From Longimicrobium sp. (GTDB lineage: Bacteria > Gemmatimonadota > Gemmatimonadetes > Longimicrobiales > Longimicrobiaceae), in assembly GCF_035474595.1 (NCBI RefSeq), contig NZ_DATIND010000063.1, forward strand, positions 1 through 39,195: 39,195 nt of DNA, read 5' to 3'. The notes beneath the pieces are model-generated. The model did not search any database, had not been told where the DNA came from, and worked only from the letters and a program-made list of their open reading frames with translations. Positions 1-39,195 of this stretch are shown one piece after another (the stretch's first letter is position 1; each line of letters begins with the position of its first letter). A program made the translations under genes and the position numbers.

Positions 1-50
1 ACACCGCGCTGCGCGCGACCACGGAGGATGAAAGGACAGTGGTCGTGAGC

Positions 51-158
51 GCTGATGCCACAGAATGAGCGGATCAGCCTCGCGCAGTTTGCGAGGCTTC
101 CCGTAGTTGTTGCTGCGACTTCAGTCGCCGGTGGGGGGCCAAGCCGCGAACTTTCTAT
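51..158 (+). repeat. Dispersed repeat B, uninterrupted copy
   Basis: This stretch holds the block with 'agcctcgcgcagtttgcgag', then 'cgtagttgttgctgcgac' and 'ttcagtcgccggtgg'. The left half recurs at about 12622-12668 and the right half at 13548-13625. It contains a small hairpin, gcgac-ttca-gtcgc. This is the only copy in the window where both halves are joined, so it serves as the empty-site reference for the interrupted copy near 13 kb. Function unknown. Confidence 0.75.
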
Positions 159-159
159 T

Positions 160-361
160 CAGGCCGGCCACACAAACCGCACCCACACAACAACTTGCAG
201 GCCGAAGGATCTATCGCCCGTGCCGCACGTGAATCGCCGAAGCGCACCACCGTCTGGGTGCGTTTCCACGATTCACGTGCGGATCACGCGATAGATCCTT
301 CGGCCTGCAACCATCTGCACGAGGGAAACTTACGGTGTGGCCGGCCTCAGGATGACGTCGT
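160..361. repeat. Palindromic dispersed repeat A, full copy 1
   Basis: Nested inverted repeats define this element. The outer arms 'aggccggccacac' (161-173) and 'gtgtggccggcct' (335-347) pair. The inner arms at 195-217 and 288-310 are exact reverse complements over 23 bp (ttgcaggccgaagg... / ...ccttcggcctgcaa). A third pair, cgtgaatcg / cgattcacg, lies nearer the centre. The right end carries 'caggatgacgtc'. The same arms recur at 7961-8222 and, as a half copy, at 22113-22185. It could fold into a long RNA hairpin or be a MITE-like remnant; no protein is encoded. Confidence 0.8.
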
Positions 362-423
362 CGGGGTTGAGCGTCGACTTCTGGGCGTCGGCCGTGCAGC
401 CCTCTTCGTGTGAGAATTACCGC

Positions 424-909
424 TCACGGCCGGTACGTGTCCATGAACTTGCCGACTACGTTGCCTTCCTCGCTGCCGTCCGGGCGCGTGATCAGCCAGT
501 CGACGAGCTCCGGCTCGGGGAAGTCGTACGGCTAGCCGTACCGGAAGCCGCTCACCACCGAGATGCGGCTGTAGATGCGGCCGAAGATGCGCCCGTTCTC
601 GATGCGGCCGACGGCCACGAACACCTGCTCCTCGTGCCCCGCCGCGTCGTGCAGCCGCGTGACGGCGAAGAACGACTGCCCGGCCGGCAGCCCGGCCAGG
701 TACCGCGCCTTCGCCGCCGGATAGGTCGCCCGCGCGGAGTCCACGTACGGCTGCATCGCCCGGTCCATCCGCTCGACGGCTTCCCGCGTGGCCGCGTCCA
801 CCGGGCGGTCGGCGGGCGCGTTCGGCGCGAGCCGGGGGTCCTGTGCGCGCGCCGCCACGGGCGCGAGGAGGAGGGCGGAGAGCGCGGCCAGCTTCGCAGT
901 CTGCTTCAT
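424..909 (-). pseudogene. Secreted DUF2314-like protein broken by in-frame TAG
   Basis: The open part (532-909, 125 aa) starts with a signal peptide ending ARAQ, so the product would be exported. Its body has a beta-rich stretch (FFAVTRLHD, VFVAVGRIENGRIFGRIYS). A TAG at 532-534 ends it, but the same frame continues for 35 sense codons to a TGA at 424-426. That tail contains VDWLI and GNVVGKF, which look like the conserved C-terminal core of DUF2314 (YegJ-like) proteins. The stop therefore removes what seems to be the best-conserved part. It lies at the centre of a perfect 16-bp palindrome (526-541). Either a recent nonsense mutation, an error, or readthrough. Family assignment is by eye; function unknown. 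It lies 119 bp downstream of the kinase gene on the same strand. Confidence 0.6.
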
Positions 910-1028
910 CGGAATTCCATCAACGGGGGATCGAAGATCGGATCGACGGAAACGCGCGGGCCCGGCCGAACGTGACGAGGCCGGGCCCGCTGCGCCGCTT
1001 CCCATCTCCATCTCCATCTCCCCGCCGT

Positions 1029-3692
1029 TCATCGCCGCGGTTGCGTGGACACCGAGTCGGCCAGCTCGCGGCGGAAGCGGGCGGCCATCGCCGGCTGGCG
1101 CAGCGAGTCGTACACCGTGACCAGGTCCCTGCGCGCGGCCTGGAGCCAGCTGACCCCCGGCTCGGACTGCGCGGCCACGATGCCGTACCCGGCGGCCAGC
1201 TCGCGCTCCGCCTGGGCCCAGCGGCGCTCGCGGGCCAGCGTGCGCCCCAGCTTGATCCGCGCGATCCCGGTGTTCAGGTGCGTGGAGCCCTGCGCCCGCG
1301 TGAAGAGCGCGACCACGCCGCGGAAGCGCGCCTCGGCCCGGGCCAGCCGCCCCGTCTCCATCTCCACCCCCGCCAGGTTCGACTCGGCGATCCCCAGCAT
1401 CTGGTGCCCGTTGCCGTACGCGTGGCGGTAGATGGCGGCCATGCGCGTGAAGTCCGTCTCGGCCGCGGCGTAGTCGCTGTCGGCCACCGCCAGGTGCCCC
1501 AGGTCGTTCAGCGCGGATGCGACGCGTGGATGGTCGGGCCCGTACACGCGCTCCTGGATGCGCAGCGCGCGCTCCAGCAGCGTCCGCGCCTCCGCGGCGC
1601 GCGGGCGGCCCTGGTAGACCAGCGCGCGCCCCAGCATGGTCGCGGCCGAGGCGACCTCGGGGTGGTCGGGGCCGTAGTAGGCCTGCATGATGGCCAGCGC
1701 CTGCCGGTACAGCCGCTCCGCGTCCCCGTAGCGGCCGCGCTGGAACTGCGTGGCGCCCAGGTTGATCAGCGCGTCGGCCACGGCCGGGTGCCGCTCGCCC
1801 AGCAGCTCGCGGTCCAGGGCCAGGATGCGGCGGTTCAGCGAGTCGGACCGCTCGTAGTGCCCGGCGTAGAAATGCGCGTCGGCCAGCTCGCGCAGGCCGA
1901 AGAGCACGTCGGTGCCGGCGGGGTCGCGCACGGGCGCCGGGCGCAGCGCCTCGTCCAGCGCGGCGATGGCGCTGTCGTAGGCGCCGCGCTCGCTCAGCAC
2001 GTGCCCCAGCGCCGTTCCCGCGCGCAGCACCGCCGGGTGCGCGGGGGGAAGATGACGGCGTGTGACCATCAGCCCGTGGCGCACCAGCCGCTCGGCCTCG
2101 GGCATCCGCGCCTGGTCGGCGCGCAGGAGGCCGAGCGCCACCTCGCTCGCGGCCACGTCGGGGTGGTCGCCGCCGTACAGCCTGCGCCGCCGCGCGAGCG
2201 AGGCCTGCAGCAGCGTGTCGGCGCGCGGCAGGTTGCCCAGCGCCTGGTAGATGCCGCCCAGCGTCTGGTACAGCTCGGCCTGCACCGCCGGCTCGCTCTC
2301 CAGGAACCCCGCCTCCTTCACGCCGCGGTCCAGCAGCGTCACCACGCGCAGGGTGTCGGCGGGGCCCGCCGCCTCGCCGCCGCCGGCGAACAGCTCCAGC
2401 ATGAACCCCTGGATGCGCTGCGTCCGCGCCGCCTCGGCCCGCGCGGCGTCGCGCGCGCCCGCCAGCCGCAGGGTGAAGAAGACGACCAGGGCGATGACCG
2501 CGAGGGCGGCAGCGGCCGCCGCGCCGGCCGGGCGCGCGTTGCGGCGCAGGAACTTGCCGATGCGGTAGCGCGCGGTGTCGGGCCGCGCCTCCAGCGGCTC
2601 GTCGGCCAGGAAGTGGTCCAGGTCGCGCACCAGCGCCTCGACGGTGCGGTAGCGGCGCTGCGGGTCCTTCTGCATCGCCGTCAGGCACAGCACGTCCAGG
2701 TCCTCCCACGCGGCGCGGCCGGGGTCGGGCGGCGCGTCGCTCTCCGTCTCCCGCGCCGTGCGGCGGAAGGCGAGCGACGGGCGCTCGGGCTCGCGCTCCA
2801 GCACCGCCATCTCCATCTCTCCCGGCGTGCGGCGCGACGCATCGAACGGGAGGCGGCCGGCCAGCAGCTCGTACAGCATCACCCCCAGCGCGTAGACGTC
2901 GGTGTGGACGCCGACGGGGTCGCCGCGCAGCTGCTCGGGGGCGGCGTACGCGGGCGTCATCAGCCGCAGCCCGGTGCGCGTCTGGTCCTCGGGCGCGTCC
3001 ACGTTCTCCAGCTGCTTGCTGATGCCGAAGTCCAGCAGCTTCACCGCGCCCTCGGCCGTCACCAGCACGTTGCTCGGCTTCAGGTCGCGGTGCACGATGG
3101 CGTGGCGGTGGGCGAACTGGACGGCCTCGCAGAGCGCGCGGAAGCGGCGCAGGCGCTCGGGTACGGTGGCGCGGTGCCCGGCGCACCAGGCGGTGAGGGG
3201 GACGCCCTCGACGTACTCCATCACGAAGTACGGCGTGCCGTCGGGGAGGGCGGCGGCGTCGTGCAGCCGGGCGATGCCGGGGTGCGCCAGCCGCGCCAGC
3301 GCCCGCTGCTCGGTGGCGAAGCGGTCGCGGCGGTGGGGCGAGAGCCAGGCGTCGCGGAGGACCTTGATGGCCGCGAGCGTGCCCAGGTCCTCGCGCTCGG
3401 CCAGGAAGACCACGCCCATCCCGCCCTCGCCCAGCACGGAGCGGAGGCGGTACGGGCCGATGTTCTGGAAGATGGGGGCGCCGGCGGCGAGTACCGCCCG
3501 CGCGGCGCCGGGAAGGCCGCGGTCCAGCAGCGGCGCGGCGCCCTGGTCGGCGTCCAGCAGCTCCAGCACCTCGGCGGCCAGCGCATCGTCGTCGCCGCAG
3601 GTGCGCTCGAGCCACGCGCGGCGGCGGTCGGGGTCCAGCGCGCGCGCCTCGTGGAAGAGCGCGTCGATTCGTTCCCAGCGCACGGCGTCCAT
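1029..3692 (-). CDS. Serine/threonine protein kinase with TPR repeats
   Basis: An 887-aa membrane-anchored Hanks-type kinase. The N-terminal kinase domain (about 80-365) has the glycine loop GEGGMGVV (88-95), catalytic Lys110 in AAIKVL, HRDLKPSN from 201, DFG at 221-223 and APE at 251-253, so it should be active. A single transmembrane helix lies at about 390-410. The rest (about 420-887) is a run of tetratricopeptide repeats of the kinesin-light-chain style (for example LGERHPAVADALINLG), presumably outside the membrane and binding protein or peptide partners. The kinase begins 46 bp after the sigma-factor gene on the same strand. Such ECF sigma/TPR-kinase pairs are common in Acidobacteria, Planctomycetes and Gemmatimonadota, and the kinase probably controls the sigma factor or its regulon. 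Substrates unknown. Confidence 0.93.
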   Translation of the reverse strand: MDAVRWERIDALFHEARALDPDRRRAWLERTCGDDDALAAEVLELLDADQGAAPLLDRGLPGAARAVLAAGAPIFQNIGPYRLRSVLGEGGMGVVFLAEREDLGTLAAIKVLRDAWLSPHRRDRFATEQRALARLAHPGIARLHDAAALPDGTPYFVMEYVEGVPLTAWCAGHRATVPERLRRFRALCEAVQFAHRHAIVHRDLKPSNVLVTAEGAVKLLDFGISKQLENVDAPEDQTRTGLRLMTPAYAAPEQLRGDPVGVHTDVYALGVMLYELLAGRLPFDASRRTPGEMEMAVLEREPERPSLAFRRTARETESDAPPDPGRAAWEDLDVLCLTAMQKDPQRRYRTVEALVRDLDHFLADEPLEARPDTARYRIGKFLRRNARPAGAAAAAALAVIALVVFFTLRLAGARDAARAEAARTQRIQGFMLELFAGGGEAAGPADTLRVVTLLDRGVKEAGFLESEPAVQAELYQTLGGIYQALGNLPRADTLLQASLARRRRLYGGDHPDVAASEVALGLLRADQARMPEAERLVRHGLMVTRRHLPPAHPAVLRAGTALGHVLSERGAYDSAIAALDEALRPAPVRDPAGTDVLFGLRELADAHFYAGHYERSDSLNRRILALDRELLGERHPAVADALINLGATQFQRGRYGDAERLYRQALAIMQAYYGPDHPEVASAATMLGRALVYQGRPRAAEARTLLERALRIQERVYGPDHPRVASALNDLGHLAVADSDYAAAETDFTRMAAIYRHAYGNGHQMLGIAESNLAGVEMETGRLARAEARFRGVVALFTRAQGSTHLNTGIARIKLGRTLARERRWAQAERELAAGYGIVAAQSEPGVSWLQAARRDLVTVYDSLRQPAMAARFRRELADSVSTQPRR

Positions 3693-3738
3693 CGGTCGCT
3701 CCGCGTGCGGGTGGCCGGGGAGGGGGATATGGGGAGGC

Positions 3739-4272
3739 TTAGCCGGCCCGCCGAAGCTCCCGCGCGAGCCAGGCGCGCGCGGACCGCCAGTCGCGGTCCA
3801 CCGTGGCCTCGGAGATCTCCAGCGCCTGCGCCGTCTCGGCCTGGGTAAAGCCGCCGAAGAAGCGCAGCTCCACCACCATGGCCTGGCGCGGGTTGATGCC
3901 GGCGAAGTCGCGCAGCGCGGCGTCCAGCGCCAGCAGCTCGCCGGAGGAGGCGTCGGCGGCGTCCAGCGCCTCGTCGAAGGTCACCATCGCCACGCCGCCG
4001 CCGCGCCGGGCCGCGTTCCGGCGCCGCGCGGCCTCGATCAGCACCTGCCGCATCGCCCGCGCGGCGAGGCGCTTGAAGTGCAGCCGCGACTCGGGGGTGA
4101 TGCGCAGCGACCCGGCCAGCTTCAGGTACGCCTCGTTCACCAGCGCGGTGGGGTTCAGCGTCGCGGCGGCGTCGCCGCGGCCCACGTGCGCGGCAAGGCG
4201 GCGCAGCTCCTCGTAGGTCGCGCTGAAGAGGTCGTCCAGGGTGGACGCGGCGGGGTGGGGGGAGAGTGCCAA
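3739..4272 (-). CDS. ECF-type RNA polymerase sigma factor
   Basis: Directs RNA polymerase to a specific promoter set. Region 2 is recognisable around LNPTALVNEAYLKL, and region 4 as the helix-turn-helix around MVVELRFFGGFTQAETAQAL to ATVDRDWRSARAWL. It fits the TIGR02999-type sigma factors that accompany Ser/Thr kinases. The first ATG in frame is far upstream at 4461 and would force translation through a tandem array of 7-bp units. I prefer TTG at 4270-4272, giving 177 aa, a normal length. An AGGA (complement of tcct at 4281-4284) sits 8 nt before that TTG, and it is supplied by the repeat itself. The kinase gene follows 46 bp downstream, so the two are probably co-transcribed. Start choice is inference; the family call is strong. 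Confidence 0.88.
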   Translation of the reverse strand: MALSPHPAASTLDDLFSATYEELRRLAAHVGRGDAAATLNPTALVNEAYLKLAGSLRITPESRLHFKRLAARAMRQVLIEAARRRNAARRGGGVAMVTFDEALDAADASSGELLALDAALRDFAGINPRQAMVVELRFFGGFTQAETAQALEISEATVDRDWRSARAWLARELRRAG

Positions 4273-4363
4273 GTGCTGAGTCCTAAGTCCTAAGTCCGAA
4301 GTCCTAAGTGCTGAGTGCTGAGTGCTGAGTGCTGAGTGCTGAGTGCTGAGTGCTGAGTGCTGA
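4272..4363. repeat. Tandem 7-bp array (AGTSCTR) at sigma-factor start
   Basis: Thirteen consecutive heptamers of the form agtgctg, agtccta or agtccga, ending in eight or nine identical agtgctg units. The array begins at the first base of the proposed TTG start of the sigma-factor gene and forms its 5' untranslated region. Because 7 is not a multiple of 3, a change in unit number would shift any frame read through it. The same heptamer family recurs at 5026-5053, 5111-5187 and 20833-20888. Confidence 0.9.
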
Positions 4364-4725
4364 ACCCAGGCGGCTCCGGGAATGAATTCCCGGGCAACAC
4401 GGGCACAAAGTCCCCGCGAGACTGCTGCCAGGCATCCGGGCCGCCGGGCAGCATCGCTCATGGGTGATTATCCCGGCTGAAACACACCATTCCCCGCGCG
4501 CCGGGAGTGAGGGGAGAGTCCGCGAAGGCGGACTTTGTGCTTTTGTTGCCGCGAATTCATTCGCCCCAACCGCGCGATGACGCTTTTCGGGGCGCGTTCG
4601 CGCAATGCGGATCGGGCCACCCGAACGGTGCCCGCCGCGCCGCATCTCCATCTCCCGAAAACGCGGTTGGGTCGGCTGCGTGGCTTCACTTCCCCACACC
4701 TCCACAACTCACCGGAGACACGCCC
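4273..4725. other. Intergenic region between divergent genes
   Basis: It separates the sigma factor (minus) from the small lipoprotein gene (plus). It holds the heptamer array (to 4363) and a palindromic repeat-C element (about 4379-4569). The remaining stretch to 4725 must carry the promoter of the lipoprotein gene, but I see no clear -35/-10 pair. The open frames crossing it are repeat-derived. Confidence 0.6.
4379..4569. repeat. Palindromic dispersed repeat C
   Basis: The left arm (about 4380-4415, starting gaatgaattcccgggcaaca) is an imperfect reverse complement of the right arm (about 4524-4566, ending gccgcgaattcattc). The match includes gcacaaagtcc / ggactttgtgc and gaatgaattc / gaattcattc. 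A half copy of the right arm, with gtccgcgaaggcggac and 'gccgcgagttcactcgc', lies at about 6758-6805. The subsequence tccgcgaaggcgga is itself a short hairpin. No coding content; probably a MITE-like or REP-like element. Confidence 0.6.
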
Positions 4726-5019
4726 ATGACCGCCTCGTCCCTCCGCCGCGCCGCCCTCGCCTGCGCCATCGCCGTCGCGGCTGCCGCGTGCAGCTCGCAC
4801 GTGAAGGGGAAGTACGCCTCGCCGAACGGCCTGATGAGCATCGAGTTCAAGGGCGGAAAAGCGTACGTCGAGATGCCGATGGGGACCACCCAGACCGACT
4901 ACGAGGAAGACGGCGACCGGGTGATCCTGAAGAACGACGGCGGCAACCTGGTGCTCACCCGCAACCACGACGGGTCGCTCTCCGGCCCGATGGGCGACAT
5001 GAAGTTGGTGGACGACTGA
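4726..5019 (+). CDS. Small lipoprotein of unknown function
   Basis: A 97-aa protein with a lipoprotein signal: a positively charged start, a hydrophobic stretch and a lipobox ending AAAC at Cys22. It is therefore expected to be lipid-anchored in the envelope. The mature part is about 75 residues, rich in Gly and acidic residues, with beta-strand-like patterns (LMSIEFKGGKAYVEM, RVILKNDGGNLVLTRN). It resembles the small beta-barrel or META/lipocalin-like lipoproteins seen in many Gemmatimonadota, but I cannot name a family. The ATG at 4726 has ggaga 8 nt upstream, and the lipobox confirms this start. It stands alone between repeat arrays; the 7-bp repeats begin 6 bp after its stop. Confidence 0.8.
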   Translation: MTASSLRRAALACAIAVAAAACSSHVKGKYASPNGLMSIEFKGGKAYVEMPMGTTQTDYEEDGDRVILKNDGGNLVLTRNHDGSLSGPMGDMKLVDD

Positions 5020-5025
5020 AGAAGA

Positions 5026-5053
5026 AGTCCTAAGTCCTAAGTCCTAAGTCCTG
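5026..5053. repeat. Tandem 7-bp array (AGTCCTA), four units
   Basis: Four head-to-tail copies of agtcct(a/g) start 6 bp after the stop codon of the small lipoprotein gene. The longer array at 5111-5187 holds the same unit in the opposite orientation, so the two can pair as a stem of up to about 28 bp around a 57-nt loop in the transcript. This may act as a terminator-like or mRNA-stabilising structure, by inference. Confidence 0.85.
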
Positions 5054-5110
5054 ATTCGGTTGATAGTTGTGCGCGGCCGACCATTGACTCACCCACCATC
5101 CCCAACTCCC

Positions 5111-5187
5111 ACTTGGGACTTAGGACTTAGGACTTAGGACTTAGGACTTAGGACTTAGGACTTAGGACTTAGGACTTAGGACTCAGG
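5111..5187. repeat. Tandem 7-bp array (ACTTAGG), eleven units
   Basis: Eleven consecutive heptamers: one acttggg, nine identical acttagg, then one actcagg. The unit is the reverse complement of the AGTCCTA unit found at 4272-4363 and 5026-5053. The near-perfect identity of the central units suggests recent expansion by slippage. Confidence 0.9.
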
Positions 5188-5296
5188 ACTTCCCCGCGCC
5201 ACACCAAACCGCCCCATCCCGGCAAGTGCCCGGCCATCGGCGTGGTGCGGTGGAAACCTCCGCCAGTGCGAGAAGAATGTCGCCGGCGCGAACGCG

Positions 5297-5326
5297 AACA
5301 CCTCGGGCGAGGCCGCCCGAGGTGTT
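5297..5326. terminator. Terminator hairpin 3' of the flavin reductase gene
   Basis: A perfect 12-bp stem (aacacctcgggc / gcccgaggtgtt) with a 6-nt loop lies between convergent genes, followed on the plus strand by a short T-rich run. It lies 29 bp beyond the stop of the minus-strand flavin reductase gene and could stop transcripts from both sides. Confidence 0.65.
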
Positions 5327-5355
5327 GTCTTTCCGCGCCATCTGTCACTCCGCCG

Positions 5356-6024
5356 CTACGCGCGCCGGGCCGGAGACTGGAGATGCTGGCTGTCGCCCGG
5401 CGCGAGCGGGGGCGCGTCGGCGGGCGGGCGCGGGGTGGACGGGGTGTCGCCGATCAGCGCGTAGAAGTCGCCCCACAGCCGGGCGACCGGGGCCAGCGCG
5501 TGCGTGTCGACGAACATCGTGCCGTCGGCCAGCGGCAGCGCGTCGGAGATGCGGACGCGCAGCACCTCGCCGATCACCAGCGTGTTGGCGGCGCCCTCCA
5601 GCTCCACGTGCTTGAACAGGCGGCACTCCAGCACCGCGGGCGCGTTCGCCACGTACGGCGCGCCGACCGACTCGGCCCAGGCCATCGGCACGCCGGCGTG
5701 CGCGAACTCGTCCGTCTCCGGCGGATATTCGCCCGAGGTGTGGTTCATCGCCGCCAGCTGGCCTTCGGTGGCCACGTTCACGCAGAAGGCGCCCGTCTCC
5801 AGGATGTTGCGCAGCGAGTCCTTGGGCCCGTTGCGCCGGTGGCCGATGGAAACGCCCACCAGGAACGGCGTGGGCGAGAGCGCGGAGAAGTAGCTGAACG
5901 GCGCCAAGTTCGGCCGCCCCTCCGCCGACCGCGTGGACACCCACGCCACCGGCCGGGGCACCACCAGCGACGTCAGCAGCTCGTACCGCTGCCGCGGCGT
6001 GATCGCGGAGGTGTCGAGGATCAT
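5356..6024 (-). CDS. Flavin reductase family protein
   Basis: A 222-aa soluble FMN-binding protein of the flavin reductase-like (flavoredoxin / DIM6-NTAB) family. Members either reduce free flavin with NAD(P)H or act as FMN-dependent oxidoreductases. The visible family pattern is a split-barrel start with VVPRPVAWVSTRSAEGRPN, then LAPFSYFSALSPTPFLVGV and the conserved stretch KDSLRNILETGAFCVNV (about 68-85), which normally forms the FMN site. The length is typical. It begins 13 bp after the stop of the carboxylesterase-like gene on the same strand, so the two are almost certainly co-transcribed. This pairing suggests a small detoxification or ester/aromatic catabolism unit, but the substrate is not evident. 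A terminator hairpin lies just beyond the stop. Confidence 0.9.
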   Translation of the reverse strand: MILDTSAITPRQRYELLTSLVVPRPVAWVSTRSAEGRPNLAPFSYFSALSPTPFLVGVSIGHRRNGPKDSLRNILETGAFCVNVATEGQLAAMNHTSGEYPPETDEFAHAGVPMAWAESVGAPYVANAPAVLECRLFKHVELEGAANTLVIGEVLRVRISDALPLADGTMFVDTHALAPVARLWGDFYALIGDTPSTPRPPADAPPLAPGDSQHLQSPARRA

Positions 6025-6037
6025 GGAGATGCGGCCG

Positions 6038-6691
6038 TCATCCGCCCGGCGCCGCGACGGCTTCGGCGAGCCAGGCGCGGGCGTCCCGCGCCTCGTCGGG
6101 GGAGATGCCGTGGCCGATGCGGTAGTCGCGCTCCGTCAGGTCGGCGCCCGCGCCGCGGAGAAGCGCGCGCCCTTCGATCGCCAGGTCGAAGGGGATCTGC
6201 GGGTCCATCGTCCCGTGCCCCCAGAAGAACCGCGTCCCGGCCACCGCCTCCGGCGTGACGCGGACGGACGGGTGCTGCGCGAGGAAACCGCTGAAGTTCA
6301 TCACCAGCGGCACCGCGCCGGGGTTGCGGAGCGCGTACGCCATCGACATCACCCCGCCCTGGCTGAACCCGCCCAGCACCAGCGGCCCGGTGCGCACCGG
6401 CAGCGCGGCGGGGATCTCCGCGAGGAATTCGGCGAGCTGCGCCTGCGAGCCGTCGAAGCTCTCCGGGTCGGGGACGTTGCGGCCCAGGAAGCGGTACCAC
6501 GCCCAGCCGGGCCCGTACCCCCACGGCATCCCCGGCCACGGCGCCTCGGGGCACACCACCACCGCGTCCGGCGCCAGCGCCGGCGCGAGCCCCATCAGGT
6601 CGAAGCGGTCCGCCCCGCGCCCATGCATCAGCACCACGAGCGGCGCGCCGTCGGTCACGTGCGGGGGGATGACGGTTTCGTATTTCAGCAT
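6038..6691 (-). CDS. Phospholipase/carboxylesterase-type alpha/beta hydrolase
   Basis: A 217-aa cytosolic serine hydrolase of the YpfH / carboxylesterase (PF02230-like) family. The oxyanion-loop motif LMHGRGAD is at 21-28, the nucleophile Ser110 in GGFSQGG, the acid is probably Asp163 in HGTMDPQIP, and the base His194 in RIGHGIS. The complete triad implies an active esterase or lysophospholipase. The ATG at 6691 gives the usual family N-terminus. No clear Shine-Dalgarno is visible: the region directly upstream (6701-6727) is an array of 8-bp GTGCGARA repeats. The flavin reductase follows after 13 bp, so the two form an operon. Substrate unknown. Confidence 0.9.
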   Translation of the reverse strand: MLKYETVIPPHVTDGAPLVVLMHGRGADRFDLMGLAPALAPDAVVVCPEAPWPGMPWGYGPGWAWYRFLGRNVPDPESFDGSQAQLAEFLAEIPAALPVRTGPLVLGGFSQGGVMSMAYALRNPGAVPLVMNFSGFLAQHPSVRVTPEAVAGTRFFWGHGTMDPQIPFDLAIEGRALLRGAGADLTERDYRIGHGISPDEARDARAWLAEAVAAPGG

Positions 6692-6700
6692 CGAACCAGG

Positions 6701-6727
6701 GTGCGAAAGTGCGAAGGTGCGAAAGTG
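6701..6727. repeat. Tandem 8-bp array (GTGCGARA) upstream of esterase
   Basis: About three and a half octamers (gtgcgaaa, gtgcgaag, gtgcgaaa, gtg) lie 10 bp upstream of the esterase start codon. This places them where the ribosome binding site would be. The same octamer family recurs at 7828-7862, 9040-9085 and 15026-15060. Confidence 0.8.
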
Positions 6728-6757
6728 TGTTCGAAGCGCCGAAATCCGTCACCCGGG

Positions 6758-6805
6758 AAGTCCGCGAAGGCGGACTGCGTGCCGTTGTAGCCGCGAGTTC
6801 ACTCG
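6758..6805. repeat. Dispersed repeat C, half copy
   Basis: It shares gtccgcgaaggcggac and the following 'gccgcgagttcactcgc' with the right arm of the palindromic element at 4379-4569. The other arm is missing. It lies between the esterase start and the cupin stop and is non-coding. Confidence 0.55.
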
Positions 6806-6839
6806 CATTTTTCGCACGATTGTCGTCTACCGACCACAG

Positions 6840-7334
6840 TCACTGACCGGAGTCAGTCTTCGATTCCGCCGATCCGGTAGCCCGCCCCGTCGCCCGGTCG
6901 TACGGCACGATGTGCTCCCACTCGCTCGCGTCGGAGCGGGCGACGACGGCCACGACCGGCTCCGTCTCGCTCGCGTTGAACACCTCGTGCGGCACGCCGG
7001 GGGCGATGAAGATGAAGTCGCCCGCCTCGTTCTCCACCACCTGCCGCAGCCCGTCGCCGTACTCGTGGCGCACGCGGCCCTCCAGGATGAAGAGCATCAC
7101 CTCGAAGTCCACGTGGATGTGCGCGTAGGCCACGCCGCCGGGCGGGATGGTGGCCACGTTCATCGACAATTGCTTCGAGCCGACGTTCTTGGCGCTCATC
7201 CCCGTGCGGTAGCGGATGCCGTTCCACCCGCGCACGTTGCCGCCGCCGCGGATCACGAAGATGCCGTCGTGCCCCTCCACCGGCGCGCGCAGGTCGGCGC
7301 CGTCGTCGCGGGGCAGGGTCGCTGGATCGCTCAT
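6840..7334 (-). CDS. Single-domain cupin protein
   Basis: A 164-aa protein with one clear cupin barrel. Motif 1 is GGVAYAHIHVDFEVMLFILEG (about 66-86), giving His72, His74, Glu78 and a Gly. Motif 2 is GDFIFIAPGVPHEVFN, giving the second-sphere Pro-Gly and a third metal-binding His. The four metal ligands appear intact, so it should bind Fe, Mn or similar. Single-domain cupins of this kind are dioxygenases, isomerases or sugar-binding regulators, and nothing here decides among these. The gene begins 21 bp after the stop of the upstream membrane-protein gene on the same strand, so co-transcription is likely. Confidence 0.87.
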   Translation of the reverse strand: MSDPATLPRDDGADLRAPVEGHDGIFVIRGGGNVRGWNGIRYRTGMSAKNVGSKQLSMNVATIPPGGVAYAHIHVDFEVMLFILEGRVRHEYGDGLRQVVENEAGDFIFIAPGVPHEVFNASETEPVVAVVARSDASEWEHIVPYDRATGRATGSAESKTDSGQ

Positions 7335-7355
7335 GATGGGTTCGATGCGCTGGGG

Positions 7356-7784
7356 TTACCGCGACGCCGCGGTGCAGGTGGCGGTGCCGCTGCTGCCCAC
7401 CGGCGAGCGGCCGATGGCGCTGATCCCGCCCACGATCAGCAGGAGCGCGAGCACCACGCCGACCAGCGCGACCGTGTGCGCACGGCGCCCGTCCGTCTGC
7501 TTGCGCGCGTAGACGCTGCATCCGTGCGCCGCGACGGCCGCCAGGATCATCATCGCCAGGTGCCCCATCAGCGCGGGGTAGAAGCAGCCGAGGACCACCA
7601 TCACGATCCCCAGCAGCACCTGCAGGTCCATCACCCCGGTGAACACCGCCATGGAGATGCGCGACGGCCGCTCGTACGGCCTGCGCCCGAACACCCCCAG
7701 CGCCAGCACGATCAGGGCGACGACGCCCGCCAGCAGCACCAGGAAGCGCAGCCCCGAATGCGCGTGGAAGATATGGTTGATCAT
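7356..7784 (-). CDS. Four-helix integral membrane protein
   Basis: A 142-aa protein with four hydrophobic helices (about residues 12-32, 45-68, 73-90 and 102-122). Several His residues lie at helix ends (MINHIFHAHSGLRF, GHLAMMILAAVAAHG), a pattern seen in small haem-b or cytochrome b561-like proteins. The His placement only suggests haem binding; I do not recognise the family with certainty. It lies just upstream of the cupin gene. An 8-bp repeat array sits 44 bp upstream of its start. Confidence 0.75.
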   Translation of the reverse strand: MINHIFHAHSGLRFLVLLAGVVALIVLALGVFGRRPYERPSRISMAVFTGVMDLQVLLGIVMVVLGCFYPALMGHLAMMILAAVAAHGCSVYARKQTDGRRAHTVALVGVVLALLLIVGGISAIGRSPVGSSGTATCTAASR

Positions 7785-7827
7785 CGGTCCTCGTGGGTTG
7801 GGTGGAGGGCGACAATGTAGCGGGATG

Positions 7828-7862
7828 GTGCGAAAGTGCGAGAGTGCGAAAGTGCGAGAGTG
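7828..7862. repeat. Tandem 8-bp array (GTGCGARA)
   Basis: Four alternating octamers (gtgcgaaa, gtgcgaga, gtgcgaaa, gtgcgaga) and a partial unit lie 44 bp upstream of the four-helix membrane protein start codon, in its 5' untranslated region. Confidence 0.85.
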
Positions 7863-7960
7863 ATTCGGCGCGCGTGGCGATCTTCCGCCGCGCGCGCCGA
7901 TGGTCTTCCTGAACCTCTCTCGTAGACCAAGCGTCGCCCCGCTATGGTCCCCACGCCGAA

Positions 7961-8222
7961 GACGTCATCCTGAGGCCGGCCACACCGCAACCCGTATCCG
8001 CACAATCCTTTGCAGGCCGAAGGATCTATAGCCCGTCAAGCACGTGAATCGAGGATTCACGGGGATGGGTCCTGCTGACGTTCGATCGCATCGCGGATAC
8101 CGAACCGGAGGCACACTTCCAAGCCGAATGCCGGCTGACGTGCTGGACCGGCTATAGATCCTTCGGCCTGCAAGTGCTTGTGAATGCTTCGATTATCGCG
8201 TGGCCGGCCTCAGGATGACGTC
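7961..8222. repeat. Palindromic dispersed repeat A, full copy 2
   Basis: The outer arms are 'gacgtcatcctgaggccggc' (7961-7980) and its reverse complement at about 8202-8222. The inner arms are tttgcaggccgaaggatc (from 8009) and gatccttcggcctgcaa (ending 8172). It has the same architecture as the element at 160-361 but a longer, unrelated centre. This arm conservation with a variable centre fits a hairpin-forming or MITE-like element. Confidence 0.8.
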
Positions 8223-8263
8223 CCTTGGGGACATGTGACAACTGCTCCTGCACCGGTCCCGCA

Positions 8264-8881
8264 TCACTCCTCCGCGCCGCTCCGTGCCGCGGTGAACGGC
8301 GGCAGCTGCTCGCCGAAGTCGTCGGTCTTCAGCGTGCGCGGGCAGGGGCGGTCGCAGCGCTGGCCGCCCTCGCCGGCGACGCAGAGGAGCGCGTATTCCT
8401 GCCCCGTCCACCGCCAAACGCCGTGGCAGAACCCCGGCCCGCCCGCCAGCACGTCGGTGAACCCCTGCGAGTGCGAGGGAAGGGGATACAGCCCGCCGTT
8501 GAAGTTCAGGTTCATCCGCCACGCCCCGGCCGCGCTCCGGATGAACACCCAGTTGAACCCGCCCGCCATCCCGCCCACGCACGTCCCCTGCGCCTCCACG
8601 TGCACCTCGGGCACGGCATCGCCGTTCAGGTCCACCAGCCGCGCGGACATCTCCGTGTCCTCGCATCCCATCACCGTGTACGTCGCGGCGCGGCCGTTCC
8701 AGCTCAGGCCGTCGCCGCCGAGCGTGCGCACCATCTCCGCCTGCAGCGCCTGCTTCATCGGCGCGGCGAGCGGGAGCGGGGCGACGAGATGCGCCACCGC
8801 GGCGGCGGCGCCCTGCGCGCGGGCGTGGAGCGGGAGGAACGCGATCGAGGCGACGGCGAGGACGAAGACACGCAGCTTCAT
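8264..8881 (-). CDS. Secreted protein of unknown function
   Basis: A 205-aa protein with a classic signal peptide ending ARAQ (about 1-23), so it is exported. The mature part has a segment LVDLNGDAVPEVHVEA (about 81-98), the pattern of FG-GAP or EF-hand-like loops found in extracellular proteins. Several Cys residues (MGCEDTE, GTCVGG, FCHGV, LLCV, RCDRPC) may form disulfides after export. A Trp/Gly-rich central part (GGFNWVFIRSAAGAWRMNLNF) looks beta-structured. I do not recognise a named family. It stands alone, with the App1-type gene ending about 220 bp upstream on the same strand. Confidence 0.8.
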   Translation of the reverse strand: MKLRVFVLAVASIAFLPLHARAQGAAAAVAHLVAPLPLAAPMKQALQAEMVRTLGGDGLSWNGRAATYTVMGCEDTEMSARLVDLNGDAVPEVHVEAQGTCVGGMAGGFNWVFIRSAAGAWRMNLNFNGGLYPLPSHSQGFTDVLAGGPGFCHGVWRWTGQEYALLCVAGEGGQRCDRPCPRTLKTDDFGEQLPPFTAARSGAEE

Positions 8882-9039
8882 GGCAGCCGATCCGGAGAAG
8901 GGAGAGGATGAACCGCGGAGGTGGCGACCCGCATTGCGAAATTATTCCCGCGAACGCGTCATCTCCAGCATTTCCTCTCATGGAGAGCTCGGATAGCACC
9001 GAGCAAGCGCCGGGTGACGAATTTCGGTGCGCTTCGAAC

Positions 9040-9085
9040 GCACTCTCGCACTCTCGCACTCTCGCACTCTCGCACTTCGCACTCT
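9040..9085. repeat. Tandem 8-bp array (CACTCTCG)
   Basis: About five and a half octamers, the reverse complement of the GTGCGAGA unit, lie between the App1-type phosphatase stop (9099) and the secreted-protein start (8881). On the minus strand they begin 13 bp beyond the App1-type stop codon. Confidence 0.88.
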
Positions 9086-9098
9086 CCCGGAGCCGCGA

Positions 9099-10274
9099 TC
9101 AGACGTCGCCGGCACTCAGCTCCTCGTTCGCGTCCTGCACCGCGTCGATCGTGGGCTGCTGCTCGGCGTCGGCCACCTCGCCGATCTCCGCCAGGCACGC
9201 GGGGTCGATCCACCCGTTCCCGGCGGCGTGGCGGGCGGCGGTCACGGTGTCGTCGGCCAGGATCAGCGAGCTCCCCGCCTTCTCCACCTCGCCCGCCAGC
9301 GCGCGGATGGCCTCCACCCGCTCCGGCGCGCGGCTGACGTTGCGGATGTACACGGCCAGGATGCGCTCCGGATGGTCGTGCACCGCGCGGTGGTAGATCT
9401 CCGGGTCCTCCTGCCCGCTGTCGCCCACCAGGATGAAGGGGAGGGCGGGGAAGGTGTCCAGGATGTTGCCGATGTGCCGCAGCTTGTGCCCCGAATGCCC
9501 GCCCGGCCCGGGATCCACCGGCGAGATCCCCCAGTCGCGCAGCAGCAGCGGACCCAGCGGGATGCGGCGCAGCTCCAGGAACTCGGCCAGTGCGTCGTAC
9601 AGGTTCCAGGGGCTGCTGCTGACGTAGAACACCGGGTTGTGCGCCGCGCCGTCCCCCCCACGCTCCAGCGCGCGGTAGAACGGGGCCACGCCGGGAAACG
9701 GCATCCGCGTGTGCGCGTTCCCCAGCAGGACGTTGCGCGCCATCCGCAGCCGCGAGGCCACGTCGGTGCGCACCACGGTGTCGTCGATGTCGCTGATCAC
9801 CCCGAAGCGCGCGGCGGGCGAGGGAACGCGCACCGGCGCCGTGGTGCGGAACGGCTCGCCGCCGTCCACCGGCTCCAGCAGCTCCATCTCCACCTCCACC
9901 CACCCGGTCGGGGAAGCGAGCGGGGGATGGGGATCGGTCCAGCACTCCACGTACCCCTCGCGGTCGGCCCGCAGCTCCTGCTCGCCGCCGGGGTAGCGGA
10001 CCCGCACGCGCGCGCCGGGGATCTCGTCGCTCTCGAAGCGCTGCAGCGTGGCGGCCAGGTTCAGCCACACGCTGTCGCGCTCGCGGGCGCGGGGCGCGGG
10101 GGCGCCGCGCAGCACGCGCGCCTTCACCCACGCGCGGTCCGGGCGCCCGAAGCCGCGGTACGGCTCGATGCGCGGGCGCCGGTCGCCCGTCATCCCCAGC
10201 CGCTCGCGCTGCTCCGCCAGCTTGTCTTCCACCCGGTCGGCGAACTTCGCCAGGTGCCGCCGCCACTCCGCCAC
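9099..10274 (-). CDS. App1-type (DUF2183) phosphatase domain protein
   Basis: A 391-aa protein whose C-terminal half is an App1 catalytic domain, a HAD-fold family that includes the yeast actin-patch phosphatidate phosphatase App1. The nucleophile motif is SDIDDTVV, with Asp162 and Asp164 of DxDxT. Conserved segments follow: PVFYVSSSPWNLYDAL (about 214-229), GHKLRHI and the metal-binding loop ILVGDSGQEDPEIY (281-294). The N-terminal 150 residues are beta-rich and usual for the family. It may act on phosphatidic acid or another phosphorylated lipid; substrate is inferred from the family only. The gene is monocistronic: a strong terminator at 10345-10379 separates it from the upstream lipoprotein gene. 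Confidence 0.9.
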   Translation of the reverse strand: MAEWRRHLAKFADRVEDKLAEQRERLGMTGDRRPRIEPYRGFGRPDRAWVKARVLRGAPAPRARERDSVWLNLAATLQRFESDEIPGARVRVRYPGGEQELRADREGYVECWTDPHPPLASPTGWVEVEMELLEPVDGGEPFRTTAPVRVPSPAARFGVISDIDDTVVRTDVASRLRMARNVLLGNAHTRMPFPGVAPFYRALERGGDGAAHNPVFYVSSSPWNLYDALAEFLELRRIPLGPLLLRDWGISPVDPGPGGHSGHKLRHIGNILDTFPALPFILVGDSGQEDPEIYHRAVHDHPERILAVYIRNVSRAPERVEAIRALAGEVEKAGSSLILADDTVTAARHAAGNGWIDPACLAEIGEVADAEQQPTIDAVQDANEELSAGDV

Positions 10275-10344
10275 GCGCCCGATCCTTTCCCCCGTGAGTT
10301 TGATGATTCCGCTCTGGTGAAACGTTCGTGCCGCGTCCCCGCAT

Positions 10345-10379
10345 GCGAAAGGCCGCGGCTCGTCGCCGCGGCCTTTCGC
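10345..10379. terminator. Strong intrinsic terminator
   Basis: A perfect 14-bp stem (gcgaaaggccgcgg / ccgcggcctttcgc) with a 7-nt loop lies 43 bp beyond the stop codon of the minus-strand Ig-like lipoprotein gene and before the App1-type gene. Confidence 0.85.
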
Positions 10380-10421
10380 TCGCCGTCACCGCTCGCCCCG
10401 GAGAGGCCGGGACGCCCGCGG

Positions 10422-12359
10422 CTAGGGCGTGACGGAGATGGTGGTGGGATACCCCGCCGCCGCCAGCTGCTGCGTGTTCAGGGTCGTTCCGTTCCCCGCC
10501 CGGTCCTGGACGCTGGCGAGCGCCACCGTCCAGGCGCCGGTCTCGGCGGCGTTGAAGCGGAAGGCGCACGCTCCGGTGGCGCTGGGGGCGTTCAGCGGCA
10601 CTCCCATCGTGCACTGCCGCGTCTGCGTGCCGCCGTCGCGCCGCAGCGTCGCGGTCATGAAGAAGAGCCCGCTCCCCGCGTCGGTGGCGGAGAGCGACAG
10701 CCGCACCGAGTCGGCGGTGTTCGCCGCCACGGTGGGCGAGGAGAGGGAGAAGCCGGTGACGGCGGGAGGCGCCGTGTCTTCCTGCGGCGAGACGACCTCG
10801 ATGGCCGTGGGGTACCCGGCCGCCTGCAGGGCGGCGGTGGAGAAGGTGCGTCGGTTCCCGCGCACGTCCTCGAGCAGCACCTGTTCCACCACCCACGCCC
10901 CCGCCGGCGCGAAGGCCGGGAAGTTCAGGTAGCAGCCGTACACGTTGCTGAAGCCGCTGATGCTCGGCAGCCCCGACTCGCACCCCAGGGCGTTCCCGGT
11001 GCGCGTGCTGCGCGCGACCACGCGGACGCGCGCGATCCCCGAGCCGGTGTCCGTCACCGCCACGTTGACCACCGCCGCGGTCGAGCCGGCGGTGGCCGTG
11101 GGCTGCGGGATGGACAGGCTGTCGAGAACGGGCCCCGTCTCGTCGCCGGGGTTCTTCACCTCGATGCGCCACGGGGCGCCCGCCGCCCGCAGCGCGGCCG
11201 TGCTCACGGTGCGGTCGCGCCGGTAGTTGTGCAGGTTCACGCCCTGCACCACCCAGGCACCCCGGATCATCCATCCCGGCATCACCATCCTGCACTCGTA
11301 CACGCCGTCGTCCGCGGTCCCCGACACCAGCGTCACGTCGGCGCAGAACCAGCCGTCGCTGGTGCGCAGCGGGCTCTGCACGTCGAGGGTCAGGAAGTAG
11401 AAGGACGCGTGCGCGTTCTTCACCCCGATGCGGAAGACCAGGGAATCCACCTCGGCCAGCACCGTGCCGGGAAGGACCTCGAAGCTCACCAGCGTGGGCC
11501 AGGTGACGGCGGGATCCGCCGTCACCAGCAGCTCCGCGCGCCCCGCGCGGTCGCCACTGGTGGCGGTGATGGTGGCCGCTCCCTCGGCCAGCGCGGTCAC
11601 CAGCCCGGCGCTGTCCACCGTGGCCACCGCGGGGTTCGAGCTCCACCACCGCACCGGCGGCCCCGCCGCGGCGCGCCCGGTGACGCCGCGGAGCACGCCC
11701 TCCATCCGCTGCGTCTCGCCCACCGCCAGCGACGGGGCGATGGGCGTCACGCTCACCCACCCGGCCTCCGCGAACACCGGCGCGGCCACGTACACCGTGA
11801 AGGCGAACGACACCACCGTGGCCGGCACGTGGAAGCGCCACTCGCGGGGCGCGGTGGTGTCGCCGGGAACCAGCGGGCCGGCGTAGCGGAAGTACGGCTG
11901 CACCCCGGCGGTGAACGCCCCCTCGCCGTCGGCGTTGTCCACGGTGACCACGCCGGAGCCGTCGGTGGTGGTCGGCCCGGCGTGGAAGAACACGCGCACC
12001 CCTTCCGCCGCCGCGTTCACGCCGTCGCGGGTGCCCAGCGCCTGGCCGGTGAGGTTCTCCACCGTCACGTTCGAGCTGAGCGTGCCGCTGGCCTCGTCGT
12101 ACTTCGTGCCGCTGGACGCCAGCCGCACGTTCACCCCCTGTCCCCCGAAGATGGCGGCCCGCGCGCCGGCCGCGCCCGGCGCGCCCGCGCAGGTGAGCGT
12201 GCCCTCGCGCACCCGCACGGTGCACTGCAGCGCCGCGACGGCCGCGGGCGGCTCCGCGGCGGCGGGCGGCGCCAGGGGGCTGCGGTCCGTGCAGGCGACG
12301 GCGGCAGCGAGCACGCCGCCGAGCGCGCAGGCGGCGAGGAACGATGTGGAACGGGTCAT
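10422..12359 (-). CDS. Large lipoprotein with Big_2 and three Ig-like repeats
   Basis: A 645-aa cell-surface protein. A lipoprotein signal ends in AVAC at Cys23. Residues about 200-282 form a Big_2 (bacterial Ig-like) domain, with the usual RWWSSNPAVATVDSAGLVTAL and GAATITATSG. Three tandem repeats of about 110-120 residues follow (about 285-403, 404-525, 526-645). Each contains a TDxGSG-type segment or equivalent, a pair of Cys, GAWxVxxVxLxDxxGN and an ending like AAGYPTxIxV. They look like Ig/fibronectin-like modules built for binding or stalk formation. Start: ATG with AAGGAG about 9 nt upstream. A strong terminator follows the stop. No catalytic domain is visible, so adhesion or surface architecture is most likely. 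Confidence 0.85.
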   Translation of the reverse strand: MTRSTSFLAACALGGVLAAAVACTDRSPLAPPAAAEPPAAVAALQCTVRVREGTLTCAGAPGAAGARAAIFGGQGVNVRLASSGTKYDEASGTLSSNVTVENLTGQALGTRDGVNAAAEGVRVFFHAGPTTTDGSGVVTVDNADGEGAFTAGVQPYFRYAGPLVPGDTTAPREWRFHVPATVVSFAFTVYVAAPVFAEAGWVSVTPIAPSLAVGETQRMEGVLRGVTGRAAAGPPVRWWSSNPAVATVDSAGLVTALAEGAATITATSGDRAGRAELLVTADPAVTWPTLVSFEVLPGTVLAEVDSLVFRIGVKNAHASFYFLTLDVQSPLRTSDGWFCADVTLVSGTADDGVYECRMVMPGWMIRGAWVVQGVNLHNYRRDRTVSTAALRAAGAPWRIEVKNPGDETGPVLDSLSIPQPTATAGSTAAVVNVAVTDTGSGIARVRVVARSTRTGNALGCESGLPSISGFSNVYGCYLNFPAFAPAGAWVVEQVLLEDVRGNRRTFSTAALQAAGYPTAIEVVSPQEDTAPPAVTGFSLSSPTVAANTADSVRLSLSATDAGSGLFFMTATLRRDGGTQTRQCTMGVPLNAPSATGACAFRFNAAETGAWTVALASVQDRAGNGTTLNTQQLAAAGYPTTISVTP

Positions 12360-12503
12360 CGAGGGAAGCTCCTTGGCGGTGGGGCCGAGGGAGTAGGACC
12401 GGGGAAGGGGAGCATTCGCGGGAACAGCAGTTCCGCGCCGAATGATAGCGCCCCGGTCCGCCCGCGGAAAGAATTTCCATCCGGGAGCGGTGCCGGACGC
12501 GAG

Positions 12504-12532
12504 CGGGGCCGCGGATTGCTTCCGCGGCCCCG
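12504..12532. terminator. Perfect 12-bp hairpin, possible terminator
   Basis: The stem is cggggccgcgga / tccgcggccccg with a 5-nt loop. It could terminate minus-strand transcripts coming from the Cys-rich peptide gene about 360 bp upstream, or protect the promoter of the lipoprotein gene. No U-tract is visible, so the role is uncertain. Confidence 0.5.
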
Positions 12533-12621
12533 GTATCGTCCATCGCCGATTGATCCCAGATCCGGGAGATCAGCTTCTGCATCCGCACTGCACCTCACCC
12601 GACATCATCCTGAGTGTTGAG

Positions 12622-12668
12622 CGCTAATGCTGGGCACCGAGCGGACCAGCCTCGCGCAGTTTGCGAGG
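12622..12668 (+). repeat. Dispersed repeat B, left half
   Basis: It matches the left half of the intact copy at 51-158, including 'cagcctcgcgcagtttgcga', and stops abruptly after tgcgagg at 12668. The missing right half is found at 13548-13625. Confidence 0.75.
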
Positions 12669-13554
12669 GATTCCGCCATATCAGCGTAAGCGGTTGCTTT
12701 GCAAGGCGCTTAGCTTTCCGCTCGGTGCCTGCTGTCGGTTCTGGCTGTCGGTTGGCTTAGGCCGCCCTTTTCACGCTGTTGCGGCGTGGACTGGTCGGGC
12801 CTTGGCGCCTCGGCGATCCCACGCAAGCGCAAGGAGCAGCCTTCGGACTGCCCCTGCGCTGTTGCCTAAAGATCGGGCCTGCCTGTCAGCCATCAGCAGT
12901 ATGAGGGACCCGTCCAGACCGTGCAGGAATCCCCGTAGCACGTGCCTTGACCGCACGTGCCCTCGCACGAGTAGTCGCAGGTGCCATAGCACGAGTACTC
13001 GCACGTGAAGCACGTCGCGCCGAAAGTTGGATCGTTCGGGGGGAGCTTCCAGCAGTTGACATTCTGGGAATCGTTAACGACCGCATGGGCGTGGACGGTC
13101 CCGCCTTCCCGTCGCTGGACGGGTGAAGGCTCAAACGACTCGACGCGCAGCGTGTCCAAATCCAGAGTCAGCTTCTTCATGTAATCGTTCTCCTTGATGA
13201 GGGATGAAGCGGCCGTGCCCTTGCCGCCAAAGGTGAGGGTAAATTCTATGTCGGGAAAGTATCTTGCACAAGGCGACAATTATAACTCAGTCGGTGACCG
13301 CGATCGAGCCGTGGCGGCGGCGCTCTGCTGGTTCCACCCGCCAAGGCCTTTCAGCGACGATGGGACAAGACGGGAGAAAGCGGCCCGCCGGGTGATTTTC
13401 TCGCGGGCTCTGCTGTCGGTTCTTCTGTCGATTGTTGCGGCAAGATGCTGGATTCAGTTCGGGATCGTGTACGGGTTGCGCGCGCACACCAAAGGAATTA
13501 CGCCGTTTCCGAGCATCTTGCTGCGTTCAGCTGGTATTCACGTAATCTGCGAGG
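12662..13554. mobile_element. Candidate insertion element carrying a Cys-rich peptide gene
   Basis: A repeat-B copy is split here. Its left half ends in tgcgagg (12662-12668) and its right half begins with the same tgcgagg (13548-13554), as expected for a 7-bp target-site duplication. The 879-bp interval between them begins GATTCCG..ATATCAGC and its reverse-complemented right end begins GATTACG..AATACCAGC. These are imperfect terminal inverted repeats with about 15 matches over 22 positions. No transposase is encoded; the only supported gene is the Cys-rich peptide at 12893-13180. A further direct similarity (tgctgtcggttct...ctgtcg) occurs at 12730-12755 and 13411-13434. The interpretation as a non-autonomous element is inference. 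Confidence 0.5.
12893..13180 (-). CDS. Cys-rich precursor-like peptide 1
   Basis: A 95-aa peptide with a conserved leader and a Cys-rich core. The leader (MKKLTLDLDTLRVESF, then GGTVHAH) is shared with the peptides at 26030-26332 and 34079-34315. The C-terminal core contains ten Cys. Most directly follow Ser or Thr and are spaced every four residues (about 60-86, with CFTCEYSC, YGTC, DYSC, EGTC), so the core is a short internal repeat. The ATG at 13180 has AAGGAGA 8 nt upstream. The leader pattern LxVESFxT recalls leaders of Bacteroidota pinensin-type lanthipeptides, and the paired Ser/Thr and Cys would suit thioether rings or disulfides. No modification enzyme is encoded nearby, so processing is inference. 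It sits inside the apparent insertion element. Confidence 0.82.
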   Translation of the reverse strand: MKKLTLDLDTLRVESFEPSPVQRREGGTVHAHAVVNDSQNVNCWKLPPNDPTFGATCFTCEYSCYGTCDYSCEGTCGQGTCYGDSCTVWTGPSYC

Positions 13555-13670
13555 CTTTCCGTAGTTGTTGCTGCGACTTCAGTCGCCGGTGGAGGGAGCC
13601 AGGCCGCGAGCTTTCCATTCTTCTCTCGGAGGCCGGATGATCGATCCACCGAGGCGCTCCGTCCCGCCGC
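13181..13670. other. Intergenic region; right part of insertion and repeat B
   Basis: No supported gene. The base composition is visibly less GC-rich than the flanking genes. It holds the 5' region of the Cys-rich peptide gene (its ribosome binding site at about 13189-13195), the right end of the candidate insertion (to 13547) and the right half of repeat B (13548-13625). One long plus-strand open frame crosses all of these and is considered spurious. Confidence 0.6.
13548..13625 (+). repeat. Dispersed repeat B, right half
   Basis: It contains 'tgcgaggctttccgtagttg' and then 'ttcagtcgccggtgg', matching the right half of the intact copy at 51-158 almost base for base. The left half lies 879 bp upstream, at 12622-12668. 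Confidence 0.78.
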
Positions 13671-15017
13671 TCACCCATGCAGGTCGGCGCCTTTCCACTC
13701 GCGCGGGGCGTCGGAGATGGGCTGGAGGATGAGGTAGCTGGCCACGATCATCCCCATCAGCACGATCACGCTGAGCCCCTGGCCCACGCGCGGCGCCATG
13801 TGCAGCAGCTGGATGGTGACGTAGGTGGACGCGGCCCACAGCACCGGGCCGGTGATGGCGCTGAAGCGGCCCACCATTCCGTACAGCCCGTAGAACTCGC
13901 CCACGCGCGAGGGCGGCGTCAGGCGCAGCATGTACGGACGGTCGCTCGCCCACACGCCGCCCAGCGAGAACCCGGCCGAGGCGGCCACGAGGAACAGGCA
14001 CCAGAGCGGGAGGCCCAGGATCCCCACCGCGCCGGCCAGCGCGAACACCCCCATCCAGGCGCGCAGCACGTAGTTCAGCGTGCGCCTGGGCCCCAGCCTG
14101 TCCGTCAGCCATCCCCAGAAGAACCCGCCCGCCACCGCGAAGGTGATGGCGAAGAGCATGATGAACTGGCTGGTCTTCTGCCCCTGCGCCTCGTTCATCC
14201 CCGTGCTGACCGCCACGTTCACCGTGTACAGCGCCATGATGGAGATGACGGTGTTGATCGAGTCCGTGTAGAACACGCGGCCCACCAGGAAGCGCACCAG
14301 CCCGGGATACTGCGCCCCCGACTTCAGCGTCCGCACCGTCTGCGAGGTCGAGTCCCTCACCATGGCCCAGCCGATCGGCCGCGGCCGCGGGTTTCCGCGC
14401 TCGCGCACGAACAGGAAGCAGGGGATGGAGAAGAGCAGGAAGGCAATGGCGATGGCCAGGAAGAGCCGCGGCTTGTCGGCCGTCCCCAGCTTCAGCCCCA
14501 GCGCCACCGCCAGGTACGAGCCCAGGTAGCCGATCCCCACGCCGATCCCCCCGACCTTGCCGCGGTTGTCCTCGGTGCTGACCTCGGGGAGCATGGCGTC
14601 GTAGAACTGCGTTCCCGCCTGGTACGCCACGTTGGCCACCACGAAGCACGCCGCGGTCGCCCAGTACCCCGCCCGCGCCAGCAGCGCGGTGAAGACGATG
14701 CAGACGAGGGTGCTGGCGACCAGGAACGGCATCCGCCGCGGCGCCCGGTCCGTCATCGCGCCCAGCAGCGGGGAGACGAGGAAGATGATTCCCATCGAGA
14801 AGGCGGTGATCAGCCCGTAGGTGCTGTCGGCCCGCTGCGCCCCCACCTGGTCGCGCACCCAGAGCGAGAAGTACAGCGACACCACGCCCATGGAGAAGAT
14901 GGTGTTCGCCAGGTCGTACAGCACCCACCCGGCCACCGCCCGCTTCGTGATCAGGTGCGGCACCCGGTGCGGCGGGTACACCGGCGTGGGCTCGGATACG
15001 ATTTCGGCTTCGAGCAT
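13671..15017 (-). CDS. MFS transporter, UMF1/Atg22-like family
   Basis: A 448-aa integral membrane protein with about 12 hydrophobic helices. The family signature GWVLYDLANTIFSMGVVSLYF (30-50) at helix 1 is typical of the UMF1 / Atg22-like branch of the major facilitator superfamily, and SPLLGAMTDRAPRRMPF is the usual loop 2-3 motif. GWLTDRLGPRRTLNY repeats that motif in the second half. These proteins export small molecules such as amino acids, but the substrate here is unknown. The ATG at 15017 fits the family N-terminus. Its 5' region is occupied by an 8-bp repeat array (15026-15060) ending 8 bp before the start codon, and no Shine-Dalgarno is visible. It stands alone on its strand. Confidence 0.9.
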   Translation of the reverse strand: MLEAEIVSEPTPVYPPHRVPHLITKRAVAGWVLYDLANTIFSMGVVSLYFSLWVRDQVGAQRADSTYGLITAFSMGIIFLVSPLLGAMTDRAPRRMPFLVASTLVCIVFTALLARAGYWATAACFVVANVAYQAGTQFYDAMLPEVSTEDNRGKVGGIGVGIGYLGSYLAVALGLKLGTADKPRLFLAIAIAFLLFSIPCFLFVRERGNPRPRPIGWAMVRDSTSQTVRTLKSGAQYPGLVRFLVGRVFYTDSINTVISIMALYTVNVAVSTGMNEAQGQKTSQFIMLFAITFAVAGGFFWGWLTDRLGPRRTLNYVLRAWMGVFALAGAVGILGLPLWCLFLVAASAGFSLGGVWASDRPYMLRLTPPSRVGEFYGLYGMVGRFSAITGPVLWAASTYVTIQLLHMAPRVGQGLSVIVLMGMIVASYLILQPISDAPREWKGADLHG

Positions 15018-15025
15018 GGGGATGG

Positions 15026-15060
15026 GTGCGAGAGTGCGAGGGTGCGAACGTGCGAGAGTG
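15026..15060. repeat. Tandem 8-bp array (GTGCGARA) abutting MFS start
   Basis: Four degenerate octamers (gtgcgaga, gtgcgagg, gtgcgaac, gtgcgaga) and a partial unit end 8 bp upstream of the minus-strand start codon of the transporter. They occupy the place of the ribosome binding site. Confidence 0.85.
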
Positions 15061-15351
15061 GAACGGCGGGCAGGCCACCGGGAAGATAGTGCCGCGTGCG
15101 GCGATCCGGAAACAGAACGGAAACACTCAGGCGCCGCGCGGAGAAAGCCCCGGCCTTGCCATCAGGAGAAGTGTCAGAAGGAGCGTCGGCTAGCCGTTAG
15201 CTGTTCAGGGCTGAACGACGGGCCTCCACCACGGCGAGAGAGGAGGATAGAAAGGACCAGGAGGATCGCGGCGGGGCCTACTCCCCTCTGCGGGAAGGCG
15301 CGGCAATCATGCCGAGCCTTATGGAACCTCACGTTTGATGGAGAGATCCCT

Positions 15352-16068
15352 ATGCGGAAAATCCTTAGTTTGCAGGCGGTGCGGTTGCCATCCCGGCTTG
15401 TGACGATTGCCGTCATGATGCCGCTTCTCGCATGCTCCGATGCGATCACCGGCCCGCATCGCGCTCCGGGTAGCACCTTGGCGGGGACGACCGTCACACT
15501 CCCCGGAATCACCGCGACCGAGTGCCAGTACGGAGGCGAGTATCCGAACTGCAAGTCGGCTCCCATCGACTCCGGGTCCGACCCGAACGCGCCTCCCCCG
15601 CCGCCTCCGCCATCGACCTCGGGAGGATCAACGGGCGGAACGACTCCGCCGCCCGATTCCACGGACGCGGGGAGCATCGGCGAGTGCGAACCTCAGAACG
15701 CAGGGGCACTCTCGGATGGAGACGCCATGCCCCCGGAGTGTACGGACAAGGCTTCGCGTGCATGTCCGGCCGTCATGCTCGGGAAGGTGATCACCGCAGG
15801 CATCGGGGTTGCCGGAATCCTTCATACCTTCAAGTTCGAAGGTCCGCTGACGAGGTCCGGCCTGCCGAACTCTCCCGCTCGGTATGCGGTCCAACCCACT
15901 TCCAGCGAAGACACGTGGTGGATCGCCGAATCGGGTTGGATAGCCGTGAACTGTTACGGTGTTTTTATCCCTATGGGCGCGGGGAAGCGCATCTGGGTCG
16001 GCGAGGCCTCGTACGCAGGGCAGAGTGACTTGCACATGGTCATGGGGCCGGGGCACCCCTCCTTCTAA
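15352..16068 (+). CDS. Lipoprotein with Pro/Ser/Gly-rich linker, function unknown
   Basis: A 238-aa protein. The signal sequence has a lipobox LLAC at Cys28, followed by a low-complexity linker that contains a run of seven prolines and a STSGGSTGGTT stretch (about 75-105). The C-terminal 130 residues contain several Cys (GECEPQN, PPECTDK, RACPAV) and a beta-rich end with DTWWIAESGWIAVNCYGV. This looks like a membrane-tethered protein with a small disulfide-bonded globular domain, not a family I can name. The ATG at 15352 has GGAGAG 6 nt upstream. The next gene starts 8 bp after its stop, so the two are co-transcribed. Confidence 0.82.
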   Translation: MRKILSLQAVRLPSRLVTIAVMMPLLACSDAITGPHRAPGSTLAGTTVTLPGITATECQYGGEYPNCKSAPIDSGSDPNAPPPPPPPSTSGGSTGGTTPPPDSTDAGSIGECEPQNAGALSDGDAMPPECTDKASRACPAVMLGKVITAGIGVAGILHTFKFEGPLTRSGLPNSPARYAVQPTSSEDTWWIAESGWIAVNCYGVFIPMGAGKRIWVGEASYAGQSDLHMVMGPGHPSF

Positions 16069-16076
16069 GTCGCCCT

Positions 16077-16850
16077 ATGAACCTCGCAGGGGAGCATCTT
16101 TCGATGGCGCGACGGAACTGGATTGCGGAATTCACGGAGCGCGATGTGCGCGCCGCCCTGGCGCTCGTCGGCACGCCTGACTCGGCGTCTGCCGTGGCGG
16201 CCGAGTTGTATGCACTTCCGGAAACGGAGCAGGTGCACCTGGAGTGGGTCTACGACGCCCTGCTTCTGGTCTCGTGCGTTTCGGACGATCTGGCCCGGCG
16301 GGTCATCGATCTCTTCGCCCCGGCAGACGAGGATGGCCGCTCGCGCATGCGGGTGGACCAGGCGCAGTTCGGTGCCGCCTTACGGGGCGAACGGCCGGGA
16401 TGGACGGTGTGGGAGATCGGGGACGTCGTTCGCGACCGCCGGCAGGACTGCGCGGTGACGGCCGCTTTCCGGGCGGAAACCGGGCGCCGCGAGAACCTGA
16501 TTGGCGCCTTCACCCAGCCGGAGCTGGAGATGGCGCTGTCGCAGGTGGGAGACTCGGATGCCGCCGCACGCCTCGCGCACGAAGTCTACAGCATCCCGCC
16601 GGACGAACAGGGCGACTACGACTGGACCGATCTTTCCCTGTGGTTGTTCTCGCTGGTGTCGCGGGAAATCGGGGAACGAGTCCTGACGACATTCGGCACG
16701 GTGTCCGATCGGGCCGAGCACATTCGGGAGATGCAGCGGGTGTTTCGCTCGCTTCGGGAGAGCGGCGAGCTGAGAGAACGCCTCGGGGCGGTGCGGTTCC
16801 AGGACCTCGTCCGCCTCGCCCCGACGGTCGGGTCGGGGGGCGTGGAGTAG
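16077..16850 (+). CDS. Protein with internal 62-residue duplication, unknown
   Basis: A 257-aa soluble, acidic protein with no signal peptide. Residues 19-80 and 145-206 align without gaps: 23 of 62 positions are identical and most others are conservative. Shared landmarks are FT..., VG..D, E.Y..P, EQ....W, L.L.S.VS and RV...F. Each half looks alpha-helical. The second copy is followed by a helical tail (MQRVFRSLRESGELRERLG). I recognise no family. It starts 8 bp after the lipoprotein gene and probably shares its transcript, which suggests a partnership across the membrane that cannot be proved here. The ATG at 16077 is the first in frame; ATG 16104 is an alternative. Confidence 0.78.
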   Translation: MNLAGEHLSMARRNWIAEFTERDVRAALALVGTPDSASAVAAELYALPETEQVHLEWVYDALLLVSCVSDDLARRVIDLFAPADEDGRSRMRVDQAQFGAALRGERPGWTVWEIGDVVRDRRQDCAVTAAFRAETGRRENLIGAFTQPELEMALSQVGDSDAAARLAHEVYSIPPDEQGDYDWTDLSLWLFSLVSREIGERVLTTFGTVSDRAEHIREMQRVFRSLRESGELRERLGAVRFQDLVRLAPTVGSGGVE

Positions 16851-16884
16851 GGCAATCCTCGCCCAAACCATGTTTCTACGTATG

Positions 16885-16938
16885 AGATGAAGATCGCCCG
16901 CCCCGGCACGAAGCCCGGGGCGGGCGAGATCTTCATCT
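16885..16938. terminator. Large bidirectional terminator hairpin
   Basis: The outer stem is agatgaagatc / gatcttcatct (11 bp). A 2-nt bulge follows, then an inner GC stem gcccgccccgg / ccggggcgggc. It sits between convergent genes ending at 16850 (plus) and 16959 (minus) and can serve both. Confidence 0.88.
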
Positions 16939-16958
16939 ACCGAAAAAACCGGCCGAGG

Positions 16959-17771
16959 CTACTGCGCGGAGGCGACCTGCTGCGGGCCCTGCAGCGCCTC
17001 GTACGCGGCCAGCACGCGGCGCAGCGCGGCCTTCTCGGTGGCGGTGATGTTCCGGTCCTGGCGGTACTGCTGGCCGTTGTAGCGCAGCTTGGCCGTGTTC
17101 GAGCTGGCCACCGCGCGCAGCATGCGCATGTCGTCGTCGGTCACGTTGGCGTCGTACCACTCCCACACGTCGCCCTCGCCGTTGTCGCGCTCCACCTTGA
17201 AGTGGCCGCCCGGGTCCACGGTGAACTGCTGCCCGTCGGCCAGGACCTCGAAGGTCTGCACGAACAGCCAGTTGTCGCCCGAGTAGCGCAGCAGCATGCG
17301 CAGGTACGGGTCGCCGCCCTGGTCGCTCTTGCCGATGTACGCCTGGAAGGCGTTGCTGTTGGCGTACTCGGGGTAGCTGCGGTCCTTGTACCAGGTCACG
17401 TGCTGGAACTCGTCGTGCTCCTTCTTCAGCTGCGCCACGGCGCGCTGGCCCGCCTGGGCGCGGCGGGCCTGGTCGGCCGCGCGCACGCGGCGCCCCTCGG
17501 CCTTCCACTCCGCCATCCCCGGCGTGTCGTCCCTGCCGTACTGCAGCACCAGCATGATCACCGAGTCGCGCTGCGCCTCGGGCAGGTTCCTGATGTCGTC
17601 CTTCTTCACCCGGCCGAAGGTCTCGGCGGCCCGGGTCTCGTGGACCTTCTTCTGCGCCGGGTCTACGGCCTGGGTGGTGCCGCCGTTCCTGGGGCCGTCG
17701 GAGCTCCCGGCCGCCAGCGCGGCGAAGGCTGCGAAGGCAGCGAGAGAGAGGGCGTGGCGTGGCGTGAGCAT
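16959..17771 (-). CDS. Exported protein of unknown function
   Basis: A 270-aa protein with a signal peptide (MLTPRHALSLAAFAAFAALAAG). The middle is a charged helical segment (RRAQAGQRAVAQLKKEHDEFQ, about 103-123). The C-terminal half is better ordered: WLFVQTFEVLADGQQFTVDP, then GDVWEWYDANVTDDDMRML, RYNGQQYRQDRNITATEKAALRRVL. Similar tail patterns occur in uncharacterised proteins of several phyla, but I cannot name the family. I chose the ATG at 17771 because it begins the signal peptide. It overlaps the end of the upstream membrane-protein frame by 109 bp, which is unusually long, and no clear ribosome binding site is visible, so translational coupling is possible. Confidence 0.8.
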   Translation of the reverse strand: MLTPRHALSLAAFAAFAALAAGSSDGPRNGGTTQAVDPAQKKVHETRAAETFGRVKKDDIRNLPEAQRDSVIMLVLQYGRDDTPGMAEWKAEGRRVRAADQARRAQAGQRAVAQLKKEHDEFQHVTWYKDRSYPEYANSNAFQAYIGKSDQGGDPYLRMLLRYSGDNWLFVQTFEVLADGQQFTVDPGGHFKVERDNGEGDVWEWYDANVTDDDMRMLRAVASSNTAKLRYNGQQYRQDRNITATEKAALRRVLAAYEALQGPQQVASAQ

Positions 17772-18310
17772 TCGCGTAGGTACAGGAGGTGGAGGGGGAT
17801 GGCCGAGGCGAGCGCGCCCAGCCAGAAGTCCGCGGGGTCGAACGTGCCGGGAACGATCCCGGCGAGCTGGGCCAGCTCGCTCCCCAGCGAGAGCGCGGGC
17901 CCCAGCGCGATCCAGAACGCCGCCTGCCGCACCGGCTTCCCGCGCCAGATGAGCGCCATGCAGGCCACGAACGCGTACACCCACAGCGCGTCCGGCAGGC
18001 TGAACAGCATCCACCCCGGCAGCCGGATTCCCGCGACGACGGCACGCGCCGACGCGAGGGCGCCGTCCAGCGACGCGGCCTCCATCCACCTGAACACCCG
18101 CAGCCGCGGCGAGCGCCACAGCAGGTACACGGCCGAGCCGAGGGCGATGGGCAGCACCACGTGCCACGCGAGCGCGCCGCGTGGAACTGAGCCGGTGTCT
18201 TTGCGGGAAGCCTGGGGCAACTGCGGGGGGGCGGATCGGGATGGGAACGTCTGGAGAGGCGGCCACAACGCTAACACCCAACGCGCGCGGCGGCCAAGCC
18301 GGCGGGACAA
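17663..18310 (-). CDS. VanZ-like integral membrane protein
   Basis: A 215-aa frame with four hydrophobic helices: HVVLPIALGSAVYLLW, LPDALWVYAFVACMALIW, AAFWIALGPALSLGSELAQL and DFWLGALASAIPLHLLYL. The segment SELAQLAGIVPGTFDPADFWLGALAS has the VanZ-family pattern; the role of that family beyond teicoplanin tolerance is largely unknown. The first Met is at 18310, 34 bp after the acyltransferase stop, but the real start could be later because the first 45 residues are poorly hydrophobic. The last 35 residues are Pro/Ser-rich, overlap the next gene in another frame and look unlike the rest. A frameshift near 17770 that removed the original stop would explain this. Confidence 0.65.
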   Translation of the reverse strand: MSRRLGRRARWVLALWPPLQTFPSRSAPPQLPQASRKDTGSVPRGALAWHVVLPIALGSAVYLLWRSPRLRVFRWMEAASLDGALASARAVVAGIRLPGWMLFSLPDALWVYAFVACMALIWRGKPVRQAAFWIALGPALSLGSELAQLAGIVPGTFDPADFWLGALASAIPLHLLYLRECSRHATPSLSLPSQPSPRWRPGAPTAPGTAAPPRP

Positions 18311-18344
18311 ACTGCAACCTTGAGCGTAGCAGACGACGGAATCT

Positions 18345-19706
18345 CTACACGCGCACCTCTTCCCACAGCGTGTGCAGCCGCCGGGCGAGGTCGGCCTGGC
18401 GGGCGCGCAGCTCGTCCAGCTCGGCGCGGCGGCGGGTGCGCAGGAAGAAGCGCCGCGCCTGCGCCGTCGCCTCGGCCCATCCCTCCGTCACGCGCAGCGC
18501 CACGAAGCCGGCCAGCGGCAGGGCGAAGAGCGTGCACAGCCCCGCGACCCATCCGAATCTCCATCCCACCACGGTGGCGACGGCGATCGTCCACAGCAGG
18601 TGGAATAGGCCGCCCACCAGCAGCTTGAAGGTCGCGCGGACGTCGCGGTACTCCACCTGCCGCCGCTCGAGGATGCCCGTGAGACGGTAGGGGATCCAGT
18701 AGACGAGGATGCCGAGCGCGGCGACCGGCGCGCCCAGCCCGAAGAAGGCGATCTGCCGTCCCGTCCACCCGATCGCGGCGTCGGCGCGGGGGCTGGCCTT
18801 CAGCTCCGCGGGGGTGAGGCCCAGCACGCGCAGCACGCGCCCGTGCGCCGCCACGTCCCTGGCGACGCGACGCCACTCCGGCCGCCCCTCCGCGCGGACG
18901 CGCGCCAGCCCCTCGGCCGCCTCGACCTGGCGTGCGACGCGCGCGTCCGCGGCCGCCTCCACCGGCAGCTCGGCGGCGTACACGGCCTCGGCCATCTCCA
19001 CCAGCGGGCGGTCGTCCCAGCGCTCCAGGTTCACCGTCACCTCGTGCAGCGACTCGTCGATGCGGCGCGTGAGCTCGCGCACCGCGTCGCGGTCGTCCGG
19101 CGACGTCCCCGCCAGGTCGTCCCACGCCACCGCGTCGCCGACCACGGCGACGGCGTCGGAGCGGAAGGTCTCCTTGGCGCGGAAGGAGAGGCCCACGGGG
19201 ACGAGGGGGAAGGCGCCGCCCGTCCGCAGCGCCGCGCCCAGGGCGATGCGCGCGGCGCCGGTCTTCAGCGGGACGAGCGACGGCTCGCTGTGGCTGGTCC
19301 CCTCGGGGAAGATGCCGACCGCGGCGCCCTCCGCCAGCGCGGCCCAGACGGCGCGGAAAGTGTCGTCGTTCTGCGCCGTCGGGCCCACCTGCGCCTGGTC
19401 CTGCTGGCGGTAGACGGGGATCGCCCCCGCGCCCTTCGTCAGCCAGCCGATCACCGCCATGTCGAAGAGCGGCGCCTTGGCCAGGAAGCGCACCGGCCGG
19501 CGGGCGACGGCGACGACCATCCCCGGGTCCAGCAGCGAGTTGGGATGGTTGGCGACCAGCAGCACCGGCCCGCGCCGCGGCACCCGCTCGCCCGAGATGG
19601 TGAGCCGGTAGAACAGCTTCAGCGCGTTCCGGGAGAAGGAGGAGAAGATCGGGAGGAGCCACACGGGCGGGATGCGGGCGGGAGATGGCAGGATCGCGGC
19701 TGACAC
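18345..19706 (-). CDS. Lysophospholipid acyltransferase (PlsC-like) family protein
   Basis: A 453-aa membrane-associated acyltransferase. The PlsC-like domain has the catalytic block NHPNSLLD (53-60, His54 and Asp60) and the glycerophosphate-binding block GIFPEGTSHSEPS (131-143). It has HX5D rather than HX4D spacing, typical of the subgroup with NHPNSLxDP. Two hydrophobic segments near the C-terminus (FFGLGAPVAALGILVYWIPY; LFHLLWTIAVATVVGWRFGWVA) anchor it. It probably transfers fatty acyl chains to glycerolipids, but exact substrate is not visible. It is transcribed away from the YheT-type hydrolase with only 34 bp between start codons, so the promoters overlap. Confidence 0.9.
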   Translation of the reverse strand: MSAAILPSPARIPPVWLLPIFSSFSRNALKLFYRLTISGERVPRRGPVLLVANHPNSLLDPGMVVAVARRPVRFLAKAPLFDMAVIGWLTKGAGAIPVYRQQDQAQVGPTAQNDDTFRAVWAALAEGAAVGIFPEGTSHSEPSLVPLKTGAARIALGAALRTGGAFPLVPVGLSFRAKETFRSDAVAVVGDAVAWDDLAGTSPDDRDAVRELTRRIDESLHEVTVNLERWDDRPLVEMAEAVYAAELPVEAAADARVARQVEAAEGLARVRAEGRPEWRRVARDVAAHGRVLRVLGLTPAELKASPRADAAIGWTGRQIAFFGLGAPVAALGILVYWIPYRLTGILERRQVEYRDVRATFKLLVGGLFHLLWTIAVATVVGWRFGWVAGLCTLFALPLAGFVALRVTEGWAEATAQARRFFLRTRRRAELDELRARQADLARRLHTLWEEVRV

Positions 19707-19740
19707 GGCCCGGTCTGGACCGCCGGGTTAGATTCTACGG

Positions 19741-20778
19741 ATGGAAGCGACCCAGAGGAACCCCGCCCCCCGCGGCCGCGCCGCGCGCCCGTTCACGCCC
19801 ACGCCCTTCCGCCCGGCGCGCTGGCTCCCCGGCCCGCACGCGCAGACCGTGGCGGGGCGCTATCTCCGCCCGCGCACCGGCGTGGAATACCGCCGCGAGC
19901 GCATCGACACGCCGGACGGCGACTTCCTGGACCTGGACTGGGCCACCGTCCCCGGCCGCCCCGCGCCGGCTAGGGACGCGCCGCTCGTCGCCGTGGTGCA
20001 CGGGCTGGAGGGGAGCGCCCAGTCCCTCTACGTGCTGGAGACCTGCCGCAAGCTGTGGGACCGCGGCATCCGCTCCGTGGCGATGAACTTCCGCTCGTGC
20101 AGCGGCGAGCCCAACCGCCTCCCGCGCTTCTACCACGCCGGCGACACGGGCGACATCGCCCACGTGCTGGAGCTGATGGCGGCGCGGAACCCGGGCGTGC
20201 CGCTGGGCGCCGTCGGGTTCTCGCTGGGCGCCAACGTGCTGCTGAAGTACCTGGGCGAGCGCGGGGGGGATGCGGGGGTCCGCGCCGCCGCCGCCATCTC
20301 CATCCCCTTCGACCTGGGCGCGGGGGCCGACGGGCTGAACCGCACGCGGATGGGGAGGCTGTACACGCGCGCCTTCATCCGCCCGCTGCAGGCCAAGTAC
20401 CGCCAGAAGCGCGGGCTGATCGGCGGCGCGGTGGACGAGCGGCGGGCGTTCGGCGCGCGCAGCTTCCGCGAGTTCGACGACGCGGTGACGGCGCGGCTGC
20501 ACGGCTTCAGGGACGTGGACGACTACTACGGCCGCAGCAGCAGCGCGCAGTTCCTCCCGCGCGTCGCCGTCCCCACGCTCCTGGTGCACGCCGCCGACGA
20601 CCCGTTCGTCCCGGCCGAGGCCATCCCCCACGCCGCCATCGCCGCCAACCCTTCGCTCGTCGCGGCGATGACGGAGCACGGCGGCCACGTCGGCTTCATC
20701 GCCGGCACCCCGTGGGCTCCCGAGTTCTGGGCGGAGGCCGAGGCGGCGAGGTTCCTCGCGGGGGAACTGAAGTGCTGA
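19741..20778 (+). CDS. YheT-type alpha/beta hydrolase
   Basis: A 345-aa serine hydrolase of the YheT / EMB8 (ABHD) family. The N-terminal PFRPARWLPGPHAQT is the family's hallmark, followed by VVHGLEGSAQS (85-95) as oxyanion loop and MNFRSCSGEPNRLPRFYHAGDTGD. The nucleophile is Ser161 in GFSLGANV, the acid Asp286 or Asp287 in HAADDPF, and the base His316 in EHGGHVGF. The triad looks complete. Family members are esterases or lipases of poorly known substrate. It diverges from the acyltransferase gene, and the pair may act on membrane lipids, which is inference. Confidence 0.9.
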   Translation: MEATQRNPAPRGRAARPFTPTPFRPARWLPGPHAQTVAGRYLRPRTGVEYRRERIDTPDGDFLDLDWATVPGRPAPARDAPLVAVVHGLEGSAQSLYVLETCRKLWDRGIRSVAMNFRSCSGEPNRLPRFYHAGDTGDIAHVLELMAARNPGVPLGAVGFSLGANVLLKYLGERGGDAGVRAAAAISIPFDLGAGADGLNRTRMGRLYTRAFIRPLQAKYRQKRGLIGGAVDERRAFGARSFREFDDAVTARLHGFRDVDDYYGRSSSAQFLPRVAVPTLLVHAADDPFVPAEAIPHAAIAANPSLVAAMTEHGGHVGFIAGTPWAPEFWAEAEAARFLAGELKC

Positions 20779-20832
20779 GCTGCGGCGAAGCGGCTCCGAT
20801 CGTCGTTTCGTTGCGGGGGCGGCTCCATGCGA

Positions 20833-20888
20833 GCACTCAGCACTTGGCACTTGGCACTTGGCACTTAGGACTTAGGACTTAGCACTTC
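20833..20888. repeat. Tandem 7-bp array (GCACTTG/GGACTTA)
   Basis: Eight heptamers: gcactca, three gcacttg, gcactta, two ggactta, then gcacttc. It is the same family as at 4272-4363 in reverse orientation. It lies between the YheT-type hydrolase stop and the RMD1-family start, ending 35 bp before the latter. Confidence 0.88.
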
Positions 20889-20923
20889 CCCTCTGGCACG
20901 CCCCTCGCACGAATCTCCGTCCG

Positions 20924-22054
20924 ATGATGCCGGTCCAGTCCCCGCCCCAGCCCCCGATAACCGTGCGCAGCGCCACCGTCGAGGTGCTGCGCATCTTCGA
21001 CGTGGCCGAGTCCATCGACCTGGACCGCGTGGAGTCGCTGCTGGCGGGGCGGGGGACCGTCGCGCGCATCCGTCTCACCCGCGTGGAGCCCAAGGCCATC
21101 GCCTTCGGCGATCCCCCCGTCGTCACCGAGCTTCCCGCGCCGCCCATGGACGTGCTCGGCCGCCGCTGCCCGACCCGCGCGGCGGCGCGCATCCACGCGT
21201 TCGGCGTCGTCTCCGTCTCCCTCGAGGTGCTGCTCCCCGAGCCGCTGCCGTGGCCCGGGTTCGAGGCGTTCGCGCGCGAGGCCGAGCGCGAGGCGGCGGC
21301 GCTGCGCTTCTGGCGCGAGCGGCTGGACGCGCTCCTGGACGCCATCCGCCCCGCGATGGACGACCCCAGCACCATCCGCGTGGAAGAGGACTACGCCATC
21401 GTCACCCTCCGCGAGCTGGATCCTAAGCCCGCCCGGCCGCTGGCCGAGGTCGTGGACCTGGTGCCGCTGCTCACGCAGGAGGCGCGGCCGCTCTCCGCCG
21501 CCGCGCGCGCCGAGGCGATGCGGTACACGCACTCGTACTACACCGACGACGTGGTGGTGCTGACCTGGGACCGCGCGCTGGTGCTGGAGCCGGGCAACGA
21601 CGACGACGTGGCCGACGTGCTGGAGGTGGCCAACGCGCAGCTGCTGGAGCTGCGGGTGTACGACGCGCTGCTGGACCGCGAGATTCCACGCATCTACGAC
21701 GTGGCCGAGGCGGTGCAGCGGCGCGGCGTGGCGCTGTTCCAGCGGCGCTACTCGCGCGCCGCCAACCAGATGCGCGCGCTGGTGGCCGAGATCAGCGAGA
21801 TCACCGAGAAGGTGGAGAACGCGCTGAAGGTGACCGAGGACGTGTACCTGGCGCGCGTGTACACGTCGGCCACGGAGCTCTTCCGCATCCCCGCGCTGGC
21901 CGCCTCCATCGACCGCAAGCTGGCGCTGATCCGCGAGACCTACACCTCGCTGTACGACCAGGCCGTGGCCACCCGCGCCGAGTGGATGGAAGCCGCCATC
22001 ATCGCCCTGATCGTCCTCGAGGTCGTCCTCGCCATCATCGCCGGAAGGCATTGA
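20924..22054 (+). CDS. RMD1/DUF155-family protein
   Basis: A 376-aa protein of the RMD1 / YagE (DUF155) family. Recognisable blocks are the central YTHSYYTDDVVVLTWDRALV (about 196-215), VADVLEVANAQLLELRVYDALLD (about 226-248) and the coiled helical part that follows. It ends with a transmembrane helix (AAIIALIVLEVVLAII). Bacterial members are of unknown biochemical function; yeast Rmd1/Rmd8 and human RMND1 are linked to meiosis and mitochondrial translation. The start is one of two adjacent ATGs (20924 or 20927). The array of 7-bp repeats ends 35 bp upstream. It may be read together with the HD gene, but 246 bp and a repeat-A half copy separate them. Confidence 0.88.
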   Translation: MMPVQSPPQPPITVRSATVEVLRIFDVAESIDLDRVESLLAGRGTVARIRLTRVEPKAIAFGDPPVVTELPAPPMDVLGRRCPTRAAARIHAFGVVSVSLEVLLPEPLPWPGFEAFAREAEREAAALRFWRERLDALLDAIRPAMDDPSTIRVEEDYAIVTLRELDPKPARPLAEVVDLVPLLTQEARPLSAAARAEAMRYTHSYYTDDVVVLTWDRALVLEPGNDDDVADVLEVANAQLLELRVYDALLDREIPRIYDVAEAVQRRGVALFQRRYSRAANQMRALVAEISEITEKVENALKVTEDVYLARVYTSATELFRIPALAASIDRKLALIRETYTSLYDQAVATRAEWMEAAIIALIVLEVVLAIIAGRH

Positions 22055-22112
22055 TGCGGTGTATCACCCAGGGCACGAAGGCTGAAGCTTGTGGGCCTTC
22101 ACCGACGTAATG

Positions 22113-22185
22113 GACGTCATCCTGAGGCCGGCCACATCGTAATCCGAAGCCGCACCGTTGCTTGCAGGCCGAAGGATCCATAGCC
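22113..22185 (+). repeat. Dispersed repeat A, half copy
   Basis: It holds the outer arm gacgtcatcctgaggccggcc and the inner arm 'ttgcaggccgaaggatc' of repeat A, in the same order as the left half of the element at 7961-8222, but no matching right half follows. It is non-coding and lies between the RMD1-family gene and the HD gene. Confidence 0.75.
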
Positions 22186-22300
22186 GGCCCGCACGTTGAC
22201 AGGGAGACGCACCGGCGGGTGACGAGCAGCCGGACGAAGTTGCAGTCGCAGGTCCGGAAACGAAGACACACACGGAAGAAGAAGAGGAAGGGAACACCCG

Positions 22301-23155
22301 ATGGCAGAATCCGTTACCGCCGCCGAGCTGAGGGCGGCGTTCGGACGCACGGTGGAAGAGCGGTTCTCGCACCGGCTTGCGCTGAACGTGCCGAGCCGCA
22401 ACAACCCGAAGCTCGCGCAGATCATCGACCGCATCAACCACGACGACGAACTGTACGCGCTCTGGCTGGCGGCCAACGTGAACGCCGTGGAGCGGCTGGG
22501 GATGACCGACCACGGCCCCGTGCACGTGAAGATCGTGATGAACATCGCCGTGAAGCTCCTGCGCATGCTGGTGGAGCACGGCGTGGAGCCCTCGGTCGTC
22601 ACCAACTACGGGATGACGAACGAGGACGCCGAGGTGGTGGTGATGCTGGCCGCCCTGATGCACGACCTGGGGATGAGCGTGCACCGCAGCAACCACGAGG
22701 AGATGTCGCTGTTCGTGGCGCAGCCCAAGATCAGGGAGCTGCTGGACGGCATCTACGACGTGGGCACGGCCACCATCCTGCGCGCCGAGATCATGCACGC
22801 CATCATCGCGCACCGCTCGGGCGGCAAGCCGCTGACCATCGAGGCGGGGATCGTGCGCGTGTCCGACGCGCTGGACATGGCCAAGGGCCGCTCGCGCATC
22901 TCGCTGGGGATCGAGCGGACGATGAGCATCCACTCCATCAGCGCCGCGGCCATCGACTCGGTGCACATCGAGAGCGGCGAGGACAAGCCGGTGCGCCTGC
23001 GCATCGTGATGTCCAACTCCGCCGGCGTCTTCCAGCTCGACGAGCTCTTCCGCGAAAAGCTCTCCGGCAGCGGCCTGGAGCCCTACGTGGAGGTCGAGGC
23101 GCTCATCGAGGGCGAGGAGGAGAAGCGCCTGGTCACCAGCGCGTACCGGCTGTAG
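22301..23155 (+). CDS. HD-domain metal-dependent phosphohydrolase
   Basis: A 284-aa soluble protein of the HD superfamily (COG3294-like). The metal-binding set is visible: His71/His75 in TDHGPVHV, the HD pair His121-Asp122 in ALMHDLGMS, His128 or nearby His residues, MHAIIAHRSGG (165-175), and Asp189 in VSDALDMAKGR. Together they predict a phosphatase or phosphodiesterase, probably acting on a nucleotide or phosphorylated ligand; the exact substrate is unknown. The ATG at 22301 has a purine-rich gaggaaggga 8-18 nt upstream. A terminator hairpin follows the stop. Confidence 0.88.
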   Translation: MAESVTAAELRAAFGRTVEERFSHRLALNVPSRNNPKLAQIIDRINHDDELYALWLAANVNAVERLGMTDHGPVHVKIVMNIAVKLLRMLVEHGVEPSVVTNYGMTNEDAEVVVMLAALMHDLGMSVHRSNHEEMSLFVAQPKIRELLDGIYDVGTATILRAEIMHAIIAHRSGGKPLTIEAGIVRVSDALDMAKGRSRISLGIERTMSIHSISAAAIDSVHIESGEDKPVRLRIVMSNSAGVFQLDELFREKLSGSGLEPYVEVEALIEGEEEKRLVTSAYRL

Positions 23156-23181
23156 GCGGCAGACTTCGCCATTGCATGCGC

Positions 23182-23215
23182 CGGGGGCGCCCGCCAGCTT
23201 TGGTGGGCGCCCCCG
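23182..23215. terminator. Intrinsic terminator after the HD gene
   Basis: The core stem is cgggggcgccc / gggcgcccccg (11 bp), with an extended, partly paired loop, 26 bp after the HD-gene stop and followed by gttgcat. Confidence 0.75.
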
Positions 23216-23247
23216 TTGCATCTGCATCCTCAACCACCGCTCTTCCC

Positions 23248-23589
23248 ATGATGGAACGCGTCCGCCGCACCAACGCCATCTCCGTCGAAGACCTGAACGC
23301 CGCGCTGGCCGAGTTCCACGAGGAGGGCGTGGACGGCGAGACGATCGCCGGCGCCAACGAGGAGGGGCCGGCCGACTGGATCTGGGTGAAGTGGCTGGGA
23401 AACCGCTACTATCTGAACGGCGACACCACGTGGGAAGGCGTCGGCGAATACCTGGAGCTGGTGAAGAAACATGGCTCCGGCCTCGCATGGTCGCTCGTCC
23501 CGAACGGGCGCGGCGAGATCAACCAGGTCGCGTTCGGACCGGCGAAGACCGTCATCCCCGGCTTCCATTTCTACCGCGCGGACACGTAG
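23248..23589 (+). CDS. Small soluble protein of unknown function
   Basis: A 113-aa protein, acidic and rich in Trp/Tyr/Gly (ADWIWVKWLGNRYYLNGDTTWEG, LAWSLVPNGRGEINQVAFG). It reads as a compact alpha+beta fold with no signal or transmembrane segment. I do not recognise the family. The ATG at 23248 is followed by a second ATG at 23251, and either could be used. The SLOG-type gene begins 16 bp after its stop, so the two are probably one transcript. The terminator just upstream separates it from the HD gene. Confidence 0.72.
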   Translation: MMERVRRTNAISVEDLNAALAEFHEEGVDGETIAGANEEGPADWIWVKWLGNRYYLNGDTTWEGVGEYLELVKKHGSGLAWSLVPNGRGEINQVAFGPAKTVIPGFHFYRADT

Positions 23590-23605
23590 GAACGGCGTTC
23601 GGCAG

Positions 23606-24091
23606 ATGAAGATCGTCAGCGGGGGGCAGACGGGCGTGGACCGCGCGGCGCTGGACGTGGCGATGGAGCTGGGAATGGCGTGCGGGGGATGGTGCCCGGC
23701 GGGACGATGGGCGGAGGACGGGCCGATCGATGCGCGCTATCCGCTGCGCGAGACGCCGTCCGCCGATCCGGCGCAGCGCACCGAGTGGAACGTGCGCGAC
23801 TCCGACGCCACGCTGATCCTCGCCTCCGGCGCCGAGAGCGCGGGGACGGAGCTCACCCGCGAGGCCGCGCGCAGGCTGGGGAAGCCCCTCTACACCTTCC
23901 ACGCGGGCGCGCTGGAGGACGCCGGCGCGCTCCGGCGCTGGCTGCAGGTGGCCAGCGTGCGCACCCTCAACGTCGCCGGGCCGCGGGAGAGCGAGGCGCC
24001 CGGAATCTACGCCGGCGCCCGCCGCATCCTCACCGCGCTGCTGGGGCGAGGGAACGGATTCGCTCCGCCTCTGCCGCTCGATCCGATCTGA
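23606..24091 (+). CDS. Putative molybdenum carrier / SLOG-type protein
   Basis: A 161-aa Rossmann-like protein. It opens with VSGGQTGVDRAALDVAMELG, the nucleotide-binding signature of the 'putative molybdenum carrier' family, part of the SLOG / LOG-like superfamily. Later blocks include CGGWCPAGRWAEDG (26-39), a WNVRDSDATLIL strand and a GKPLYTFHAG segment. Members are close to the molybdenum cofactor carrier proteins and may bind a nucleotide or Moco; exact ligand unknown. The ATG lies 16 bp after the preceding small gene. Confidence 0.85.
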   Translation: MKIVSGGQTGVDRAALDVAMELGMACGGWCPAGRWAEDGPIDARYPLRETPSADPAQRTEWNVRDSDATLILASGAESAGTELTREAARRLGKPLYTFHAGALEDAGALRRWLQVASVRTLNVAGPRESEAPGIYAGARRILTALLGRGNGFAPPLPLDPI

Positions 24092-24153
24092 CGAGAATTT
24101 CGCATCCGCGGCGCTGATAATCATCTACCGAATTCATCTCACCTGATTTCCGG

Positions 24154-25016
24154 ATGCGGATTCTGATCACGGGAGGCGCCGGGCTGCTGGGCCGGGCGCT
24201 GATCGCGAGCGCGCCGGCGGGCGTGGAGCTGCACGCAACGCAGCGTACCACGCCGGTCCCCGCACCCGCGCGGGCGCACACGGTCGAGCTCTCGGACGCG
24301 GCGGCGACGGCGGCGCTGCTCGATCGCGTGCGCCCGGAGCTGGTGATCCACACCGCGTACGCGCAGGCGACGGCCGAGCGCGACGTGGGGCGGGCGACCG
24401 AGAGCGTGGTGCTCGCCTGCGCGGCGACGGGCGCGGCGCTGGTCCACATCAGCAGCGACGTGGTGTTCGACGGCGAGCGCGCGCCCTGGGCCGAGACGGA
24501 CGAGCCCGCGCCGGTGCACGAGTACGGGCGGTGGAAGACGGTCGCGGAGCGCTTCGTCCGCGGGCGGATGCCGGACGCGGCCATCGTGCGCACCTCGCTG
24601 ATCGTCCGAGCGGATCCGCCGGACGGCGGGAGCGCGTGGATCCTCGACGCTTTGCGCGGTGGCGAGCCGGTCCGGCTATTCGTGGACGAGCTGCGCTGCC
24701 CGATCGCGGACGGAGACCTGGCCGCGATGCTGTGGGAGCTTGCGGCGCGCTCCCGGCGGACGCGCGCGCCGGGTTCTGGCACCTGGCCGGCCCGGAGGCG
24801 GTGAGCCGCTACACCCTCGGCGTCCTGGTCGCGCGGCAGCACGGCGCCGATCCCGGCGGCATCGTCCCCGCGCGGAGCCGCGCGTCCGGGCTGGTGCGCC
24901 CGCGCGACCTGCGCCTGCTCACCTCCCGCGCCGACCGCGAGCTGCGCACCCGCGCCCGTCCCATCGGCGAGCTGCTCGTCCCCGCCGCGCCCGCGGCTCA
25001 CTCCTCCAGCACGTAA
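24154..25016 (+). pseudogene. RmlD-type sugar-nucleotide reductase, frameshifted
   Basis: The first frame (24154-24804) encodes an SDR reductase of the dTDP-4-dehydrorhamnose reductase type: TGGAGLLG Rossmann loop (6-13), HISSDVVFDGERAPWAE (the RmlD block), and the catalytic YGRWK pair. After WELAA the reading frame ends in a basic, unrelated tail. The expected family C-terminus, with FWHLAGPEAVSRYTLGVLVARQ and RPRDLRLLTS, continues in the -1/+2 frame to a TAA at 25014-25016. One base is therefore missing (or two extra) near 24745-24765. Restored, the protein would be about 287 aa, normal for RmlD. If real, the enzyme is inactive; a sequencing error is possible. No other rhamnose genes are nearby. 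It overlaps the convergent APH-like gene by 19 bp. Confidence 0.8.
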
Positions 25017-25903
25017 TCCAGCGAAGTGCGCGCGGTGCGCAGCAGCGTCGCGTCGCCGATCGAGTGCGCGTACTGCGTGATGACGACCGCATGGTAGACG
25101 GCGCGCAGCCGGGCCATCCGCGCCGTGCGCGCGTCCACGTCGCCGTAGACGCGCAGGAAATCGTCGCGCGCGGCGGCGGGGAAGAAGCGGTAGAGGAAGG
25201 AGAGGTCGAGCCCCGGATCGCCCGCGTGCACGTCGCCCCAGTCGATCACGCCGCTGACGCGGTGCGCGTCGTCCACGAGGATGTGCAGCTCGTACAGGTC
25301 GCCGTGCACGGGGACGGGCCGCGCGGCCGGCGCGGGGAGATCGTCCGCCTCGAACGGCCGCAGCCACCGGCGTGCGCCGGCGACGATCCCCGCATCTTCC
25401 AGTTCCCGCAGGGCCGCCGCCAGCTTCGGCATGCGCCGGGTGAAGTCCGTGCGGTGAAAGTCGTCGCCCGGCAGCGCCAGCCCGTCCATCGGAATCGCGT
25501 GCAGCGTGCGCAGGAATTCGGCGAGCGGAGCCGCGGCCACGCGGCGCTCGTCCGGCGTCAGCTCCACGGACGCGGAGGTGCGGCCGGCGAGCCGCCGGTA
25601 TCCGGCGAACGGCCACGGAAAGCGCTCCGTCCCCGCGCCGATCCACGCGGGGCAGGAGATGGGAAGCGGCAGATGCGGCGCAATGCGCGGAAGCACGCGC
25701 GCCTCCGTCTCGATCAGCGCCACCGCGATCCCGCGCCGCGGGAAGCGGAAGACGAGCTCGCCGTCCACCAGGTACGCGGTGTTGTCCCACCCGCTCCCGA
25801 ACGGCTCCACCGTGCGCCCCAGCCCCGGAAACTGCTCGCGAATCAGCTCCCGCGCCAATCCGGGCGAGACGACGATCTCCGCATCCCACTCCGCCATCCG
25901 CAT
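24998..25903 (-). CDS. Aminoglycoside phosphotransferase-like kinase
   Basis: A 301-aa APH/choline-kinase-fold phosphotransferase. The ATP site begins at FGSGWDNTAYLVDGELVFRFPR (35-56), with catalytic VHGDLYELHILVD (199-211, Asp202) and metal-binding VIDWGDVHAGDPGLDLS (219-235, Asp221). The usual Asn of HGDxxxxN is replaced by His207, as in one subgroup of this family. Such proteins phosphorylate small alcohols such as sugars, choline or thiamine-like compounds. A resistance role is not implied. The two Met codons at its start (25903 and 25897) are both possible. No operon partner is evident. Confidence 0.9.
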   Translation of the reverse strand: MRMAEWDAEIVVSPGLARELIREQFPGLGRTVEPFGSGWDNTAYLVDGELVFRFPRRGIAVALIETEARVLPRIAPHLPLPISCPAWIGAGTERFPWPFAGYRRLAGRTSASVELTPDERRVAAAPLAEFLRTLHAIPMDGLALPGDDFHRTDFTRRMPKLAAALRELEDAGIVAGARRWLRPFEADDLPAPAARPVPVHGDLYELHILVDDAHRVSGVIDWGDVHAGDPGLDLSFLYRFFPAAARDDFLRVYGDVDARTARMARLRAVYHAVVITQYAHSIGDATLLRTARTSLDYVLEE

Positions 25904-25950
25904 CCTCCGCGCAGCTTCATCCCCTCGATTCCGCTCGCCCCGTCAAGATG

Positions 25951-25990
25951 CGGCGAAGGCGCCCGCCCGAAAGGGTGAGCGCCTTCGCCG
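25951..25990. terminator. Intrinsic terminator beyond Cys-rich peptide 2
   Basis: A perfect 12-bp stem cggcgaaggcgc / gcgccttcgccg with a 16-nt loop containing a smaller ccc-gaaa-ggg hairpin. It lies 39 bp beyond the stop of the minus-strand peptide gene and separates it from the APH-like gene. Confidence 0.85.
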
Positions 25991-26029
25991 CTGCAGCGGT
26001 TGTGCGTGCGACGAGCGGAACGTCGCGCC

Positions 26030-26332
26030 TCAGCAGTTCGCCTCGATCGTCTCGGGGCAGACGTTCACCGAGTCGACGTAGCACCGGAAGTCGCGCGGAT
26101 CGGCGGTGCAGCCCATCGTGGCGCAGGCGCAGCTGAGCCCGGAAACCCCGTCGCACGCCCCATAGCAGATCGTGAGCTGCGCCGTCCAGCCGCACTGCTC
26201 GCCCCATCCGGCGCAGGTCGCCTCGCCGGTATCGGCGGAGATGCGGGCGTGCACCGTACCGCGCGCGCTCCGGGCGGAATGTGTCTCGAACGAGGTGATC
26301 GCCAGGTCTTCGATCTTGAGCTTCAGCTTCAT
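26030..26332 (-). CDS. Cys-rich precursor-like peptide 2
   Basis: A 100-aa peptide. The leader MKLKLKIEDLAITSFET, then ARGTVHAR, matches the leaders of the peptides at 12893-13180 and 34079-34315 (shared pattern LxVxSFxT and RGTVxAH). The C-terminal core (about 35-100) contains ten Cys in a spacing unlike either relative, for example CAGWGEQCGW, CYGACDG and SCACATMGC. The frame remains open upstream, but the leader fixes the start at ATG 26332; the ribosome binding site is weak. It has its own terminator. No modification or export enzyme is near, and the neighbours (GlnRS and APH-like kinase) are unrelated. The likely product is a processed or disulfide-bonded secreted peptide, by inference. 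Confidence 0.8.
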   Translation of the reverse strand: MKLKLKIEDLAITSFETHSARSARGTVHARISADTGEATCAGWGEQCGWTAQLTICYGACDGVSGLSCACATMGCTADPRDFRCYVDSVNVCPETIEANC

Positions 26333-26456
26333 GGAGCACCATTGCGGGATCAGGGGAAGAACCGTCAGGGGGGAAACATATGAAGCTACCCCCTGACGGG
26401 ATGATCCGTCAACTGCAAATTGTCCTGTAATGTGATTCATGCCTGAGTAAAACGAT

Positions 26457-26481
26457 GCGGAGACGATCCCAACGTCTCCGC
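26457..26481. terminator. Short hairpin beyond glnS
   Basis: The stem gcggagacg / cgtctccgc (9 bp) with a 7-nt loop lies 33 bp beyond the glnS stop on the minus strand. Probably the glnS terminator. Confidence 0.55.
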
Positions 26482-26514
26482 GCCGCAAGCAGATCCGCCG
26501 GTGAAGGCTCCGGA

Positions 26515-28905
26515 TCAGGATCCGCCGCCCAGCCGCTCGCGGATCAGGCGGTTCACCAGCTCGGGATTGGCCTTGCCGCCCGTCGTCCGCATCACCTGGC
26601 CCACGAAGAAGCCGAGGAGGCCGGTCTTGCCGCCGCGGTACTCGTCCGCCTTGCCCTGGTTGGCGGCGATCACCTGGTCGACCGCCGGCGCGATGGACGC
26701 CTCGTCGCTCACCTGGCGCAGGCCCAGGCGCTCCACGATCGCGCGCGGGTGGCCGCCGGCGTTCACCATCCCGGCCAGCACCTGGCGCGCGGCCGAGGTG
26801 GAGAGGGTGCCGTCTTCCACCATCACCGCCAGCTCGCCCAGCTCGCCGCCGCTGAACGGCAGGTTGTCGATCGTGCGCGAGCCGATCTCCCGCGGCAGCT
26901 CGTGGATCATCCAGTTGGCGGCCGCCTTGGGGCTCGCCCCCGCCTTCACCGCGTCCTCGAACATCACGGCCACGGTCAGCTCGCGCGTGACGCCGTCCAG
27001 CTCCTCGGGGGGCAACTTCATCTCCGCCCCGAAGCGCGTGCGCAGCGCCTCCAGCTCGGGCGAGCGCGGCGTGTCGTACGCCGGCGCCTTGCTGCGCGGC
27101 GTCGTCCGCTCGCCCGCCTCGGCGACGCGCGGCGCCTTCTCGCGCTTCGGCTTCGCGGCGGGCGCGGCCTGCGAGGCCTTCCCCCAGGTGTCGCGCAGCG
27201 TCACCGTGCGGTTGAAGACGAGCGACTCCGGCTTCGACTCGACGATGTCGGAGCAGAAGTAGCCCACGCGCTCGAACTGGTAGCGGCTCCCCGGCGCGTC
27301 GCCGCGCACGGAAGGCTCGATCACCGCGTCGTTGATGACGACCAGCGAGGCGGGATTGAGGTGATCCTTGAATTCGCCCTCGCCCGCGTCCGGGTCGGGG
27401 ATGGTGAAGAGGCGGTCGTACAGCCGCACCTCGCAGGGCACCGCGTGCGCGGCGGAGACCCACTGGATGGTGCCCTTCACCTGCCGCCCGTCGGGCGTGT
27501 TGCCGCCGCGCGTGGCCGGGTCGTAGCTGCAGCGCAGCTCCACGATCTCGCCCGCGTCGTCCTTCACCACCTCGTCGCAGCGGATGACGTACGCGTAGCG
27601 CAGCCGCACCTCGGCGCCGGGAGAGAGGCGGAAGAAGCCCTTCGGTGGGTCCTCCGCGAAGTCGTCGCGGTCGATCCAGATCTCGCGCGAGAAGGGCAGG
27701 GGACGCGACCCCTCGTTGGGCACGTCGTGCGGCCAGTACGGCGCGTCCAGCTCCTCCGTCTTCGCCTCGGGATAGTTGGTGATGACGACCTTCAGCGGCC
27801 GCAGCACGCAGAGCACGCGGGGCGCGCGGTGGTTCAGGTCGTCGCGCATGGCGTGCTCCAGGCGCGTGATCTCGATGCGCTGGCTGGCCTTGGTGACGCC
27901 CGCGGCTTCCCAGAACGCGCGCAGCGCCTCGGGCGTGCACCCCAGCCGCCGCAGCCCGGCGATGGTGGGCATGCGCGGATCGTCCCACCCGCTCACGTAG
28001 CCGCCCTTCACCAGCTCCAGGAGCTTGCGCTTGCTGGTGATGGTGTACTCCACGTTGCCGCGCGCGAACTCGTACTGGCGCGGCCGCGACGGCGTGCCGC
28101 CCTCGGCGCGCACGAAGTCCTGCCAGCCGTCCACCACCCAGTCGTACAGCGCGCGGTTGATCTCGAACTCCAGCGTGCACAGCGAGTGGGTGATCCCCTC
28201 GATGGCGTCCTCGATGGGGTGCGCGTAGTCGTACAGCGGGTAGATGCACCACCGGTCGCCGGTGCGGTAGTGGTGCGCGTGGCGGATGCGGTAGAGAATG
28301 GGGTCGCGCAGCAGCATGTTGGGCGCGGCCAGGTCGATCTTCGCCCGGAGGACGTGGCTGCCGTCGGGAAAATCCCCCGCCTTCATCCGCCGGAACAGCG
28401 CCAGGCTCTCCTCCGGCGCACGGTCGCGGAAGCGCGTGGGGCGCCCCGGCTCGTTCACCGTGCCGCGCGCCTCGCGGATCTCCTCCTCGCTCGAACTGTC
28501 GACGTACGCCTTCCCCTGGCCGATCAGGAACTCGGCGTAGGCGTACATCCGGTCGAAGTAGTCGGCGGCGAAGTACAGGTGCCGGCCGAACTCGCACCCC
28601 AGCCACTTCACCACGTCGATGATGGACTCGACGTAGTGCACGTCCTCCGTCTCGGGATTGGTGTCGTCGAAGCGCAGGTGGCACACGCCGCCCGTTTCCG
28701 CCGCGATGCCGAAGTTCAGCACCAGCGACTTGGCGTGGCCCATGTGCAGGTATCCGTTGGGCTCCGGCGGAAAGCGGGTGACGATGGACTGGTGCTTCCC
28801 CGCGCGCAGGTCGTCCGCGACGATCTGGCGGATGAAGTCCAGCCCCTCGCGCTCCGCGAACTCCGCGGCGGGGGATGCGTTTTCGGCGGCGTTGGTCGTT
28901 TCCAC
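26515..28905 (-). CDS. glnS: Glutamine-tRNA ligase with C-terminal YqeY/GatB domain
   Basis: A 796-aa cytosolic enzyme that charges tRNA-Gln with glutamine using ATP. The class I signature FPPEPNGYLHMGHAKS (45-60) contains the HIGH-like HMGH (54-57), and the KMSKS-equivalent is ITSKRKL (289-295). The anticodon-binding beta-barrels occupy about 340-560. A Lys/Ala-rich linker (about 570-620) leads to a C-terminal YqeY/GatB-tail domain (about 640-796, with NWMIHELPREIG and GFFVGQVMR). The same domain is found fused to GlnRS in Deinococcus, where it helps tRNA binding. Typical bacterial GlnRS is about 550 aa, so the extension is clear. Single gene, housekeeping. Confidence 0.96.
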   Translation of the reverse strand: METTNAAENASPAAEFAEREGLDFIRQIVADDLRAGKHQSIVTRFPPEPNGYLHMGHAKSLVLNFGIAAETGGVCHLRFDDTNPETEDVHYVESIIDVVKWLGCEFGRHLYFAADYFDRMYAYAEFLIGQGKAYVDSSSEEEIREARGTVNEPGRPTRFRDRAPEESLALFRRMKAGDFPDGSHVLRAKIDLAAPNMLLRDPILYRIRHAHHYRTGDRWCIYPLYDYAHPIEDAIEGITHSLCTLEFEINRALYDWVVDGWQDFVRAEGGTPSRPRQYEFARGNVEYTITSKRKLLELVKGGYVSGWDDPRMPTIAGLRRLGCTPEALRAFWEAAGVTKASQRIEITRLEHAMRDDLNHRAPRVLCVLRPLKVVITNYPEAKTEELDAPYWPHDVPNEGSRPLPFSREIWIDRDDFAEDPPKGFFRLSPGAEVRLRYAYVIRCDEVVKDDAGEIVELRCSYDPATRGGNTPDGRQVKGTIQWVSAAHAVPCEVRLYDRLFTIPDPDAGEGEFKDHLNPASLVVINDAVIEPSVRGDAPGSRYQFERVGYFCSDIVESKPESLVFNRTVTLRDTWGKASQAAPAAKPKREKAPRVAEAGERTTPRSKAPAYDTPRSPELEALRTRFGAEMKLPPEELDGVTRELTVAVMFEDAVKAGASPKAAANWMIHELPREIGSRTIDNLPFSGGELGELAVMVEDGTLSTSAARQVLAGMVNAGGHPRAIVERLGLRQVSDEASIAPAVDQVIAANQGKADEYRGGKTGLLGFFVGQVMRTTGGKANPELVNRLIRERLGGGS

Positions 28906-29286
28906 GTTCGGTCCGGCGAGGGTCGGATGCGCGTCGTTCCGGACGCGCGCAACGGGCGATGAAGAATCGCGGAGAATAACGGAATCGCCGCCGATCTACA
29001 ACCGAAACCGCGGGGACTCACACGGGGCCGGCGGAGTCGACGGAGAAAAAGCTTCGCTGGCTCCGCCGACTCGTCGGATGACGGAAACGGGGACTCAGAT
29101 GTGCCGCGGCGAATGGCAGAAATACAAGGCGGGAGAGAGGTTCATTGCAAACTGCTACCGAAATCCGTATCATCCAGAAACGTGCGCGCGATGGCGCGTC
29201 GATGCTGCCCGCCTCTACCCCTCTCCATCCGCCGGACGCCCTCTCGTCCGCCGATCTCCATCTCCCTTCAACAGGACGAAGTCCAG
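28906..29286. other. Intergenic region between divergent genes
   Basis: It separates glnS (minus) from the amine oxidase gene (plus). I see a hairpin at 29034-29072 (gagtcgacggag / ctccgccgactc, one mismatch) and no clear promoter consensus. An in-frame upstream extension of the oxidase from an ATG at 29101 exists but does not look like protein, so I consider the stretch non-coding. Confidence 0.55.
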
Positions 29287-30984
29287 GTGACCAAACGCAT
29301 CCTGTCCCACCAGCCGTTCCAGCCGTTCGAGAAGGGAAGCCGGCACTACGACGTGGCCGTGATCGGCGGCGGAATCTCGGGCGTGTACACCGCCTGGCGG
29401 CTGAAGCAGTCCAGGCCGGAGCTGAAGGTGGCGCTGTTCGAGTACGGCAACCGCATCGGCGGGCGGCTGTACAGCTACCCCATGCCGGGAATGCCGAGCA
29501 TCAAGGCCGAGCTGGGCGGCATGCGCTGGCTGAAGTCGCACGAGATCGTGGTGGGCCTCATCGACCACCTGCGGCTCTCCACCCGCGAATTTCCCATGGG
29601 CGCCGACGGCGGCGCCAACAACCTGATGTACCTGCGCCGGCGCCAATTGCGCGTGAAGGACCTGAACGATCCCGAGAAGGTGCCGTACCTGCTGAACCCC
29701 GACGAGCAGGGGATGAACCCCGACCAGCTGCAGCAGTGGGTGCAGGACAGCCTGCTCCCGTTCAACAGCGAGCTGAGCGCGCAGGACTGGTGGACGGTGC
29801 CGGTGCTGGACGGCACGCCGCTGTACAGGATCGGGTTCTGGAACCTGCTGTACCGCGTGCTGAGCAGCGAAGCGTACCAGTACATGAACGACGCCGGCGG
29901 CTACTACACCAACGTGGCCAACTCCACGGCGCCGCTTTCGCTCCCCATCAACGAGTACGACCCCAGCAACAAGTACTACACGCTGGTGGACGGCTACGAG
30001 GAGCTCCCCCGCGCCGTGGCCGAAGAGTTCGTCCGCCTGGGCGGCGAGATCCACATGAACCACCGGCTGGACTCGTTCGGCCGCCGCGCGTCGGACCAGC
30101 AGTACGCCCTCTGCTTCGCGCGCACGACGACGGACGAGGGCGGCCGCACGCGCGACGTGGGCCGCGCGGACGCCTTCGCCGACGATCCCGACGCCGAGGG
30201 CGCGGGCGACGGGAACGAGGTGCTGGTCGACGCCGACCGCGTGGTGCTGGCGCTGCCGCGGCGCTCCATCGAGCTGATCCGCTGGAACCGGCTGGAGCGC
30301 GACCGGGAGCTGCGCCACGACCTGGAGGCGGTGATCAGCCAGGCCGCCTTCAAGATGTTCCTGGGCTACCCGTACCCCTGGTGGCGCTCGCTGGGGCTGG
30401 ACGCGGGGCGCACCATCACCGACATGCCCATCCGCCAGACGTACTACTTCCAGACCGAGAGCGAGATGCCCGAGGGCGACCCCGAGAACCACAACTCGCT
30501 GCTGATGGTGAGCTACAACGACCTGGGAAGCCTGCCCTTCTGGAAGGCGCTGGAAGAGGGCGAGCCGTTCACGGGAGCGCCCGGCAGCCCGGCCAACCGC
30601 TTCGTGGAGGGCGAGGCGGTGCGCCCGCACCGCTTCCAGATCACCGCCAACATGGTGCAGGCCGCGCAGGAGCAGGTGCGCGAGGTGCACGGGCTGAAGT
30701 TCGTTCCCGAGCCCTACACCGCCATCTACCACGACTGGAGCGACGACCCGTACGGCGCCGGTTGGCACGCCTGGAAGGCCGGCGAGAAGTTCTGGGAGAT
30801 CATGCCGCGGATGCGCGGCATCGAGGGCGAGAACGTGCACATCTGCGGCGAGGCGTACTCCATCGGCCAGGGCTGGGTGGAGGGCGCGCTGCAGACGGCG
30901 GAGCTGATGCTGAAGGAGCACTTCGGCCTCTCCCGCCCGTCGTTCATCCCCAAGTCGTACTACGACACGGAGATGGGCCCATGA
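29287..30984 (+). CDS. FAD-dependent amine/L-amino-acid oxidase
   Basis: A 565-aa flavoenzyme of the flavin monoamine oxidase family. The FAD-binding loop VIGGGISGVYTAWRL (25-39) is followed by Glu52 in FEYGNRIGGRL and the GGMRW block (78-82). The C-terminal ICGEAYSIGQGWVEGALQTAE is the second FAD-binding part. It oxidises a primary amine or L-amino acid to the imine/2-keto acid, releasing ammonia and H2O2. The long insertion with an Asp/Gly-rich loop (about 295-320) is unusual. I choose GTG at 29287 since upstream residues lack family similarity. Its TGA overlaps the ATG of the decarboxylase gene (ATGA, 30981-30984), so the two are translationally coupled. The 2-keto acid product is the substrate expected for that decarboxylase. 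Confidence 0.85.
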   Translation: MTKRILSHQPFQPFEKGSRHYDVAVIGGGISGVYTAWRLKQSRPELKVALFEYGNRIGGRLYSYPMPGMPSIKAELGGMRWLKSHEIVVGLIDHLRLSTREFPMGADGGANNLMYLRRRQLRVKDLNDPEKVPYLLNPDEQGMNPDQLQQWVQDSLLPFNSELSAQDWWTVPVLDGTPLYRIGFWNLLYRVLSSEAYQYMNDAGGYYTNVANSTAPLSLPINEYDPSNKYYTLVDGYEELPRAVAEEFVRLGGEIHMNHRLDSFGRRASDQQYALCFARTTTDEGGRTRDVGRADAFADDPDAEGAGDGNEVLVDADRVVLALPRRSIELIRWNRLERDRELRHDLEAVISQAAFKMFLGYPYPWWRSLGLDAGRTITDMPIRQTYYFQTESEMPEGDPENHNSLLMVSYNDLGSLPFWKALEEGEPFTGAPGSPANRFVEGEAVRPHRFQITANMVQAAQEQVREVHGLKFVPEPYTAIYHDWSDDPYGAGWHAWKAGEKFWEIMPRMRGIEGENVHICGEAYSIGQGWVEGALQTAELMLKEHFGLSRPSFIPKSYYDTEMGP

Positions 30985-32708
30985 GCGCGGAGAGCCATGC
31001 GGGCGCGCCGCATTGCACCGTCTCGCGCTACCTGGCGCAGCGGCTGGCGGAGATGGGCGTCGGCCACATCTTCGCCGTGCCCGGCGACTACGCGGGCCAC
31101 TTCCTGAGCACCATCGACGGCGATCCCGGCCTCGGCATCGCCCGCGTGGGGACCACCAACGAGCTCGTGGCCGGCTACTCGGCCGACGCGTACGCGCGGC
31201 TCCGCGGGGCCGGCGCGGCGTGCGTCACCTTCGGCGTGGGTACCTTCTCGCTGCTGAACGCGCTGGCCGGGTCGTACGTCGAGGAGGTCCCCGTCGTGCT
31301 GGTCGTCGGGAGCCCCGCCTCGCAGTCGCGCACCACCGAGCGGCGCGAGGGCGTGCTCTTCCACCACTCCACCGGTACGCTGAGCGCCGACGAGGACTCG
31401 GTGAAGAACGTGACGGTCGCGCGCGTGGTGGTGCGCGACCCGCTCACCGCGCCGGGGCTGATCGACCGCGCGCTGGAGGCCTGCCTCACCTGGCGGCGGC
31501 CGGTCTACGTCGAGGTGCTGCAGAACGTGTGGAACCTGCCGTGCGCCGCGCCGCATCACGCGCTCCGCCCCGGCCCGCTCCCCACGCTGCAGGGGTCGGT
31601 CGACGCCGCGCTCGACGCCACGCTGGAGCACCTGTGGAAGGCGGAGCGCCCGGTGATCTGGGCGGGGATGGAGGTGCAGCGCTTCGGGCTGCAGGACCTG
31701 CTGCTGGAGATCGTGGAGGAAACCGGCTTCCCCTTCGCCTCCGACCTGCTGGGGAAGGGGCTGGTGCCGGAGAACACGCCCGGGTTCGTGGGGTGCTACG
31801 ACGGCGCGTCGGCGAACGAGAAGACCAGGGCGCTGATGGAGACGGCGGACTGGGTGCTGGGTCTGGGCACCCTGGTGACGGACGACTTCCTCGATCTCGT
31901 GAAGAAGAGCTATGGCACCATGACGCTGGCCTGCGAGAACTCGGTCCGCGTGGGTACCAGCGTGTGGGACTGCGCGCCGCTGAAGGCCTTCATGGAGGGG
32001 CTGCTCCGCCGCCTGCGCGCGAAGAAGTACGGCGCGCCGGAAGACGCCGTCGCGCTTCTCTGCGCCGTGGCCGCGCCGCCGATGCTGATGGCGAAGTCGG
32101 CGGGCGGCGTCGCCGAAGCGGAGGATCCGCCGGTGACGTACGACGGGTTCTTCGCGCGGATGCGCGACTGGGTGGACGAGTCGATGGTGCTGATGGCCGA
32201 CACGACGATCGCGCTGTACTCGGCCGCCGAGCTTCCCGTGGACCGGCGTGACGGCTTCATCGCGCAGGCGGCGTGGAACTCCATCGGCTACACCACGGGC
32301 GCGTGCCTGGGCGTCGGGTTCGCCGACCCGTCGCGGCGCGCCGTCGTCTTCAGCGGCGACGGCGGGTTCCAGATGGTGTGCCAGGCGCTCTCCGACGTGG
32401 TGCGCGCGAAGCACGGCGCCATCGTCTTCGTCTTCGACAACGCGCTGTACGGCATCGAGCAGGCGTTCGTGAACGTGAAGTTCTTCACGCAGGGGGAAGA
32501 TGCCGAGGCCTTCGACCTCCTGCACCGGTGGAACTACGCCGCCCTCCCCGAGGTCTTCGGCGGGGGATGGGGGACCACGGTGGAGACGATGGGCCAGCTG
32601 GACGAGGCGCTCCGCCGCGCGAAGGAGAACACGGGCTCGCTCTCGCTCGTGGCCCTGCGCATCGACGAGCGCGACATCACCCCGCAGATGCTCGCCCTCG
32701 CCGGCTGA
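30981..32708 (+). CDS. Thiamine-diphosphate 2-keto acid decarboxylase
   Basis: A 575-aa ThDP-dependent decarboxylase of the pyruvate/indolepyruvate/phenylpyruvate decarboxylase type. The catalytic Glu61 lies in TTNELVAGYSADAYAR, and the paired active-site histidines His128-His129 in GVLFHHSTG are typical of decarboxylases rather than acetolactate synthases. The ThDP/Mg motif runs from GDGG (459-462) to FDNALYGIE (485-493). A catalytic Glu follows the DN in this subfamily (GIEQ). It should convert a 2-keto acid to an aldehyde and CO2. The gene overlaps the amine oxidase stop by 4 nt, so the pair would convert an amino acid to an aldehyde (for example Trp to indoleacetaldehyde or Phe to phenylacetaldehyde). 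Side-chain preference cannot be read from the sequence. Confidence 0.92.
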   Translation: MSAESHAGAPHCTVSRYLAQRLAEMGVGHIFAVPGDYAGHFLSTIDGDPGLGIARVGTTNELVAGYSADAYARLRGAGAACVTFGVGTFSLLNALAGSYVEEVPVVLVVGSPASQSRTTERREGVLFHHSTGTLSADEDSVKNVTVARVVVRDPLTAPGLIDRALEACLTWRRPVYVEVLQNVWNLPCAAPHHALRPGPLPTLQGSVDAALDATLEHLWKAERPVIWAGMEVQRFGLQDLLLEIVEETGFPFASDLLGKGLVPENTPGFVGCYDGASANEKTRALMETADWVLGLGTLVTDDFLDLVKKSYGTMTLACENSVRVGTSVWDCAPLKAFMEGLLRRLRAKKYGAPEDAVALLCAVAAPPMLMAKSAGGVAEAEDPPVTYDGFFARMRDWVDESMVLMADTTIALYSAAELPVDRRDGFIAQAAWNSIGYTTGACLGVGFADPSRRAVVFSGDGGFQMVCQALSDVVRAKHGAIVFVFDNALYGIEQAFVNVKFFTQGEDAEAFDLLHRWNYAALPEVFGGGWGTTVETMGQLDEALRRAKENTGSLSLVALRIDERDITPQMLALAG

Positions 32709-32852
32709 CAGGACGCGCGCTGGCATCCATGCTCCTCCTCCGCGCCGGGACGCGGGGGAGGAGCTTTCTTTTGCACGGCGTCCCCGACGGACCCGCATCC
32801 CGACGAGAGTGTTCCGCCGGTGGCCGCTTCCGCTCGCTTGGGGAACTAACGC

Positions 32853-32880
32853 TTGACACCGTACGCAATGTGTGCAGATT
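32853..32880 (+). promoter_or_regulatory. Possible sigma-70-like promoter for the RusA-like gene
   Basis: TTGACA at 32853-32858 is a perfect -35 hexamer; a weak -10 (cagatt, 32875-32880) follows after 16 bp. It lies 47 bp before the proposed GTG start. No other perfect -35 was noticed in the vicinity, but the -10 is poor. Confidence 0.3.
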
Positions 32881-32926
32881 CGTTCACGTCCGCGGCGCGA
32901 CCCTGGACCCCGAACCCGCCTCTACG

Positions 32927-33334
32927 GTGCAGAGCTACGAGTTCGTGATCCCCGGCCGCCCCGCCTCGGTTCACGCGCGCAACCGGGAGGCATACCGCGA
33001 CTGGCAGGTGAACGTGGAGCGGGCAGCGAACCGCGTCTCGCCCGGGACGTTTCCCTTCACCGGCTTCGACGCGCGGCTGACCATCGTCTTCGTCAGCGGC
33101 GTGCGCTCGCCGATCGACGTGGACAACGTCATCAAGCCGATCCAGGACGCGCTGGTGGGCGTGTTCTACGGCGACGACGAGATGGTCAGCGACGTGGCGG
33201 CCCACCGGAGGACGTGGGCGGACGAAGTGCCCGACGAAGGCCTTCCGGACCTCCTCCGCAAGGCATGGAAAACGAAGGAGGATTGCGTGTACGTGCGCGT
33301 CCAGAAAACGGCCAGGCTACGGGATCTGCTATGA
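32927..33334 (+). CDS. RusA-like Holliday junction endonuclease
   Basis: About 135 aa. RusA family members cut four-way DNA junctions as dimers and are usually phage-borne. Visible features are the N-terminal EFVIPGRPASVHARN strand, the central metal-binding block SPIDVDNVIKPIQDALVGV with its Asp residues, and FYGDDEMVSDV with the second acidic pair. I chose GTG at 32927, just before the family start; GTG 32870 or 32945 are alternatives, and no strong ribosome binding site is visible. Its TGA overlaps the ATG of the next gene (33331-33334, ATGA), so the two form a coupled pair. There are no other phage genes nearby. Confidence 0.83.
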   Translation: MQSYEFVIPGRPASVHARNREAYRDWQVNVERAANRVSPGTFPFTGFDARLTIVFVSGVRSPIDVDNVIKPIQDALVGVFYGDDEMVSDVAAHRRTWADEVPDEGLPDLLRKAWKTKEDCVYVRVQKTARLRDLL

Positions 33335-34005
33335 TCATGGACGCCGTCTCCGCCAAGGTGCAGCAGCTGCGTGAGCGCTGGGAGCGCGAGGGCTACGAAG
33401 TCGTCGAGCGCCCGGACCCGGAGGACTTTCCGTTCGATACCGGGTACTTCGGCCGCTACCGCCCCGCGATGCTGGCCCGGCGCGGCGCCGAGAATCACGT
33501 CTTCGAAGTGCGCGACGGCCGCCGGCTTCCCGCCGACCGGCTGATTCAGCGCTCGGACGAGATCCGCAAGCATCCCGGCTGGCACTTCTACCTGATCTCC
33601 ACCGAAGACGTGGTGCCGCACGACGCGCCGGGGATGCAGGGCGATCCGCCATCGTGGGCGTCGCTGGCGCGGAGCGTGGACGCAGCGATGCGGCTGGCGG
33701 ACGAGGTGTCCCCGTCCATCGCGCTCCTGGGGCTCTGGTCCACCCTGGAAGGGCTCCTCCGCCGGATCGCGGTGGACAACGCGATCCCGGTGGACCTCCT
33801 CCCCGCGGCCTCGCTGATCCCGATTCTGCACGACCAGGGGCTGGTCCCGCGGGAAGCATACGAGCCGTTGAAGATGGCGCTCGAGGTGCACCGGCGAGTG
33901 CTGCACGGGTACGAGGCCACGGCGACGGAGCTTACCGAAGCCGTGAAGATCGTCGCCGCGGTGCTTTGCGAGTTGCTTCCAAAACCCGCCGAACGCGCGG
34001 CCTGA
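33331..34005 (+). CDS. REase-like plus HEPN-like protein, possible nuclease
   Basis: A 224-aa protein with two parts. Residues 1-90 resemble small PD-(D/E)XK-type domains of the 'REase_AHJR-like' kind (WEREGYEVVERPDPEDFPF, YRPAMLARRGAENHVFEVR). However, the expected Asp after RP is Ala46 and the EVK-type Lys is Arg61, so it may be catalytically dead. Residues about 110-215 form a helical region like HEPN domains: ALLGLWSTLEGLLRRIA followed by HRRVLHGYEA (187-196), a variant of the RNxxxHG motif. HEPN proteins are often RNases in defence or toxin systems. This assignment is by eye and moderate. The ATG overlaps the RusA-like stop by 4 nt. A strong terminator follows. Confidence 0.75.
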   Translation: MIMDAVSAKVQQLRERWEREGYEVVERPDPEDFPFDTGYFGRYRPAMLARRGAENHVFEVRDGRRLPADRLIQRSDEIRKHPGWHFYLISTEDVVPHDAPGMQGDPPSWASLARSVDAAMRLADEVSPSIALLGLWSTLEGLLRRIAVDNAIPVDLLPAASLIPILHDQGLVPREAYEPLKMALEVHRRVLHGYEATATELTEAVKIVAAVLCELLPKPAERAA

Positions 34006-34022
34006 CATCATCATCACACTTG

Positions 34023-34060
34023 AAGAGCCCGGCCGGGGGTCGCGTCCCGGCCGGGCTCTT
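34023..34060. terminator. Strong bidirectional terminator
   Basis: A perfect 15-bp stem aagagcccggccggg / cccggccgggctctt with an 8-nt loop lies between the convergent REase/HEPN-like gene (stop 34005) and the Cys-rich peptide gene (stop 34079). Confidence 0.9.
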
Positions 34061-34078
34061 TCGCGCCGCTGCCTTCGC

Positions 34079-34315
34079 TTACTCGCAGATGGCGGGGCAG
34101 CAGGAGCCGAACTGGCCGCAGGTCTGCCAGTCGGTGCGGCAGCCCTGGGTCTGGCAGTCGATGTCGCTCCAGCCGCAACTCTTGTAGCACGTGTCCCACG
34201 TGCAGGGGAACTCGCTCAGGTCGTGCGCGCGCACGGTGCCGCGCGTGGCGCCTGTCGCGGAGGTGTCGAACGACTCCACCGACAGCCTGTCGATCTCCAG
34301 CTTGCGCTTCTTCAT
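34079..34315 (-). CDS. Cys-rich precursor-like peptide 3
   Basis: A 78-aa peptide. The leader MKKRKLEIDRLSVESFDT, then TRGTVRAHDLS, is clearly the same as in the peptides at 12893-13180 and 26030-26332. The core (about 36-78) carries nine Cys in a compact pattern ending GSCCPAICE, with several CxxxC and TC/SC pairs (DTCYKSC, QTCGQFGSCC). The ATG at 34315 has GGAGG about 6 nt upstream. The terminator at 34023-34060 lies 18 bp beyond its stop. The same-sense leader with a different core fits a precursor family in which leader-binding machinery elsewhere in the genome acts on varied cores. No such enzymes are in the window. Confidence 0.82.
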   Translation of the reverse strand: MKKRKLEIDRLSVESFDTSATGATRGTVRAHDLSEFPCTWDTCYKSCGWSDIDCQTQGCRTDWQTCGQFGSCCPAICE

Positions 34316-34513
34316 GATGCCCTCCGGGGGATGAGGATGGGGAAGGGAAGAGAGGTGATGCACACGAAACCCGCCGCAAAATTCTCGCCGTGAGCTCCGT
34401 CGCCGAAGCCGCTGCGAAGTGCATCTCCGCCGGAGTCTGGTAACGCGCGGCGATGGGGCTTAAGTTGGCGCCGCCCAGCCGCATCCAAACCCACCCGTCC
34501 CGCTTCCGTCGCC

Positions 34514-35896
34514 ATGGCCCAGGCCCAGCCCTCCGGCACGCTCCTGTCCCGCATCGCGCGGGTCCGCTTTCCGCACCCGCTGATCCTGCTGGTGGGCGGC
34601 GTCCTGCTGGCGGCGCTGCTGACCTGGGTGCTTCCCGCGGGCGAGTACGGCCGCACGCACGACCCCGTCACCGGCCGCGACGTGGTGGTGGCGGGCACGT
34701 ATCACACGGTCGCCCCGCAGCCGGTGGGGCCGTTCGACGCCGTCGTCTCCATCCCGCAGGGGATGATCGAGGCGGCCGACGTCATCTTCTTCGTGTTCCT
34801 GGTCGGCGGCGCCTTCGCGGTGGTGGAGAAGACCGGCGCGCTGACGCGGGGGATGGACGCGCTGCTGCGCGTCCTGCGCGGGCGCGAGGCGCTGGTCATC
34901 CCCGTCGTCTCCCTGGCCTTCGCCACCGGCGGCGCGCTGGAACACATGCAGGAGGAGATCATCGCCCTGGTCCCCGCGCTGCTGCTGCTGACGCGGAGGC
35001 TGGGCTACCAGCCGATGGTGGCGGTGGCGATGAGCATCGGCGCGGCGGTGGTGGGCGCGGCGTTCGGGCCCATCGACCCGTTCCAGGTGGGGATCGCGCA
35101 GAAGCTGGCGCACATCCCCGTGCTCTCCGGCACCGGGTTCCGCATGGCGTTCATGCTCCCCGCGCTGGCCATCTGGATCTGGGGGACGATGCGGTACGCG
35201 AATCGGACGCGGACGGAGCCCGAGGCCGCCGGCGAGGAAGCGGGCAGCGCGGCGGGCGGGCGCAGCATCGCCATCCTGCTGCTGATCCTGGCGACGTTCG
35301 TGGTGTTCGTTTACGGCGTGTTCGCGCTGGGGTGGGATTTCTCGCAGATGGCGGCCATCTTCTTCGTGATGGGCGTGCTGGCGGGGATCGTGGGCGGGCT
35401 GGGCGTGGGCGGCACCGCAGAATCGTTCGTGGACGGCTTCCGGGCGATGGCGTATGCGGGGCTGCTGATCGGCTTCGCGCGGGCGATCACCGTGGTCCTG
35501 GAGCACGGCAAGGTGGTGGACACGGTGGTGAACGCGCTCTTCACGCCACTGGCGCACGTTCCCGTGCTCGCGTCGGCGGGGGGGATGATGCTGGTGCACA
35601 CGCTGGTGCACTTCCCCGTCCCCAGCGCCAGCGGGCAGGCGGTGCTGACCATGCCGGTGCTCGTTCCCCTGGCCGACCTGCTGGGGATGGCGCGGCAGGT
35701 GGTGGTGCTCGCCTACCAGTACGGCGCGGGGATGTGTGAGATGGTGACGCCCACCAACGGCGCGCTGATGGCCATCCTGGCCGCGACCGGGGTGCCCTAC
35801 GAGAAGTGGATGAAGATGATCCTCCCGCTCTGGGCGGCGCTCTTCGCGCTGGGATTCATCGCCGTCGCCGTGGCGATCGCCACCGGGCTGCGGTGA
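34514..35896 (+). CDS. YfcC/DcuC-type transporter
   Basis: A 460-aa integral membrane protein with about 12 hydrophobic helices. The start FPHPLILLVGGVLLAALLTWVLPAGEYGR is the family hallmark of YfcC/ArcD-like carriers (PF03606). Later blocks include GGAFAVVEKTGALTRGMDALL, the conserved EHMQEEIIALVPALLLL and the C-terminal MVTPTNGALMAILAATGV. Family members transport C4-dicarboxylates, arginine/ornithine or other basic amino acids. The substrate cannot be read from sequence. It is a single-gene unit, ended by an intrinsic terminator at 36039-36076. The ATG at 34514 gives a normal family start. Confidence 0.9.
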   Translation: MAQAQPSGTLLSRIARVRFPHPLILLVGGVLLAALLTWVLPAGEYGRTHDPVTGRDVVVAGTYHTVAPQPVGPFDAVVSIPQGMIEAADVIFFVFLVGGAFAVVEKTGALTRGMDALLRVLRGREALVIPVVSLAFATGGALEHMQEEIIALVPALLLLTRRLGYQPMVAVAMSIGAAVVGAAFGPIDPFQVGIAQKLAHIPVLSGTGFRMAFMLPALAIWIWGTMRYANRTRTEPEAAGEEAGSAAGGRSIAILLLILATFVVFVYGVFALGWDFSQMAAIFFVMGVLAGIVGGLGVGGTAESFVDGFRAMAYAGLLIGFARAITVVLEHGKVVDTVVNALFTPLAHVPVLASAGGMMLVHTLVHFPVPSASGQAVLTMPVLVPLADLLGMARQVVVLAYQYGAGMCEMVTPTNGALMAILAATGVPYEKWMKMILPLWAALFALGFIAVAVAIATGLR

Positions 35897-36224
35897 CGCG
35901 CTGCCCGCGAGCGGCGGGCGGACCGGCCCGGACGCCGGACTGAGTGGCGCGGGTGCGGGCAGAACACACATGCTTAACAGGTAGACCGGGAGCCACCAGT
36001 CACCGCGGATCCGCTCCCGACCTACCCTGCTCCTTCTGAAGCGACACGGGCAAGTTCCTGTGTCGCTTGTGTTTTTCTCCGCACGACCTCAGCCCGCAAA
36101 ATCCGCCGCGGCAGGCGAATCCCGGTAAGTCTGGCGGAAGAGCTTTACATCTCTCCTTAACAGTTTTAACATTAATTAGGTCTCGTTCTGTTGTATCTGT
36201 TAACCTGCACCCCGGAGGTTCCCC
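35897..36224. other. Intergenic region: terminator and AT-rich promoter
   Basis: It holds the yfcC-type terminator (36039-36076). After that, from about 36130 to 36210, is an AT-rich stretch (ttttaacattaatta and tgttgtatctgttaac) that stands out against the GC-rich surroundings and probably contains the haloperoxidase promoter. I cannot assign -35/-10 boxes with confidence. A strong GGAGGT (36213-36218) is the next gene's ribosome binding site. Confidence 0.6.
36039..36076 (+). terminator. Intrinsic terminator with U-tract
   Basis: The stem aagcgacacggg / cctgtgtcgctt (one G-T pair) with a 6-nt loop is followed by gtgttttt. It is the only hairpin in the window with a proper U-tract on the coding strand. 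It ends the transporter transcript. Confidence 0.9.
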
Positions 36225-37553
36225 ATGACCTGTGTCGACACTCCCTACCCGTGTGACGTGCACGAGTACGCGCTCAAGGGGCCGCAGGTAGAGCCGCTGT
36301 CGAGCTTCTGGAACCACTGCCCGCAGCTGCGGCTGGTTTCCATCCGGGAGCTCCTCGCCATCACCGACGACCCGGCCAACCCCGGCTACTTCCCGCCGTA
36401 CCCGGACCCCTGCACCACCGAGGGGAAGGACATCATCCAGAAGGAGATCGAGGAGCTGCTGACGCTGCAGAAGCTGCGCGACGAGCCGTGCAGCCTGGTG
36501 AACCCCACCGGCGGATGCCCCATCCTGACCGAGTGGCCGTGCAAGCCCATCGAGAAGCTGCCGATGGCGTTCGGGTGCCGCGCGCCCATCAGCCGGCTGC
36601 TGAACCTGCAGCCGCCCCCGCTGGGTGCCGTGGAGGTCACGCGCCTGCCCGGCCAGCAGGTCATCCGCACCGGCCGCGGCCTGGCCCGCGCGTTCGAGAA
36701 CGAGACGCCGGGGCTGTTCCACCGGCACGCGCTGAACTACCTGATCACCACGCGCACCTGGAGTCCGCCGCGGCAGGCGCTGATCTGGGCGGCGCTCGAC
36801 GTGGCCATCGCCAGCGCGCTGCAGGCGGCGTGGTACTACAAGTGGCTGAGCCCGCGCCCGCTCACCTCGCGCCGCGAGCGGCCCGTGGAGTTCGCCGCGC
36901 GCAACGGCATTGCCTTCAACGTGCTGTTCGACCGGCCCGACGAGCTGAACCCCAACTACTACACCTGCCCGGACGCCCGCCCCTGCGCGCCGAACCCGGC
37001 GTTCAGCCCCGGCACGCCGCGGCACCCGGCGTATCCGTCGGGCCACAGCACCTACTCGGGCGCGGCCAGCACCATCCTGGGCTTCTTCTTCGGCAACGAC
37101 GCCACGCCGCCGGTGCTGGGCAACTGCGTGGCGGGAACGACGATCGGCCAGGAGGTGCGCAACATGGCCGACAACATCGGGATGGCGCGGCTGTGGGCGG
37201 GCGTGCACTGGCGCTCGGACCACGAGGCGGGGCTGAAGCTGGGGCAGGTGGTGGCCTGCCTGGTGCTGCGCCAGCTGGCCAGCATCTGCGGCGGCGCGTT
37301 CGAGCTGTGCGCGCCCAGCCAGCCGGTGCTGCCGCAGTGCAAGTGCGACGACCAGGTGAACCCGTGCCCGGACGATCCGCCGTATCCGTGCGACAAGCTG
37401 AAGCAGCTCGCCCAGGAGTGCATCGACCGGTGCCCGCCCTGCGGCACCAGCCTGGACGTCTTCCCCGAGCCGTGCGGACCGGTGGTCCAGGCGGCGGCCG
37501 TGGACGCGACCGGCGCCCCCGCCACGGCCAGCGCGCCGCAGACCGGCGCCTGA
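36225..37553 (+). CDS. Vanadium-dependent haloperoxidase-like protein, Cys-rich
   Basis: A 442-aa protein of the vanadium haloperoxidase / PAP2 superfamily. The vanadate or phosphate pocket is complete: Lys206 and Arg211 in YKWLSPRPL, then RHPAYPSGHSTYSGA (Ser272, Gly273, His274), then Arg322 and His328 in ARLWAGVHWRSDHE. Members oxidise halides with H2O2 or act as acid phosphatases. There is no signal peptide. It has 22 Cys, with PYPCD at both ends (8-11 and 386-390) and CPPC near the C-terminus, which is unusual for this family. The strong GGAGGT 6 nt before ATG 36225 and the AT-rich upstream region suggest high expression. A strong terminator follows. Halide specificity cannot be read from sequence. 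Confidence 0.87.
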   Translation: MTCVDTPYPCDVHEYALKGPQVEPLSSFWNHCPQLRLVSIRELLAITDDPANPGYFPPYPDPCTTEGKDIIQKEIEELLTLQKLRDEPCSLVNPTGGCPILTEWPCKPIEKLPMAFGCRAPISRLLNLQPPPLGAVEVTRLPGQQVIRTGRGLARAFENETPGLFHRHALNYLITTRTWSPPRQALIWAALDVAIASALQAAWYYKWLSPRPLTSRRERPVEFAARNGIAFNVLFDRPDELNPNYYTCPDARPCAPNPAFSPGTPRHPAYPSGHSTYSGAASTILGFFFGNDATPPVLGNCVAGTTIGQEVRNMADNIGMARLWAGVHWRSDHEAGLKLGQVVACLVLRQLASICGGAFELCAPSQPVLPQCKCDDQVNPCPDDPPYPCDKLKQLAQECIDRCPPCGTSLDVFPEPCGPVVQAAAVDATGAPATASAPQTGA

Positions 37554-37575
37554 CCGCGGTCACGGCGACATGAAC

Positions 37576-37613
37576 CGGGCCCCCGCGCGAGCGTCGCGCG
37601 GGGGCCCGCTTTT
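37576..37613 (+). terminator. Strong intrinsic terminator after the haloperoxidase-like gene
   Basis: A perfect 15-bp stem cgggcccccgcgcga / tcgcgcgggggcccg with a 3-nt loop, followed by ctttt. It lies 22 bp after the stop codon. Confidence 0.92.
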
Positions 37614-37740
37614 CGTGGCCTTCGGGGTGATTCACCATCAGGCGCCGGTGGACCTTCGCGGCGCTCGCGCGGTATCTGCATCGTCTCACCGCACAGGCTG
37701 GAACCCGCGTGAACCGACCGAACGCAAGGACTTGCAGCGC

Positions 37741-39195
37741 ATGATCTTCCGATCCGCGGCCCCATTCGCCGCGCTCCTTTCCCTGGGCGCCGCCGCCTGC
37801 GCGGCGCCCGCGCCCGCGACCGCTCCGGCTCCGGGCGCGCCCCCGTCCGCCGCCGCGGGGGCGATGGCGCCGCTGCCGCGCGACGTGCACTCGTTCGCGC
37901 GCCCGGAGGTGGCGCGGGTGACGCACGTGGAGCTGGACCTGGCCACCGACTTCGCCGCGAAGACGATCGGCGGCACCGCCGCGCTGGACGTGCAGGCCGC
38001 ACCCGGAGCCGGCGAGATCGTGCTCGACACGAAGAACCTGGCCATCCAGCAGGTGACCGACGCGGCGGGTCAGCCGCTACGGTGGACGCTGGGGCAGGCG
38101 GACTCGATCCTCGGCCGCCCGCTCACCGTGGCGCTCCCGGCGGGGACGCGGCGGATCGTGGTGCGCTACGCCACCACCCCCGGCGCCGCGGCGCTGCAGT
38201 GGCTGTCGCCCGAGCAGACGGCGGGGAAGCGGCACCCGTACCTGTTCTCGCAGGGCGAGTCGATCCTCACCCGCACCTGGATCCCCACGCAGGACAGCCC
38301 GGGGATCCGGCAGACGTACGCGGCCCGCATCACCGTGCCCGCCGGGCTGACGGCGGTGATGAGCGCAGAGATGCTGACGCCGCGGGGCGAGCCGGCGGGG
38401 GAAGGGCGCCACGCCTTCCGCTTCCGGCTGGACCACCCGGTGCCGCCGTACCTGATCGCGCTGGCCGTGGGCGACATCGCCTTCCGGCAGCTGGGGCCGC
38501 GCACCGGCGTGTACACCGAGCCCGCGGTGCTGGAGCGCGCCGCCAGCGAGTTCGCCGAGCTGGAGCGCTTCGTGGACGCGGCCGAGCGGCTGTACGGCCC
38601 GTACCGCTGGGGGCGCTACGACCTGCTGGTGCTGCCGCCCTCGTTCCCGTTCGGGGGGATGGAGAACCCGCGGCTCACCTTCGCCACGCCCACCGTGCTG
38701 GCCGGCGACCGCTCGCTGGTGTCGCTGGTGGCGCACGAGCTGGCGCACTCCTGGTCCGGCAACCTGGTGACCAACGCCACCTGGAGCGACTTCTGGCTCA
38801 ACGAGGGCTTCACCACCTACTTCGAGAACCGCATCATGGAGGCGCTCTACGGCCGCGAGCGCGCCGCCATGCTGGCGAGCCTGGGGTGGCAGGAGCTCCA
38901 GGGCGAGATCGAGAGCGTGGGCGGCCCCCAGTCGCCGGACTCGCGCCTGCACATCGACCTGGCCGGGCGCGACCCCGACGCGGGGATGACCGAGATCGCC
39001 TACGAAAAGGGCGCCACCTTCCTCCGCACCGTCGAAGCCGCCGTGGGCCGCGAGCGCTGGGACGCGTACCTGCGCTCGTACTTCGACCGGCACGCCTTCC
39101 AGCCGATGACCACCGAGGCCTTCCTCGCCGACCTCCGCGCCAACCTCGTCCGCGGCGACGCCGCGCTCGAACAGCGGCTCCGGCTGGACGAGTGG
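37741..39195 (+). CDS. M1-family zinc metallopeptidase (partial, cut by window end)
   Basis: 485 codons without a stop, continuing beyond the window. An N-terminal lipoprotein signal with lipobox GAAAC (Cys20) places it in the envelope. The M1 hallmarks are complete: the exopeptidase motif GGMENPRLTF (305-314), the zinc site HELAH (332-336, His332, Glu333, His336) with the third ligand Glu355 in WLNEGFTTYFE, and a proton-donating Tyr421 in YEKGATFLR. It should cleave N-terminal residues from peptides. The pattern is closest to the leukotriene-A4-hydrolase-like M1 aminopeptidases of bacteria. The start is ATG 37741, with aagga 14 nt upstream. A terminator separates it from the haloperoxidase-like gene. 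Confidence 0.92.
   Translation, partial: MIFRSAAPFAALLSLGAAACAAPAPATAPAPGAPPSAAAGAMAPLPRDVHSFARPEVARVTHVELDLATDFAAKTIGGTAALDVQAAPGAGEIVLDTKNLAIQQVTDAAGQPLRWTLGQADSILGRPLTVALPAGTRRIVVRYATTPGAAALQWLSPEQTAGKRHPYLFSQGESILTRTWIPTQDSPGIRQTYAARITVPAGLTAVMSAEMLTPRGEPAGEGRHAFRFRLDHPVPPYLIALAVGDIAFRQLGPRTGVYTEPAVLERAASEFAELERFVDAAERLYGPYRWGRYDLLVLPPSFPFGGMENPRLTFATPTVLAGDRSLVSLVAHELAHSWSGNLVTNATWSDFWLNEGFTTYFENRIMEALYGRERAAMLASLGWQELQGEIESVGGPQSPDSRLHIDLAGRDPDAGMTEIAYEKGATFLRTVEAAVGRERWDAYLRSYFDRHAFQPMTTEAFLADLRANLVRGDAALEQRLRLDEW

Follow-up and report, generated by a model that had tools for sequence, protein, structure and literature searches.

An 879-bp unit in a multicopy repeat of Longimicrobium looks like a miniature site-specific integrase element, not a MITE, with a Cys-rich peptide as cargo

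Results

Insertion site and the split repeat

The window analyzed here is the whole 39,195-nucleotide stretch of contig NZ_DATIND010000063.1 from Longimicrobium sp. (genome G000). It carries an 879-bp insert (12669-13547) that splits one copy of a dispersed repeat, repeat B, at 12668/12669 and 13547/13548 (Table 1). The left junction reads ...cctcgcgcagttTGCGAGG (12662-12668) followed by the insert start GATTCCGCCATATCAGC, and the right junction reads GCTGGTATTCACGTAATC, the insert end, followed by TGCGAGGctttccgtag (13548-13554). Read more widely, the junctions are ...cagcctcgcgcagttTGCGAGG + GATTCCGCCATATCAGC...GCTGGTATTCACGTAATC + TGCGAGGctttccgtagttgttgctgcgacttcagtcgcc. The first-pass annotation of this DNA had described a repeat B split by an 879-bp insert with TGCGAGG at both junctions, and this description is exact to the base. 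It had doubted whether the two half repeats came from one copy. Once the insert and one TGCGAGG are taken out, what is left aligns across the junction, at 87-88% over 117 bp, with intact copies of repeat B in the same genome; 35 junction-spanning matches were recorded among 30 loci. Since the joined halves align through the junction to intact repeats, the doubt is settled and both halves derive from a single copy. Repeat B is abundant, with at least 40 matches in its own genome (40 being the number of candidates scored).

No orthologous empty site, meaning an intact unoccupied repeat, was found for the unit in sister genomes. In two of these, G003 and G006, a whole 3.4-kb stretch is absent and the flanking genes adjoin. 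This variable locus (window 10274-13684) contains, besides repeat B and the unit, an ORF for a lipoprotein-like product of 645 aa. An orthologous empty site was not found either for the C105 element described below, the locus of which is rearranged; contig C83 of G000 is without the 14-kb element and also without the neighboring SDR gene. Because both loci are rearranged in sister genomes, only paralogous empty sites, namely intact repeats, are usable as controls. Immediately to the right of the intact repeat-B copy in the window lies a long near-perfect inverted repeat (195-311), gcaggccgaaggatctatcgc ... gcgatagatccttcggcctgc, with inner arms gcacgtgaatcg / cgattcacgtgc.

Table 1. Features of the unit, its target repeat and related elements. 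Positions refer to the window unless a genome and contig are named.
Feature	Position	Strand	Remarks
Intact repeat B copy, unoccupied target site	51..158	+	
Repeat B left half, including hairpin cctcgc-gcagttt-gcgagg	12620..12668	+	Alignment of joined halves with intact copies
7-bp core TGCGAGG, left junction (attL core; the "target-site duplication" of the first-pass annotation)	12662..12668	+	Same core at C46, C105 and C241
Left core-type integrase site GATTCCGCCATATCAGCG (left terminal inverted repeat of the first-pass annotation)	12669..12686	+	Putative
Left tandem arm-type sites CTGTCGGTT-N4-CTGTCGGTT	12732..12753	+	Pattern match; putative
Tyrosine integrase gene 3'-end remnant, ~60 bp	12756..12815	-	77% to G008 C105 integrase gene, E 1.7e-6
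95-aa leader-bearing Cys-rich peptide gene, MKKLTLDLDTLRVESFEPS...GTVHAH, SCxGTC repeats	12893..13180	-	
Right tandem arm-type sites CTGTCGGTT-N3-CTGTCGATT	13413..13433	+	Pattern match; putative
Right-end block GCAAGATGCT ... GGTTGCGCGCGCACA ... CGCCGTTTCCGAGCATCTTGC	13438..13528	+	Common to mini-elements and full elements
Right core-type integrase site GATTACGTGAATACCAGC, read inward (right terminal inverted repeat of the first-pass annotation)	13530..13547	-	Putative
7-bp core TGCGAGG, right junction (attR core)	13548..13554	+	
Repeat B right half	13548..13634	+	Holds TGCTGCG, the class-II element position, 21 bp from the class-I core
Mini-element, window unit, 0.9 kb			95-aa Cys-rich peptide
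Mini-element, 2.9 kb	G000 C46 (L018 2056-4974)		619-aa glycine-rich repeat ORF
Mini-element, ~1.6 kb	G008 C103		Lipoprotein-like ORF
Mini-element, ~1.5 kb	G001 C259		109-aa Cys-rich protein
Leader-bearing Cys-rich protein of the C259 unit	L211 4058-4387	-	From another species
Mini-element, ~1.5 kb	G001 C93		Right core lost to contig end
C122 element	G008 C122:31600-74750 (L191, L209, L210)		Apparent 43-kb integrative conjugative element

Anatomy of the unit

The peptide ORF is the sole credible gene within the unit, as the first-pass annotation had held. It is preceded by a ribosome-binding site, AAGGAG (13190-13195), 9 nt upstream of the ATG. That annotation had overlooked the integrase-gene remnant next to the left arm-type sites. 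The integrase gene itself is absent, and what is kept comprises 60 bp of its 3' end, two putative arm-site pairs and the right-end block. Within the window the tandem arm-site pattern occurs only at 12732 and 13413, at the two unit ends. The imperfect terminal inverted repeats that had been annotated, GATTCCG...ATATCAGC and GATTACG...ATACCAGC, are present; they are best read as core-type sites of an integrase, and TGCGAGG as its 7-bp recombination core.

The right-end block is strongly conserved, with GCAAGATGCT/AGCATCTTGC arms, and may be an attP arm or an oriT-like candidate. It contains CATCTTGC, which resembles the MOBP nic consensus. The frequency of this nic-like motif in the elements is about equal to chance, so an oriT role for the block stays speculative. 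No RNA families were found in the unit, and neither the block nor the right ends showed a conserved fold supported by covariation.

Common ends and two core classes

The ends share one order from the outside inward: the 7-bp core, the inverted core-type sites and the tandem pair CTGTCNGTT. Members of the pair are separated by 4 bases at left ends and by 3 at right ends, the left pair of C46 having one base more. Across ten genomes the tandem arm-site pattern gave 10 matches, all at element ends, versus 1 for the reversed control. The right-end block pattern GGTTGCGCGCGCACA...CGCCGTTT...GCATCTTGC gave 8 matches in 154 genomes of the order, again all at element ends; the genomes concerned belong to three species of a single genus. 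A single match to this pattern in GTDB, from Sphingomonas, was judged to be due to chance.

Two classes of core are found. The class-I core TGCGAGG is that of the window unit, C46, C105 and a right end on C241 of genome G001; the class-II core, TGCCGCG or close variants, is that of C104, C122, C103 and C259. In 33 of 34 intact repeat copies these positions are separated by 21 bp, which indicates that both integrase classes target the same repeat family at two fixed points.

Full-length relatives and their integrase

In a congener, G008, both ends of the unit recur on contig C105 (left end 83%, right end 86%), 14 kb apart, and the insertion point in repeat B is identical. Immediately within its left end the element encodes a tyrosine integrase of 448 aa (PF00589, E 9e-11); a MOBP-type MobA/VirD2 relaxase with a TraI middle domain lies deeper in the element. 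Two other elements were found in the same genome: a 13-kb element on C104 has an integrase and a relaxase, and a 43-kb element on C122 has an integrase, a relaxase, a T4CP, VirB4/6/9/11-like genes, ArdC and ParB. Their integrases are related (66-68% identity), and their end architecture is that of C105. As integrase, relaxase, coupling protein and VirB-like genes are all present, C122 is an apparent integrative conjugative element (ICE).

The C105 and C104 elements look like IMEs. Each has its own integrase and relaxase (PF00589; PF03432/PF22863), and no T4SS families were found among their ORFs scanned. Like IMEs that pair a tyrosine integrase with a MobA/VirD2-type relaxase, they have the integrase at one end, a relaxase and short direct repeats in attL and attR; their target, a multicopy repeat, is different. 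The IME targets listed in a review (PMC5704250) are mostly tRNA and housekeeping genes, the nearest parallel there being Tn4555 near a 207-bp repeat.

An alignment of five integrase homologues shows R276, K303, H375 and Y410 to be invariant; the Arg, Lys and Tyr nucleophile residues are thus present. The parent integrase, aligned to the XerC-like 4a8e, has atypical boxes, with HGEKR for HxxR (HxLR) in box II and AGTTW in box III, in which GT stands for GH. Its AlphaFold model (pLDDT 65, a coarse guide) has XerA, Tn1549 Int and lambda Int as best PDB matches. In this low-confidence model a β-sheet and a helix lie ahead of the core domain, as in lambda-type systems. Integrases of the lambda type use tandem arm-type sites and a 7-bp overlap. 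The elements resemble such heterobivalent systems (lambda Int, Tn1549/Tn916 Int) in their 7-bp core, inverted core-type sites and putative tandem direct arm-type sites at both ends, whereas the parent integrase differs from them in its sequence (identity ~15%) and in its atypical box II/III residues.

Only remnants, and no intact cognate integrase, were found in G000, a draft assembly (96.9% complete, 163 contigs) in which absence is not proven. The unit may thus be immobile in its own genome now. No integrase relatives were found among plasmids or phages, or in GTDB contigs by a scan that picks up close relatives only. PADLOC detected no defence genes among the cargo ORFs of C105 and C46 scanned.

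Mini-elements

Five mini-elements of 0.9-2.9 kb, defined by an absent integrase and retained ends, were found in three genomes (Table 1). In its own genome the window unit has a parallel on C46: sequences matching its left 104 bp (78%, E 2e-14) and its right 145 bp (84%, E 2e-36) lie 2.9 kb apart in the same orientation on this single contig. This element interrupts a different copy of repeat B at the identical position and is likewise bordered by TGCGAGG left and right. In four of the five mini-elements, 60-136 bp from the 3' end of the integrase gene survive, and each remnant is nearest to an integrase of its own core class: that of the window to the class-I C105 integrase, those of C259, C103 and C93 to the class-II C104 integrase. 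As the remnant lengths vary, the deletions were probably independent. Leader-bearing Cys-rich peptides are the cargo of two of the five (window and C259).

Elsewhere in G000, a decayed class-I left end lies in repeat B with the core tgcgcgg (L197 1672-1950; C44:23671). An integrase C-terminal remnant is present there, and no right end was found. The segment L122 3101-3244 is part of another dispersed repeat, of ~145 bp, which is abundant in G001 and in several other genomes of the genus.

The Cys-rich peptide and its family

The leader of the window peptide, MKKLxLDLDxLxVESF, resembles the NCBIfam model leader_pinensin (NF038180) of pinensin-family lanthipeptide precursors. The peptide differs from curated members in scoring 13.1 bits, below the cut-off of 24, and in having no modification enzyme within the unit; other members of its family in the genus reach 15.6 bits against the same cut-off. 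Maturation enzymes for this peptide, if any, would need to be encoded elsewhere.

The peptide family is widespread in the genus, with 66 matches in ten genomes. One of these, that of the window, lies between recognized element ends; the C259 cargo peptide is below the detection limit of the family search, and very diverged ends would escape the patterns. The first-pass annotation had proposed that precursor-peptide genes spread as cargo of mobile units, which would explain their scatter. The cargo part holds for two units in two species, since the C259 unit also carries a leader-bearing Cys-rich protein, and is not a general rule. The explanation of the scatter fails, as only the window peptide match lies between recognized ends. 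At least four ORFs for leader-bearing Cys-rich peptides (L211 ~6280-9100) form an array that starts ~1.3 kb downstream of the right end of the C259 mini-element, which places a peptide-bearing unit beside a resident array.

Discussion

A miniature integrative element in repeat B

The anatomy looks like that of a real mobile unit: a site-specific integrase element, not a MITE, with a multicopy target and, in two cases, a peptide as cargo. At the level of sequence, the ends and the insertion point are shared, a piece of the integrase gene remains, and the full-length relatives carry integrase and relaxase genes and, in one case, those of a T4SS. The earlier suggestion of a non-autonomous mobile unit in repeat B is thereby upheld, as the anatomy fits and the same ends recur at C46 and C105. 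We propose that the unit is a miniature integrative element, a CIME-like deletion derivative of an integrative mobilizable/conjugative family that targets repeat B, and we place the probability of this reading at roughly 0.87. Points against it are the missing intact cognate integrase in G000, the lack of an orthologous empty site among the sister genomes, the atypical catalytic boxes and the low confidence of the integrase model.

As part of this proposal, the parent tyrosine integrase would recombine the 7-bp core TGCGAGG at a fixed position in repeat B. The integrase would come in trans from a full element that shares the cell, and would bind both the core-type arms (GATTCCG.../GATTACG...) and the tandem arm sites CTGTCNGTT. 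The unit would then be excised as a circle with the attP ...CACGTAATC-TGCGAGG-GATTCCG..., and this circle would insert into another repeat B by strand exchange within the 7-bp core.

CIMEs are defined as att-flanked elements (attL + attR) that have lost integration and transfer genes (PMC5704250). The unit is likewise flanked by att sites, with a common core in attL and attR and core-type sites at both junctions, and has neither integrase nor transfer genes. Its evident origin as an ICE/IME deletion derivative is marked by the 60-bp integrase remnant and by relatives with integrase, relaxase and T4SS genes. It differs in its very small size (0.9 kb), its single-gene cargo and its putative movement, and it stands alone in a dispersed repeat, with no ICE as neighbor and no tRNA or housekeeping gene as target. 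A precedent for integration in dispersed repeats is the Neisseria filamentous prophage Nf1/MDA, which integrates in dRS3 repeats (PMC3898611). Its target is also an abundant dispersed short repeat of inverted-repeat character, although Nf1/MDA is a phage and has no ICE/IME/mini series. No description of such a series in hairpin repeats of this group was found in the literature, the partial coverage of which makes this weak evidence for its absence.

Alternative readings

In a relic version of the same explanation, a full element inserted and decayed by internal deletion, and the small form never moved and is now immobile. This version is possible, if on balance unlikely. It would account for the lack of an intact cognate integrase found in G000 and for decayed ends such as that at C44, and the integrase remnant shows that deletion in place is possible. 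Against it, in most mini-elements the two ends are complete, arm sites and cores included (the right core of C93 being cut off by the contig end), most hold one compact gene, and they outnumber full elements in the three genomes. That the recombination sites alone were kept points to selection or to recent mobility, short of proof.

The first-pass annotation had instead read the unit as MITE-like, with TGCGAGG as a 7-bp target-site duplication; the duplication would then be the work of a DDE transposase with a preference for repeat B. The unit does resemble a MITE: it is small and non-autonomous, its terminal inverted repeats are imperfect and a 7-bp direct repeat flanks it. Some transposases favor hairpin repeats. 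A transposase is nevertheless very improbable here: all class-I copies (C46, C105, the window unit and the C241 right end) have the same TGCGAGG at one and the same repeat base, the unit still contains the 3' end of the integrase gene, and the full-length relatives have a tyrosine integrase at their left end, with no transposase detected in the ORFs scanned. Given the fixed core position and the integrase-bearing parent, we reject this reading.

Still less credible is an integron-type gene cassette captured at a secondary site. The single gene and the ends of tyrosine-recombinase type would suit it, and the parent integrase weakly matches the XerA/integron integrase model, but at 24.8 bits versus a cut-off of 220. 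Moreover, long arm regions and integrase remnants are kept at both ends, the insertions are single and target a dispersed repeat, and the right ends lack a detectable covarying fold. Finally, chance juxtaposition of two independent repeat-B fragments, conceivable for a repeat that is abundant and often fragmentary, is refuted to near certainty by halves that join at the 7-bp overlap into a 117-bp match and by the recurrence of the same architecture and junctions at C46 and C105.

Meaning of the element family

With the unit read as a miniature integrative element, three size classes (a 43-kb ICE, 13-14-kb IMEs and 0.9-2.9-kb mini-elements) are joined by one end type and one integrase family. 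Their target, a multicopy repeat that two integrase classes use at cores 21 bp apart, differs from that of most integrases, which is a single-copy tRNA or housekeeping gene. We raise, as a rather doubtful extension, that the mini-elements form a working cassette system, in which the repeat-targeting ICE/IME integrase family would mobilize end-only single-gene units (peptide precursors, lipoproteins and others) in trans, the repeats would serve as interchangeable docking sites, and the right-end block may act as oriT for conjugative transfer. For precursor-peptide genes, elements of this family provide a concrete means by which they could travel between bacteria without their enzymes.
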